A stretch of DNA of 64,000 bases from Simiduia sp. 21SJ11W-1 (GTDB taxonomy: Bacteria; Pseudomonadota; Gammaproteobacteria; Pseudomonadales; Cellvibrionaceae). Below, piece by piece: positions 1 to 64,000 of the stretch (its first letter is position 1; every line of letters begins with the position of its first letter). The position numbers and the translations under genes were made by a program. The stretch is taken from positions 3,334,501 to 3,398,500 of the forward strand of contig NZ_CP090959.1 of the NCBI RefSeq assembly GCF_024138675.1, in the 5' to 3' direction. The notes under the pieces are model-generated. The model worked only from the letters and a program-made list of their open reading frames with translations. It was not told where the DNA came from and made no database searches.

Positions 1-253
1 GCGTATATACGACACCCTGAATCCCTTTCCCTTTTAATACTTCCTGTGCAGGCCTCTAACGTGCCTTTAGTAAACTGATAGCACTTAAGCACTGCCAGCG
101 AAGCCCACCATTATATCGTAATCAAGAATTTTTACCCGAGCCTTTAGTATGAATATTATTTAACCAGCATTAAACTTTTGCCATACACCGGAAATCGGTT
201 TTTGTGATAACTTACCCGCCGAAACAATGAGACCATCACAAGGACAGCGGCTC

Positions 254-1528
254 ATGCTCCCCAGCTCCCCAAAGATTTGTATTATCGGCCTTGGCTACGT
301 TGGCCTGCCCCTGGCTGCCGAATTCGGCAAGCAAATTAAAACCCTAGGCTTCGACATACACGCGGCACGCATAACGGCGCTGCAACAGGGCATAGACCAT
401 ACGTTAGAGGTAGACAAAGAAACCCTAACTCAGTCTAAAGACTTAAGCTTTACATCCAACGAAAACGATATTAAAAACTATGATGTTTATATCGTTACAG
501 TTCCTACGCCAATAACCAGCGCCAAACAGCCAGACCTCACGCCCCTTCAAAAGGCCTCTGAGCTTTTGGGGCGGGTAATTTCTAAAAATGCGGTAGTGGT
601 ATTTGAATCCACCGTGTTCCCTGGCTGCACTGAAGAGTTTTGCATTCCCATTATTGAGCGTGCGTCTGGGCTCAGGTTTAATCGCGACTTCTTTGCAGGC
701 TACAGCCCCGAGCGCATAAACCCGGGCGATAAAGAACACAGGGTCCACAACATTACCAAGGTGACCTCAGGCTCTACACCCGAGGTTGCCGACTATGTTG
801 ACGCCCTGTACGCGCGCATTGTGACCGCCGGCACCCACAAGGCCAGCAGCATTAAAGTGGCAGAGGCCGCCAAGGTGATTGAGAACACCCAGCGCGATAT
901 CAACATCGCTTTAATCAATGAGCTGGCACTTATTTTCAAGCGCCTGGATATCGACACCCTGGAGGTGCTTGAAGCCGCCGGCACCAAGTGGAATTTTCTG
1001 CCATTTCGGCCGGGGCTTGTGGGCGGGCATTGCATCAGCGTAGACCCCTACTACCTCACCTATAAGGCGCAGCAGGTTGGCTACAACCCGGAAGTGATTC
1101 TAGCAGGGCGCCGCATTAACGATGGCATGGGCGCGTTTGTTGCGGAATCTGTAGTTAAAATGATGACCCAACGAAGGGTGCATGTGGTGGGCAGCCGCGT
1201 ATTGATTATGGGCCTGGCATTTAAAGAAAACTGCCCAGACCTGCGCAACACACGGGTGGTAGATATTATTAACGAGCTCAATACTTACCACGCGGAAATA
1301 GACGTTTACGACCCCTGGGTAGACCCCGGCCAAGCAGCAGAGGAATACAACCTCAACATGGTAAACGAGCCTGCCATCGGCCAGTATGATGCCATTATCC
1401 TGTGCGTTGGCCATACACAGTTCCGCGCCATGGGCGCCCAACAAATACGCGCATTGGGTAAACCGGGTGCGGTGGTGTTCGACGTCAAACACATTTTGCC
1501 AAAAACCGAGGTGGATGGCCGGCTTTAG
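254..1528 (+). CDS. nucleotide-sugar (UDP-sugar) 6-dehydrogenase
   Basis: NAD-dependent oxidation of the C6 hydroxyl of a UDP-hexose to a uronic acid, supplying precursors for exopolysaccharide or O-antigen. The protein (424 aa) has the Rossmann motif GLGYVG at residues 12-17, the dimer helix with [15 protein letters not shown], and the active-site segment [12 protein letters not shown] with the catalytic Cys. This segment is closer to the WbpA/TviB/Cap5O (UDP-GlcNAc/GalNAc) branch than to Ugd, so the substrate is uncertain. An in-frame ATG exists at 227, but the ATG at 254 has an AAGGA 9 nt upstream and starts right before the Rossmann strand, so I use 254. It is followed 46 bp later by a sugar epimerase on the same strand, which fits a shared polysaccharide operon. 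Confidence 0.9.
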
Positions 1529-1574
1529 GCCTTCGGCGCCTACCCACATCAGTTAAATTAAACGAGCTTATACA

Positions 1575-2582
1575 ATGAAAATTCTGGTTACCGGCGCCGC
1601 CGGGTTTATTGGGTCTACCCTTGCCCACAGGTTGCTTGATCGCGGCGACGATGTGCTCGGCATAGACAACCTCAACGATTACTACGATGTAACGCTAAAG
1701 CATGCACGCCTGGCCCGTTTAACCGAGCGCGAGGGCTTCCAGTTTGAGCAGCTGAGCATTGAAGATAAAAGCGCGCTCGATAAAGCCTACAAGCGCTACC
1801 AGCCCGATCGCGTGGTGAACCTGGCAGCGCAAGCCGGCGTGCGCTATTCCCTTGAAAACCCGCAAGCCTACCTGGATGCCAATATCACAGGCTTTTTGAA
1901 CATTCTTGAAGCCTGCCGCCACATGGGCACAGAGCATTTGGTATATGCCTCAAGCAGCTCTGTGTATGGTGCGAACACCGCCATGCCCTTTTCGGTGCAC
2001 AACAATGTTGATCACCCGGTAAGCCTTTACGCGGCGAGCAAAAAAACCAACGAGTTAATGGCGCACACCTACAGCCATTTGTTTGACATCCCCACCACTG
2101 GCTTGCGCTTTTTTACCGTATACGGGCCCTGGGGCCGGCCAGATATGGCGCTGTTTATTTTTACCCGCAAGATTTTGGCGGGCGAGCCCATTGATGTGTT
2201 TAACTACGGCAACCACCGCCGCGACTTCACCTACATCGACGACATTGTAGAGGGCGTAATACGCACACTCGATCACACAGCACCGCGCAATGAGCGCTGG
2301 TCGGGCGATACGCCAGATCCGGCCACCTCTAAAGCGCCCTTCCGCCTCTACAACATTGGCAGCAACAACCCCACAGAACTGCTGCGCTATATCGAAATTC
2401 TGGAGCAGTGCCTGGGCAAAAAGGCCACCAAAAACCTGCTGCCATTGCAGCCCGGTGACGTACCCGATACCTATGCCGATGTTGATGCACTAATGGAAGA
2501 CGTTCACTACAAACCCACCACCCCCATCGAAGTGGGCGTGGAAAAGTTTGTGAAGTGGTACCGCGATTACTACAAGGTTTAA
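1575..2582 (+). CDS. NAD-dependent epimerase, UDP-glucuronate 4-epimerase-like
   Basis: Short-chain dehydrogenase-type sugar nucleotide epimerase, 335 aa. It shows the N-terminal GAAGFIG NAD-binding loop at residues 7-13, the DNLNDYYD segment typical of CapI/LspL UDP-GlcA 4-epimerases, SSSSVYG, and the catalytic YAASKK (YxxxK). It probably interconverts UDP-glucuronate and UDP-galacturonate, matching an upstream dehydrogenase that yields a UDP-uronic acid. The order dehydrogenase-epimerase-deacetylase with gaps of 46 and 15 bp suggests co-transcription. An alternative is a 4-epimerase for a UDP-N-acetyl sugar (WbpP/TviC role), which the sequence alone cannot exclude. Confidence 0.87.
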
Positions 2583-2597
2583 CAAAGGTTCTTACCC

Positions 2598-3503
2598 GTG
2601 GCAGCAGAGCAGCGACGCATTACCCACGCCATGACCGTGGATGTGGAAGACTACTTCCACGTGGCGGCGTTCAACCAGGTAATTAAACCCGAGGATTGGG
2701 GTAACTGGCCGTCGCGGGTTGAGCGCAATACCGATGCGCTACTGGCCCTGTTTGATTCAGCGGATGTGCGCATCACTTTTTTCATTTTGGGTTGGGTGGC
2801 CGAGCGCCACCCACAGCTTGTGCAACGCATTCAACAAGCCGGCCATGAAATTGCCTCGCACGGCTACAGCCACCAACTGATTTACCAACAAACGCCTGAG
2901 GTTTTTCGCGAAGAAACCGCGCGCTCAAAGGCCATTTTGGAAGACATAACCGGCACCCAGGTGAAAGGTTACCGGGCGGCCAGTTATTCGATTACCCAAA
3001 AATCCCTGTGGGCATTAGACATACTGGCCGAACAGGGCTTTAGCTGGGATTCCAGTATTTTCCCTACCCGGCACGATAACTACGGTATACCCGGTAGCCC
3101 CGAGGAGCCCTACACCATCATTACGCAATCGGGAGCAACGCTTACCGAGTTCCCGCTCACCACAGCAAAGGTGTTAGGCCAGGCCATTCCAGCCGCCGGT
3201 GGCGGTTACTTCAGGCAATACCCCTACGCACTTTCGCGCTGGCTGTTTAATCGTGCAAGCCACAACCAAACCAGGCCACAGATTTTTTATTTACACCCCT
3301 GGGAAATAGATCCAACGCAGCCTAGAGTGGCAGGCGCCAGCTGGTTTTCGCGCTTTCGCCACTACACCAACTTATCGCGCTGCAAGCCGAGGCTGGAACA
3401 ATTGCTGAAGGATTTTGCCTTTGGCACCATGACAGATAGCCTGCGCGATGCACCTATCTCGCAAGTGCTGGATTTGCGCGCCGCACAAAAGCTCAGCGCC
3501 TAG
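2598..3503 (+). CDS. polysaccharide deacetylase, PEP-CTERM/XrtA-locus subfamily
   Basis: Carbohydrate esterase family 4 (NodB fold), 301 aa. The opening MTVDVEDYFHVAAF is characteristic of the deacetylase found in exosortase/PEP-CTERM exopolysaccharide loci. NodB motifs are visible: the metal Asp in VDVED, the HxxxH-type pair in SHGYSHQ, GYRAASYS, WDSSIFP and the late catalytic His in FYLHPWEID. The C-terminal part (HYTNLSRCKPRLEQLL) fits the DUF3473 extension. The GTG start at 2598 has AAGG about 10 nt upstream; ATG at 2631 is the alternative and would begin directly at MTVDVED. No exosortase or PEP-CTERM substrate is in the window; they may lie to the left. It ends convergently with manC, overlapping by 4 nt. 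Confidence 0.88.
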   Translation: MAAEQRRITHAMTVDVEDYFHVAAFNQVIKPEDWGNWPSRVERNTDALLALFDSADVRITFFILGWVAERHPQLVQRIQQAGHEIASHGYSHQLIYQQTPEVFREETARSKAILEDITGTQVKGYRAASYSITQKSLWALDILAEQGFSWDSSIFPTRHDNYGIPGSPEEPYTIITQSGATLTEFPLTTAKVLGQAIPAAGGGYFRQYPYALSRWLFNRASHNQTRPQIFYLHPWEIDPTQPRVAGASWFSRFRHYTNLSRCKPRLEQLLKDFAFGTMTDSLRDAPISQVLDLRAAQKLSA

Positions 3504-4909
3504 CTGCGCCCGTAGCGATCATCAAAGCGCACTATGTCGTCTTCACCCAGGTAGCCGCCCGTTTGGATTTCTATTAATTCAAGGGGAATTTTGCCGGGAT
3601 TTTCCAGCGAGTGCACATCGCCAATGGGTATGTAAGTGGATTCATTTTCGCTGATGAGTTGCTCGCGCTCACCCACGCGCACTTTGGCCGTGCCACTTAC
3701 CACCACCCAGTGCTCGGCGCGGTGGTAATGCATTTGCGTTGAAAGCTTTTGGCCGGGGTTTACGGTGATGCGTTTCACCTGGTAGCGGCCGTTTATTACC
3801 AAGCCATGGTATTTACCCCAGGGCCTGTGCACTTCGCGATGCCAATCCACCTCTGGGCGGCCTTCACGCGCAAGGTGATCAACTATTTTTTTAACGTCTT
3901 GGGCACGATCTGCACGGGTAACCATGACTGCATCATCTGTTTCAACAATAATGAGATCTTCCACCCCAACAGCTGCCACCAAACGCGACCCGGCGTGCAC
4001 CAACGTGTTTTTGCTATCAAGCAACAAGGCATCGCCGCGGGTCACATTATTTTGCGCATCCGGCTCGCCCAATTCGCGCATGGCAGACCAACTGCCCACA
4101 TCGTTCCAGATGGATGGAAAGCGCACCACTTGCGCACGCTCGGTGCGCTCCATAACCGCGTAATCAATTGAAATAGACGGCAAGCGGGTGAATGGCTCTG
4201 GCGCCAAGCGCGTAAAGGTGAGGTCTGCCTCAGCCTGCTCAAGTGCGGCCTGGCTTAAGGCGTGAATCTCTGGCTCAAAGGCCGCCAACTCGCGCAGGTA
4301 GGCATCGGCGCGGAACATAAACATGCCGCTGTTCCACAGGTAATTGCCATCGGCAAGGTAAGCCTTGGCGCGGGCGAGGTCTGGCTTTTCTACAAATTCG
4401 GCAACAGCGGCAACGGGCGCGCCCGTGCGTGCGCGAATATAGCCGTAGCCTGTTTCCGGCGCACTGGGCTCAATACCAAAGGTAACCAGGTCACCGGTGC
4501 TTGCAACATCGGCACCCTGGGCCACCTTTTCGGCAAATTGGGTGGCGTCGTCTATGACGTGGTCAGAGGGTAGCACCAGCATAATGGCGTCTGGCTCTGT
4601 TTGCGCAATCAGCCAAGCCGCTACTGCAATGGCGGGCGCCGTATTTTTACCGACGGGCTCCAACAAAATACTGCGCGGCGTCACCCCAATTGCGCGGGCT
4701 TGCTCTGCAATTAGAAAGCGGTGTTCTTCATTACACAGCAACACCGGCGCTTGGGTTGTCATGCTGCAGCGCTTGAGCGTGGCCTGCAGCAAACTATTGC
4801 CACAATCCTCTAGATCAATGCATTGCTTTGGAAAGCGAGACCGCGAAAGCGGCCAAAGCCTGCTGCCTACACCACCGGCAAGAATTACGGGAACAATATG
4901 GTGCGCCAT
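3500..4909 (-). CDS. manC: mannose-1-phosphate guanylyltransferase / mannose-6-phosphate isomerase (type II)
   Basis: Bifunctional enzyme of GDP-mannose synthesis (AlgA/ManC/XanB family), about 469 aa. The N-terminal nucleotidyltransferase has GGVGSRLWPLSR followed by FPKQ; the middle has YLWNSGMFMF and the SIDYAVMER metal/sugar region. The C-terminal cupin isomerase domain has VHRPWGKY, QMHYHRAEHWVVVSGTA and the metal-binding histidines. A TTG lies 6 nt upstream, but the ATG at 4909 has AAGGA at 8 nt spacing and is preferred. It is transcribed towards the three uronate-sugar genes, and a shared exopolysaccharide pathway is likely. The symbol could equally be algA or cpsB. Confidence 0.92.
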   Translation of the reverse strand: MAHHIVPVILAGGVGSRLWPLSRSRFPKQCIDLEDCGNSLLQATLKRCSMTTQAPVLLCNEEHRFLIAEQARAIGVTPRSILLEPVGKNTAPAIAVAAWLIAQTEPDAIMLVLPSDHVIDDATQFAEKVAQGADVASTGDLVTFGIEPSAPETGYGYIRARTGAPVAAVAEFVEKPDLARAKAYLADGNYLWNSGMFMFRADAYLRELAAFEPEIHALSQAALEQAEADLTFTRLAPEPFTRLPSISIDYAVMERTERAQVVRFPSIWNDVGSWSAMRELGEPDAQNNVTRGDALLLDSKNTLVHAGSRLVAAVGVEDLIIVETDDAVMVTRADRAQDVKKIVDHLAREGRPEVDWHREVHRPWGKYHGLVINGRYQVKRITVNPGQKLSTQMHYHRAEHWVVVSGTAKVRVGEREQLISENESTYIPIGDVHSLENPGKIPLELIEIQTGGYLGEDDIVRFDDRYGRS

Positions 4910-5026
4910 GGTCAAAATCCTTTTTGCTCCAGCATGAGCAGGTCATTGGTTGCTAAGGGCCCGAGGGCCCGCGCGAAAAATCAACCGGCCACGAACCTTG
5001 CGCTCGCAGCCGGGCAGCAAAAAATA

Positions 5027-5572
5027 TTAGAACGGAATATCGTCATCAAAACTGTCGAAACCACCGGCCTGTGGCGCAGACTGCTGTGGTGCAGACTGCT
5101 GCGGGGCTTGTTGTTGCGACTGTTGAGGCTGCTGATACCCACCCTGCTGCTGCGCCTGCTGAGGCTGCTGGCGTTGCTGGGGCGCCTGGTTGAAGCTTTG
5201 ATCATAACCGCCGCCCTGGCTGTATCCGCCCCCTTCGCGGCTATCGAGCATTTGCATCTCGCTGGCTACAATTTCGGTGGTGTAGCGATCCTGGCCATCT
5301 TGCCCCTGCCACTTGCGGGTGCGCAGTGAACCTTCAACGTAAACCTTGCTGCCTTTTTTCAGGTACTCGCCGGCGATTTCAGCCAGACGGTTAAAAAACA
5401 CCACGCGGTGCCATTCGGTACGCTCCTGGGGCTGACCGGTATTTTTGTCTTTCCAGGTTTCAGAGGTGGCCACACTTACGTTGGTTACGGCGCCACCGCT
5501 GGGCATGTATTTTGTTTCAGGGTCCTGACCGAGGTTACCCACCAAAATCACCTTGTTCACACCTCTTGCCAT
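5027..5572 (-). CDS. ssb: single-stranded DNA-binding protein
   Basis: Tetrameric SSB, 181 aa, protecting ssDNA in replication, recombination and repair. The OB fold covers about residues 1-110, with [19 protein letters not shown] at the start and the conserved [22 protein letters not shown]. Next comes a low-complexity Gln/Gly/Pro linker, and the acidic tip DDDIPF that recruits partner proteins ends the chain. The length is typical of gammaproteobacterial SSB. It lies downstream of the MFS gene on the same strand. No LexA box (CTG-N10-CAG) was found upstream. Confidence 0.98.
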
Positions 5573-5657
5573 GCTTGTATCCCCTATTCGAATTTATGTC
5601 ACTTGTAATATGAAGTTATCTAACCAAAGGTCTGTTTGGCTGTCGAGCTTAATTGCA

Positions 5658-7004
5658 CTATGGCCTTGCGGCCTCTGCGGGCCACCATTCATAGCGGGCC
5701 AATAGCGCGGTATTGAAATTGCGGGCATCCACCTGCACCAGCGCCACGTGATCTGAATCTACCCATGTTACCTGACTCACGCCTCGCAGCTGCGCCAACT
5801 TTTGCAATTGCCCATGATCACCGCTTGGCAAGCGCACGCTAAAGCGCACGGGCTTGGCCGGCGGCACATGAAATAACGCCACCAACAACCACACCAGCAA
5901 CACCAATGCACAAATGCCAAATACCGCCTGCATGCCCATGTTTTGCAACACCCAGCCGCCGGCCGCGCCCCCTAAAAATGCGCCGCTAAACTGCCAGGTG
6001 GAATAGATACCTGTGGCCGTGCCCTTAAGTTCAGGCGCCGCCACTTTGCTCACCCATGAAGGCAGGGTGGCCTCTAACAAATTAAACGCCATGAAAAAGG
6101 CAAACAAGGCCAACACCAGGGTTACCGCAGAGCCTGCAAAGGCATACAGGGTGAACTGTACGGCGCACAAGAGCGCTATGGCGCCCACGAACACCCACTT
6201 AACCTGCCCCGAGCGCTCACCCAAAATCATAAAGGGCAACATTGCCAGAAACGAAAACACCATCACCGGCAGGTAGACCCAACCGTGCTGGTCGCGCGCC
6301 CAGCCTTGCAACTCCAGGTAGCGTGGCAAGGCGATAAATGCCGCCATCAACACGAAATGCAGCGCAAAAATACCGAAATTCAGGCGCCAAAGCTCCAGGT
6401 TTTGCAACACCGGGCCCCAGGCCATGTCTTTCGGGCGCATCACCTGTGGCGCTTGGGGCACTTGGGCCCACAACAGCCAAAGCCCGGCGAGCGCCAGTCC
6501 CGCGGTGGCCCAAAACAGGCCAGCCATGCCCACACTGGCCGCCAGCAGCGGCCCCAGGATCAATGCCAGTACAAAAGACGCACCAATAGAGGCGCCAATT
6601 ATCGCCATAGCCTTGGTGCGGTTTTCTTCGGCCGTCACATCGGCCACCAGCGCCATGATGACACTGGCAATGGCACCACAGCCCTGTAAAAAACGCCCGG
6701 CAATCAAGCCGTATACGCTATCTGCCAGCGCCGCAACCACGCTGCCCACACCGAATAACACCAAACCGAGCGCGATCATGGGCTTGCGGCCTAGTTTGTC
6801 TGACAGGTAGCCAAAGGGAATCTGCAGCAGCGCCTGGCTTGCGCCGTAAACGCCCAGCGCCAGGCCCAGCAGCAAAGGCGTGGCGCCGGCATAGTCTTGC
6901 CCGTACAAAGACAGCACCGGCAGCACCATAAAGAGCCCCAGCATCCTGAAAACGTACAGGCCCGCCAAGGGCAAAACAGCGCGGCGTTCAAAGGGGGGAT
7001 TCAC
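5658..7004 (-). CDS. MFS transporter, YajR-like with C-terminal YAM domain
   Basis: Twelve-helix major facilitator superfamily inner-membrane transporter, 448 aa. Motif A is seen in FGYLSDKLGRKP, and the segments RMLGLFMVLPVL, LNFGIFALHFVLMAAF and KGTATGIYSTWQFSG closely match E. coli YajR. After the last helix, about 70 soluble residues from about 385 (VRFSVRLPSG...VTWVDSDHVALVQVD) form the ferredoxin-like YAM domain, which supports the family call over generic sugar or drug MFS. The substrate is unknown. In related genera this gene usually sits between ssb and uvrA; here the curli block separates it from uvrA. Confidence 0.88.
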   Translation of the reverse strand: MNPPFERRAVLPLAGLYVFRMLGLFMVLPVLSLYGQDYAGATPLLLGLALGVYGASQALLQIPFGYLSDKLGRKPMIALGLVLFGVGSVVAALADSVYGLIAGRFLQGCGAIASVIMALVADVTAEENRTKAMAIIGASIGASFVLALILGPLLAASVGMAGLFWATAGLALAGLWLLWAQVPQAPQVMRPKDMAWGPVLQNLELWRLNFGIFALHFVLMAAFIALPRYLELQGWARDQHGWVYLPVMVFSFLAMLPFMILGERSGQVKWVFVGAIALLCAVQFTLYAFAGSAVTLVLALFAFFMAFNLLEATLPSWVSKVAAPELKGTATGIYSTWQFSGAFLGGAAGGWVLQNMGMQAVFGICALVLLVWLLVALFHVPPAKPVRFSVRLPSGDHGQLQKLAQLRGVSQVTWVDSDHVALVQVDARNFNTALLARYEWWPAEAARP

Positions 7005-7159
7005 GAAAACTGCTACCTTGTCAAAATACTGAGGCCGAAAGGGCAGCTATTCTAACAAATGCGAGCCAACTCTGGGGCACCAACTGCAACCCCCGGCGCT
7101 ATTAGCGTCTTTTGATCTGGGAAGTCGATTATCTATAACTATCGCTTCTTTAGCGCTAA

Positions 7160-7188
7160 TTGCTTAGATTTTGCCCCCTCGCTATAGT
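7160..7188 (+). promoter_or_regulatory. sigma70 promoter for the secreted helical-repeat gene
   Basis: TTGCTT (7160-7165) and TATAGT (7183-7188) are separated by exactly 17 bp. The expected start near 7195 leaves an 85-nt leader before the ATG at 7281. The call is by eye. Confidence 0.55.
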
Positions 7189-7280
7189 GAACTGACTAGA
7201 TTTTGTACGACCGATCGCCCCGCCAGCCCTGTGGCCGGCCCCACAATAACAACTGCACTTGATTGCACCAGGAAGTACCC

Positions 7281-7838
7281 ATGAATACGAACAAGCTCCT
7301 AATCAGCATTGCAGGCCTGGCCCTGATTTCCTCAATGGCACAGGCAGACACAGCGCTGAAAGACGCAAGCAAAGCCGCACAGGCGCTGACCGACAGCCTG
7401 GCCTATGCCGATGAAGCGATAATGGCAGTGAGCTCTCAGGAGGCCGTCAACCTGCTTACGGCATCTATTGCCGAGGCAGACCTCACCATCGCACTGGCTG
7501 AGGCAGATTTCGCCATACGCGATGTGACCCGCCAGGAAGCCGTGAATCAACTAGCAGCAGCCGTAGTAGGTGCCGAGTTCGCCATTGCCAGCGTAGAAGC
7601 GCAAGTGGCCATTAATAGTGTTTCAGACGACCAATTGCTGAACGAGCTGGACGCCACCCTGGCCGGCGCCACAGCTGATGACGCCAACGACATGATCCGG
7701 GCAGTGGTATCTGAACGCCCCATGCTAGCCGCAGCTGTACAAGACCGGGCTTTGGCCCAAGGGCTTGATGAAGCAATGGTGGCCAATGCCCTTACCGCAG
7801 GGTTTGGCGAAGCGGCCGCAACTGCCGCCGGCGAATAG
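7281..7838 (+). CDS. unknown secreted alpha-helical repeat protein upstream of curli genes
   Basis: Not recognised. The 185-aa product starts with a clear Sec signal peptide (MNTNKLLISIAGLALISSMAQA, cleavage before DTAL). The start at 7281 has AGGAAG 5-6 nt upstream; the ATG at 7263 would add six polar residues before the signal. The mature part is Ala-rich and acidic, has no Cys, and carries about three helical repeats of the type A-x-A-[DE]-x-A-I-x-x-V-x-x-Q-[EV]-A-[VI]-N between roughly residues 45 and 120. A different C-terminal helical segment follows. It has its own promoter and a strong terminator, so it is a separate unit from csgD. Its place at the head of the curli block suggests an envelope or matrix role, but that is inference only. 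Confidence 0.75.
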   Translation: MNTNKLLISIAGLALISSMAQADTALKDASKAAQALTDSLAYADEAIMAVSSQEAVNLLTASIAEADLTIALAEADFAIRDVTRQEAVNQLAAAVVGAEFAIASVEAQVAINSVSDDQLLNELDATLAGATADDANDMIRAVVSERPMLAAAVQDRALAQGLDEAMVANALTAGFGEAAATAAGE

Positions 7839-7863
7839 ACCGCGAGCACTTGCACACACCAAG

Positions 7864-7887
7864 GCCCCCAAAATTGGGGGCTTTTTT
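7864..7887 (+). terminator. rho-independent terminator after the secreted repeat gene
   Basis: Perfect stem GCCCCCA/TGGGGGC with an AAAT loop followed by six T (7882-7887), 25 bp after the stop codon. It isolates this gene from csgD. Confidence 0.9.
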
Positions 7888-8143
7888 ATGGTTTGATGAA
7901 AATTCCCGGGCTGACTGTGACGCCGGTACCAATAGCAAGGTGCCGCCGCAAAAGTGCGTAAAATCACGACATTCACACCAATTTATGCCTGATAGCCGCA
8001 CATCTGCGTTAAATTTTTGCAAGGCGACAACGTTGTTTAATTTTGGCCAATCAATCTGTGCTTAAAAGCCTCACAAATACTTGCCAAATAATCTAACGAA
8101 CCCATACTAAGGTGGTATTTTTAGAAGTCTAACTTCCGCCGTC

Positions 8144-8172
8144 TTGCCGTACTAATACTGACACTTTACTCT
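8144..8172 (+). promoter_or_regulatory. possible promoter of csgD
   Basis: TTGCCG (8144-8149), a 17-bp spacer and TACTCT (8167-8172) lie 45 bp before the csgD start. The -10 is weak, as expected for an activated or stationary-phase promoter. The region 7888-8143 between the terminator and this promoter is AT-rich and shows no gene; it is long enough to hold regulator sites for csgD. Confidence 0.35.
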
Positions 8173-8216
8173 TAACAGCAGCGTCAGGACGCAATGGAAA
8201 GCTAATCATAACTAAC

Positions 8217-8888
8217 ATGGACTCAAGTATGATGAACGCCCACAGTGCCCCCCAAAAGGCCAGTGCCGAAACCATGGTGCTGCTCAGCGAATCCAGCATG
8301 CAATCAAAAATGCTGGCTAATTTAATGTCCGACAAACTTGGCCTTGCCTGCCGCTTAGCTGACCAACCTCAGCAAGTTGGTCATATGCTGCAAGCCGAGC
8401 AATCGCTACTGCTCATTGATGCGCAGCATTTCGACATGAACGCACTGCGCAGCCTGCTGCAGAACCTGCAAAGCAAGCACAACCGCTTGGTAGTAGCGCT
8501 GTTTAATGTGATTCAAAGTTCAGAACAGGAACAGCTGGCAGAGTGGCCCCAGGTGAAAGGCCTTTTTTACATCAATGCCGATCACAACCAACTGCTTAAA
8601 GGCTTGGGCGCGCTTATTTCAGGCCACCTGTGGCTGCCCAGGGAAGTGACTCACCAATTGATTGAGCAAAACCGCCGCCCGCCCATGGATGCAGGTTCGC
8701 GCCAGCTGCTCACCCGCCGCGAGTTGCAAATTATGGAGCTGCTGGCAGGTGGCGCCACTAACTTGCAAATTGCCGAGGCGCTGTTTGTGAGTGAGCACAC
8801 CATTAAAAGCCACTTGTACAATGTGTTTAAAAAAATCGATGTGAAAAATCGACTGCAAGCCTGCAACTGGGCGCGCAATAACATCTAG
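8217..8888 (+). CDS. csgD: LuxR-family curli/biofilm regulator CsgD
   Basis: Transcription activator of curli genes, 223 aa. The N-terminal receiver-like domain is atypical (LLLIDAQ keeps one Asp, but the usual acidic cluster and the conserved Lys are not evident). The C-terminal LuxR helix-turn-helix runs from about residue 163 (LTRRELQIMELLAGGATNLQIAEALFVSEHTIKSHLYNVFKKIDVKNRLQACNWA) and is very close to E. coli CsgD. It is the first gene of the csgDEFG run and its stop overlaps the csgE start by 1 nt (TAGTG). No good Shine-Dalgarno sequence precedes the ATG at 8217; ATG at 8229 or 8232 is possible. Confidence 0.92.
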   Translation: MDSSMMNAHSAPQKASAETMVLLSESSMQSKMLANLMSDKLGLACRLADQPQQVGHMLQAEQSLLLIDAQHFDMNALRSLLQNLQSKHNRLVVALFNVIQSSEQEQLAEWPQVKGLFYINADHNQLLKGLGALISGHLWLPREVTHQLIEQNRRPPMDAGSRQLLTRRELQIMELLAGGATNLQIAEALFVSEHTIKSHLYNVFKKIDVKNRLQACNWARNNI

Positions 8889-9304
8889 TGAACATACGCA
8901 CATTTTGGCGGCCACTGCTCATTAGCTGCGCATTACTTTGCAGCGCCCCACAGGGGTATAGCGCAGAAATTGAAGATGAAATTACAGGCTTTACGCACGA
9001 CAGCACCATCACGCGCGTAGGGCATGCATTTACGCAGGCCTTAAGCAGCTACCGCAACCTGCACTTCACCGCCGATAACGAATACAACCTCACTGTGTTT
9101 GAACGGCCTTCGGCACGTTGGGGCAGTTTGATTTGGGTAAACCTTGATGACCGCGAAGTCTACCGCCGGTTTTTACCCCCGGGCAAAATAGACGTAAGCC
9201 AAGAGGCACAAAATGCCGCCCAGCACATTCATCAGCAGGCACAGCAACAAAAATTGCAACGCCTATTCATGGATACTTTTGATCTCGATCAGGATGAATT
9301 TTAA
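8888..9304 (+). CDS. csgE: curli secretion specificity factor CsgE
   Basis: Periplasmic partner that caps the CsgG channel and directs curlin to it; 138 aa. It has a signal peptide ending near QGYSA, the family hallmark ERPSARWGS in the middle, and a C-terminus ending in DEF as in E. coli CsgE. It starts with GTG inside the csgD stop (TAGTG), which implies translational coupling. Confidence 0.92.
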   Translation: MNIRTFWRPLLISCALLCSAPQGYSAEIEDEITGFTHDSTITRVGHAFTQALSSYRNLHFTADNEYNLTVFERPSARWGSLIWVNLDDREVYRRFLPPGKIDVSQEAQNAAQHIHQQAQQQKLQRLFMDTFDLDQDEF

Positions 9305-9316
9305 GAGATTTTCCCA

Positions 9317-9727
9317 ATGAAACATCGCACGCTTACTGCAACCCTGTTTATCACCCTGCTGGCGCCGTTGAGCCTTGTTGCCAGCGAATTAATTTACACG
9401 CCCGCCAATCCGAGCTTTGGCGGCAACGCTCTAAATGGCAATTACCTGCTAGGCAATGCCCAGGCCCAAGACACCTATAAAAATCCGGATTTGGGCGAGG
9501 GCTACCAAGCGCCCACAGACATAGAGCGCTTTGCCAACTCGCTGCAATCGCGCTTGCTCAATCAATTACTTACCGATGTTGGCAGCGGCAATAGTGGCAG
9601 CCTGCAAACGGATGCATTCATCGTTGACCTGGTAGACGACGGCGGCGTATTGACCGTGCTGATTACAGATAAAAATACCAACGAAGTCACCGAAATTGTG
9701 GTTTCCGGATTGAACCCGCAAAACTAG
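9317..9727 (+). CDS. csgF: curli assembly/nucleator-attachment protein CsgF
   Basis: Surface-exposed partner of CsgG that anchors the nucleator; 136 aa. It has a signal peptide (cleavage near VASE), then the CsgG-binding N-terminal segment with PNPSFGGN-like residues (TPANPSFGGNALNGNYLL) and AQAQ-TYK-P. The C-terminal TDKNTNE...VSGL matches the family. It starts 12 bp after csgE. Confidence 0.92.
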   Translation: MKHRTLTATLFITLLAPLSLVASELIYTPANPSFGGNALNGNYLLGNAQAQDTYKNPDLGEGYQAPTDIERFANSLQSRLLNQLLTDVGSGNSGSLQTDAFIVDLVDDGGVLTVLITDKNTNEVTEIVVSGLNPQN

Positions 9728-9742
9728 CCTGCAGGAATCATC

Positions 9743-10609
9743 ATGCTTACCCAAACGACCCGGATGCTACTGGCATCTTGCGCACTGCTTTTGACTGCAG
9801 GCTGTGAAACCGCAAAACAAACAGAGACCGCCTTGTTCGGCCCAGCCCAAGGCCACGCCACACTTACCCCCCGCGCCAGAACCTACCAAGATCTCACTAG
9901 CCTGCCCGCCCCCAGGGGTAAAATTGTGGCGACGGTTTACAACGTAAAAGATCAAACAGGCCAGTACAAACCCATGCCGGCAAGCTCTTTCTCCACGGCG
10001 GTATCGCAAGGTGCCACCGCCATGCTGGTGAATGCCATGAACGATTCGGGCTGGTTTATTCCACTGGAGCGCGAGGGGCTGCAAAACCTGTTAACAGAGC
10101 GAAAAATTATTCGCGCGGCGTTAAAAAAGCCCAACACTCCGCAAAACAATGACGACGAGCTGCCCTCGCTACTGGCGGCAAACGTATTGATAGAAGGCGC
10201 TATTGTGGCCTATGAATCCAACCTGAAAACCGGCGGTGCGGGCGCGCGCTATTTCGGCATTGGCGCATCAGAGCAATACCGGGTTGATAAAGTTACCGTG
10301 AACTTGCGTGCAATCGATATCCGCTCGGGGCGCATTTTGCACAGCATCATGACCAGCAAGTCGATTCTCTCGCGCGAAATTTCTGGCGGCGTGTTCCGCT
10401 TTGTGGAGTACAAACGGCTACTGGAAATCGAGGCGGGCACCACCACCAACGAACCGGCACAAATGTGCGTTTTATCTGCCCTTGAAGCCGGCTTAATTCA
10501 CTTGATTGCCGATGGTATTCGAAAAAACAGTTGGTCTTTGGCCAATCCGAACGAAATTAACAACCCGACACTTGCACAATATTTAAACCAAACGCCGGAA
10601 ATATTGTGA
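9743..10609 (+). CDS. csgG: curli outer-membrane secretion channel CsgG
   Basis: Lipoprotein that forms the nonameric curli export pore; 288 aa. The lipobox LTAGC puts the lipidated Cys at residue 21. Family landmarks include the constriction-loop region around LPAPRGKIVATVYNVKDQTGQYKP, then GARYFGIGASEQYRVDKVTVNLRAID, GVFRFVEYKRLLEIE and the C-terminal NEPAQMCVLSALEAG. Length and motifs match functional CsgG. It is 15 bp from csgF. Confidence 0.96.
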   Translation: MLTQTTRMLLASCALLLTAGCETAKQTETALFGPAQGHATLTPRARTYQDLTSLPAPRGKIVATVYNVKDQTGQYKPMPASSFSTAVSQGATAMLVNAMNDSGWFIPLEREGLQNLLTERKIIRAALKKPNTPQNNDDELPSLLAANVLIEGAIVAYESNLKTGGAGARYFGIGASEQYRVDKVTVNLRAIDIRSGRILHSIMTSKSILSREISGGVFRFVEYKRLLEIEAGTTTNEPAQMCVLSALEAGLIHLIADGIRKNSWSLANPNEINNPTLAQYLNQTPEIL

Positions 10610-10802
10610 GGTTTGTTGCAGAGTTACTAAGGCCTTGCCAAGAAAACTAATGCCTTGCGCTTAGCTGCAAAGATGACGATCAATTCACGCATTAAACCGA
10701 CACCAAAGCGGCTTGTAAAAAAACCCACTAAAGCGCGATAGAGACAAAGAGAAACACGTCACAGAATGGCCCAGACATTTTTCGACCTGGCTGCCAACAC
10801 CC

Positions 10803-11393
10803 ATGGAAGATCCCAAACAAAGGCGATGGAAAAACGCCCGCTTACTGTTAGTGCTGCTTACTTTGGTGGGCGCCAGCAGTTGGGCCTTGGGCAACCCGCT
10901 CACCGCCCAAACACACACCCCTTACCAATTTGATCTAGATCCGCACACTACGGATTTATCTGGCGATGAACTCAGCCAGCTGCAAGCCACGCTGGCAGGC
11001 AGCCTTGCGGTGCATCAGCAATTGGGCAGCCACAACGACGCCGTGATTTACCAGCAGGGCCAAAACCTGCTCTCTATCAGCGCGCAAATGGGCAACCACA
11101 ATACTTTGCACATTGAACAATTGGGCGCGCAGCAGCGTGCCCTTACGCTACAAGCGGGCGATGCCAACGAGGCACAGCTGCTGCAAACAGGCCTTGCGCA
11201 CACCAGCACCCTAGTTCAGCTGGGCCATAACAACCTTGCAGACATTGAGCAACACGGGCAAGGGCATAGCAGCTACGTGAAGCAGGTGGGCAACAGCAAT
11301 AGCGCGGCGGTTTACCAAGAGGGCAGCAGCCATTCAAGCCTCATCATTCAATACGGCAGTCATCAATCGGCGAGCGTTCGCCAAATTCAATAA
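10803..11393 (+). CDS. csgB: minor curlin / nucleator CsgB
   Basis: Amyloid nucleator protein, 196 aa. After a signal peptide (cleavage near SSWALG) there are about five and a half curlin repeats of about 22 residues, with the Q-x-G-x-x-N-x-A-x-[IVL]-x-Q pattern (QLGSHNDAVIYQQG, QMGNHNTLHIEQLG, QAGDANEAQLLQTG, QLGHNNLADIEQHG, QVGNSNSAAVYQEG, QYGSHQSASVRQIQ). It is closer to canonical curlin than the next gene, and the last repeat ends at the C-terminus, as in nucleators. The ATG at 10803 lacks a clear Shine-Dalgarno sequence. A 193-bp gap after csgG may contain its own promoter; I found none that is convincing. Confidence 0.85.
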   Translation: MEDPKQRRWKNARLLLVLLTLVGASSWALGNPLTAQTHTPYQFDLDPHTTDLSGDELSQLQATLAGSLAVHQQLGSHNDAVIYQQGQNLLSISAQMGNHNTLHIEQLGAQQRALTLQAGDANEAQLLQTGLAHTSTLVQLGHNNLADIEQHGQGHSSYVKQVGNSNSAAVYQEGSSHSSLIIQYGSHQSASVRQIQ

Positions 11394-11442
11394 CCCGTAA
11401 CACCACTAACGCCAAACACAACCATCAATTAAGGAAGATGCA

Positions 11443-12528
11443 ATGATCAAACAACTTTCCCCAATCGCTTTTGCCATCGCACTTGCCAGCAGCGGTGCGT
11501 GGGCAGACAACAACATAGCCACCAGCGATCAAATGGGCGACAACAACAACGCAACCATTGATCAAATGAACGTATTTGATAGCACCGCCACCGTTTTGCA
11601 AGACGGCAGCGGCAACGGCGCGGCCATTGTGCAAGGCGACAGCCTGGCGCCCATGACCGCCACCATCGAAACCCTGGGCACCGACAACCGTGCGGCCATC
11701 ACCCAAAACGACAGCTGGTTTGCCGAGGCGAGCATTTTTCAGGACGGTACAACCAACAACGGCCAGATTACCCAAGTAATGGTTTCTGACGGCTCAACCG
11801 CCAGCATTAACCAAGAACTTGCCGACGACAACATGGCCAGCATTGATCAAAACCAGGCTGCAGTCAGCACCGCGAGCATTGATCAGTTCAATGCGTTATC
11901 CAACGCCGCTGAAATCCAGCAGCAAGCCACTTTCGGCAGCGATGCAACCATTAGCCAAACCAATACGCTGCTAGACCAAGCGTTCATCTTCCAAACCGGT
12001 GATTTACACCAGGCCAGCATCGTGCAGGACGATTCGTGGGTTGCGAGCGCAAACATCAGCCAGGAAGGCGGTTTACACACAGCCGCCATCAATCAAACCG
12101 CAATCTCAGACGGCTCTGTTGCCGACATCGCCCAAGCCGGCTTCATGAATACCGCGAGCATTGACCAAGACGCCTCGGTTGCAAGCGAAGCGGTAGTAAG
12201 CCAGGACGGTGAAATGCTGATGGCCACCATTTCCCAGGGTGCGGGCGACGGCAACATGGCAACCGTCATGCAAACCGGCGGCATGAACCAGGCAACCATT
12301 GATCAACCCGGCAGCCAGAACATGGCCGATATTGACCAATCTGCCGAATTCAACACCGCAGACATAGTGCAAACCGGCGACAACGGCATAGCCACTATTG
12401 TACAAACCGGTTTCGGCATGGCGGATAACACCAATCTGGCCACCATCCAGCAATCTGGCATGAACGACATGGCCACCATCACCCAATCAGGTGGTGCCGG
12501 CAACTACACCGCCATTACCCAGAACTAA
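11443..12528 (+). CDS. csgA: large major curlin, CsgA-like, with about 29 half-repeats
   Basis: Probable main curli fibre subunit, 361 aa, over twice the length of E. coli CsgA. The signal peptide ends at GAWA, and the start has AGGAAG 5 nt upstream. The mature chain is almost wholly built of 11-13-residue strands ending in A-x-I-x-Q (ATIDQ, ASINQ, ATISQ, AAINQ, ADIVQ and so on); I count about 29. Many units have lost the Gly-x-x-Asn turn of classic curlin and carry Asp, Ser, Met or Ala there, so the protein is strongly acidic. It follows csgB by 49 bp and ends at a strong terminator. A biofilm amyloid role is inferred from repeats and neighbours. Confidence 0.85.
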   Translation: MIKQLSPIAFAIALASSGAWADNNIATSDQMGDNNNATIDQMNVFDSTATVLQDGSGNGAAIVQGDSLAPMTATIETLGTDNRAAITQNDSWFAEASIFQDGTTNNGQITQVMVSDGSTASINQELADDNMASIDQNQAAVSTASIDQFNALSNAAEIQQQATFGSDATISQTNTLLDQAFIFQTGDLHQASIVQDDSWVASANISQEGGLHTAAINQTAISDGSVADIAQAGFMNTASIDQDASVASEAVVSQDGEMLMATISQGAGDGNMATVMQTGGMNQATIDQPGSQNMADIDQSAEFNTADIVQTGDNGIATIVQTGFGMADNTNLATIQQSGMNDMATITQSGGAGNYTAITQN

Positions 12529-12551
12529 GCGCTCACCCTAGTGATGTGCAA

Positions 12552-12573
12552 GGGGCCTGATGGCCCCTTTTTT
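12552..12573 (+). terminator. rho-independent terminator of the curli operon
   Basis: Stem GGGGCC/GGCCCC with loop TGAT, followed by six T, 23 bp after the csgA stop. Confidence 0.92.
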
Positions 12574-12578
12574 CATTC

Positions 12579-12607
12579 CTGACAGCCACCCTGCGAGCCT
12601 CTATAAT
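12579..12607 (+). promoter_or_regulatory. sigma70 promoter of uvrA
   Basis: CTGACA (12579-12584), a 17-bp spacer and a perfect TATAAT (12602-12607), 31 bp before the uvrA start codon. No LexA operator (CTG-N10-CAG) overlaps it, so SOS control of uvrA is not evident here. Confidence 0.75.
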
Positions 12608-12638
12608 GGTCGGTTTTCAACCACTAGAGAGCTGTTAA

Positions 12639-15512
12639 GTGGATACCATTCAAGTTCGCGGCGCCCGTACTCACAATCTCAAGAATATCGACCTGGATAT
12701 ACCCCGCGACAAGCTGGTGGTGATCACGGGGCTTTCGGGCTCTGGCAAATCGTCACTGGCCTTCGATACCCTCTATGCCGAGGGCCAGCGCCGCTATGTG
12801 GAATCGCTTTCTACCTATGCGCGGCAGTTTTTATCCATGATGGAAAAGCCCGACGTTGATCACGTAGAGGGCCTGAGCCCGGCTATTTCCATCGAACAAA
12901 AGTCCACCTCTCACAACCCGCGCTCAACCGTGGGCACCATCACGGAAATTTACGACTACCTGCGCTTGCTATACGCCCGCGTTGGCGAGCCGCGCTGCCC
13001 CATCCATGCAGAACCACTGGCTGCGCAAACGGTAAGCGAAATGGTAGATCAGGTGCTGGCACTACCAGAAGGCAGCAAGATTATGCTGCTGGCGCCGCTC
13101 GTGCGCGATCGCAAAGGTGAGCACTTACATATTATGGAGCAGCTGCAGCGCGACGGTTTTATTCGCGCACGCATCGACGGCCTAGTGGTAGATCTGGATG
13201 ACGCACCCAAGCTCGACAAAAAGAAAAAACACACCATCGAGGTGGTGGTAGATCGCTTTAAGGTAAAAGATGACCTGCAGCTGCGTTTGGCGGAATCTTT
13301 TGAAACTGCGCTGAATCTGGCCGATGGCCAGGCGATCATCAGCTACATGGATGGCGACGGTGAAGACCGGATTTTTAGCGCCAAGCACGCCTGCCCCATT
13401 TGCGACTACTCACTGGCAGAACTCGAACCGCGCCTGTTTTCCTTTAACAACCCCGCCGGCGCCTGCCCTAGCTGCGACGGCCTGGGCAACAAGCAATATT
13501 TCGATGAAGAAAAGGTGGTGCACGACCCGGAGCTGACTCTGGCCGAAGGCGCGATTCGCGGCTGGGACAGACGCAATGTGTATTACTTCCACATGCTTAC
13601 CTCTATCGCAGATCACTACGGTTTCTCTATTGATACACCCTGGCAGAAACTTCGCAAAAAAGATAAAGACGCCGTGCTACACGGCTCGGGCAGCACCGAG
13701 ATTTCCTTTCGCTATGTGAACGACCGGGGCGATATTTACCAGCGCACCCACCGCTTTGAAGGTGTGCTCCCGAACATGGAGCGCCGCTACCGCGACACCG
13801 ATTCGCAAATGGTGCGCGAAGACCTCGCCAAATTTCTCTCGCATCAGCTGTGCCCCGAGTGCGACGGCACTCGGCTCAGGCGCGATGCCCGCAATGTATT
13901 TGTAGACAACAAAACCCTGCCGGAAATCACGAGCCTGCCCGTGGGCGATGCCTACGACTACTTTGAGCAACTGGAGTTTGAAGGCCGCAAGCAGGAAATC
14001 GCGAGCAAGGTGTTAAAAGAGTTGCGCGACCGCTTCCGATTTTTGGTGGATGTGGGCCTTAACTACCTCACCCTCAACCGCAGTGCCGACACACTCTCCG
14101 GCGGCGAGGCGCAGCGCATCCGGCTTGCCAGCCAAATTGGCGCGGGCCTTGTGGGTGTGATGTATATTTTGGATGAACCCTCCATTGGCTTGCACCAGCG
14201 CGATAATGAGCGCTTACTTCGCACCCTGACCCACCTGCGTGATTTGGGCAACACGGTGATAGTGGTAGAGCATGATGAAGATGCCATCCGCTCGGCAGAT
14301 TATTTGATAGACATAGGCCCTGGCGCCGGTGTTCACGGTGGCGAAGTGGTGGCCGCCGGCACCTACAAGCAAGTGCTGAAGGCCCGCGGCTCACTCACGG
14401 CAGATTACCTTTCCGGGCGCAAATCCATTGCCATACCCGCAAAGCGCCACCCCAACGACCCGAAGGCGCAATTGGTGCTCAGTGGTGCCACGGGCAATAA
14501 CCTGAAAGACGTCACGCTGAATATTCCCGTGGGCCTGATGACCTGTGTGACCGGTGTATCTGGTTCGGGCAAATCGACGCTGATTAACGCAACTCTTTAC
14601 CCACTGGCGGCCACGGCCTTAAACAAGGCAACCACACTCAAGGCTGCGCCCTACAAAAAAGTGGAGGGGCTGGATCATTTCGACAAGTGCGTGGATATAG
14701 ACCAAAGCCCCATCGGGCGTACGCCGCGCTCTAACCCGGCCACCTATACCGGTATCTTCACACCCATACGGGATTTGTTTGCCGGCACCCAAGAGGCGCG
14801 CTCGCGGGGCTACAAACCTGGCCGGTTCAGCTTTAACGTAAAAGGCGGGCGCTGCGAAGCTTGCCAGGGTGACGGCGTCACCAAAGTGGAAATGCACTTT
14901 TTGCCCGATGTTTTTGTGCCCTGTGATGTGTGCAAAGGCAAGCGCTACAACCGTGAAACCCTGGAAGTGAAATTCAAGGGCAAGAATATTCACGAGGTAT
15001 TGGAACTTACTGTAGAAGATGCCCGCGAGTTTTTTGATGCGGTGCCAGCCATTGCCAAAAAATTGCAAACCCTGATGGATGTGGGCCTTTCCTACATTCG
15101 TTTGGGGCAAGCTGCCACTACCCTTTCTGGCGGCGAGGCGCAGCGGGTGAAACTTTCGCGCGAGCTTAGCAAGCGCGATACCGGCAAAACCCTGTACATA
15201 CTTGATGAACCCACCACCGGCCTGCACTTTTACGACATCCAGCAGTTGCTGAACGTATTGCACCGCTTGCGCGATCACGGCAATACGGTGGTGGTTATTG
15301 AGCACAACCTGGATGTAATCAAAACGGCCGACTGGCTGGTAGATCTCGGCCCGGAAGGTGGCAGCGGCGGCGGTGAAATTATCGCGCAAGGCACACCTGA
15401 AGCCGTTGCCAAAATGAAGCAATCCCACACCGGGCGCTTTTTGAAGCCCATGCTCGCCCAGGCAAAACCGGCCAGCACAAAAAAAGCCGCCGCTAAAAAA
15501 GCGAAGGCTTAA
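12639..15512 (+). CDS. uvrA: excinuclease ABC subunit A
   Basis: DNA-damage recognition ATPase of nucleotide excision repair, 957 aa. Two ABC modules are present: Walker [10 protein letters not shown] near residue 30 with signature [16 protein letters not shown], and Walker [10 protein letters not shown] with signature [15 protein letters not shown]. Zinc modules are CPICDYS...CPSCDG and CEACQGDG...CDVCKG. The GTG start is set by the conserved opening [16 protein letters not shown]. The chain is slightly longer than the usual 940 residues because of an Ala/Lys-rich C-terminal tail ([15 protein letters not shown]). Confidence 0.98.
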
Positions 15513-15517
15513 AGCCG

Positions 15518-15571
15518 GGCTTGGCAGCGCGGCCAACTGCAAGCGCTGCCAAGCCACACCCGGAAATTTTT
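15518..15571 (+). terminator. probable terminator after uvrA
   Basis: A 13-bp perfect stem (15518-15530 with 15543-15555) and a 12-nt loop lie just after the uvrA stop. The T-run is about 11 nt further on, so termination efficiency is uncertain. It also lies at the end of the convergent sulfotransferase gene. Confidence 0.5.
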
Positions 15572-15585
15572 AAGGCGAAGCGGGC

Positions 15586-17187
15586 CTAAATAATGTTGGC
15601 GCGCGCCAGCTCCTCTTTTACCGGGCGCATCAATTCTTCAAAGTGCCGCCAGCGCCCCACCGAGCGGGCGTGAGGTTTTTCGCGCACCTGCGCGGCGCTG
15701 GCGGTGGCCACGGTATGCTTTTGCTGATGAAAGTTAAGGCAGGCCTCTTCAAAATCGAGCCCCAAGCGCGCAAGTAGCTGGCTTATTTCCTGTTTGGGGT
15801 TTGCCACCAAATGCTCGTATTGCACCTCAACCAAGCGCTCACCCAGCACCGACCGCCAATGATTCATTAGCCGGTGGTAGTTCACATAGTAGTGGGCAAG
15901 CTCATCCATGGCGTAGGAAAACGGGTAAGCACCGGCAAACAGCTGCTTATAGATGGCAAAGCAGGCATCAAGAGGATCGCGCTTCACATGCACAATTTTC
16001 CCCTTCGGGAAGGCCTTGGCAATCAGCCCCAGGTAGTAGGTGTTGCCGGGCAATTTATCCGTGCGCAGAGCACCTTGCGGCTCAAGGTAGGCAGATTCAC
16101 GCCAATAGAAATCAGCCAGTGCGCCCGGGTCTATTTGTGTGGCCTGCGCCATAATTTGGGCGCTGATTAAATCGGCACCGGCAATGCCACTGAGCTTTTT
16201 TACTCCCAGGCCAAAAAATTGCAATTCACCCGCGCCGGAAACTTTGGTGTGTGACGTGAGAATGGTATCCACAAGCGTTGTGCCGGTGCGCGGCAGCCCT
16301 ACAATAAATAGCGGCTCGAACGCTGCGGATGTACTTCCGTCATTAGAGGCATTAGAGGCACTGGCTGCCGCCAACCACTGGCCGGTATGTTTCTCAATAA
16401 TGGCATCCACCAGCGCGGTTTCGAGCGCTTTGTTATAGCCAGGCACCACTTTTCGCGCATGGAGCGCCGCCGCTTGGTAGGCGGTAGCGGCCTCGCCCCA
16501 ATTACCTTCATCTTCATACAGCTTGCCCAAGGCGTAGTGCCCATAGGCTAAATCCAACGGGTTTTGCCAGTGAGGCTGCAAGCGGGATATTTGGCTAATG
16601 ATGTCGTGAGGGTTGGTTTGCTTAAGGCGCGACAACTGCCACCAGGCGCGGGCATCATTCGGGTTGAGCGCAAGGCCCTGCTCAAGGCTTGTGCGTGCAA
16701 CATCCATCTCGCCATTGAATAACGCACAAGCCGACAGATTGCTAAGAAAGTCGGCTCGACCCGGACAAAGGGCCACCGCCTGGCGGTACAGGGCTAACGC
16801 CCGCTGATGACACCCCACGTGGGTAAGTACAGAGCCTGCCAAATCCAGCAAATAGCCGCTTTGCTGAACATCGGGCAGCGCTATATTCACAAGCTGCACA
16901 GCCTGCCTGTGTTCGCCTGTGCGCACCAGGCAGCGGGCCAGATGAAGGGCGGCATCGGCACGGCTGTCGTCCAGGCGCAGGGCCCGCTCAAAGGCTTTAG
17001 CGGCCAGGCTAAAGCGCTCGGCATTGCCCGCCATTAGGCCTGCCAGATAGTGGCCCTCCGGGTGATTGGGCCACTGGCTCAGCCATTGCTGGCTAACCAC
17101 AGAAACCCTGCTCCAATCCCGCGCTATAACTGCCTGCCGGCCAGTGGCATATAGCTGCTGCTGCGCCTGTGTGTGGGGCTTTTCCAC
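15586..17187 (-). CDS. tetratricopeptide-repeat sulfotransferase family protein
   Basis: The N-terminal half (about residues 1-230) consists of TPR-type helical pairs (GHYLAGLMAGNAERFSLAAKAFERALRLD, ALNPNDARAWWQLSRLK). The C-terminal half is a PAPS-dependent sulfotransferase: the 5'-phosphosulfate loop FIVGLPRTGTTLVDTIL at about residue 295 and the 3'-phosphate region VHVKRDPLDACFAIY. Proteins of this layout are often found next to TonB-dependent receptors in marine Gammaproteobacteria and sphingomonads, as here, but the acceptor substrate is unknown. The receptor gene lies upstream, with a terminator between them. Confidence 0.88.
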   Translation of the reverse strand: MEKPHTQAQQQLYATGRQAVIARDWSRVSVVSQQWLSQWPNHPEGHYLAGLMAGNAERFSLAAKAFERALRLDDSRADAALHLARCLVRTGEHRQAVQLVNIALPDVQQSGYLLDLAGSVLTHVGCHQRALALYRQAVALCPGRADFLSNLSACALFNGEMDVARTSLEQGLALNPNDARAWWQLSRLKQTNPHDIISQISRLQPHWQNPLDLAYGHYALGKLYEDEGNWGEAATAYQAAALHARKVVPGYNKALETALVDAIIEKHTGQWLAAASASNASNDGSTSAAFEPLFIVGLPRTGTTLVDTILTSHTKVSGAGELQFFGLGVKKLSGIAGADLISAQIMAQATQIDPGALADFYWRESAYLEPQGALRTDKLPGNTYYLGLIAKAFPKGKIVHVKRDPLDACFAIYKQLFAGAYPFSYAMDELAHYYVNYHRLMNHWRSVLGERLVEVQYEHLVANPKQEISQLLARLGLDFEEACLNFHQQKHTVATASAAQVREKPHARSVGRWRHFEELMRPVKEELARANII

Positions 17188-17208
17188 GGCTATTCCTTAT
17201 TGAGTGCG

Positions 17209-17235
17209 AAAAAAAATGGCGGCCACTGGCCGCCA
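17209..17235 (-). terminator. rho-independent terminator after the TonB-dependent receptor
   Basis: Read on the minus strand, the stem TGGCGGCC/GGCCGCCA with a 3-nt loop is followed by eight T. It lies in the 75-bp gap before the sulfotransferase start, so that gene needs read-through or its own start. Confidence 0.9.
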
Positions 17236-17262
17236 TTCTATGCTCGTGCTTTGACGCCAGGT

Positions 17263-19503
17263 TTAGAAGCTGTAGCCTGCCTCTAAACCAAGAATACGTG
17301 GGTTGCCCACATAACGGAATGCACCGCGCGTACCGTAGCGGGCTTCGCCACGTGCGCCATTCTCGTAGTATTCGTTGGTGACGTTATCCACAAACAGCTT
17401 CACATGCCATTGATCGCGCACATAATCTGCGCTCACGTTCAGTAATCCGTAGCTGTCTAGCTCTACATAATCACCGTTGTTGGCAATGGTATTGTTCAAC
17501 TGGGTTTTCACTTCATCTTTCCAGTAGTAGTTACCGCGCAAAATCAGCTCGGCAGACTCCATGGGAATGGTGTAGTCGGCTGCAAGATTAAACTGCAGCT
17601 CTGGCACACCAGGGAAGCTATCACCCTTTAAGCCATCGATTTCCAATGCATCTTCGGTAAGCTGGGTGTCGTACATGGTTACCCACGCATCCACTTTCAG
17701 CTGCTCAGTTGCATAGGCCTGTACGGTAAGTTCAACACCGTTGATCTGGCCTTGGTTGCCGTTCTTGGTGATATTTAACGCGTTAACTTGCGACTTGGTG
17801 GGCACCTGCAGGTCGTCCCAATCGATTGTGAACAGCGCGGCGTTAAAGATTACCCGCCCATCAACCCAGGTAGAGCGCAAGCCCAGCTCCATGTTGGTGG
17901 CCTTGTCGGGTGAGTAGGTTTTCTCGCTCGCCAGTAAACCCGGGCCGATGTTCACACCACCGCGGCGGAAGCCCTCTGCCCAGGTGCCGTATACCATTAC
18001 ATCATCGTTGATATCGTAGGAAAGGTTCACCTTGCCAACGGTATCTTTGACGGTGCCTTTGCCTGATTCACACTCGGGCAATACCGGTAAGCCATCACGA
18101 TAGAACCAGTAAATCGGGATGAGGGTGCAGTCTTGTTTGATATCCAGCGTTTGCTCAAAGCGGCGAATACCCACTGTAGCCTGGAATTGTTCCGAGACAT
18201 GCCAGGTCAGCTCACCGAAAACAGCCTTTTCTGTAAAGGTGTCTTTGTTGAGCGCTTGATACTCAATCTCGCCCCAACCGGTGTCGATGCCTGCCCAATC
18301 CTGATAACCGGGCGTGAATTCCGTTGAGGAACCTTCCGATTGCTCATTTTCGTAGTAAAAACCGGCAATCCAGTCGATGGCGCCGTCGCCGGTAGACAGG
18401 AAGCGGGTTTCATGCACCAGGGTGTCAACGTCGTCGATTTCTTGCGTGAACGCCGAGAACTCGGGGAAGTTTGCATAACCTGGGTAGATGTCTACCACCA
18501 GCAGATCCGTTTGATCACGCTGGCCCTTGCCATCAAAGTTGGCCACAGAAGTGGTAGAGAAGATTTCTACGTAATCGGTTTCCCAGCCAAACTCCACATT
18601 GGTGAGCTGATCTTTGGCATCGTAGGGTTCTTCGTAGCGCATGGCCGATTCGTACTTATTGCCGGTATACAGCTCATTGGCCGCTTGCCGGCCACCGGCT
18701 TGCTGGTCTTGCAGGTAGTAATTGGCCTGCACATAAAATTCGTCTGAGGGCTCCCAACGCAGCGACATACGCGCACTGCTTGTTTGCTCGTCGTTGGCGT
18801 CTGCTACGGTACGGGTGTTATTGGAAACACCTGGCTCTGTGAGCACTTCGGTGTAATCCACAAACCCTGCGTCATCGAGATAACCTACGGCAAAGCGGGC
18901 TGCCAGGGTTTCGGAAAGGGGCAGGTTCAAAATAGCGGTGGTTTCATAGCTCAACCCGCTACCTTCAGCACTCTGGGAAACCTTGCCGTAAACTTCGCCT
19001 GTAAGCTCCTCTGTTGTGGGCTTATTCAGAATGTAGCGCACAGTGCCACCCATGGCGCCACGGCCGTAGAGTGTGCCCTGTGGGCCGCGCAGCACTTCAA
19101 TGCGCTCGATATCAATCAGTTTGAAGTCGATCAGCAGGGGGGTGTCGTTAACATAGCGGGAGATCACATCTTTACCGCCCTGGTTTTCGGCCGCCTGCAG
19201 GCCGCCGATGTTCATACCGCGCAAGGTCACAAGGCTGGTGCCGCGGGCACCGGCGTCCACCATTTGCATGCCGGGTACGAATTGCGCCATTTTGGAAAGG
19301 CTGGTAGCGCCTACATCACGCATGGCATCGCCACTGACGGCGGTAATGTTGTAGGGGATATCCTGCACGCCTTCGGCACGGCGGGTGGCGGTAACCACCA
19401 CTTCTTCAATATCGAAAATGGCATCATCTTGGGCTGAAGCCACCATAGGCACTGATAATACGGCGCAAGAAATGGCCTGCCCCAACAGCGTACGCTTTAA
19501 CAT
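17263..19503 (-). CDS. TonB-dependent outer-membrane receptor
   Basis: Ligand-gated outer-membrane channel, 746 aa. A signal peptide (cleavage at VASA/QDD) precedes a TonB-box-like EEVVVTATRR. The plug domain includes LRGMNIGG and IDIERIEVLRGPQGTLYGRGAMGGTVRYI, followed by a 22-strand barrel ending in the C-terminal aromatic LGLEAGYSF. The ATG at 19503 has GGAGAG 5 nt upstream. The transported substrate cannot be told; no SusD or metal-uptake gene adjoins. Upstream on the minus strand are a CTCAGT-GAT-ACTGAG inverted repeat (19546-19560) and a TATAAA -10-like box. Confidence 0.93.
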   Translation of the reverse strand: MLKRTLLGQAISCAVLSVPMVASAQDDAIFDIEEVVVTATRRAEGVQDIPYNITAVSGDAMRDVGATSLSKMAQFVPGMQMVDAGARGTSLVTLRGMNIGGLQAAENQGGKDVISRYVNDTPLLIDFKLIDIERIEVLRGPQGTLYGRGAMGGTVRYILNKPTTEELTGEVYGKVSQSAEGSGLSYETTAILNLPLSETLAARFAVGYLDDAGFVDYTEVLTEPGVSNNTRTVADANDEQTSSARMSLRWEPSDEFYVQANYYLQDQQAGGRQAANELYTGNKYESAMRYEEPYDAKDQLTNVEFGWETDYVEIFSTTSVANFDGKGQRDQTDLLVVDIYPGYANFPEFSAFTQEIDDVDTLVHETRFLSTGDGAIDWIAGFYYENEQSEGSSTEFTPGYQDWAGIDTGWGEIEYQALNKDTFTEKAVFGELTWHVSEQFQATVGIRRFEQTLDIKQDCTLIPIYWFYRDGLPVLPECESGKGTVKDTVGKVNLSYDINDDVMVYGTWAEGFRRGGVNIGPGLLASEKTYSPDKATNMELGLRSTWVDGRVIFNAALFTIDWDDLQVPTKSQVNALNITKNGNQGQINGVELTVQAYATEQLKVDAWVTMYDTQLTEDALEIDGLKGDSFPGVPELQFNLAADYTIPMESAELILRGNYYWKDEVKTQLNNTIANNGDYVELDSYGLLNVSADYVRDQWHVKLFVDNVTNEYYENGARGEARYGTRGAFRYVGNPRILGLEAGYSF

Positions 19504-19545
19504 AGGTTCTCTCCGGTTATTATGGGGCTAAAGCCCGCTTTATAG

Positions 19546-19560
19546 CTCAGTGATACTGAG
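19546..19560 (-). promoter_or_regulatory. inverted repeat upstream of the TonB receptor, possible operator
   Basis: CTCAGT and ACTGAG flank GAT, next to a TATAAA on the minus strand, about 45 bp before the receptor start. Its position over the likely promoter suggests a regulator site; the regulator is unknown. The rest of 19561-19714 shows no gene. Confidence 0.35.
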
Positions 19561-19714
19561 ATACGCCATCCTAGGAAGCTGCCGCCCTGGCTACAAGCAC
19601 AGCCCCAGTGAGAAACGACAAACCTGTACGTTTATGTCGCAATTACACATAAGCGTAGCAGTGCCAGAAGGCTATTTCAGACGACAGCGCTCTAAGTAAA
19701 TGAATTTTAGGCAT

Positions 19715-19741
19715 AAAAAAAGCCAGGCTAGGCCTGGCTTT
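19715..19741 (-). terminator. terminator of the alpha ribosomal operon
   Basis: On the minus strand, a 10-bp stem (19732-19741 with 19719-19728), a 3-nt loop and a T-run lie just after rplQ. Confidence 0.92.
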
Positions 19742-19759
19742 TCAGGATGATGCAGCAAA

Positions 19760-20140
19760 TTACTCTGCAGCTTCTTCCTTCAGGTTGCGATCGACCAGTT
19801 CAACATAGGCCATTGGGGCCTTATCACCGGTACGCAGGCCGCACTTCAAAATACGAATGTAACCGCCTGGACGGTTTTCGAAGCGTGGACCCAGCTCGTT
19901 GAACAACTTGCCAACTGCCTTGTCGTTGTTCAGGCGGCTGAACGCCAAACGACGGTTAGCAACGTTGTCGCTCTTTGCCAAAGTGATCAGGGGCTCGAGC
20001 ACGCGGCGCAGCTCCTTAGCCTTTGGTACGGTGGTTTTGATCAGTTCATGCTCAACCAGAGAAATAGCCATGTTCTTGAACATAGCCTTGCGGTGTGAGC
20101 TGTTACGATTCAGTTGACGGCCACTTTTACGATGACGCAT
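19760..20140 (-). CDS. rplQ: 50S ribosomal protein L17
   Basis: 126 aa, starting [24 protein letters not shown], the L17 hallmark, and containing [10 protein letters not shown]. It is the last gene of the alpha operon (rpsM-rpsK-rpsD-rpoA-rplQ) and is followed by a strong terminator. Confidence 0.99.
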
Positions 20141-20218
20141 GACGCTAAATCCTATCCGTTCTGATTGCTATCACAGCAAATCTTGTTAAGCGCGCGGCGT
20201 ACCGCGCACAGAAACTAC

Positions 20219-21211
20219 CTACTTGTCGTCTGTACGCAAGCTGGCTGGAGGCCAGTTTTCGAGACGCATACCCAATGACAAACCGCGTGAAGCCAGGATG
20301 TCTTTGATTTCGGTCAGTGATTTTTTACCCAAGTTCGGGGTCTTCAACAGCTCAACTTCAGTGCGCTGAATCAGATCGCCGATGTAGTAAATGTTTTCCG
20401 CTTTCAAGCAGTTTGCTGAACGCACGGTCAGCTCGAGGTCATCCACAGGGCGCAACAGCACTGGGTCGATTTCCTCTTCTTTGCGAACTGGCTCGGCTTC
20501 TTTCTCGCCTTCCAGGTCAACAAACACTGCCAACTGCTGCTGCAGGATAGTAGCTGCACGACGGATCGCTTCCTCAGGCTCAATTGTGCCGTTGGTTTCC
20601 AGATCCAGAACCAGCTTGTCCAGGTCGGTACGCTGTTCAACACGCGCACTTTCAACTGAATAAGCCAAGCGCTTAACCGGGCTGAATGAAGCGTCCAGCT
20701 GCAAGCGGCCAATGGCGCGAGTTTCTTCCTCGTCGCTATGACGCTGATCAGCAGGCTCGTAGCCGCGACCACGGGTCACGGTTAACTTCATGTTCAGCGC
20801 TTTATCGCTGGTGATATTGGCGATTACGTGGTCGGGATTTTTAATCTCAACTTCGTGATCAACCTGAATATCAGCCGCGGTAACAACGCCTGGGCCCTTC
20901 TTCGACAAGGTCAGTTCAACCTGATCTTTGCCGTGCATTACCACTGCTACACCCTTGAGGTTAAGCAGGATTTCGATAACGTCTTCCTGCACGCCTTCAA
21001 TAGCGCTGTACTCGTGTTGTACACCGTCGATTTTGACTTCGGTGATCGCACAGCCGGGCATGGAAGACAGCAAGATGCGACGCAACGCATTGCCCAGAGT
21101 GTGGCCGAAACCACGCTCTAGAGGCTCCAAAACCACCTTTGAGCGGGTTGGGCTCAGTTCGGTAACGTCGATATGACGCGGTGTATAAAACTCGTTTACT
21201 GCACTCTGCAT
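20219..21211 (-). CDS. rpoA: RNA polymerase alpha subunit
   Basis: 330 aa. The N-terminal assembly domain shows [20 protein letters not shown], and the C-terminal domain shows [27 protein letters not shown] with the [14 protein letters not shown] helix that contacts UP elements and activators. It lies between rpsD and rplQ, as usual. Confidence 0.99.
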
Positions 21212-21233
21212 AGCCGTTCCTGTTAGCGGTTAA

Positions 21234-21854
21234 TTACTTGGAGTAAAGTTCAACGATCAGGTTTTCGTTGATGTCGGCTGGCAAGTCAGCGCGATCAGGT
21301 ACACGCTTGAACGTGCCTTCTTTCTTCTCGCTGCTTACATCAACCCATTCAACGTCTGCGCGCTGAGCGGCCAGAGTCAAAGCTTGCTGGATACGCAGCT
21401 GTGCCTTGGCTTTTTCGCGAACAGATACCACATCGCCTTCAGCTACCTGGTAAGACGGGATGTTAACGGTTTGGCCGTTAACCAAAATCGCCTTGTGAGA
21501 AACCAGCTGGCGGCTTTCGGAACGGGTAGAACCGAAGCCCATACGGTAAACAACGTTATCTAAACGTGTTTCCAACAGCTTCAACAGGTTTTCACCAGTT
21601 GCGCCCTTACGACGGGCTGCTTCTTTGTAGTAACCGCGGAATTGCTTTTCCAGAACGCCGTAAATGCGACGAACTTTCTGCTTTTCACGCAGCTGCACAC
21701 CGTAGTCAGACAAACGACCACGACGCTGGCCATGCATGCCAGGTGCAGTTTCTGCTTTACATTTTGAATCTAGCGGGCGAGCGCCACTTTTCAGGAACAG
21801 GTCAGTTCCTTCGCGACGGGCCAGCTTACACTTTGGTCCGATATAACGTGCCAT
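21234..21854 (-). CDS. rpsD: 30S ribosomal protein S4
   Basis: 206 aa, starting [23 protein letters not shown]. The S4 RNA-binding domain ([11 protein letters not shown]) and [11 protein letters not shown] are present. S4 is the known translational repressor of the alpha operon in E. coli; conservation here is inferred. Confidence 0.99.
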
Positions 21855-21866
21855 TGTTCAGTCCCC

Positions 21867-22259
21867 TTAAACGCGACGCTTCTTGGAAGGACGACAGCCG
21901 TTGTGTGGAATCGGCGTGACGTCAACGATGTTGGTGATTTTGTAGCCAACATTATTCAGCGCGCGAACTGCTGATTCGCGGCCTGGGCCTGGGCCCTTTA
22001 CTTCCACGTCGAGGTTCTTCAAGCCGTACTCTTGCGCAGCTTGACCGGCGCGCTCTGCTGCTACCTGAGCGGCAAAAGGCGTGCTCTTACGAGAACCACG
22101 GAAACCTGAACCACCGGCAGTCGCCCAAGAAAGGGTATTACCCTGACGGTCGGTAATGGTCACGATCGTGTTGTTAAAAGAAGCATGGATGTGGGCAACA
22201 CCATCAACCACGGTCTTTTTGACTTTCTTTCGAACAGTCTTATTACTTGGCTTGGCCAT
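21867..22259 (-). CDS. rpsK: 30S ribosomal protein S11
   Basis: 130 aa, with [35 protein letters not shown] and the basic C-terminus [12 protein letters not shown]. It is 12 bp upstream of rpsD in the alpha operon. Confidence 0.99.
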
Positions 22260-22298
22260 AGCAATCTCTTCCTAAACCTTTGGTTACCGAAAAGCCAA

Positions 22299-22655
22299 TT
22301 ACTTCTTAATTGGCTTGCGCGGACCCTTACGGGTGCGAGCGTTAGTCTTGGTGCGCTGACCGTGTACCGGCAGATTGCGGCGATGACGCAAGCCACGGAA
22401 ACAACCCAGATCCATCAAACGCTTGATGTTCATGTTGATTTCACGGCGCAGGTCGCCTTCTACGGTACGCTTGGTGACTTCGCCACGCAGCACATCCAAC
22501 TGTTCTTCGGACAACTCGCCAACCTTGGTCGTTTCAGCAATACCAGTATCAGCCAAAATCTGCTGAGCGGTGGTACGACCAATGCCGAACACGTAGGTCA
22601 AGGAGATAACCGCATGTTTGTTATCTGGTATGTTGACACCAGCAATACGGGCCAT
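22299..22655 (-). CDS. rpsM: 30S ribosomal protein S13
   Basis: 118 aa, starting [21 protein letters not shown], with [25 protein letters not shown] near the end. It is the first gene of the alpha operon, downstream of a good promoter at 22731-22759. Confidence 0.99.
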
Positions 22656-22730
22656 TCAAATTACTCCATAAAGCATAAAATTGTAGCGTTGACGGCAATA
22701 CTCGCCACCCACCACACGAAAAGGCGCGGC

Positions 22731-22759
22731 AGGATAGCGAATATACCAGCGAAAAGCAA
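22731..22759 (-). promoter_or_regulatory. alpha-operon promoter
   Basis: On the minus strand, TTGCTT (22754-22759), a 17-bp spacer and TATCCT (22731-22736) are followed by a GC-rich GCCGCGCC discriminator. The start near 22724 gives a leader of about 70 nt before rpsM, room for an S4-binding structure. A GCCCGG/CCGGGC hairpin (22762-22783) sits just upstream. Confidence 0.7.
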
Positions 22760-22803
22760 TAGCCCGGAGATTGCTCCCCGGGCGACAGTCAACGCCCCCT
22801 TGT

Positions 22804-22834
22804 CCCAAAACGGCCCGAAACCGGGCCTTTTGGG
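22804..22834 (-). terminator. terminator after rpmJ (end of spc operon)
   Basis: Stem CCCAAAA-GGCCCG with CGGGCC-TTTTGGG (one bulged base, 4-nt loop) lies 30 bp past the rpmJ stop. The T residues are inside the stem, as in bidirectional terminators. Confidence 0.7.
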
Positions 22835-22863
22835 TTGTTAGCGCCTTTCGGCACTAACGAAAA

Positions 22864-22980
22864 TTAGCCTTGACGCTGCTTGTGGCGTGGCTCAACGCTG
22901 CAGATTACCCGCAGAACACCGTTGCGCTTAACCATTTTACAGTTGCGGCAAACTTTCTTAACTGAAGCACGAACTTTCAT
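22864..22980 (-). CDS. rpmJ: 50S ribosomal protein L36, zinc-binding form
   Basis: 38-aa protein, [20 protein letters not shown] then [18 protein letters not shown]. Cys11, Cys14, Cys27 and His33 form the zinc site, so this is the C+ form. It lies between secY and rpsM and closes the spc operon. Confidence 0.98.
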
Positions 22981-23009
22981 TTTCTACCTCGCTTAAATCA
23001 GCGTTGACC

Positions 23010-24326
23010 CTAGCGGCCAACACTCTTCAAGTTGGATTTCTTCATCAGTGAATCATACTGATGAGACATTAAATGGGCCTGCACCTGAGACATGAAGTCC
23101 ATGACCACCACAACCACGATCAGCAATGAGGTACCACCCAAGTAGAAGGGCACGTTCGTTGCAACAATCAGGAACTGGGGCAATAAGCACACAGCTGCCA
23201 TGTACAGCGCACCTACAACGGTCAAGCGGGTCAGTACAGAATCTATGTACTTGGCCGACTGATCTCCTGGGCGAATACCCGGGATGTAGGCACCAGATTT
23301 TTTCAAATTATCGGCAACTTCTTTCGGGTTGAACATCAACGCCGTGTAGAAGAAGCAGAAGAATATGATCATGCCTGCAAACAAAATGAAGTTCAGCGGC
23401 TGACCTGGGCCAATAGCTAACGCAAGCTCTTGCAAAAACTCAGCACCTGCACCTTCTCCCTGGCCGAACCAGCTGGAGATAGACGCCGGGAACAGCAGCA
23501 GGCTGCTTGCGAAAATGGGGGGAATTACGCCCGCCATATTCACTTTCAGCGGCAAATGGCTGCTTTGTGCTGGCATTGCCTGACGCCCTTGCTGGCGCTT
23601 GGCGTAGTTTACAGTAATGCGACGCTGACCGCGCTCTACACGCACCACGAACCAAACAATCAAGATCGCAAGGAAGGTGATCGCCAGCAGCATCAGGATG
23701 TGAAGATCGCCTTGGCGAGAGCTTTCAAACGCCTGACCCACCGCACTTGGCAAACCGGCCACAATACCTGCGAAGATCAGCATGGAAATACCATTGCCAA
23801 TGCCGCGCTCTGTTACCTGCTCACCTAACCACATCATAAATACCGCGCCGGTTACCAACGACACGACAGCAATGAAGTAGAAGCTAAACCCTGGCTCGCC
23901 GCCATAGGCCTGGCCGGAGAAGCCCACTGCCATGGCAATACCCTGAAAGGTTGCCAACATTACAGTGAAGTAACGAGTGTACTGGCTGATTTTGCGGCGA
24001 CCTGCGTCACCTTCTTTCTTGAGCTGCTCGAGCGAGGGCGTTACCGCCGTCATCAGCTGCATGATAATAGAGGCAGAAATATAGGGCATGATGCCCAGTG
24101 CCAAAATACTCATGCGCTCGAGTGCACCGCCAGAGAACATGTTAAACAAACCCAGAATGGTGCCCTGGTTTTGGTTAAACAGACTCGCCAAACGGTCTGG
24201 ATCCAAGCCCGGTACAGGGATGTGCGTCCCTATCCGGTAAACCACAATAGCCAGAAACAGAAAACGAAGGCGAGCCCAAAGCTCGCCTAAACCTTTCTGA
24301 TTTCCTAATGGCAGATTACTCGCCAT
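23010..24326 (-). CDS. secY: protein translocase subunit SecY
   Basis: 438 aa with ten membrane helices, the central pore of the Sec translocon. It has [25 protein letters not shown] (plug and helix 2), GLPSAVGQ and the cytoplasmic [14 protein letters not shown] loop that binds SecA and the ribosome. It lies between rplO and rpmJ. Confidence 0.99.
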
Positions 24327-24338
24327 TGGGACCTCGTC

Positions 24339-24773
24339 TTATTCTTCTACTTTACCGCCAGCGGCTTCAATTGCAGCCTTGGCACCCTTGGTCACAGCCA
24401 AACCTTTAACGGTTACAGCTTTGGTCAGCTCGCCAGACAACATGATCTTGGCGCGCTTGATGTTGGTGCCGATGATATCAGCACGCTTCAGCGCTTCCAA
24501 ATCCACCAGCTCACCGTCGACCTTGTTCAGCTCGCCCAAACGCACTTCCGCAGTTACGCGGCCGATACGTGAGGTGAAACCGAACTTCGGCAGGCGCTTT
24601 TGCAAAGGCATCTGACCGCCTTCGAAGCCTGGACGAACGCTACCACCTGAACGGGATTTCAAACCCTTGTGGCCGCGACCAGCCGTTTTACCAAGACCGC
24701 TACCAATACCGCGACCTACGCGCTTCTTGGAGTGTACGCGACCGGGGTTGGGGCTCAGAGTATTCAAACGCAT
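24339..24773 (-). CDS. rplO: 50S ribosomal protein L15
   Basis: 144 aa, starting [22 protein letters not shown] with [21 protein letters not shown], typical of L15. The gap to rpmD is 2 bp, and the gap to secY is 12 bp. Confidence 0.99.
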
Positions 24774-24775
24774 GC

Positions 24776-24961
24776 TTACTCTCCCTCTACCTGGACCATA
24801 TAGGTCACTTTGTTAATCATTCCACGTACCGCAGGCGTGTCTTCCACCTCGACGGTGTGACCGATGCGACGCAGCCCCAGACCCTTCAAGCAAGCCTGGT
24901 GGTTCTTCAGGCGGCCGATTGAGCTCTTAACCTGAGTCACTTTGACAGTTTTCTTAGCCAT
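24776..24961 (-). CDS. rpmD: 50S ribosomal protein L30
   Basis: 61 aa with [28 protein letters not shown], the L30 core. It lies between rpsE and rplO, the standard spc order. Confidence 0.98.
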
Positions 24962-24996
24962 GGTCGTTCCGAATTCTCAGTTCTAAATCCCAGGCC

Positions 24997-25506
24997 TTAG
25001 CCCAAAATGTCTTCAACACTCTTGCCACGCTTGGCTGCTACGGATTCCGGAGAAACCATGGCCTTAAGCGCGTCAAATGTCGCACGTACAACGTTTACCG
25101 GGTTGGTAGAGCCGTAGCACTTAGACAGAATGTTTTGGACGCCAGCAATTTCCAGCACGGCGCGCATGGCACCACCGGCAATCACACCGGTACCCTGTGA
25201 GGCGGGCTGCATGTAAACCTTAGAGCCACCGTGACGACCTTTGGTTGGATACTGGATGGTATCACCATTCAGCTCAACCTGGATCATGTTACGACGGGCT
25301 GCTTCCATTGCCTTCTGAATGGCAATCGGCACTTCACGCGCCTTGCCACGGCCGAAGCCCACTTTACCATTGCCGTCGCCAACAACTGTCAGTGCGGTGA
25401 ACGCGAAAATGCGGCCGCCCTTAACGGTTTTGGCAACACGGTTAACCTGAACCAGCTTCTCTTGAAAGCCTTCAGAGTTAGCTTTGTCTTTTTGATCGTA
25501 AGCCAT
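24997..25506 (-). CDS. rpsE: 30S ribosomal protein S5
   Basis: 169 aa; [35 protein letters not shown] and [21 protein letters not shown] are S5 signatures. It acts in decoding fidelity and in mRNA unwinding together with S3 and S4. Confidence 0.99.
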
Positions 25507-25516
25507 GATTCAACCT

Positions 25517-25867
25517 TTAGAATTCCAGGCCGGCTTCACGCGCGGCGTCGGCCAATGCTTTAATTCGACCGTGGTATTTGAAACCACTGCGATCGAACGC
25601 TACTTGGGTCACGCCTGCAGCTTTCGCCCGCTCAGCGATCAGACTGCCAACAGCCTTGGCGGCGTCTACGTTGCCTGTCTTACCTTCGCGCAGACTCTTA
25701 TCAAGAGTTGATGCGCAAGCCAGCACTTTGGCGCCTTCGCCAGAAATAATCTGGGCGTAGATGTGGCGTGGAGTGCGATGTACTGTCAAGCGGGTCACTT
25801 TCAGCTCGGCGATCTTCGCACGAGCACGGCGTGCACGACGCTGACGAGCAATTTTCTTGTCGCTCAT
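25517..25867 (-). CDS. rplR: 50S ribosomal protein L18
   Basis: 116 aa, with [16 protein letters not shown] and [22 protein letters not shown]; a 5S rRNA-binding protein. It lies between rplF and rpsE. Confidence 0.99.
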
Positions 25868-25876
25868 ATCCTAGCC

Positions 25877-26410
25877 CTACTTCTTCTTAGCTTCTTTACG
25901 CAGTACATTTTCGTCGCTGTAGCGAACACCTTTGCCTTTGTATGGCTCTGGTGGACGGAAAGCGCGAATCTCAGAGGCAACCTGGCCAAGCAACTGCTTG
26001 TCGGCGCTCTTCAGTACTACTTCGGTCTGACTAGGGGTCTCAGCCTTTACACCTTCCGGTAAGGTGTAATCAATAGGGTGAGAAAAGCCCAACGTCAGGT
26101 TTACAGTGTTTCCAGATGCTTTCGCACGGTAACCAACACCGATCAAGGTAAGCTTCTTTTCAAAACCTTCAGAAACACCTTTAACCATGTTGTTTACCAA
26201 TGCACGGGCGGTGCCCGCTTGCGCATTGGACTGCTTGGCATTGTCGCGCGGTGCGAAAGTCAGAACGTTACCGTCCTGCTTTACTTCCACATCTTTGTGG
26301 ACCGCGAGTGCCAATGTACCTTGCTTGCCTTTAATAGTGATGTCTTGGCCTTTCAGGCTAACATCAACGCCAGCAGGTATTTCAACCGGACTTTTTGCAA
26401 CTCGTGACAT
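25877..26410 (-). CDS. rplF: 50S ribosomal protein L6
   Basis: 177 aa, starting [22 protein letters not shown] and ending with [15 protein letters not shown] plus a basic tail, both diagnostic of L6. Confidence 0.99.
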
Positions 26411-26422
26411 GACGACTTCCCG

Positions 26423-26815
26423 TTAGAATACAGTGCAGAGCACTTCACCGCCCACGCCAGCAGCACGTGCCGCGCGGTCGGTCATAACACCTTTACTGGT
26501 AGATACGATGGCAACGCCCAGTCCACCGCGGACTGAAGGAAGCTCGTTTTTACCAGCATAATTACGTAGGCCTGGACGGCTTACACGGTCAAGCTCAGCA
26601 ATTACTGGCTTGCCCTCGTAATATTTCAGATCTACGGTCAGCTCTGGCTTGGCGCCTTCGCTCACTGAAAAACCTGCAATATAGCCTTCTTCTTGCAGCA
26701 CGCGTGCAACGCTTGCCTTCAAGTTGGAAGACGGCATGGTTACGCTTGGCTTACCAACCATTTGCGCGTTTCGAACGCGGGTCAGCATATCTGCCAAAGG
26801 ATCTTGCATACTCAT
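26423..26815 (-). CDS. rpsH: 30S ribosomal protein S8
   Basis: 130 aa, starting [18 protein letters not shown] as in E. coli S8, so the outer of two close ATGs is used. [23 protein letters not shown] closes the protein. In E. coli S8 represses the spc operon by binding near rplE. Confidence 0.99.
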
Positions 26816-26844
26816 TGGATTCTGCTCCTGAAAACAGCCGTCTA

Positions 26845-27150
26845 TTACCAGCTAGATTTAACCAGACCAGGCACGTCACCGCGCATGGCTGCTTCACGCA
26901 ATTTGTTACGGCACAGGCCGAACTTGCGGTATACAGCGTGCGGACGACCGGTCAGACGACAGCGACGCTGCTGACGGCTGGGGCTGGCATCACGTGGCAT
27001 AGCCTGCAACTTCTGTTGCGCTGCCCAAACTTCCTCGTCAGAGGAAGCTGCGCTGCCGATAATTGCTTTCAGCTCAGCGCGCTTGGCAGCGAACTTGGCG
27101 ACAGCTTTTGCACGCTTAACTTCACGTGCAATCATTGATTTCTTGGCCAT
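26845..27150 (-). CDS. rpsN: 30S ribosomal protein S14 (zinc-independent form)
   Basis: 101 aa, starting [17 protein letters not shown], with [28 protein letters not shown]. The full-length form lacks the CxxC...CxxC zinc ribbon of the short S14, in contrast to the zinc-type L36 in the same operon. Confidence 0.99.
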
Positions 27151-27160
27151 AGTCCTACCC

Positions 27161-27700
27161 TTATCCTTTGAATGGGAAGTTGAACGCCTTCAGCAGCGCG
27201 CGCCCTTCCTCATCGTTACGAGCGGTAGTGGTGATACAGATATCAAGACCGCGGATTTTATCGATTTTATCGTAATCGATTTCCGGGAAGATGATCTGCT
27301 CAGTCACGCCCATAGAGAAGTTACCACGACCGTCAAACTGCTTGGGGCTAATGCCACGGAAGTCACGGATACGTGGAATCGCGATGGAAACCAGGCGATC
27401 AAGGAATTCGTACATACGATCCTGACGCAGGGTTACCTTACAGCCAATCGGCCAACCATCACGGATTTTAAAACCTGCAATGGACTTACGGCTCTTGGTA
27501 ACAACTACCTTCTGACCCGCAATCTGCTCCAGGTTGGCAACAGCGTGCTCAAGCACTTTTTTGTCGCCAACAGCTTCACCAACACCCATGTTAAGAGTGA
27601 TTTTGGTGATGCGTGGAATTTCCATCACATTCGCCAGTCCCAGCTCTTGCTTGAGCTTGGGCGCGATTTCTTTTTTGTAAAGATCTTTCAGCCTAGCCAT
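27161..27700 (-). CDS. rplE: 50S ribosomal protein L5
   Basis: 179 aa, with [23 protein letters not shown] and [24 protein letters not shown]. It binds 5S rRNA and contacts the P-site tRNA. It lies between rplX and rpsN. Confidence 0.99.
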
Positions 27701-27718
27701 TTCTGCTACCTGGTCTGC

Positions 27719-28036
27719 TTATGCGTCTACGGCTTCGCCGCTGGATTTAAAGACGCGAATCTTCTTCCCGTCTTCGAGAACTTTGAAGCCAACACGGTCA
27801 GCCTTCTGAGTTGCAGCATTAAAGATTGCAACGTTAGAAGCCTGAATCGGCGCTTCTTTTTCAATGATTCCACCAGGAACCTGCAACTGAGGGTTCGGTT
27901 TCTGATGTTTTTTAATCATGTTTATACCTGAAACAACCAAACGGTCGTCGGCCAGTACGCGCACTACTTTGCCGCGCTTGCCCTTATCGCGTCCCGCGAT
28001 AACAACCACTTCGTCGTCACGTTTGATCTTACGCAT
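27719..28036 (-). CDS. rplX: 50S ribosomal protein L24
   Basis: 105 aa with an N-terminal KOW motif ([22 protein letters not shown]) and [12 protein letters not shown]. It initiates 50S assembly. Confidence 0.99.
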
Positions 28037-28068
28037 TTGCCTGTCCTCTCTCTGACTCTGGCCTGTAC

Positions 28069-28437
28069 TTACAGTACTTCAGGTGCCAGAGAAATGATTT
28101 TCATAAACTTATCACCGCGAAGCTCACGGGTTACCGGCCCAAAAATACGAGTGCCGATAGGAGCGTCTTGGTTGTTGAGCAGTACAGCTGCGTTGTCATC
28201 AAATTTGATCAGTGAACCGTCTGGGCGGCGAACACCTTTTTTAGTGCGCACTACGACAGCCTTCATCACTTGACCCTTTTTGACCTTACCGCGAGGAATT
28301 GCTTCCTTCACAGTCACCTTGATGATGTCACCAACAGATGCATAGCGACGATGAGAACCGCCAAGCACCTTGATACACATAACGCGGCGAGCACCACTGT
28401 TGTCAGCCACTTCTAAGTAGGATTCAGTTTGAATCAT
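28069..28437 (-). CDS. rplN: 50S ribosomal protein L14
   Basis: 122 aa, starting [28 protein letters not shown], diagnostic of L14. It is the first gene of the spc set; only 37 bp separate it from rpsQ, so S10-spc read-through is likely. Confidence 0.99.
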
Positions 28438-28474
28438 GGTCCGTCTCCGAAACTCTTAATCGAGCGTTACTGAA

Positions 28475-28741
28475 TTAAACTTCAGCAGCGCGCTCTTCAA
28501 TTTTAACTAAAGCCCAAGACTTAGTTTTAGAGAGAGGACGAGATTCAGCGATGGTAACCAGGTCACCAATCTTGCACTCGTTTTTCTCATCATGAGCCTT
28601 CAACTTAGACGACTTACTTACATACTTGCCGTAAATCGGGTGCTTTTCGCGACGCTCAATCAGCACAACAATGGACTTGTCCATCTTGTCGCTAACAACT
28701 TTGCCAGTCAGCGTACGCGCAGTTTTATTTGCCTGATCCAT
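28475..28741 (-). CDS. rpsQ: 30S ribosomal protein S17
   Basis: 88 aa with [32 protein letters not shown], the S17 OB-fold core. It is the last gene of the S10 operon. Confidence 0.99.
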
Positions 28742-28743
28742 TG

Positions 28744-28935
28744 TTAATTACCTGCCTTTTCGGTCAGCACTGTCTTGATACGTGCGATGTCGCGACGAGC
28801 TTTCTTCAACAGATGAGTCTGACTCAGCTGGCCAGTGGCCGCCTGCATACGGAGCTTGAACTGAGCCTGAAGCTCATCCAACAGCGCCGCATTCAGCTCT
28901 TGAACTGATTTTTCGCGGAGTTCTGAAGTTTTCAT
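28744..28935 (-). CDS. rpmC: 50S ribosomal protein L29
   Basis: 63 aa, two long helices ([35 protein letters not shown]). It overlaps the rplP stop by 1 nt (TAATG). L29 lies at the peptide exit tunnel, near the SRP and trigger-factor docking site. Confidence 0.98.
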
Positions 28936-29348
28936 TACATCACCGTACGCTTAACGAAAGTTGTAGTCAGCGGCAGTTTTGCTGCAGCCAGAGCGAAGGC
29001 TTCGCGAGCCAGTTGCTCGGAAACACCTTCCATCTCATACAACACCTTGCCAGGTTGAATCTGGGCTACCCAGTACTCAACGTTACCCTTACCTTTACCC
29101 TGACGTACTTCCAAGGGCTTTTCGGTAATTGGCTTGTCTGGGAACACACGGATCCAGATTTTACCGCCACGTTTAATGTGACGAGTCATCGCACGACGAG
29201 CCGCTTCAATCTGACGAGCAGTGATGCGGCCACGGCCGATGGCTTTTAAGCCAAATTCGCCAAAGCTAACCTTGGAGCCACGCTGGGCCAAGCCGCGGTT
29301 GCGGCCCTTCATTTGCTTGCGAAACTTTGTACGCTTCGGTTGCAGCAT
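28935..29348 (-). CDS. rplP: 50S ribosomal protein L16
   Basis: 137 aa, starting [24 protein letters not shown], with [29 protein letters not shown]. It is 12 bp from rpsC. Confidence 0.99.
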
Positions 29349-29360
29349 CTTGCGTACCCC

Positions 29361-30038
29361 TTACTTAGAAGACTTCTTCTTAGGCGCTGGAGTTTCTACA
29401 GGTGCTTCACCACCCAGAACTTCGCCCTTGAAGATCCATACTTTCACGCCAATGATGCCGTATGTGGTTGAAGCCTCGGCAGTGGCGTAGTCAATGTCAG
29501 CACGCAGGGTGTGCAACGGCACACGACCTTCGCGATACCACTCTGAACGAGCAATTTCTGCACCGCCCAAACGACCGCCAACCTGAACCTTGATACCTTC
29601 TGCACCCTGGCGCATGGCGTTTTGCACAACGCGCTTCATAGCGCGACGGAACATCACACGACGCTCCAACTGTTGTGCAACACTTTGTGCTACCAGAGCC
29701 GCATCCAGATCAGGCTTGCGGATTTCTTCGATGTTGATGTGCACAGGCACGCCCATTTTGGCGGTAATTGCACTGCGCAGTTTCTCAACGTCTTCGCCTT
29801 TTTTACCGATCACAATGCCTGGACGGGCAGTGTGGATGGTAACGCGGGCAGTATTCGCTGGGCGCTCGATATCAATGCGGCTAACAGACGCATGTGCAAG
29901 CTCCTTTTGAATGTACTCACGCACTTTCAAATCGGTGTAAAGCTTATCTGCGTATTCATCACTACCGGCATACCAAACAGAAGTATGCTTCTTAACGATA
30001 CCCAGACGAATACCTGTCGGATGTACTTTCTGACCCAT
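29361..30038 (-). CDS. rpsC: 30S ribosomal protein S3
   Basis: 225 aa, starting [25 protein letters not shown]. The KH domain ([15 protein letters not shown]) and [26 protein letters not shown] are clear. It forms part of the mRNA entry channel. Confidence 0.99.
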
Positions 30039-30051
30039 AACGCCTGCTCTC

Positions 30052-30384
30052 TTACTTGTCTGCTACTTTAACGGTAATGTGGCAGGTGCGCTTCATAATG
30101 CGGTCTGCGCGACCTTTGGCACGAGGCTGAATACGCTTCATTGTTAGACCTTCGTCAACAAAAATCGTAGAAACCTTCAGCTCATCCACATCAGCACCGT
30201 CGTTGTGCTCTGCGTTAGCAATCGCAGATTCCAAAACTTTCTTGATAATGGCGGCGCCTTTTTTAGGGCTGAACGCCAGAATGTCGAGAGCTTCATCTAC
30301 GGCCTTGCCACGAATCTGGTCTGCAACCAGTCGAGCTTTTTGCGCCGATAAGCGAGCGCCGCGTAATTTTGCTGCTACTTCCAT
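30052..30384 (-). CDS. rplV: 50S ribosomal protein L22
   Basis: 110 aa, with [27 protein letters not shown] and the C-terminal hairpin [22 protein letters not shown] that lines the exit tunnel. Two ATGs lie 6 nt apart; the inner one (30384) has GAGG at 8 nt spacing and gives the usual length, while the outer one (30390) would be only 2 nt from it. Confidence 0.98.
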
Positions 30385-30399
30385 CGTCATAACCTCAAA

Positions 30400-30678
30400 T
30401 TAGCGCTTCTTCGCTTTCTTATCAGCGATATGACCGCGATAAGTGCGAGTTGCGGCGAATTCGCCCAGCTTATGACCAACCATTTCTTCGTTGACCAGAA
30501 CCGGAACGTGTTGACGCCCGTTGTGCACAGCAATCGTCAGACCAACCATATCTGGCATGATCATTGAGCGACGTGACCAGGTTTTAACTGGACGACGATC
30601 GTTCTTTTCGATCGCTGCTTCGACCTTCTTCAACAGGTGAAGATCGATGAAAGGACCTTTCTTCAGTGAACGTGGCAC
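30400..30678 (-). CDS. rpsS: 30S ribosomal protein S19
   Basis: 92 aa, starting [22 protein letters not shown], with [28 protein letters not shown]. It binds 16S rRNA with S13 in the head of the small subunit. Confidence 0.99.
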
Positions 30679-30708
30679 TGCAATTCCCCTATCAGCTAAG
30701 TCGCGCGA

Positions 30709-31536
30709 TTACTTCTTGCCGCGACGACGAACAATCATGTTATCTGTGCGCTTGTTACTACGGGTCTTATAACCCTTAGTTGGCACACCCCATGGAGTTA
30801 CCGGATGACGACCACCGGAGGTGCGGCCTTCACCACCACCGTGCGGGTGATCTACCGGGTTCATCGCCACACCGCGAACGGTTGGACGCACACCGCGCCA
30901 ACGTTTGGCACCGGCTTTACCCAGTGAGCGCAAGCTGTGCTCGCTGTTAGACACTTCGCCTAAAGTCGCACGACATTCGCTCAACACTTTACGCATTTCA
31001 CCACTGCGAAGACGCAGGGTTGCGTAAGCACCATCGCGCGCAACCAGCTGAGCTGAGGTACCCGCAGAGCGCACCATCTGAGCACCTTTACCAGGCTTCA
31101 GTTCGATGCAGTGAATCACTGAACCCACTGGAATGTTGCGCAAAGGCAAGGCATTACCAGGCTTGATGGGCGCCGCGTCACCGCTGATGATTTGATCGCC
31201 AGCACTTACACCCTTAGGTGCAATGATGTAGCGACGCTCACCGTCGGCGTAGCAAACCAACGCAATGTTTGCGCTACGGTTTGGATCGTATTCCAGACGC
31301 TCTACTTTGGCAGGAATGCCGTCTTTAGTGCGCTTGAAATCGATTACGCGATAATGCTGCTTATGACCACCACCGATATGACGGGTAGTGATTCGACCGT
31401 TGTTGTTACGACCACCGGTCTTGGATTTCTTTTCCAACAGAGGCGCGTATGGTGCACCCTTGTGTAGATCAGGATTAACAACGCTCTCAACGAAGCGACG
31501 ACCGGGTGACGTTGGTTTACGTTTTACAATTGCCAT
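30709..31536 (-). CDS. rplB: 50S ribosomal protein L2
   Basis: 275 aa, starting [21 protein letters not shown]. The conserved [31 protein letters not shown] near the peptidyl transferase centre is intact, including the functional His. Confidence 0.99.
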
Positions 31537-31549
31537 CTCAACAATCCCC

Positions 31550-31843
31550 TTACTCTGCTACTGCAAAGTCAATATCTTGACCCTGCTCGAGACGAACGTA
31601 AGCCTTCTTCCAATCGCTCTTTTGGCCCATACCGTGTTTAGTACGCTTGGTTTTACCCTTCACGTTAATGGTACGAACACCTTCAACTTTTACGTTGAAG
31701 AGCTTTTCGACAGCGGCTTTAATCTCGGCCTTCTCGGCGCATGGCAGCACCTTGAAAACCACCTGATCTTGCTCACCAGCACCGGCAGCCTTTTCGGAAA
31801 TTACCGGACCGAGCAACACTTTATACATGCGTTCTTGGTTCAT
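31550..31843 (-). CDS. rplW: 50S ribosomal protein L23
   Basis: 97 aa, with [13 protein letters not shown] and [23 protein letters not shown]. It is the exit-tunnel docking site for trigger factor and SRP. The start overlaps the rplD stop by 4 nt (ATGA). Confidence 0.99.
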
Positions 31844-32454
31844 CCCAGCATCTCCTCAAGCTTCTTCAGCGCAGGCACAGTCACCACAACCTTGTCGAAG
31901 CGGATCAAGCTAACAGGGTCTACACCCTGCGCATCACGCACGTCTACTTTGTGCAGGTTGCGCGCTGCAAGATAAAGATTCATGTTCAGCTCTTCAGTTA
32001 CGATCAGCACATCTGAAAGATTGTACTGAGCCAACTGGCCTACCAAAGCTTTGGTTTTCGGGGCTTCCAGCTCAAAGCTGTCTACCACGATCAAACGCTC
32101 CTGACGGGCAAGCTCGGACATAATGCACTGCATAGCAGCGCGATACATTTTCTTGTTGAGCTTCTGATCAAAGCTGCGTGGCTTGGCGGCAAATGTTACG
32201 CCACCGGTACGCCATAGCGGACCACGAGTGGTACCCGCACGCGCACGACCAGTGCCCTTTTGACGCCAAGGCTTGGCGCCACCACCAGAAACCTCTGCGC
32301 GAGTTTTCTGGGCCTTGGTTCCCTGACGGGCGGCTGCCATATAAGCAACCACTGCCTGGTGTACCAAGTCTTGATTAAACTCACGAGCAAACGCTACGTC
32401 AGATACGTTAACCGTACCTTTGGCGCCTGCTGGAGTAGTGATATTCAATTCCAT
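31840..32454 (-). CDS. rplD: 50S ribosomal protein L4
   Basis: 204 aa, with [31 protein letters not shown], the exit-tunnel extension. In E. coli L4 autoregulates the S10 operon by attenuation in the leader; here the leader before rpsJ is only about 62 nt, shorter than in E. coli, so that mechanism may not apply. Confidence 0.99.
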
Positions 32455-32474
32455 GGTCGATCCCCCTCGGAAAC

Positions 32475-33119
32475 TTAGCCGTTGCTGCGCGCTTTAACAG
32501 CCGGACGCACGATAACGTCGCCACCCGGAGCTCCGGGAACAGCGCCTTTAATCAACAGCAAATTACGCTCTGCATCGACCTTAACCACTTCCAGGTTTTG
32601 AACGGTTACACGCTCAGCACCCATATGGCCGGTCATTTTTTTGCCTTTGAATACGCGGCCAGGAGTCTGGCACTGGCCGATAGAGCCAGGAACGCGATGA
32701 GAAAGGGAGTTACCGTGGGTGGCATCCTGAGTACGGAAATTCCAGCGCTTAACAGTGCCGGCAAAACCTTTACCCTTGGAGGTACCAGTGACATCTACGA
32801 TTTGACCAGCTTCGAAAGCCGCTACAGTAATTTCTGCACCAACTTCAAAAGCTTCACCGCCGTCATTGCGCAGCTCATACAAAGCACGACCGGCTTCAGT
32901 ATTTGCTTTGGCAAAGTGACCAGCAGCAGATTTAACAACACGAGAGGCGCGACGCGAACCCAAGGTAATCTGCACAGCAGAGTAACCATCAGTTTCGACG
33001 CTCTTCACCTGCGTGACGCGGTTGGGATCAACCTCAACCACAGTGACAGGAATAGAAACACCGTCATCAGTAAAGATACGGGTCATGCCGCTTTTGCGAC
33101 CGACAATACCTATTGTCAT
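32475..33119 (-). CDS. rplC: 50S ribosomal protein L3
   Basis: 214 aa, starting [29 protein letters not shown], with [26 protein letters not shown] containing the methylatable Gln. It is an early 50S assembly protein. Confidence 0.99.
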
Positions 33120-33223
33120 TTTAATAACCTCAATGGTGTACGGGGCTTTTACCCGCTATGGCCGCCCATTTCAGAGCGTTACACACACCTGCACCACCCC
33201 AGTGGGCAGGCAGCTTTTGTTAA

Positions 33224-33632
<409 letters not shown>

Positions 33633-33700
33633 GCATCTGCTGAAGAAATAACCAAAAGATAAGTTTTAGCTTTAAAATCAACAACTTAACAAGAAAGCAG

Positions 33701-33721
33701 GCGCCACAAGAGGCGGCGCCC
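33701..33721 (-). terminator. probable terminator of the str operon after tuf copy 1
   Basis: On the minus strand, an 8-bp stem (33714-33721 with 33701-33708, one G-T pair) and a 5-nt loop are followed by TGCTTTCTTGTT, a broken U-tract. It sits between tuf and the S10 promoter. Confidence 0.55.
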
Positions 33722-33758
33722 ACTCACTTAATGCCAGGCAAGCCCGGCAATCAACCGA

Positions 33759-34952
33759 TTACTCGATGATTTTAGCTACAACACCGGCACCAACGGTACG
33801 GCCACCTTCGCGGATCGCGAAGCGCAGGCCGTCTTCCATGGCGATAGGTGCAATCAGGGTAACTTCCATCTGCACGTTATCACCTGGCATTACCATCTCA
33901 ACACCTTCTGGCAGCTCAACAGCACCGGTAACGTCGGTAGTACGGAAGTAGAACTGTGGACGGTAGCCTTTGAAGAATGGCGTGTGACGACCACCTTCAT
34001 CTTTAGACAACACGTACACTTCGCCCTGGAACTTGGTGTGCGGCTTGATTGAACCTGGCTTACACAGAACCTGACCACGCTCAACGTCGTCACGCTTGGT
34101 ACCACGCAGCAGAACACCTACGTTCTCACCGGCACGGCCTTCGTCCAGCAGCTTGCGGAACATCTCAACACCGGTACAGGTGGTTTTGGTGGTGTCGCGG
34201 ATACCAACGATCTCGATTTCTTCACCAACTTTAACGATACCGCGCTCTACACGACCGGTAACAACAGTACCGCGGCCAGAGATAGAGAACACGTCTTCGA
34301 TTGGCATCAAGAAGGCACCGTCGATGGCACGCTCGGGCTCAGGGATGTAGGAATCCAGAGTTTCTACCAACTTCTTAACAGCGGTAGTACCCATTTCGTT
34401 GTCGTCCTGGCCGTTCAGGGCCATCAACGCAGAACCGATGATGATTGGCGTGTCGTCGCCTGGGAATTCGTACTGGCTCAACAGCTCACGCACTTCCATT
34501 TCAACCAGCTCAAGCAGCTCTTCGTCGTCTACCATGTCGGCTTTGTTCAGGAATACCACGATGTAAGGTACACCTACCTGGCGAGACAACAGGATGTGCT
34601 CACGGGTTTGTGGCATTGGGCCGTCAGCGGCAGAACATACCAGAATCGCGCCGTCCATTTGGGCAGCACCGGTAATCATGTTCTTAACGTAGTCGGCGTG
34701 ACCTGGGCAGTCTACGTGTGCGTAGTGACGCTCAGGTGAATCGTATTCTACGTGTGCAGCAGAGATGGTAATACCGCGCTCACGCTCTTCTGGAGCCGAG
34801 TCGATACCGTCGAATGCTACTGCTTCACCGCCCCATACTTCGGCACATACGCGCGTCAGAGCTGCGGTCAGCGTGGTTTTACCGTGGTCAACGTGACCAA
34901 TGGTGCCCACGTTTACGTGGGGCTTGTTACGTTCAAACTTAGCCTTAGCCAT
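33759..34952 (-). CDS. tuf: elongation factor Tu (copy 1, str operon)
   Basis: GTPase that delivers aminoacyl-tRNA, 397 aa. G1 GHVDHGKT near residue 19, G3 DCPGHADY, G4 NKAD and G5 SAL are all present; EF-Tu domains 2 and 3 follow ([20 protein letters not shown]). It is 35 bp downstream of fusA. The protein is identical to copy 2 at 50541-51734 as far as I can read, and I see only about seven silent differences in DNA. Confidence 0.99.
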
Positions 34953-34987
34953 TTTATTAACCTCAGATTTCTGAATTGGATTCTGAA

Positions 34988-37105
34988 TTAGTAATCGCTG
35001 GTTACCCTGCTTTTGGCAATGATTTCCTGCGCGACATTAGAAGGTGCCTCAGCGTAGTGCAAAAACTCCATAGCGTAAGTTGCACGACCCTGAGTTGCAG
35101 AGCGCAATGCCGTTGCGTAGCCAAACATCTCGGCCAGCGGAACCTCGGCATTGACAATCTTGCCTGACGGGCTGTCTTCCATACCCTGTATCAGGCCCCG
35201 GCGACGATTAAGGTCGCCGACTACATCACCCATATTCTCTTCCGGCGTTACCACTTCAACCTTCATAATCGGCTCAAGCAATACCGCACCACCCTGCTGC
35301 GCCAACTTCTTGGTGGCCATTGAGGCAGCGATTTTGAACGCCATTTCATTGGAGTCAACATCGTGGAAAGAGCCGTCGTAAACGGTTGCCTTTAAACCCA
35401 ACAGGGGGTAGCCGGCCAACACGCCATTTTTCGACTGCTCTTCAATGCCTTTGCCAATCGCGGGGATGTAATCTTTGGGGATAGCACCACCCACAACCTC
35501 ACTGACAAACTCCACTTTTTCAGCATTGGAATCCTCTGCCGGCTCGAAACGAATCCAGCAGTGACCATACTGACCACGGCCGCCCGACTGCCGCACGAAC
35601 TTACCTTCAATTTCGCAGGTGTTCGTGATTTTTTCGCGGTAGGCAACCTGCGGCTTACCAATGTTAGCCTCAACGCTGAATTCACGGCGCATACGGTCAA
35701 CAATGATGTCCAGGTGCAGCTCACCCATACCCGAGATGATCGTCTGACCCGTCTCTTCGTCTGTGTGAACGCGGAATGACGGGTCTTCTTGCGCAAGCTT
35801 ACCCAGCGCAACACCCATTTTTTCTTGATCTGCCTGTGAGCGCGGCTCCACTGCCACCGAAATTACGGGCTCGGGGAACTCCATGCGCTCAAGGGTGATC
35901 TGCTTGTTGATGTCGCACAGGGTGTCGCCTGTTGTCACATCTTTCAAGCCGATGCCGGCGGCGATATCGCCCGCCAACACTTCTTTGATTTCCTGGCGGT
36001 TATTGGCGTGCATTTGCACCATGCGGCCAATGCGCTCTTTTTTACCTTTAACCGGGTTATACACCTGGTCGCCCGTTGCCAGCTTGCCGGAATAGACGCG
36101 GAAAAAGGTCAAGGTGCCCACGAAGGGGTCGGTTGCGATCTTGAAGGCCAGCGCCGCAAAGGGGGCGTCGTCTTCGGCCGCACGGGTGTCGTGGGTTTCG
36201 CCATCGGCCAACACGCCATCAATGGCTTTTACTTCGGTAGGCGAAGGCAGATATTCGATGACTGCATCAAGTACGGCCTGTACGCCTTTGTTCTTAAAGG
36301 CAGAACCGCCCAACACGGGCACAACTTCATTGGCCAGCGTGCGCTGGCGAATGGCTTGCTTGATTTCAGCCTCGGAAAGCTCCTCGCCCTCGAGGTACTT
36401 CTCCATCAGCTCTTCTGAGGCTTCAGCGGCCGCCTCCACCAGATGCTCGCGCATTGCCTGACACTCATCGAGCAGCTCAGCGGGAATCTCTTCGTAGGTA
36501 AAGGTGGTGCCCTGGTCGGCCTCACTCCACATGATGGCCTTCATTTTGATGAGGTCCACCACGCCTTTGAAATGCTCTTCGGCGCCAATGGTCATTTGCA
36601 GCGGCACCGGATTTGCGCCCAGGCGGGTTTTCAGCTGATTAACCACGCGGTTGAAGTCGGCGCCGGCACGGTCCATCTTGTTGACGAACACCATGCGGGG
36701 CACTTCGTATTTATTGGCCTGACGCCATACGGTTTCGGTTTGTGGCTGCACACCGGAGGAGCCACACAGCACCACCACGGCGCCATCGAGCACACGCAGG
36801 GAACGCTCCACCTCAATGGTGAAGTCTACGTGGCCGGGGGTATCAATAATGTTAACGCGATGCTCTTCAAACTGGGCATCCATACCGCGCCAGAAACAGG
36901 TGGTAGCGGCAGAGGTGATGGTAATACCACGCTCCTGCTCTTGCTCCATCCAGTCCATGGTAGCTGCACCATCGTGCACCTCACCAATCTTGTGGGACAT
37001 CCCCGTGTAGAACAGCACGCGCTCGGTAGTGGTGGTTTTACCCGCATCAACGTGCGCGCAAATACCAATATTGCGGTAACGTGAAATAGGAGTCTTACGT
37101 GCCAC
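34988..37105 (-). CDS. fusA: elongation factor G
   Basis: Translocation GTPase, 705 aa. G1 [13 protein letters not shown], switch [20 protein letters not shown] and the domain IV/V regions ([35 protein letters not shown]) are intact. It lies between rpsG and tuf, but the 77-bp gap to rpsG contains a 15-bp perfect hairpin. Confidence 0.99.
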
Positions 37106-37135
37106 TGCGATATCCCCAAAAATTCGTCTGTATGA

Positions 37136-37169
37136 ACACTAAAAGGCAGCCAAAGCTGCCTTTTAGTGT
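37136..37169 (-). terminator. hairpin/attenuator between rpsG and fusA
   Basis: A 15-bp perfect inverted repeat (37136-37150 with 37155-37169) and a 4-nt loop. On either strand the stem opens with an A-run and closes with TTTT, the form of a bidirectional terminator. It lies inside the str operon, 14 bp past the rpsG stop, so it may attenuate or process the transcript before fusA. Confidence 0.7.
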
Positions 37170-37182
37170 CAAAGCCTGCCGC

Positions 37183-37653
37183 TTAGAAGCGGTAGTGGCT
37201 GAATGCCTTGTTGGCTTCCGCCATGCGGTGAACGTCTTCACGCTTCTTCACAGCAGCACCTTTGCCCTGTGAGGCGTCAATCAGTTCGCCTGCCAAACGC
37301 TGGGGCATAGACTTCTCACCGCGGTTGCGGGAGTAATCTACCAGCCAGCGCATGGCCAGGGCAGTACGACGTGCAGGACGCACTTCAACGGGCACCTGGT
37401 AGGTAGCACCACCCACACGGCGAGACTTAACCTCTACCAGTGGCGCGATGGCTTCCAGCGCTTCATCAAAGACTTCCAGAGGGTCGCGGTTCAGTTTGGT
37501 CTGAACGATTTCGAGGGCACCGTAAACGATGCGCTCAGCGACGGACTTCTTACCACTGATCATCACGTGGTTCATAAATTTCGCCAGCGTAACGTTACCG
37601 AACTTGGGATCCGGCAACACTTCGCGTTTTGCGACGACGCGTCTTCTTGGCAT
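37183..37653 (-). CDS. rpsG: 30S ribosomal protein S7
   Basis: 156 aa, starting [20 protein letters not shown], with [24 protein letters not shown]. It nucleates assembly of the 30S head. In E. coli it represses the str operon by binding between rpsL and rpsG; here that spacer is 153 bp. Confidence 0.99.
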
Positions 37654-37806
37654 TTTAAATCGCCTCTATCTTTAGGTTTCTCTAAGACTCCGCTCTTACC
37701 GCTGTTCAAATGCCCGAAAAGCCAGGGCTTTCAATCACTTCAACGGGGCAAGCGCGCTTAGCCTTACTCGGTTCAACCGAAAACGTATGTCTTCAGTAAT
37801 CTGGGA

Positions 37807-38196
<390 letters not shown>

Positions 38197-38274
38197 CTAT
38201 ATATCGTCACCCTAGGGTAACGGTGTTAAAAGTGCAGGCAGACACCTGCCCCACTCAGAAAAAGCGGGAGGCGC

Positions 38275-38303
38275 ATTGTAAAGACGCCCCCCACCCCAGT
38301 CAA
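38275..38303 (-). promoter_or_regulatory. str-operon promoter
   Basis: On the minus strand, TTGACT (38298-38303), a 17-bp spacer and TACAAT (38275-38280) are followed by the discriminator GCGCCTCC. The start is near 38268, about 90 nt before rpsL. Confidence 0.85.
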
Positions 38304-38339
38304 GGCATTAATAAACCAGCAATCTGGCTGATTAATGCC
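38304..38339 (-). terminator. hairpin after rpoC, abutting the rpsL promoter
   Basis: GGCATTAAT/ATTAATGCC arms (38304-38312, 38331-38339) enclose an inner CCAG/CTGG stem. On the minus strand it is followed directly by the -35 box of the str promoter and has no U-tract, so termination of rpoBC here would be of unusual form. Confidence 0.5.
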
Positions 38340-38358
38340 CGCATTTTGGCGTTTGAGC

Positions 38359-42579
<4,221 letters not shown>

Positions 42580-42664
42580 GGCGCTTCCTCCAATGGGCTG
42601 TTATAGCTCCGGGTGTGCCAGCGGGGGTTGCCCCCCGCCCTTAAATGTCATGCCAAACGGTGGA

Positions 42665-45600
42665 TTAGGAGTCGTGCTCCAGCTCCATATTGATACCGAG
42701 TGAGCGAATTTCTTTCACCAACACGTTGAAAGACTCAGGCATGCCTGGCTCCATCCGGTGGTCGCCATCAACGATGTTTTTATACATCTTGGTACGGCCA
42801 TTCACGTCATCCGACTTCACTGTGAGCATTTCCTGCAGGGTATAGGCGGCACCGTATGCCTCCAATGCCCACACTTCCATCTCACCGAAACGCTGTCCAC
42901 CGAACTGCGCTTTACCACCCAGCGGCTGCTGGGTAACCAAGCTGTAAGAGCCGGTAGAACGGGCATGCATCTTGTCATCCACCAAGTGGTTAAGCTTGAG
43001 CATGTACATGTAGCCAACGGTAGTATGACGCTGGAAGGCATCACCGGTACGGCCGTCGAACAACTGCACCTGGCCGGTGTCGGACAAATCTGCCAAGCGC
43101 AACAGCGCTTTGATTTCAGATTCCTGGGCACCGTCGAATACCGGGGTGGCCATAGGCACGCCATTGCGCAGGTTTTGCGCCAGCTCAAGCACTTCCTGAT
43201 CTGTAAACTTAGACAGGTCAGCCTTTTCCAAGGCCTCGCCGGTTTTGTTGTACATCTCATCGAGGAACTTGCGCAGGTCTGCAACCTTGCGCTGCTCTTC
43301 AAGCATGGTGTTGATCTTGTCACCCAGGCCTTTGGCAGCCATACCCAAGTGCATTTCCAGCACCTGACCCACGTTCATACGCGAAGGTACGCCCAGCGGG
43401 TTGAGTACGATATCTACGGGCACGCCGTTTTCATCGTATGGCATGTCTTCCACCGGCATGATCACAGAGATCACACCCTTGTTACCGTGACGTCCAGCCA
43501 TCTTGTCACCAGGCTGAATACGACGCTTGATAGCAAGGTAAACTTTTACTACTTTCAGCACGCCGGGCGACAAATCATCGCCGGTTTCAAGCTTGCGCTT
43601 TTTATCTTCAAAGCGCTCGTCGAGAATCTTGCGACGCTCAATCAGGCCGGCTTCGGCTGCATCCAACTGCTCGTTGAGTGCATCTTCTGCCATACGAAGC
43701 TTGTACCACTGATCAAAGGGCAGCTCGTTAAGAGTTTCATCGGTGAGCACTTCACCTTTCTTGACGCCCTTACCTGAAGAAACCTTCTGGCCCACCAGCG
43801 CTGCACGCAGACGCTCGAAGGTGGCATTTTCCATGATACGGTATTCTTCGTTCAGATCTTTGCGCACTTTATCTAGCTGTGCTTTTTCGATGTCTTTTGA
43901 ACGCTGGTCTTTTTCAATACCATCGCGGGTAAACACCTGCACATCAATCACGGTACCGCGGGTACCAGTACCTACGCGCAGCGAGGTGTCTTTAACGTCA
44001 GACGCCTTTTCACCGAAGATGGCACGCAAAAGCTTTTCTTCTGGCGTCAGCTGGGTTTCACCTTTCGGCGTTACCTTGCCCACCAAAATGTCACCTGGGC
44101 CCACTTCGGCACCAATGTACACAATGCCGGATTCATCCAGCTTGGCCAGCGCGCTCTCACCTACGTTTGGAATATCCGCAGTGATTTCTTCGCTACCGAG
44201 CTTGGTGTCACGGGCGATACAGGTGAGTTCCTGAATGTGGATGGTAGTAAAGCGATCTTCCTGCACAACACGCTCAGACACCAAGATGGAGTCTTCGAAG
44301 TTGTAACCGTTCCAAGGCATAAAGGCGATACGCATGTTCTGACCCAGAGCCAGCTCACCCATATCTACCGATGGACCGTCAGCCAACACGTCACCACGGG
44401 CGATGACATCGCCGGTTTTTACGATAGCGCGCTGGTTAATACAGGTATTCTGGTTCGAGCGGGTGTACTTGGTGAGGTTGTAGATATCCACACCGGCATC
44501 ACCTGCCTCTACTTCAGCGTCGCTTACGCGGATCACGATGCGCGAGGCATCTACGCGGTCAACCACACCGCCACGCTTGGCAACCACACACACACCGGAG
44601 TCTACCGCTACGTGGCGCTCCATACCGGTACCTACAAATGGCTTCTCAGCCTTCAAGGTAGGCACAGCCTGGCGCTGCATGTTAGAACCCATCAATGCAC
44701 GGTTAGCATCGTCGTGCTCAAGGAACGGAATCAACGAGGCCGCCACAGAAACAACCTGACGCGGGCTTACGTCCATGTAGGTTACTTCGGTAGGTGCTTT
44801 CAGGGTAAATTCGTTCAAGTGACGAACAGACACCAGCTCTTCAGAGAGCTTGCCGTTTTTATCAACTTTTGCCGAAGCCTGTGCAATAACCTGCTCGGAT
44901 TCGTTAATCGCAGAAAGGTACTCGATGTCGTCTGTAACCTTGCCGTCAATCACTCTGCGATAAGGGCTTTCCAGGAAGCCGTAATCGTTGGTGCGCGCAT
45001 AGGTTGCCAGCGAGTTGATCAAACCGATGTTTGGACCTTCCGGCGTTTCAATTGGACATACACGACCGTAGTGCGTGGGGTGTACGTCGCGCACTTCAAA
45101 GCCTGCGCGCTCGCGGGTCAAACCACCCGGGCCAAGTGCCGAAACACGACGCTTGTGCGTCACTTCAGACAGCGGGTTGTTTTGATCCATGAACTGCGAC
45201 AACTGCGAAGAGCCGAAAAACTCTTTAACAGCGGCAGCAACAGGCTTGGCGTTGATCAGGTCTTGCGGCATCAAACCTTCGCTTTCAGCCATCGACAGGC
45301 GCTCTTTTACAGCGCGCTCAACACGAACCAAACCTACGCGGAATTGGTTTTCAGCCATTTCACCCACAGAGCGAACACGGCGGTTACCCAAGTGATCGAT
45401 ATCATCCACAACGCCTTTACCGTTACGGATTTCGATCAGGGTTTTCAGCACATCCACGATATCTTCGTTGGATAAGGTGCCTTCACCGGTTTCATCTTCA
45501 CGGCCCAAGCGGCGGTTGAACTTCATGCGGCCAACGGCCGACAGGTCATAACGCTCTTGGCTGAAGAAGAGGTTCTGGAACAGTGTTTCTGCAGACTCTT

Positions 45601-46750
45601 TGGTTGGCGGCTCACCCGGGCGCATCATACGGTAGATCTCTACCAATGCTTCCAACTCTGAGCGGGTAGGATCTACACGCAATGTTTCAGAGATGAACGG
45701 GCCGCAATCGATGTCGTTGGTATACAAGGTTTCAAAGGCTGTTACATTGGCTTCACGCAATGTTTCCAGCACTTCGTCGGTAAGCTCTGTGTTGCACTCA
45801 AGCAACAGCTCACCGGTTTTTTCATCAACGATATCTTTCGCCAGCGCCTTACCAAGCAAGTAACCGTTAGGTACAACCAGATCGGTAATGCCGGCCTTTT
45901 CAAGGTCGCGAATATGGCGCGCAGTAATACGGCGGCCTTCTTCAATAAGCACCTTGCCTTTTTTGTCTTTGATATCGAAGGTTGCAACATCACCACGCAG
46001 GCGAGATGGCACCAACTCAAGCACGATGTCACCGTCTTTGGTAACTGTGTACTTGCTGGTATCGAAGAACATCTCAAGCATCTGCTGAGAGGTGTAACCC
46101 AGCGCGCGCAACAAAATAGAGGCAGGCAGCTTACGGCGGCGATCGATACGTACGAACACCAGATCCTTTGGATCAAATTCGAAATCCAACCATGAACCAC
46201 GGTATGGAATAACGCGCGCAGTAAACAACAGTTTACCGGAAGAGTGTGTTTTGCCCTTGTCGTGATCAAAAAACACACCTGGCGAACGGTGCAACTGGGA
46301 AACGATTACACGCTCGGTACCGTTGATAACGAAAGTACCGTTATCAGTCATGAGCGGAATTTCGCCCATGTAAACTTCTTGCTCTTTAATGTCTTTAATA
46401 GACTTGTTCGCTGATTCCTTGTCGTAAATGATCAGACGAACTTTCACACGTAACGGGGCCGCGTAGGTCACGCCACGTAAAATACATTCATTAACATCAA
46501 ACGCCGCTTTGCCTAATGCATAGCTAACGTACTCCAGGGCTGCATTCCCTGAATAACTCACAATTGGGAATACCGACTTAAATGCAGCGTGCAGACCAAA
46601 ATCTGTGCGCGCATCGGCAGACGCATCTGCCTGGGTAAACTTTCTGTAAGAGTCCAACTGAATCGCCAGGAGGTAAGGTACATCCATTACACTCGGCAGT
46701 TTGCCGAAGTCCTTGCGGATACGTTTTTTCTCAGTATATGAGTAAGCCAT
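42665..46750 (-). CDS. rpoB: RNA polymerase beta subunit
   Basis: 1361 aa. The rifampicin-binding cluster reads [23 protein letters not shown], which looks wild type. [11 protein letters not shown] and the C-terminal [21 protein letters not shown] are conserved. It lies downstream of rplL with an attenuator in the 244-bp gap. Confidence 0.99.
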
Positions 46751-46917
46751 CAGTATTCCCCAGCTTGTTCACGAATTGGGCTTTTGGAATCTCTGAGCCT
46801 AGAAGCGCGGGTGGCACTTCATTGCTACTGTTTCTACAGCGTTTTTGCTGTGAGCATGATCTGCGGCGCCGAACGCCTGCATCACTCTTCGGTCTGTTAC
46901 CGTTGACCGCAAACGGC

Positions 46918-46950
46918 AAAAGGCCGGCGGGGTTTTTCGCCCCGCCAGCC
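46918..46950 (-). terminator. attenuator between rplL and rpoB
   Basis: On the minus strand, an 11-bp GC-rich stem (46940-46950 with 46922-46932; one mismatch) and a 7-nt loop are followed by TTTT. The position matches the rplL-rpoB attenuator known in E. coli. Confidence 0.8.
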
Positions 46951-46994
46951 CAAGCCAGTATTAACTACTGACTTTGCTAGCATGCAAAACTGAA

Positions 46995-47366
46995 TTACTT
47001 CAGCTCTACTGATGCGCCAGCGTCTTCCAACTCTTTCTTAGCGGCTTCGGCTTCAGCCTTGGCAACGCCTTCTTTCAGAGTCTTAGGTGCGCCGTCTACC
47101 AGCTCTTTGGCTTCTTTCAGGCCCAGACCAGTGATACCGCGAACGGCCTTGATCACGTTAACCTTCTTGTCACCAGCTGCAGTCAGAACGATGTCGAACT
47201 CGGTCTTCTCTTCAGCAGCAGCGCCAGCGTCGCCAGCACCGGCAACTGCAACAGCAGCAGCGGCAGAAACGCCAAACTTTTCTTCCATTGCTGAAATCAG
47301 TTCTACAACCTGAGTTACAGACATTTCAGCGATTGCATTCATGATATCGTCGTTAGTCAGAGACAT
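46995..47366 (-). CDS. rplL: 50S ribosomal protein L7/L12
   Basis: 123 aa. The N-terminal dimerisation helix ([17 protein letters not shown]), the Ala/Gly hinge and the C-terminal factor-binding domain ([25 protein letters not shown]) are clear. It forms the stalk that recruits GTPase factors. Confidence 0.99.
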
Positions 47367-47432
47367 GACTCAATTCCTAAATTGTGTGAGCTTGCGCTCG
47401 AAAATGGTTTAAACGGCAAATTAATCCAAAGA

Positions 47433-47927
47433 TTAAGCTGCAGATTGCTCTTTCTGGTCGCGAATGGCCGCAATAGTGCGAACCAGTTTGCCAGCGGCTG
47501 CTTCTTTCATCACGCTCATCAGCTTCGCGATAGCTTCGTCGTATGTTGGCAGGCTTGCCAATAATCCGACATCTACCACTTTGCCTTCGAAAGCAGCTGA
47601 CTTAAGCTCCAGCTTGTCGTCACTCTTAGCGAAATCACGCAGGATACGCGCACCGGCGCCTGGGTGTTCGTTAGAGAATGCGATCAAGGTCGGACCAACA
47701 AAAGCGTCAGTCAGACATGCGTAGTCAGTGCCCTCTACTGCGCGGCGAGCCAGTGTATTACGTACAACGCGGAGCCATACGCCGTTATCACGGGCTTCTT
47801 TGCGCAGCGCTGTCATGCTGGACACGGTTACACCGCGTGCATCAGCAACAACAGCAGACAGAGCGCTCTTAGCAGCTTCCTGGACCTCAGCGACAATCGC
47901 TTTTTTGTCTTCGAGTCCTAGTGCCAC
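47433..47927 (-). CDS. rplJ: 50S ribosomal protein L10
   Basis: 164 aa. The frame is open to 47969, but the GTG at 47927 has AGGAG at 6 nt and gives the family start [40 protein letters not shown] and [10 protein letters not shown] match L10. L10 with L12 autoregulates translation by binding the leader upstream. Confidence 0.97.
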
Positions 47928-47939
47928 GATCTTCTCCTG

Positions 47940-48135
47940 GATTTGATTAGCTGTGCTAATCGTTAACAAATCAGCCGTACTACCACATAGCTTTACGGCC
48001 GCATTTCCGGTGTATCAAATCCAGCTAAATACTGAATTGGGCCACCATCTGCGTAGGCAGCATCGCCATTACTTTTGATGCCATTAGAGGCACTGCCGAA
48101 GCAGCGCCCACCTACGGTCTTTGACAGACCGGCCG
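47940..48135 (-). promoter_or_regulatory. L10 leader (rplJL autoregulatory region)
   Basis: The 240 bp between rplA and rplJ hold pairable minus-strand segments CCGTAGG...CCTACGCAGATGGTGG and a CCGGC-TTCG-GCCGG hairpin at 48129-48142. The arrangement resembles the L10 leader that binds the L10-L12 complex. No clear sigma70 promoter was found here, so rplJ may be served by read-through from rplKA. Confidence 0.55.
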
Positions 48136-48166
48136 AAGCCGGCCCCCAAAGTTTGTGCTGCCGGAC

Positions 48167-48862
48167 TTAGATGTCCAGCGAAGACTGATCAACCACAATA
48201 CCTGGGCCCATAGTGGTGCTCAGAGTAATGCGCTTGAGGTAAACGCCTTTTGAAGAAGCAGGCTTGGCGCGCTTGAGGTCGCCTACCAGTGCTTCCAAGT
48301 TTTCTTTCAGTGCCTTCTCTTCGAAAGACAGCTTGCCGATACCGCCGTGGATGATACCGCCCTTCTCAGCGCGGTAACGAACCTGACCCGCCTTGGCGTT
48401 GTTAACAGCAGTTACAACGTCTGGCGTTACGGTGCCGGTTTTAGGGTTTGGCATCAGGCCGCGCGGACCAAGTACCTGGCCAAGCTGACCAACAACGCGC
48501 ATAGCGGCAGGATCTGCAATCACTACGTCGAAGTCCATCATGCCGCCCTTGATGTGGGCTGCCAGCTCTTCCATACCTACAAATTCTGCACCGGCAGCTT
48601 TAGCCGCTTCAGCGTTTGCACCCTGGGTAAACACCGCAACACGCACATCTTTACCATTGCCGTGCGGCAGGGTAGTTGCACCGCGCACAGCCTGGTCGGA
48701 TTTACGTGGGTCGATGCCAAGGTTAATGGCAACGTCTACAGTTTCAGGGAACTTTACTGAAGAAATTTCTTTCAACAGCGCAACAGCTTCGGAAATACCG
48801 TACTGCTTAGCAAAATCTACTTTCTCGCGAATCGCACGCTGACGCTTAGTCAATTTAGCCAT
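48167..48862 (-). CDS. rplA: 50S ribosomal protein L1
   Basis: 231 aa, starting [15 protein letters not shown]; an upstream in-frame ATG at 48895 lies inside rplK and is rejected because GGAGG lies 9 nt before 48862. [28 protein letters not shown] is typical. In E. coli L1 represses rplKA translation. Confidence 0.99.
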
Positions 48863-48863
48863 G

Positions 48864-49295
48864 TTATAGACCCTCCACTTCAAGGCCCATAGCACGGGCA
48901 GAACCGGCGATTGTACGCAGTGCAGCGTCCATATCAGCAGCGGTCAGGTCGGGGCGCTTCATGTTTACGATTTCTTCCAGCTGCGCACGGGTAACAGTGC
49001 CAACTTTCTGAGTGTTTGGACGCGGTGAACCGCTCTTGATGCCCGCAGCTTTCTTTAACAGGTAAGAAGCCGGTGGCGTCTTCATGGTAAAAGTGAAAGA
49101 GCGATCGCTGTATACGCTGATTACTACAGGTACAGGTGCGCCGGCTTCCAGCTCTTGGGTCTGTGCGTTGAACGCTTTACAGAACTCCATGATGTTTACA
49201 CCGTGCTGACCCAAAGCAGGACCAACTGGCGGCGACGGATTCGCTTTACCTGCAGCTACCTGCAGCTTGATGTAAGCATTGATTTTCTTAGCCAT
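48864..49295 (-). CDS. rplK: 50S ribosomal protein L11
   Basis: 143 aa, with [37 protein letters not shown], the GTPase-centre and thiostrepton-site protein. It is needed for RelA activation. rplA follows with a 1-nt gap. Confidence 0.99.
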
Positions 49296-49402
49296 GATTT
49301 ACTCCCATAGTTGGGTTTTAGCGCCTCGAAAAGCCTTTGGCGTGGCCTTTGTCACTGGCTCCCCAGCCGCCGGGCAACAACAAAAAACCCGGAGACACGA
49401 AA

Positions 49403-49432
49403 ACCTTCCCGCACCTCGCGATGCAGGAAGGT
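49403..49432 (-). terminator. terminator/attenuator between nusG and rplK
   Basis: On the minus strand, ACCTTCC/GGAAGGT arms with additional inner pairs are followed by TTTTCG, 22 bp after the nusG stop. Together with the gap it separates secE-nusG from rplKA. Confidence 0.6.
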
Positions 49433-49453
49433 CATAAATTCTTGAATCTAGAC

Positions 49454-49987
49454 TCAGGTCTTCTCGACCTGGCCAAACTCCAACTCAACCGGTGTTGAGC
49501 GACCGAAAATGAGCACTGCTACGCGCAGGCGGCTCTTCTCGTAGTTAACCTCTTCAACAACACCGTTAAAGTCGTTGAAGGGGCCATCGCATACGCGAAC
49601 CATCTCGCCCGGCTCGAAAATTGTTTTCGGCTTGGGCTTGTCAGCCGAGTCATCCACTCGCTGCAAAATAGCTTGCGCTTCTTTTTCTGTAATCGGGGCC
49701 GGCTTATCTGCCTTGCCACCAATAAAGCCCATAACGCGCGGTGTTTCTTTCACCAAGTGCCAGGTGTCGTCGTTCAACTCCATCTGCACAAGCACGTAAC
49801 CCGGGAAGAATTTACGCTCACTCTTACGCTTTTGGCCGCCGCGCATCTCAACCACTTCTTCAGTGGGAACCAGCACGTCGCCGAACACATCTTGCATTTG
49901 ATGCAGTTCAATGCGCTCTTTAAGCGAAGCCGCAACTTTCTTTTCAAACCCGGAATAGGCGTGTACTACATACCAGCGCTTAGCCAT
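49454..49987 (-). CDS. nusG: transcription termination/antitermination factor NusG
   Basis: 177 aa. The NGN domain starts [20 protein letters not shown] and includes [16 protein letters not shown]; the C-terminal KOW domain is [24 protein letters not shown]. It couples RNA polymerase to Rho and to S10/NusE of the ribosome. Confidence 0.99.
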
Positions 49988-50003
49988 TGCTCACCCTTAT
50001 TTA

Positions 50004-50372
50004 TCAGCCGATAATCAGTGATGCCAGCCAACCCAGCACTGTGTCGATCAACCAGAGAATCAGCGCCATTACCAGCACAACTGCCAACACAATCAGTGTT
50101 GTCTGATTCGTCTCTTCACGAGTAGGCCATACCACCTTACGCACTTCCACCTGGGCTTCTTTCATCAAACCCCAGAATGCAGCACCTTTTGCAGTATTGA
50201 CGGCAATAAAGACTGCTACCAAACCGGCAGCCACCATACCCAAAACGCGGTAAAGCAAGGCGACATCCGCAAACTGCGAATTAGCCACAACGCCCGCAGC
50301 AACAATGGCAACCACAAGCAACCACTTAATTGCATCGAACCGATAGGCTGGAGCTTCTACTTTAGCGTTCAT
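50004..50372 (-). CDS. secE: protein translocase subunit SecE
   Basis: 122 aa, the three-helix form typical of Gammaproteobacteria. The conserved cytoplasmic helix (FWGLMKEAQVEVRKVVWPTREETNQTT) precedes the last membrane segment. It is 16 bp upstream of nusG. Confidence 0.98.
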   Translation of the reverse strand: MNAKVEAPAYRFDAIKWLLVVAIVAAGVVANSQFADVALLYRVLGMVAAGLVAVFIAVNTAKGAAFWGLMKEAQVEVRKVVWPTREETNQTTLIVLAVVLVMALILWLIDTVLGWLASLIIG

Positions 50373-50405
50373 CAGGGAACTTACCCTTAACTACTCAAAT
50401 TATAA

Positions 50406-50481
50406 TGGCAGGCCAGGAGGGACTCGAACCCCCAACACCCGGTTTTGGAGACCGGTGCTCTACCAATTGAACTACTGGCCT
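50406..50481 (-). tRNA. tRNA-Trp (CCA anticodon)
   Basis: 76-nt cloverleaf with 7-bp acceptor AGGCCAG/CTGGCCT, anticodon loop CTCCAAA, T-loop GTTCGAG and encoded 3' CCA. It lies between tuf copy 2 and secE, as in many Gammaproteobacteria. Confidence 0.97.
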
Positions 50482-50501
50482 GTAGTAAAACGTAAAACCA
50501 C

Positions 50502-50528
50502 AAAAAGGCCGGAGCCGAGGCTCCGGCC
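50502..50528 (-). terminator. terminator after tuf copy 2
   Basis: On the minus strand, stem GGCCGGAGC/GCTCCGGCC with a 4-nt loop is followed by TTTTTG. It lies between tuf and tRNA-Trp, so secE-nusG need read-through or their own start. Confidence 0.88.
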
Positions 50529-50540
50529 TTGCATCAACGA

Positions 50541-51734
50541 TTACTCGATGATTTTAGCTACAACACCGGCACCAACGGTACGGCCACCTTCGCGGATCGC
50601 GAAGCGCAGGCCGTCTTCCATGGCGATTGGTGCAATCAGGGTAACTTCCATCTGCACGTTATCACCCGGCATTACCATCTCAACGCCTTCTGGCAGCTCA
50701 ACAGCACCGGTAACGTCGGTAGTACGGAAGTAGAACTGTGGACGGTAGCCTTTGAAGAACGGCGTGTGACGACCACCTTCATCTTTAGACAACACGTACA
50801 CTTCGCCCTGGAACTTGGTGTGCGGCTTGATTGAACCTGGCTTACACAGAACCTGACCACGCTCAACGTCGTCACGCTTGGTACCACGCAGCAGAACACC
50901 TACGTTCTCACCGGCACGGCCTTCGTCCAGCAGCTTGCGGAACATCTCAACACCGGTACAGGTGGTTTTGGTGGTGTCGCGGATACCAACGATCTCGATT
51001 TCTTCACCAACTTTAACGATACCGCGCTCTACACGACCGGTAACAACAGTACCGCGGCCAGAGATAGAGAACACGTCTTCGATTGGCATCAAGAAGGCAC
51101 CGTCGATGGCACGCTCGGGCTCAGGGATGTAGGAATCCAGAGTTTCTACCAACTTCTTAACAGCGGTAGTACCCATTTCGTTGTCGTCCTGGCCGTTCAG
51201 GGCCATCAACGCAGAACCGATGATGATTGGTGTGTCGTCGCCTGGGAATTCGTACTGGCTCAACAGCTCACGCACTTCCATTTCAACCAGCTCAAGCAGC
51301 TCTTCGTCGTCTACCATGTCGGCTTTGTTCAGGAATACCACGATGTAAGGTACACCTACCTGGCGAGACAACAGGATGTGCTCACGGGTTTGTGGCATTG
51401 GGCCGTCAGCGGCAGAACATACCAGAATCGCGCCGTCCATTTGGGCAGCACCGGTAATCATGTTCTTAACGTAGTCGGCGTGACCTGGGCAGTCTACGTG
51501 TGCGTAGTGACGCTCAGGTGAATCGTATTCTACGTGTGCAGCAGAGATGGTAATGCCGCGCTCACGCTCTTCTGGAGCCGAGTCGATACCGTCAAATGCT
51601 ACTGCTTCACCGCCCCATACTTCGGCACATACGCGCGTCAGAGCTGCGGTCAGCGTGGTTTTACCGTGGTCAACGTGACCAATGGTGCCCACGTTTACGT
51701 GGGGCTTGTTACGTTCAAACTTAGCCTTAGCCAT
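50541..51734 (-). CDS. tuf: elongation factor Tu (copy 2, tRNA-linked)
   Basis: 397 aa with the same GTPase motifs as copy 1. A TTG 6 nt upstream is in frame, but GGAG lies 9 nt before the ATG at 51734. DNA identity with copy 1 starts at the ATG and ends about 6 bp past the stop, showing that the flanks are unrelated and the genes are kept alike by conversion. It follows the tRNA-Thr-Tyr-Gly-Thr group, as tufB does in E. coli. Confidence 0.99.
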
Positions 51735-51819
51735 TGCCAACGTCTCCTATATACAGGGGCGAACACATCGTTTCTTCAAACAAAACAAAATCCCGCAAAA
51801 GACCGGCCTTTGCGGAAAC

Positions 51820-51895
51820 TGGAGCTCTTGACCGGAGTTGAACCGGTGACCTCACCCTTACCAAGGGTGTGCTCTACCAACTGAGCTACAAGAGC
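51820..51895 (-). tRNA. tRNA-Thr (GGT anticodon)
   Basis: 76 nt, acceptor GCTCTTG/CAAGAGC, anticodon loop TTGGTAA, encoded CCA. It is the last tRNA before tuf copy 2. Confidence 0.97.
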
Positions 51896-51924
51896 GAAAC
51901 TTTACAACTTTCCAACACTAAAAC

Positions 51925-51998
<74 letters not shown>

Positions 51999-52055
51999 AT
52001 TGACCGACGGACTCTGCACTCACAGCCAATCCGAAAAACCTCGCCACCTGAGTGA

Positions 52056-52106
52056 CGACTGCCAGTCAAAAAGACCTGGGCTTAAAAATGTGCAGGGGGA
52101 TGGATT
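52056..52106 (-). repeat. partial duplicate of the tRNA-Tyr 3' end and its downstream flank
   Basis: Carries the 17-bp GTGCAGGGGGATGGATT (52090-52106) and a diverged downstream stretch starting with CGACTGCCAG (52056-52065). The same parts, in the same order, lie at the tRNA-Tyr 3' end (52209-52260), offset 153-154 bp. It is not a tRNA on its own. Confidence 0.85.
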
Positions 52107-52183
52107 ATTCCCTACGGTCGCCGCTATCGCGGCGCTCGCCTGCGCTTCGCTGGTCGTCGAACCATCTCTCTGGTTCTCACTCC

Positions 52184-52204
52184 ATCCCCCAACGGGGATT
52201 TTTT
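52184..52204 (+). terminator. terminator-like hairpin on + strand in the tRNA spacer
   Basis: ATCCCC-CAAC-GGGGAT followed by six T (stem ends in the T-run). It points against the tRNA operon; it may block antisense transcripts or be part of a mobile repeat. Confidence 0.5.
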
Positions 52205-52241
52205 CCAGCGACTGCCAGACTCAACATCTGGACTTCAATAA

Positions 52242-52325
52242 TGGTGCAGGGGGATGGATTCGAACCATCGAAGCTTTCGCGTCAGATTTACAGTCTGATC
52301 CCTTTGGCCACTCGGGAACCCCTGC
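52242..52325 (-). tRNA. tRNA-Tyr (GTA anticodon)
   Basis: 84 nt with a long variable arm, acceptor GCAGGGG/CCCCTGC, anticodon loop CTGTAAA, encoded CCA. It lies between tRNA-Thr(TGT) and tRNA-Gly. Confidence 0.97.
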
Positions 52326-52418
52326 CAAAAGAGCCGGCAATTCTCCGACTCAAGCCAGCGCTTGTCAACCATTTTTGTGAGTAAATTCACAGGCTTACAG
52401 CACGTAGCTTATAGAAAA

Positions 52419-52494
52419 TGGAGCTGGTGAAAGGAGTTGAACCCTCGACCGCCTGATTACAAGTCAGATGCTCTACCAACTGAGCTACACCAGC
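52419..52494 (-). tRNA. tRNA-Thr (TGT anticodon)
   Basis: 76 nt, acceptor GCTGGTG/CACCAGC, anticodon loop CTTGTAA, encoded CCA. It is the first gene of the tRNA-tuf operon. Confidence 0.97.
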
Positions 52495-52547
52495 TAAACA
52501 CCACCTCAAACACACCTTTTCAGGCCTGCCTGTAATGTGGAGGCGCG

Positions 52548-52576
52548 ATTCTAGTGAAACTTGCCCCCTGACGCAA
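52548..52576 (-). promoter_or_regulatory. promoter of the tRNA-tuf operon
   Basis: On the minus strand, TTGCGT (52571-52576), a 17-bp spacer and TAGAAT (52548-52553) are followed by CGCGCCTCC. It overlaps the 3' end of the SPOR gene. The GC-rich discriminator fits stringent control. Confidence 0.8.
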
Positions 52577-53249
52577 CAGCTGAACATAAATTTTGGCGAA
52601 TCTCTTGCCCGCCACCCTCAGGCAGCAGCTCAGACCACACGGATTCGCCCACCCGCAACGCCTGGCCGGGGCCCAAAATAAGCCACAGCTCTTTTTGGGT
52701 GCGCGGTAACACCTTGATTTCAGCCTCATAACCCAGCTTTACCATTTCAGCACGGCGCGCCTCCGCCAAAGGCTTTTGGGTGAACATGCCAAAGGAGATG
52801 CCATTGGCCAGCTCCCCCTTGGGTATTACGTAGCTATCTACCTGCTTGGCGTGCAATTCATGCAGGCGCCTCAGGGCCTGCTCTTGAGAGGGCTCCGGCC
52901 TTAAGAAAACCCAATAGGATTCGCCCGAGGTGATCTCTAGCGATTGCAACGTAGATTCCACCCCCAAAGCCCTTAGCCGCTCGCGCACAATCGCCCCGCG
53001 ATCGGCATCCACAAAAGGGCCGGCGAGCGTGCACACAGGGTCACTCGAGGTGCGCTCAGTACCTACCGATTGCGCCAGTGCGCGGCGCGCGTCTGCGTCC
53101 ATCTCGTCAAGCAACACCAGCGAGCGCGCCGAGGCACCCGCCGCCGGCGCCGCTGCCACCACTGCGCGGGGTTCATCTGCCGGGCTTAACAGTTGCCAGC
53201 CAAACAACAGCACATTCATTACTACCAGCACGATCAAAACCATCCGCAT
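52551..53249 (-). CDS. SPOR-domain-like membrane protein
   Basis: 232 aa. An N-terminal membrane segment (VLIVLVVMNVLLFGW) is followed by an Ala-rich linker and two SPOR-like stretches: CTLAGPFVDADRGAIVRERLRALGVES at about residue 80 and ISFGMFTQKPLAEARRAEMVKLGYEAEI at about residue 150. SPOR domains bind denuded peptidoglycan at septa. Its place after coaX is common in Cellvibrionales and Pseudomonas. AGGAAG precedes the start. Confidence 0.8.
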   Translation of the reverse strand: MRMVLIVLVVMNVLLFGWQLLSPADEPRAVVAAAPAAGASARSLVLLDEMDADARRALAQSVGTERTSSDPVCTLAGPFVDADRGAIVRERLRALGVESTLQSLEITSGESYWVFLRPEPSQEQALRRLHELHAKQVDSYVIPKGELANGISFGMFTQKPLAEARRAEMVKLGYEAEIKVLPRTQKELWLILGPGQALRVGESVWSELLPEGGGQEIRQNLCSAVASGGKFH

Positions 53250-53292
53250 GCGTTGCTTCCTTATGCTTCTACCGCGTTAGGGCATGCCACCG

Positions 53293-54000
53293 CTAGGGCA
53301 GCGCCACCGCCAAACCATCCAATACCAAATCGGGCACATAGTCTGCACCCGCAAAAGCCGCCTGCAAAGCACGGCCATCACCGCCGGTAAACACCAGCTG
53401 CGCCCCGGCTGCGAAACGACTTTGCGCCTCTTTTACCAGCCCCACCGCCATGAGCAGTAGCGCACCCGAAACCGCGGCCTCTGTGCTGCTGCCGGGCGAC
53501 GCAGGCATACCCGCCTGTAAAGACGCCACCTTCACAGCCGCCGTGCCACCGTAAAGCGCCGCGCGCATCATGCCCAAACCCGGGCCGATAAAGCCACCTT
53601 CAAATCTGCCGCCTTGCACCACATCCACCGTAAGTGCAGTACCGGCATCCACAATTAACAGAGGCTTGCCAGGCCAATGATGATGAGCCGCGAGCGCCGC
53701 CAGCCAGCGATCCACCCCCAGGGTGGAAGGCTTAAGGTAGCCGCACTCAAGGCCGGCGCTGCCACTTTGCACAATGGCACGCTCAACCTCCACACCAAAA
53801 GCCGCGCCAAGGGCCGCCTGAAGCTGGGCCGATTTACTGGCCACAGAGGCCAAGCGGATTCGCCGGACACCTTCTTTGGGCAGCGACAATATCTGGCAGC
53901 CCGCTGCCTCGAACTCTTGCCAGCTCACAGCGTGAGACTGCACCTGCCCGGCAAGGCGCCATTTGATGCGCGTATTACCGCAATCGACATCCACAATCAC
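53293..54000 (-). CDS. coaX: type III pantothenate kinase
   Basis: First enzyme of coenzyme A synthesis, 235 aa. It shows the N-terminal phosphate motif DCGNTRIKW, GVDRWLAALAA, DAGTALTVDVV and GGFIGPGLGMMRAAL. It starts with GTG overlapping the birA stop by 4 nt (GTGA), so translation is coupled. Type III enzymes are insensitive to CoA feedback. Confidence 0.95.
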   Translation of the reverse strand: MIVDVDCGNTRIKWRLAGQVQSHAVSWQEFEAAGCQILSLPKEGVRRIRLASVASKSAQLQAALGAAFGVEVERAIVQSGSAGLECGYLKPSTLGVDRWLAALAAHHHWPGKPLLIVDAGTALTVDVVQGGRFEGGFIGPGLGMMRAALYGGTAAVKVASLQAGMPASPGSSTEAAVSGALLLMAVGLVKEAQSRFAAGAQLVFTGGDGRALQAAFAGADYVPDLVLDGLAVALP

Positions 54001-54980
54001 TTGCGCGCCCTCACACTCACCTCGCCGCCGTGAAACGCCTGTATACCGCCCTCTGTTTCGAGCAGTAGCGCGCCGCCATCATCCACACCGCGCGCCACAC
54101 CCGCCACCGACTGACTCACACTCAGCAGTGTCACCGGTGCATCTTTATATACATCGAGCGCTGCCCACTCGGCACGCAAGCCCGCAAAGCCCTTAATTGA
54201 GAATTCTGCCAGCACTTGCACCAGCTGGCTTAGCAGCTCAGCCGCCAGGCGCGAGCGCGGCACCTGCACACCCTGCGCCTGCACACTTGTCCAGGGCTGG
54301 TCGATACCCGCCGCCTGCTGCCGGCCCATACCCACATTAATGCCAATGCCAATGACCACCTGACACTCGCCGGCCGGGTCGCCCGTCATTTCAAGGAGAA
54401 TGCCACCAAGCTTGTGGCCATTCACCAGTAAATCGTTGGGCCACTTAAGCCCCACGCCGGGCAAGCCGAGCGCCGTGAGCGCGCGTGCACAAGCAACACC
54501 CACCGCGAGGCTCAGCCCGCTCAAAGACGCCGCACCGCCGGCAAAACGCCACACCAAAGACAAATAGATATTGGCACCGAATGGGCTCACCCACTGGCGC
54601 CCGCGACGACCTCGGCCGGCGCTTTGCTGCTCAACCAACACCGCAAGGCCGTGCACCTGCCCTTGGGCTGCTGCACGCATGGCATAGGCATTGGTGGAAT
54701 CGATTTGCAGCGCCAGATCAAGCGTCACCTGTTTGCGCGCCGCCTCCGACATAGCTGCACGAATGGCCGGTTCAGCCAATAGATCGAGGGGCGTCGCGAG
54801 CCTGTAGCCACGCCCCTTTACCGACTCCACCGCCAGGCCAAAGGCCTCAAGCTTCTGCAGCTGCTTCCATACCGCCGCGCGCGACACCCCCAGCAATGTG
54901 CCCAGCACTTCGCCTGAATGAAACTCACCATCGGCAAGGGCCACCAGCAATGACCCAAGGTTACTCAGGTCGCCCGTCAT
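53997..54980 (-). CDS. birA: biotin-protein ligase / biotin operon repressor
   Basis: 327 aa. The N-terminal winged helix (LGTLLGVSRAAVWKQLQKLEAFG) implies DNA binding; the catalytic domain has GRGRRGRQWVSPFGANIYLSLVW and LKWPNDLLVNGHKLGGIL. The SH3-like C-terminal domain closes it. It is the middle gene of alr-birA-coaX, with 4-nt overlaps on both sides. Confidence 0.96.
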   Translation of the reverse strand: MTGDLSNLGSLLVALADGEFHSGEVLGTLLGVSRAAVWKQLQKLEAFGLAVESVKGRGYRLATPLDLLAEPAIRAAMSEAARKQVTLDLALQIDSTNAYAMRAAAQGQVHGLAVLVEQQSAGRGRRGRQWVSPFGANIYLSLVWRFAGGAASLSGLSLAVGVACARALTALGLPGVGLKWPNDLLVNGHKLGGILLEMTGDPAGECQVVIGIGINVGMGRQQAAGIDQPWTSVQAQGVQVPRSRLAAELLSQLVQVLAEFSIKGFAGLRAEWAALDVYKDAPVTLLSVSQSVAGVARGVDDGGALLLETEGGIQAFHGGEVSVRARK

Positions 54981-56086
54981 AGACTGCGCTCGCCATTTAA
55001 ATAGCAGCGCTCGTAGCGCGCCCCCAAGCTGGTGAGCACCTCATACCCGATGGACCCCATGGCGCGCGCCATGGCATCTACATCAAGCTCGGCATTCAAC
55101 ACCTCTATAGCGGCCTCACCTACGGGTGGCAACGCGGGCACATCGCTGACATCAAACACCAGCGTATCCATCGCCACGCGCCCCACCAGCGGCACGCGGC
55201 AGCCGGCCAGCATACCCTGCCCACGGCTGCTCAAACTTCTGTGCAGGCCATCGGCATAACCGCCGGCCACCACCGCCAACTGCCGCCCTTTCTGAACCCG
55301 GGCCGTTGCGCTGTAACCCACCGACACATCGGCACCCAGCGTGCGATATTGCAGCACCGGCAGCGCCAGACGCACCACCGGCTCCTGCGGGTTGGGCTGG
55401 CCGGGCGTTGGGTTGACACCGTAAAGCGCAGCCCCCGGGCGCACACATTGCTGGTGCCACGCAGGCCCCAAAAAAATACCCGCCGAGTTGCTGAGGCTCG
55501 CCAGCGCCTGCGGCCACACCTTGCGCGCCGCACTTAAGCCCCGCTCAAACGCCTGCAGCTGGGCCAGATTCTGTGGATGCTCTGGCTCGTCGGCAGAGGC
55601 CAAATGGCTCATGAAAATTTGCACCGGCAAGTTACGCGCCGCAGGCGAACCAAGAAACGCCAGCAACTCCTGCTCATCCAACCCCAAGCGGGTCATGCCG
55701 GTGTTGAGTTTCAGCGCGCAAGGTGCGGGCTCGGCGCCACATGCTGCCAACCAGCGCTCTATGGCCTCCATTGAGAACAGGCTCGGCCACAGGCGCGCAG
55801 CCACAAAGCGCGGTTCGGCACCGGGGCGCACACCACCCAGCACCACAACATCCGGCACATCGCCAAGGCAGCCTCTAAGCGCCTCACCTTCGGCCAGGGT
55901 GGCCACAAAAAACAACTCACAACCGGCCGCACGCAGCGCGCGAGCCACCGGCTCAACACCCAAGCCGTAAGCGTTGGCCTTCACTACCGCCGCGCAGCGA
56001 GCGGGCGCCACTCGATCACGCAAGCGTGTCCAATTTCGCACAATGGCCTGTACATCTATGGTCAAAAGACCGTCTGGCTGACTCAT
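54977..56086 (-). CDS. alr: alanine racemase
   Basis: PLP enzyme making D-Ala for peptidoglycan, 369 aa. The Schiff-base Lys is K36 in VVKANAYGLG; the second-base Tyr lies in SVGYSATARVQKG, and GYADG and GRVAMDTLVFDVS follow. Start with AAGGAG 5 nt upstream. It could be dadX-like catabolic, but the biosynthetic neighbours favour alr. Confidence 0.94.
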   Translation of the reverse strand: MSQPDGLLTIDVQAIVRNWTRLRDRVAPARCAAVVKANAYGLGVEPVARALRAAGCELFFVATLAEGEALRGCLGDVPDVVVLGGVRPGAEPRFVAARLWPSLFSMEAIERWLAACGAEPAPCALKLNTGMTRLGLDEQELLAFLGSPAARNLPVQIFMSHLASADEPEHPQNLAQLQAFERGLSAARKVWPQALASLSNSAGIFLGPAWHQQCVRPGAALYGVNPTPGQPNPQEPVVRLALPVLQYRTLGADVSVGYSATARVQKGRQLAVVAGGYADGLHRSLSSRGQGMLAGCRVPLVGRVAMDTLVFDVSDVPALPPVGEAAIEVLNAELDVDAMARAMGSIGYEVLTSLGARYERCYLNGERSL

Positions 56087-56273
56087 ACCCTCTCCTTACA
56101 AGCCGCCAAGTTTACGCACTCGGCCCCCAAGACGATAGTCACCGGCCCCCGGGTGGGGTAGGCACACACCTATAGTAGAAGCACCACTGAGAATGAAAGC
56201 GTATAAACACGGCACCACGCCCGCCGCCAAGGCACACTAAAATGAGTAGGCCAACGCGCTTACAGGCCCCACC

Positions 56274-56774
56274 ATGCAAAATCACCGCAAACTCGGCGAG
56301 CTTCTGCTCGACCGCAAACTGATTACACAGCAACAGCTGGCCGACGCCATAAGCGAGCAGCAACGGCATGCCAAGCCACTGGGGGAGATTCTACTGGAGC
56401 GCAAAATCATCAGCGCCCGCCAACTCTCGCGCACACTGAAATGGCAAGCGCTCTTGCGCGCCGCCATGCTGGTAAGCAGTTTCGGCCTTGCAGCAAGCCC
56501 CTGCCAAGCCTCGGAGGCCCAACGCATTACCCAACAATTGGTGGGAGATTTAGGCAGCGCAGCCCAGCTGCGCGCCCGCAACGATCGCCCACAACAGGCT
56601 GGCAACACAGAGCCCGAATGGCTTCGCAACCTGCGCGCAGGCCCTACAGCCCCCATCGTCACCCTGCTTTCGGGGCGTTACGCAGGCGGCGTGAAAACCA
56701 GCATGAAAGGCTTGCGCTACAAAGCCGACTGGTCTGACAGCAGTGTAAAGCTTGAGCTGCGCTACCAGTTTTAG
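56274..56774 (+). CDS. small stand-alone MshEN/GspE-N-like protein with membrane segment
   Basis: 166 aa. Residues 6-55 are two tandem copies of the MshEN motif (KLGELLLDRKLITQQQLADAI; PLGEILLERKIISARQLSRTL), the c-di-GMP-binding fold at the N-terminus of MshE and GspE ATPases. There is no ATPase after it. A hydrophobic segment (LLRAAMLVSSFGLAASPCQA) follows, then a disordered part and a C-terminus rich in alternating residues ending in YQF. The function is unknown; a c-di-GMP-responsive envelope role is inference. It ends at a terminator. Confidence 0.75.
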   Translation: MQNHRKLGELLLDRKLITQQQLADAISEQQRHAKPLGEILLERKIISARQLSRTLKWQALLRAAMLVSSFGLAASPCQASEAQRITQQLVGDLGSAAQLRARNDRPQQAGNTEPEWLRNLRAGPTAPIVTLLSGRYAGGVKTSMKGLRYKADWSDSSVKLELRYQF

Positions 56775-56800
56775 CCAAAAGCGTAAGCACAACGAAAAAA

Positions 56801-56826
56801 GGCCTGCAGTTACCTGCAGGCCTTTT
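56801..56826 (+). terminator. terminator after the MshEN-like gene
   Basis: Stem GGCCTGCAG/CTGCAGGCC with a 4-nt loop and TTTT; six A precede it, so it may serve both strands. Confidence 0.85.
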
Positions 56827-56832
56827 CGAATA

Positions 56833-56877
56833 TGGTAGCTAGAGGCGGACTTGAACCGCCGACCCCAGCATTATGAG
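56833..56877 (-). pseudogene. 3' fragment of a CAT-anticodon tRNA (Met or Ile2), attL
   Basis: From anticodon loop CTCATAA to the encoded CCA, with T-arm GGCGG-TTCAAGT-CCGCC and acceptor strand TCTAGCT. The 5' half is missing: the sequence next to the loop does not pair with the TGCTG stem arm. This is the usual attachment core (45 bp) of a tRNA-targeting integrase. Confidence 0.88.
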
Positions 56878-56996
56878 TTTGCTCCTGGCGGTTTTCCGTA
56901 ATTCTCCCATCTTCACTAAAAGTCTATTTTCTGCTTTAATTTCAGCAAGTTATGTACACTCTTCATCACGCTCACTTTTTGAGCTTCACGCCACCC

Positions 56997-57032
56997 GGTG
57001 ACCCATGGGTGACCCAGAGCCGACCCCAGCAT
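56997..57032 (+). repeat. short direct repeats and second copy of the att core before the integrase
   Basis: GGTGACCC occurs at 56997-57004 and 57008-57015, 11 bp apart (one helical turn). It is followed by GCCGACCCCAGCAT (57019-57032), the same 14 bp as in the tRNA fragment (56858-56871), ending 3 bp before the integrase ATG. These may be arm-type sites for integrase or a directionality factor. Confidence 0.6.
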
Positions 57033-57035
57033 CCT

Positions 57036-58304
57036 ATGACAGACAAAAAAATTCGCTTCACTAAGCAGGTCCTTGAGAACCTAACCTCTCCAGAAAAGGG
57101 ACGTGTTGATTACTACGATACCGGGGTTACGGGATTGCAAATTCGTATATCCAGTAGCGGTCGGAAAACTTTCGCCTTAAGGAAAAAGGTCAATGGCAGA
57201 GCCGTCAGGGTCACGCTCGGTGACTTTCCGGCCATGACCATTGACCAGGCCCGAAGGCTTTGCGCTCACGAAGTGGTTGGGATGTTTGAAGGTATCAACC
57301 CCAATGTAGCCAAGCGCGCTGAACGCGTTAAAGGCGTCACCCTGTCAGAGTGCTTGGATGATTACCTCAGCACCCGCGCAGGCCTGGCTGACAACACGGC
57401 CAAAACCTATCGACAGTCTGTAGAGAAGCATCTAGCAGACTGGCTAAACCGCCCACTGAAAGACATCACACGAGATATGGTATCTCAGCGCCATAAGCGC
57501 ATTGCACAACAATGGCCGGTAGCGGCAAACAACGTCATGCGGCACCTGCGAGCGCTGTTCAATTTTGCGGCTGGTCAATATGAGGACGTGGCGGGCCAAG
57601 CAATCTTCACTGACAACCCCATTAAGCGCATATCCCACAACCGGCAGTGGACACCTGAGAAGCGCCGACAAAGGATTATTAAAACTGGCGAATTGCCTGG
57701 CTGGTTTCAGGGAGTGCAGGAGCTAAGACAGGAAGTGTTGGGGGATATGAACGAACCCGCCTATGTTGTGGCGGACTACTTAGAGTTCATATTACTGACT
57801 GGTCTACGCCGTGACGACGCCCTCTGCCTGCGCTGGGACCAAATTGAACTGGATACAGCAACTATGCACCCGGTGATCCATAAAAAGCAAAAGGAGGTGA
57901 TTCCTCTCCCCCTTTCACACTACACGCTTGAACTGCTAAAGCGCCGACACCAGCAAAAGGTCAACGAATACGTCTTTCCCGGGCGCTATGGCATTGGTCG
58001 ATTTGACGACCCCAAGAAAGCCATCGCAAAGGTAGTAGAGGCCACAGGGATACAGTTTAGCTCTCATGACCTACGGCGGACCTTCATCACAGTCGCCGGC
58101 AGCCTGGACCTCTCCGGCTACGTAGTGAAAAGGCTGTGCACACACTCGATCAGCGGAGATGTCACAGGCGGTTATATCATTTTTGATGCTGAACGGCTGC
58201 GTGAGCCTGCGCAGCGCGTTGAAGACGCCATTTTGAAACGGGCATGCATCCAAGAAACTGGCGCGATTATCAAATTACCTATCATGCATCATCAGGATGC
58301 ATGA
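57036..58304 (+). CDS. P4-family tyrosine integrase (DUF4102 N-terminus)
   Basis: 422 aa from ATG 57036; the frame extends to 56952, but the DUF4102 arm-binding domain begins MTDKKIRFTKQVLENL. The SAM-like core-binding domain (VTLSECLDDYLSTRAG...) follows. The catalytic domain has the first Arg in TGLRRDDALCLRW, the HxxR pair SHDLRRTF, a third-box His in CTHSISG and the nucleophile Tyr in TGGYIIFD. All expected residues are present, although the usual LGH is CTH here. Integrases of this family use the tRNA 3' end as attachment site, matching the fragment 160 bp upstream. Confidence 0.93.
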   Translation: MTDKKIRFTKQVLENLTSPEKGRVDYYDTGVTGLQIRISSSGRKTFALRKKVNGRAVRVTLGDFPAMTIDQARRLCAHEVVGMFEGINPNVAKRAERVKGVTLSECLDDYLSTRAGLADNTAKTYRQSVEKHLADWLNRPLKDITRDMVSQRHKRIAQQWPVAANNVMRHLRALFNFAAGQYEDVAGQAIFTDNPIKRISHNRQWTPEKRRQRIIKTGELPGWFQGVQELRQEVLGDMNEPAYVVADYLEFILLTGLRRDDALCLRWDQIELDTATMHPVIHKKQKEVIPLPLSHYTLELLKRRHQQKVNEYVFPGRYGIGRFDDPKKAIAKVVEATGIQFSSHDLRRTFITVAGSLDLSGYVVKRLCTHSISGDVTGGYIIFDAERLREPAQRVEDAILKRACIQETGAIIKLPIMHHQDA

Positions 58305-58340
58305 TCAAACACCACACTAATTTTCACTACAAGAACGTAT

Positions 58341-59171
58341 ATGACCAGGAAATTTAGAGACCCACGTAAATTCTATTCCCTCGCAGAAGCCGCAATACTA
58401 CTTACAGAGAAGCTAGAGATGGAATACACCGTAAAAATAGTTGCACAGCTTTGCAATGAGGAAGAAATTCCTATCTATTGGTATTTCACCAGCCCACAGT
58501 GGGCGGAAACTGTCAAATTACATCAAATACCTACACCCACTGAAACCGGGAACAATCAAGGTGTAAAGCAGTTTTTAGAAATCCAAAATATCTATGGTGA
58601 CGTTAGCAATAACCCTGATACGCAGTTAGAGGGCTATAAATATCAGATAGCACTTAAATACAGCCAACGATTTAGGGAGTACTTGGCCTATTTGGCCACA
58701 GGTATTCCTGCAAAGGATGCAATTGATGGAATGATAGTCAAGGATGATCAGGGGAGCTTGTATAGGCCTGTAATACAACACTGCCAAAGAGATGGAGACC
58801 ACTGGATTCCAGCAGGTTTTGTAGATGCTGAAGAGCGCTTCGTTATTCGAGCTGAAGATCTAGATGATTTTGTACAAAAAGCGCTCAAGGAACAACCTTC
58901 TGATATAACGAACGACAGTCCAACTTTATTAGCTCATCCAGTCAGCGATACAGCACACGCTTACTATGCTCCCGATCTACATATAGCTCTTAATCTGTGG
59001 GACAGCTGCTACAGGCAAGGCACAGCGGATCTCAGCCTAACGCATACAAAAATTGCCCAAATGTGGTTAAAAAACAACCATCCCAATCTGTCCGAAACCA
59101 CCACTAAGCGCATTACTCTCATCACCACACCAGCCCAAAGAAAAAATGATGGTAGGTTCAAAGAGAAATAG
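58341..59171 (+). CDS. unknown element protein (276 aa)
   Basis: Not recognised. Mostly helical, soluble, no signal peptide or membrane segment. The N-terminus (FYSLAEAAILLTEKLEMEYTVKIVAQLCNEEEIPIYWYF) looks like an adaptor seen in integrative elements next to integrases. The C-terminus has YYAPDLHIALNLWDSCY and a basic helical end (IAQMWLKNNHPNLSETTTKRI). The stop codon lies inside the first CGGTGATACC repeat. A regulatory role is possible. Confidence 0.7.
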   Translation: MTRKFRDPRKFYSLAEAAILLTEKLEMEYTVKIVAQLCNEEEIPIYWYFTSPQWAETVKLHQIPTPTETGNNQGVKQFLEIQNIYGDVSNNPDTQLEGYKYQIALKYSQRFREYLAYLATGIPAKDAIDGMIVKDDQGSLYRPVIQHCQRDGDHWIPAGFVDAEERFVIRAEDLDDFVQKALKEQPSDITNDSPTLLAHPVSDTAHAYYAPDLHIALNLWDSCYRQGTADLSLTHTKIAQMWLKNNHPNLSETTTKRITLITTPAQRKNDGRFKEK

Positions 59172-59276
59172 CGGTGATACCTAAAATATTTTTTCCCTTC
59201 AAAACCGGGCTGCAGCCCTCGTAAATCAACGGTGACACCGTAGCGGTGATACCTACTTCGTTAGGTATCACCGCTA
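59169..59276. repeat. block of CGGTGAYACC repeats with a 15-bp hairpin
   Basis: TAGCGGTGATACCTA occurs at 59169-59183 and 59241-59255, and its exact reverse complement at 59262-59276 (6-nt loop). A related palindrome ACGGTGACACCGT lies at 59229-59241. There are four CGGTGAYACC cores in 108 bp, directly before the AlpA-like gene. It could be an operator, an excisionase site or origin iterons. Confidence 0.8.
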
Positions 59277-59335
59277 GACAGACACCGCACTTCATTCCGT
59301 ATCTTTGTGGCTCCCAATGACTCAAGGAGCCTCGC

Positions 59336-59533
59336 ATGGCTACATCGCAACACCCGCAACTACAAACCACAGATCAGGCGGCGCACTTCGTTCAGATCGG
59401 TCCGCGCACCATGGAAAACTGGCGCTGCCAAGGCCGAGGACCACGCTACGTGAAAGTCGGCCGCTATGTGCGATATAGAACGAGTGACCTGCTCGAATGG
59501 TTAGAAAGGCGAACTACAGGAGGCGATCTATGA
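59336..59533 (+). CDS. AlpA/excisionase-like helix-turn-helix protein
   Basis: 65 aa. MerR-like HTH_17 fold: TTDQAAHFVQIGPRTMENWRCQGRGPRYVKVGRYVRYRTSDLLEWLE, with the recognition helix followed by a wing. AAGGAG lies 6 nt before the start. Such proteins act as excisionase or regulator in P4-like elements. Its stop overlaps the next start (ATGA), so the replication genes are coupled to it. Confidence 0.85.
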   Translation: MATSQHPQLQTTDQAAHFVQIGPRTMENWRCQGRGPRYVKVGRYVRYRTSDLLEWLERRTTGGDL

Positions 59534-60048
59534 ACACCTCGCCCAATCGATCGAAAAACAACCAAAAAGCGATTTTTTCAATAACCTTTAGCCAAGAGGA
59601 AAATAACATGGTGCATTTAGAAGTAACCATTTACAAACCAAAGCCGGCCCATCGTAACACCAAAGCCGTTGATCACCGCCAAGCGACTTGCCCCAAGCCA
59701 ACCATCGACCTTAGCTTGGCAAAGCCACCAATAATATTTCGTGTGCTTGATCACTTGCTAAAACATCAGATCTTGGTTGATAGCGAAATGGAAAGACTAT
59801 TTCAAAACAAGAACATCCGTCACGCCTTAAATAGACTGATTGGTCGCCATGGCTTAAACATTGCAAAACTTTGGACGCCACACTTTATTGATGCATCAAC
59901 CAAAAAATGCGGAATACTCATCTATCGCCTCGAGTACGGGTCATATGATCGGGCAAGAATGGTTCACGATCATATGAAACACCGCTACTTGGATTACATT
60001 TTTCGCCGGGTTAACGACCAGATGGGAGTAAATCCAACATGCCACTAG
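59530..60048 (+). CDS. unknown element protein, winged-helix-like core
   Basis: 172 aa from ATG 59530, chosen because a perfect AGGAGG lies 6 nt upstream and the start overlaps the previous stop. The core (PPIIFRVLDHLLKHQILVDSEMERLFQNKNIRHALNRLIGRHG) looks like a small helical DNA-binding domain. It lies between AlpA and primase genes, so a role in replication control is possible. No family recognised. Confidence 0.7.
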   Translation: MNTSPNRSKNNQKAIFSITFSQEENNMVHLEVTIYKPKPAHRNTKAVDHRQATCPKPTIDLSLAKPPIIFRVLDHLLKHQILVDSEMERLFQNKNIRHALNRLIGRHGLNIAKLWTPHFIDASTKKCGILIYRLEYGSYDRARMVHDHMKHRYLDYIFRRVNDQMGVNPTCH

Positions 60049-60440
60049 TAGGCATACTAAACCTACTTAAAAAGGTGCGCCCCTCGGGGCGCAATCGATG
60101 GATGGCCTGCTGCCCAGCCCATGAAGATAACTCACCAAGTTTGTCCATAGCAGTAGGTGGAAACGAAAAAATACTGCTTCATTGTTTTGCGGGATGTCAA
60201 CTTGCAGACATAACTGAAGCAATTGGACTTTCAGTCAGTGACCTTTTCCCCAAAATCACTAACGATCTTGAGTTTAGCAACCGGTTCAAGCATGCCTCGA
60301 ATTTGGCCAATCAGGCTGAGCTCGATGCACTGACATTAATAATCGCCAAAAACGAACTCATGGCCGGTAGAGCACTTAGCGCCGAAGACCAAAAAACTGT
60401 GACGCAGGCCATCGATAGACTAGGGAATGCAATTTTATGA
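60039..60440 (+). CDS. CHC2 zinc-finger primase-like protein, no TOPRIM
   Basis: 133 aa. The zinc site is C-x-x-H (CPAH of CCPAHEDNSPSLSI) and C-x-x-C (CFAGC), as in DnaG/P4-alpha N-termini. The catalytic TOPRIM domain is absent; the chain ends in helices. It overlaps the previous gene by 10 nt and the next by 4 (ATGA). It likely works with the DUF3987 protein as a split primase/helicase. Confidence 0.8.
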   Translation: MPLVGILNLLKKVRPSGRNRWMACCPAHEDNSPSLSIAVGGNEKILLHCFAGCQLADITEAIGLSVSDLFPKITNDLEFSNRFKHASNLANQAELDALTLIIAKNELMAGRALSAEDQKTVTQAIDRLGNAIL

Positions 60441-62071
60441 ACCCCATTCCAGCAAATGAACTCGAAAGAATAGTAACTGGGCTAAATATCAGCGCGGCGA
60501 GCGCAAAAAAAGCTGCTTACATAAACGCACTGGATCGATCTGAAACCAATATTAGCGGCTCGATTCCGGAAACTGATCCCTTGCGACCATGGCCGAGGCC
60601 AAAACCGCTGGTTTCAAAGCTTACTGCAGAACCCTACCCCATCAATGCGTTACCTAAAATTATCCGCGATGCGGTTGAAGAAGTGTCCAACTTTGTAAAG
60701 GCACCCAATGCGCTCGTTGCTGGATCGGCACTATCGGCAATATCCCTTGCCGGTCAATCAATCGCCGAAGTTAAACGTGCAGAGCGGCTTGAAGGGCCCA
60801 CCAGCCTGTATCTTTTAACCATTGCAGATTCTGGAGAGCGGAAATCTACATGCGATGGGTTCTTCACCCAGGCTATCCGAAACTATGAACGGCAGCAGAC
60901 CGAAGCGGTTAAGCCCCAGCAAAAGCACTACCAAGCGTCCATCGATGCCTGGGAAGCTAAGCACGCCGGTATTAAGGAGAAAATTAGACAACAGGCTAAA
61001 AACGACAAACCCACTGATGACCTGTCTGCCAAGCTATTAGATCTGGAAACACAAAAGCCGACCCCGCCTCTACAACCCAGGCTTTTATATGCAGACGCAA
61101 CGCCCGAAGCATTAGCCCACAACCTAGCCAACGGCTGGCCCTCTGGTGGAGTTTTTTCGGCCGAGGCGGGCGCTGTATTTGGCTCGCACGGCATGAGCAA
61201 AGATTCTGCCATGCGCAATTTGGCACTTTTAAACGTACTTTGGGACGGCGGAGCGCTGCAAATTGACCGTCGAACCGGCGACTCATACAGAATCGATAAA
61301 GCCTGGTTAACGGTGGCTCTCCAGGTTCAAGAATCCACCCTTCGCAGTTTTTTTGACAGGACAGGGGACCTAGCGCGCGGCACCGGATTTCTCGCACGAT
61401 TTCTAATCGCCTGGCCTGAGTCCACTCAAGGCAAACGTCAGTTCTCGGAAGCCCCAAAAGAATGGCCTGCGCTAGATAGATTCAATGACCGCATAATCGA
61501 ACTACTGGGACAAGTTAGAAATTCCATTGAAGATCAGCCTGAGGCGCCGGATATACTCACCTTATCGCCAGAAGCAAAAGCAGCCTGGGTAGACTATTAC
61601 AACTCTGTGGAAGGTCAGCTCATGTCTGGCGGACAGCTCTACGATATACGTGATGTTGCCAGCAAGTCTGCCGATAACGTTGCAAGACTTGCGGCACTCT
61701 TTCATCTATTTGAACAAGGAATAGGCCCTATAGGAAAGCGGGCAGTAGAAAGCGCAATACCCATCGCCACATGGCATCTCAATGAGTCACGGCGGTTCTT
61801 CAGTGAAATTTCACTATCGGCAGAACTAACCCGGGCATGCAAGTTAGATTGCTGGCTTATAGACTATTTTGGATCTCAGCACACTGCAGAGATTTCAGCA
61901 CGTGAGGCACAACGCCACGGCCCAGCATCCACAAGAACAAAGGAAGGATTGCTACAAGCGCTCGCCGTTCTCGAGGACCTAGACAGGGTAAGAGTGCTCA
62001 GCAATGGCCGGAAAAAAGCGATAACGATCAATCCTGCATTACTACCCACAAGGCGCGAGGCGGGACACTAA
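60437..62071 (+). CDS. DUF3987 (YfjI-family) ATPase/helicase-like protein
   Basis: 544 aa. A DUF3987 body with the P-loop-like ADSGERKS near residue 130, GGVFSAEAGAVFGSHGM, TVALQVQESTLRSFFDRTGDLARGTGFLARFLIAWP and a C-terminal winged-helix-like end (SAREAQRHGPASTRTKEGLLQALAVLEDL). These proteins replace the helicase half of P4-alpha in many integrative elements. It is the last gene of the replication unit. Confidence 0.88.
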   Translation: MNPIPANELERIVTGLNISAASAKKAAYINALDRSETNISGSIPETDPLRPWPRPKPLVSKLTAEPYPINALPKIIRDAVEEVSNFVKAPNALVAGSALSAISLAGQSIAEVKRAERLEGPTSLYLLTIADSGERKSTCDGFFTQAIRNYERQQTEAVKPQQKHYQASIDAWEAKHAGIKEKIRQQAKNDKPTDDLSAKLLDLETQKPTPPLQPRLLYADATPEALAHNLANGWPSGGVFSAEAGAVFGSHGMSKDSAMRNLALLNVLWDGGALQIDRRTGDSYRIDKAWLTVALQVQESTLRSFFDRTGDLARGTGFLARFLIAWPESTQGKRQFSEAPKEWPALDRFNDRIIELLGQVRNSIEDQPEAPDILTLSPEAKAAWVDYYNSVEGQLMSGGQLYDIRDVASKSADNVARLAALFHLFEQGIGPIGKRAVESAIPIATWHLNESRRFFSEISLSAELTRACKLDCWLIDYFGSQHTAEISAREAQRHGPASTRTKEGLLQALAVLEDLDRVRVLSNGRKKAITINPALLPTRREAGH

Positions 62072-62653
62072 CTGCCGCACAAAGACATAAGCGTGTGCCA
62101 TTGACAGTTGTGATTACTGCGACAATTTGAACAATCAATGTCACAGCTGTCACAACTGTCAATGTCAACCAACTACACAGAAGTGAGATCTACCACCTAC
62201 TCATTACCATCCCTTCCCACAGTACGCGTGCCAAGCCTTTCGTATTCCCCCCAATAGATTCAGGCTACCTGCTGCCAGCGGCGCCAGTATTCACGCCCGA
62301 CTTTTTGAGACAGCCCGATGTGGAACTGAATGAGTGACAAAGATTCGTAAACCCAGCATGATCCTGACTTCTGAGCAAAAAACAACCAGCTAGCCCCGTG
62401 TATCTAAACGCTGGCACTAGAATCGGTACCGCATCCCTAGCCCAATTGGTTAAATGATGATCAGGGTGTATTTGCACGGGTAACCCCTCTATTGCGTGTA
62501 GACTTGTACTTAAGTACGATCAATAAGCGCTAACGGGCTGAAAAATAAGGAAATTTGCCTAGATTGAAATTAGGTGTAATAACTTGCCCGTGGTTCGGTT
62601 AATGCGGCCCCTTCCGTTGTCGCACATAATGATCACTGCCCGGATGCAACAGC
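62072..62653. other. 582-bp non-coding stretch between replication genes and helicase
   Basis: No convincing gene on either strand. It holds an inverted repeat TTGACAGTTGTGA (62101-62113) / TCACAACTGTCAA (62150-62162), four TGTCA copies (62139, 62148, 62157, 62163) and a 12-bp palindrome GTACTTAAGTAC (62506-62517) about 140 bp before the helicase. Short decayed coding-like stretches around 62270-62340 could not be assigned. Confidence 0.6.
62101..62167. repeat. 13-bp inverted repeat with TGTCA array
   Basis: Perfect 13-bp arms with a 36-bp spacer; TGTCA starts are spaced 9, 9 and 6 bp. It lies 30 bp after the DUF3987 stop. A possible initiator or regulator binding site, or a transcript hairpin. 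Confidence 0.7.
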
Positions 62654-64000
62654 ATGGACGTTTTCGAATATCGTGATGCGGTTATACGTGACTACCGCGC
62701 ATTCACTACCAGCTTTGCAAAAATCAAAGCACCAGACATCAAGCAGTACGTAGATGGGCTTTACGAGTCGGGTCAATATTGGCCTGCACCGCTGATCCAA
62801 TTGAACCCGCAGTTTGTGCAGGGGGGCAATGTGGAGCAGTTGGTAGCCGACGGGGTCCTGCAAAAAGAGTGCGCCAATATATTCCGCTTCGGACGTGAAC
62901 AGGGCGGCGCGGGCATACCGGCACAGCTGCACAAGCACCAGCAAGATGCCATCCATATTGCCCAGCGCGGCCAAAGCTATGTGTTAACCACCGGTACCGG
63001 CTCGGGTAAGTCGCTGAGTTACATTCTGCCCATTGTAGATAGCGTTCTGAAACAAAAGGCCCGATGCACCAAAGCAAGCATCAAAGCAATTATTATTTAT
63101 CCAATGAACGCGCTGGTGAATTCTCAACGCGAAGAGCTGGAAAAATTTCTCGGCCATTATGGGCAAGACAAGCCCGTGACCTTTGGCCGGTATACAGGCC
63201 AGGAATCCTCAGAAGAGCGCCATGCAATGGCGGCCAATCCGCCAGACATTATCCTCACTAACTTTATGATGCTCGAACTGCTGATGACCCGGCAGGACGA
63301 GATAGACCGCAAGGTCATGGCCGCCGCCCAGGGCCTGCAATTTCTGGTACTGGATGAGCTGCATACCTACCGTGGGCGCCAGGGTGCCGATGTGGCCATG
63401 CTGGTGCGCCGCGTGCGTGAAGCGCTGAACGAAAACGTCTTGTGCATTGGCACCTCGGCCACCATGGCCAGCGACGGCAATCTGGCCGCCCGCAATGAAG
63501 CCGTGGCCAAGGTAGCCTCCAAACTTTTTGGTGCCCAGGTCAGTCCCGAAAATATTGTTACCGAAACTCTGCAGCGCCAAACGCCCCATGCCAAAAAGCC
63601 TGAGGGTGCAGCGTTGGCTGGCGCACTTAGCGCACCACTGCCAGACGGTAGTGATTTTAAAACCATGCGCGAGCACCCACTCTCAGCTTGGATTGAGCTG
63701 ACCCTGGGCTTGCGCTGGGAAGAGGATCGCTGGGTACGCGCAAAGCCCCAGGCGCTGCGCTGGGCAGCTGAGCAATTGGCGCAAGATACGAGCCTCACCA
63801 TTGATCAATGTGAAGCTGTTTTACGACAGTTTTTGTTAACGGCCTACCAAACTCGTGATGGCAATGGCAAACCGCTGTTTGCGTTCCGTTTGCATCAGTT
63901 TATTTCGGGGGCGAGCAACGTCTATTCCACTCTGGCTCCGGCGGGCCAACGAACCTTTGATGTAACTGGCCAACAATTTTTACCCGGACAACGAGAATAC
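62654..64000 (+). CDS. large DEAD/DEAH-box helicase, defence-type (partial, runs off window)
   Basis: 449 codons are open from ATG 62654 to the last base with no stop. Superfamily 2 motifs: Q-like His95-Gln96, Walker A TGTGSGKS at 113-120, Ia YPMNAL at 149, TN at 202, motif II DELH at 234-237 followed by TYRGRQGADVA, and III SAT at 268-270. The later part has PLFAFRLHQFISGASNVYSTL. These segments are typical of very large helicases with a C-terminal DUF1998/zinc region found in anti-phage islands, such as DruE of Druantia; the C-terminal part and partners lie past 64000. An upstream in-frame stop at 62630 and a weak GGA set the start. Confidence 0.88.
   Translation, partial: MDVFEYRDAVIRDYRAFTTSFAKIKAPDIKQYVDGLYESGQYWPAPLIQLNPQFVQGGNVEQLVADGVLQKECANIFRFGREQGGAGIPAQLHKHQQDAIHIAQRGQSYVLTTGTGSGKSLSYILPIVDSVLKQKARCTKASIKAIIIYPMNALVNSQREELEKFLGHYGQDKPVTFGRYTGQESSEERHAMAANPPDIILTNFMMLELLMTRQDEIDRKVMAAAQGLQFLVLDELHTYRGRQGADVAMLVRRVREALNENVLCIGTSATMASDGNLAARNEAVAKVASKLFGAQVSPENIVTETLQRQTPHAKKPEGAALAGALSAPLPDGSDFKTMREHPLSAWIELTLGLRWEEDRWVRAKPQALRWAAEQLAQDTSLTIDQCEAVLRQFLLTAYQTRDGNGKPLFAFRLHQFISGASNVYSTLAPAGQRTFDVTGQQFLPGQREY

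What the first reader, a model, noticed from the sequence alone, without database searches (positions are those of the whole stretch)
62654..64000. Truncated-by-window defence-type DEAH helicase as cargo of a tRNA-integrated element
The sequence shows an unbroken 449-codon frame with all N-terminal SF2 motifs and the distinctive DELHTYRGRQGADVA and FAFRLHQFISG blocks. I know these from large DUF1998-linked helicases of anti-phage islands (Druantia DruE and relatives). The gene lies at the cargo position of an integrative element, right after the replication module. The genes beyond 64000 could be a known or a new defence system.
Basis: partly seen in the sequence, partly recalled or inferred. 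Interest (0 to 1): 0.78.

Follow-up and report, generated by a model that had tools for sequence, protein, structure and literature searches.

The report
ARMADA Type I–McrBC anti-phage array
The cut-off helicase at the window's edge is the first gene of a seven-gene anti-phage defence array (an ARMADA Type I core plus the McrBC restriction enzyme) carried by a mobile element inserted in a tRNA gene: a real and apparently intact system of a recently described kind, but no new kind.

Summary
The ORF is real. Read past the window it is a 1739-aa SF2 helicase (62654-67873) with DEAD, Helicase_C, MZB/DUF1998 and a C-terminal Vsr/DUF559-like nuclease. Six co-directional genes follow with gaps of -11 to +20 bp: a BrxHII/DrmD-like SNF2 helicase, a PglX/DrmMI-like DNA methyltransferase, a membrane-anchored WYL protein, an SF1 helicase-nuclease, McrB (EVE-like reader) and McrC. 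Genes 1-3 in this order define ARMADA Type I (Bell et al. 2025); a cassette of this kind beside McrBC was also reported (Bell et al. 2024). Defence helicase, and cargo of a tRNA-integrated element, are both right. The element (56829-83556) is one of two in tandem at tRNA-Met, marked by three copies of a 50-bp repeat. Least documented is the WYL plus helicase-nuclease pair between core and McrBC; in a same-family relative a DUF2326-type ATPase and a UvrD helicase fill that slot. Likely action: self-marking by the methyltransferase, DNA degradation by helicase-nucleases, McrBC against modified DNA. Untested.

The parts
62654..64000 (+). Gene 1 (in-window part, 449 codons): YprA/MrfA-family SF2 helicase of ARMADA Type I. 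The whole gene is 62654-67873, 1739 aa, with MZB/DUF1998 and a C-terminal Vsr/DUF559-like nuclease. Genes 2-7 lie beyond the window: 67870-70674 SNF2 helicase, 70695-74738 methyltransferase, 74747-75970 WYL protein, 75979-79302 SF1 helicase-nuclease, 79292-81943 McrB, 81945-83219 McrC, all + strand
63503..63991 (+). Region after RecA1 in gene 1 with the helical insert and the FAFRLHQFISG block
   Evidence: alignment, model (helical; no PDB match)
56829..56878 (+). Left attachment repeat of element 1: 50-bp copy of the 3' part of tRNA-Met(CAT); the other copies lie beyond the window at 83557 and 98022 (the last within intact tRNA-Met 98026-98102, - strand)
56952..58304 (+). Tyrosine integrase of element 1 (Arm-DNA-bind_3 and Phage_integrase)
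59336..59533 (+). HTH_17 protein of element 1, AlpA/excisionase-like in size and place (role inferred)
60039..60440 (+). CHC2 zinc-finger (DnaG-type) protein, replication module of element 1
60437..62071 (+). DUF3987 protein, replication module of element 1

Best explanation
The helicase is the YprA-type helicase-nuclease of an ARMADA Type I system (helicase - BrxHII/RapA-like helicase - PglX-like methyltransferase), extended in one tightly spaced gene row by an accessory pair (WYL membrane protein, SF1 helicase-nuclease) and by McrBC, and carried by a tRNA-Met-integrated element. Proposed action, mostly inferred: the methyltransferase marks host DNA; the two SF2 helicases load on unmarked or ssDNA-containing replication intermediates of the invader, translocate, and the Vsr-like nuclease on gene 1 cuts; the SF1 helicase-nuclease processes further or different DNA structures; McrB reads a modified base through its EVE-like domain and McrC cuts, which covers phages that escape the first layer by modifying their DNA; the WYL protein senses a ligand or regulates. 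Shown here: gene content, order, conserved catalytic motifs, relationships, element borders. Inferred: every biochemical step and the protection itself.
For: Gene order helicase-SNF2-MTase matches the published definition of ARMADA Type I (PMC12458937). The same three genes recur in the same order and strand in all 10 relatives with enough upstream sequence (now and then a small gene lies between) and on plasmids. The tree places it among ARMADA I, sister to G375 with support 100/100. DELHTYRGRQGADVA is identical in 20 of 21 bacterial ARMADA I rows but reads DEAHSYIGSQAAELA in DruE and DExHTFDGAQGxDLA in ARMADA II. PADLOC DruE3 score: 328 bits here, 295 for another ARMADA I, 350 for ARMADA II, 2180 for a real DruE. 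McrBC follows the core in the same-family genome G375 (56/51% identity) and directly in Nocardioides pNOCA01; an association of a 'DISARM-like' cassette with McrBC is published (PMC11090510). Catalytic motifs are intact in genes 1, 2, 3, 5, 6, 7. ARMADA Type II protects E. coli without growth arrest and needs all four genes. DruE, a relative, loads on 3' ssDNA and degrades long DNA (PMC13192584).
Against: No phage test of any Type I system was found in the papers searched; Type II was the type tested. Genes 4 and 5 are absent from the other ARMADA I loci examined, so their membership in one functional unit is not shown; gene 4 has no close full-length relative found. The BrxA-like insert expected in this lineage could not be confirmed by fold. 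Expression as one operon is inferred from spacing only.
Confidence: 0.88

Rival explanations
1. It is a Druantia system (DruE).
For: DruE models are the top PADLOC hits.
Against: The score is 15% of that of a real DruE3 and is spread over fragments; other ARMADA I and II helicases score the same. Signature blocks differ. In the tree DruE joins ARMADA II at the end of a long branch, away from the window protein. No DruH-like gene is seen among genes 1-7; SNF2 and MTase partners are present instead.
Confidence: 0.03
2. It is DISARM class 1 (DrmD, DrmMI, DrmA, DrmB, DrmC).
For: Gene 2 hits DrmD (308 bits PADLOC, 352 bits NCBIfam) and gene 3 hits DrmMI (253 bits).
Against: DISARM splits helicase (DrmA) and DUF1998 protein (DrmB); here they are fused and DrmA matches gene 1 at only 50 bits. 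No DrmC-like (PLD) gene found. NCBIfam's DrmD cut-off (610) is not reached. On pNOCA01 an ARMADA I row and a DISARM row stand side by side as separate systems.
Confidence: 0.03
3. Three independent defence modules happen to be neighbours on one element (ARMADA core; WYL plus SF1 helicase-nuclease; McrBC) with no joint mechanism. This contests only the 'one array' part of the best explanation, not the ARMADA I identity.
For: Genes 4-5 are missing in other ARMADA I loci; gene 5 relatives stand without ARMADA genes next to them in G006, G068 and G355; plasmid ARMADA I loci have other or no accessory genes.
Against: Gaps of -11 to +20 bp; gene 5 is directly followed by McrB also in G459, which also carries ARMADA I genes (53/51% identity); McrBC follows the core in G375 and Nocardioides.
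Confidence: 0.4
4. Housekeeping YprA/Lhr-type repair helicase caught inside the element.
For: MZB domain and SF2 core are shared with YprA/MrfA (6znp).
Against: 1739 aa with a nuclease tail, best relatives all beside SNF2 and MTase genes, inside att borders, methyltransferase partner absent in the three other species of the genus held.
Confidence: 0.01

Closest known systems
ARMADA Type I (Bell et al. 2025, PMC12458937)
   Same: Helicase - BrxHII/RapA-like helicase - PglX-like MTase in this order; Vsr-like nuclease tail; integrase-bearing elements at tRNA genes are described there for ARMADA islands
   Different: Here the core is followed by a WYL membrane protein, an SF1 helicase-nuclease and McrBC in one tight row
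McrBC with a 'DISARM-like' cassette (Bell et al. 2024, PMC11090510, Figure 2 green branch)
   Same: YprA helicase/DUF1998, SWI2/SNF2 and PglX genes associated with canonical NxxD McrB
   Different: Whether the WYL plus SF1 pair occurs in that branch could not be checked; it is not named in the text read
Array in G375 (same family)
   Same: Core at 70/69/57% and McrBC at 56/51% identity, same order
   Different: Middle slot holds an SMC/DUF2326-type ATPase and a UvrD-type helicase instead of WYL and SF1 helicase-nuclease
ARMADA Type II (E. coli plasmid loci L066, L069; Martelella L067)
   Same: Same three protein kinds; a Type II system works without growth arrest in E. coli
   Different: Order SNF2-MTase-helicase-UvrD, helicase about 2110 aa, 20-22% identity to gene 1
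Druantia III DruE
   Same: YprA-family SF2 helicase-nuclease
   Different: PLD nucleases, DruH partner, no MTase or SNF2 of its own; different signature motifs

Membership tests
ARMADA Type I | YprA-like helicase gene first, then BrxHII/RapA-like helicase, then PglX-like MTase | tested here: met
   definition from PMC12458937
ARMADA Type I | Helicase falls in the ARMADA I clade, away from ARMADA II, Druantia and DISARM | tested here: met
   Tree of 27 rows: sister to G375 (100/100) within 14 ARMADA I rows (100/100); ARMADA II, DruE and DrmA lie outside; long outgroup branches noted
ARMADA Type I | DUF1998 (MZB) fused to the helicase, C-terminal predicted active Vsr-type nuclease | tested here: met
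   MZB 1494-1587, DUF559 1673-1719, RPDF and YIDG motifs
ARMADA Type I | BrxA-like helical insert after RecA1 | tested here: inconclusive
   A fairly confident helical domain is predicted at residues about 318-400, but no PDB fold match at E<=0.001
ARMADA Type I | Anti-phage activity | not testable with these tools
   needs a plaque assay
Druantia | DruE-family helicase | tested here: not met
   328 bits against 2180 for a genuine DruE3; signature blocks differ
Druantia | DruH (type III) or other Druantia partner genes | tested here: not met
   No such hit among genes 1-7 in PADLOC
DISARM class 1 | Separate DrmA and DrmB, plus DrmC | tested here: not met
   fused architecture, no DrmB or DrmC hit
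McrBC (type IV restriction) | AAA+ GTPase with NxxD motif plus McrC nuclease partner | tested here: met
   NTAD motif, AAA_5, McrC domain 246 bits, PDI...DTK
McrBC (type IV restriction) | Modified-base reading domain on McrB | tested here: inconclusive
   EVE domain E=2.5e-4, 21.5 bits against a cut-off of 23
[quoted passage not shown]

The most novel reading that the evidence does not exclude
Genes 4-5 form an exchangeable helicase slot of the ARMADA-McrBC array: an SF1 helicase-nuclease with a membrane-anchored WYL sensor replaces the DUF2326-type ATPase plus UvrD helicase of sister arrays, and links the ARMADA core to McrBC in one functional machine with an unmodified-DNA arm and a modified-DNA arm.
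Probability: 0.25. Interest if true: 0.6.

Novelty: new member of a known kind. Interest (0 to 1): 0.35.

Why it matters
In the papers searched only ARMADA Type II was tested against phages. This is a complete-looking Type I copy with conserved catalytic motifs, coupled to McrBC on an element with clear borders. It offers a test of whether a 'cut what is unmarked' layer and a 'cut what is modified' layer act together, and whether the accessory helicase slot is exchangeable. It also adds a gammaproteobacterial-type chromosome case to the published idea that defence islands grow by successive element insertions at one tRNA gene.

Tried and rejected
Druantia and DISARM as homes: rejected by control scores, motifs, architecture and tree. 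Housekeeping helicase: rejected by absence of the partner gene in the genus and position inside att borders. DpdE as identity of gene 2 (PADLOC PDLC02853, 686 bits over the full length): not followed, because the other DpdE models and NCBIfam DpdE score lower than DrmD and no Dpd base-modification genes were seen in the row; probably a mislabelled model (inference). Fold test of the BrxA-like insert: model of moderate confidence (pLDDT 68), no significant PDB match, left inconclusive. Looking for genes 4 and 5 in other ARMADA I loci: gene 5 next to McrB was found once more (G459), gene 4 not.

Full report
What is there. The 449-codon frame at 62654-64000 is real. The window is G000:C1:3334501-3398500 of a single 3.96-Mb contig, so the sequence to the right could be read. 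The frame closes at 67873 and encodes 1739 aa: DEAD, Helicase_C, MZB (DUF1998-like zinc domain, residues 1494-1587) and a DUF559/Vsr-like nuclease tail (1673-1719). Six further genes follow on the same strand with gaps of -4, +20, +8, +8, -11 and +1 bp (the start of gene 4 is taken at ATG 74747): SNF2 helicase 67870-70674, Eco57I/DrmMI-like N6 methyltransferase 70695-74738, WYL protein 74747-75970, SF1 helicase with MTES_1575 nuclease 75979-79302, McrB 79292-81943, McrC 81945-83219. Walker, DEAD/DEAH, methyltransferase and nuclease motifs are intact.

The element. A 50-bp stretch of the 3' part of tRNA-Met(CAT) is found at 56829, 83557 and 98022, the last within the intact tRNA gene. This marks two elements in tandem. 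Element 1 (56829-83556) has an integrase, an HTH_17 protein, CHC2 and DUF3987 replication-type genes and the seven-gene array as its last cargo. Element 2 (83557-98021) has its own integrase and a type I restriction system. In another species of the genus (G370) the same tRNA-Met holds an island like element 2 alone (HsdR 87%, HsdM 92% identical DNA), and no match to the ARMADA methyltransferase was found in any of the three other species of the genus held.

Which family. The block DELHTYRGRQGADVA is identical in 20 of 21 bacterial ARMADA I proteins compared, against DEAHSYIGSQAAELA in DruE and DExHTFDGAQGxDLA in ARMADA II; the FAF[KR]LHQF block behaves likewise. In a maximum-likelihood tree gene 1 is sister to the protein of G375 (same family) within ARMADA I, far from ARMADA II, DruE and DrmA (the long branches of the latter make their own places unsure). 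The gene order helicase - BrxHII/RapA-like - PglX-like is the published definition of ARMADA Type I (Bell et al. 2025, PMC12458937). It recurs in all ten relatives with enough sequence and on plasmids of Roseomonas, Deinococcus, Acidithiobacillus, Nocardioides, Mesorhizobium and Caballeronia; in Natrinema and Planktothrix the order is SNF2-MTase-helicase, as the paper says for many archaea and cyanobacteria. ARMADA I methyltransferase relatives occur in 6 of 295 genomes of the order sampled.

McrBC and the middle pair. Association of a 'DISARM-like' cassette with McrBC is published (Bell et al. 2024, PMC11090510; restated in PMC12458937). Here it is confirmed in G375 and, directly after the core, in Nocardioides pNOCA01. 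What the texts read do not mention is the pair between core and McrBC. In G375 the slot holds a coiled-coil ATPase and an SF1 helicase of UvrD type; the corresponding pair of Zhongshania matches DUF2326 weakly and UvrD_C_2 clearly. In the window's genome it holds a protein with a hydrophobic N-terminal hairpin and duplicated WYL stretches and an Upf1-like SF1 helicase with a nuclease tail. A 53% relative of the latter, again directly followed by a 51% relative of the McrB, lies on a contig of G459, a genome that also carries ARMADA I genes, so the helicase-McrB junction is not unique. Elsewhere relatives of gene 5 stand without ARMADA genes. The supplementary tables of the ARMADA paper could not be read here, so it is possible that such arrays are already listed there.

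How it likely works (inference from relatives). ARMADA Type II blocks phages without growth arrest and needs all four genes and their Walker and NPPW motifs (PMC12458937). DruE loads on 3' single-stranded DNA and degrades long DNA (PMC13192584). By analogy the core marks host DNA and attacks unmarked replicating phage DNA; McrB with an EVE-like domain (E=2.5e-4, just under the Pfam cut-off) and McrC would cut DNA that carries modified bases. Whether the parts cooperate or only travel together is open; I give independent action 0.4.

Verdict. A sound observation with the right general class, the wrong named family and no categorical novelty: an intact-looking ARMADA Type I - McrBC array on one of two tandem tRNA-Met elements, with a little-documented accessory helicase slot.

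Noticed in passing
right of the window: window-scale 83557-98102 (L004, L005): A second element in tandem at the same tRNA-Met, with its own integrase and a type I RM system (HsdM 87294-88913, HsdS-like 88891-90300, HsdR 93979-97188) that brackets a Schlafen AlbA_2/HATPase protein (90330-92210).
   Followed up: partly
L055 (G370:C6:19001-38000): Another species of the genus carries an element-2-like type I RM island alone at the same tRNA-Met; HsdM and HsdR are 87-92% identical DNA while the HsdS region matches only in short pieces, as expected for exchange of specificity.
   Followed up: partly
L008, L009, L010, L015, L060, L063, G400, G419: In these ARMADA I helicases the C-terminal Vsr-like PDF...DG motif is missing, and several of these loci carry an HNH or PIN-like gene after the methyltransferase: a possible trade of fused for separate nuclease.
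   Followed up: partly
L012 9995-15231 and L014 10237-15198: The methyltransferase match is broken into two open frames in both Magnetococcales MAGs at about the same place: an insertion or a split gene.
   Followed up: no
L062 (Nocardioides pNOCA01): A DISARM row (drmD, methyltransferase, drmA, drmB) and an ARMADA I row with McrBC lie side by side on one conjugative plasmid.
   Followed up: no
gene 2, right of the window (67870-70674); PADLOC model PDLC02853: Gene 2 matches this 'DpdE' model at 686 bits over its full length although no Dpd genes were seen in the row; the model may in fact be built from ARMADA-type helicases.
   Followed up: no
58341-59171 and 59497-60048: Two element-1 genes between integrase and replication genes have no Pfam match.
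   Followed up: no
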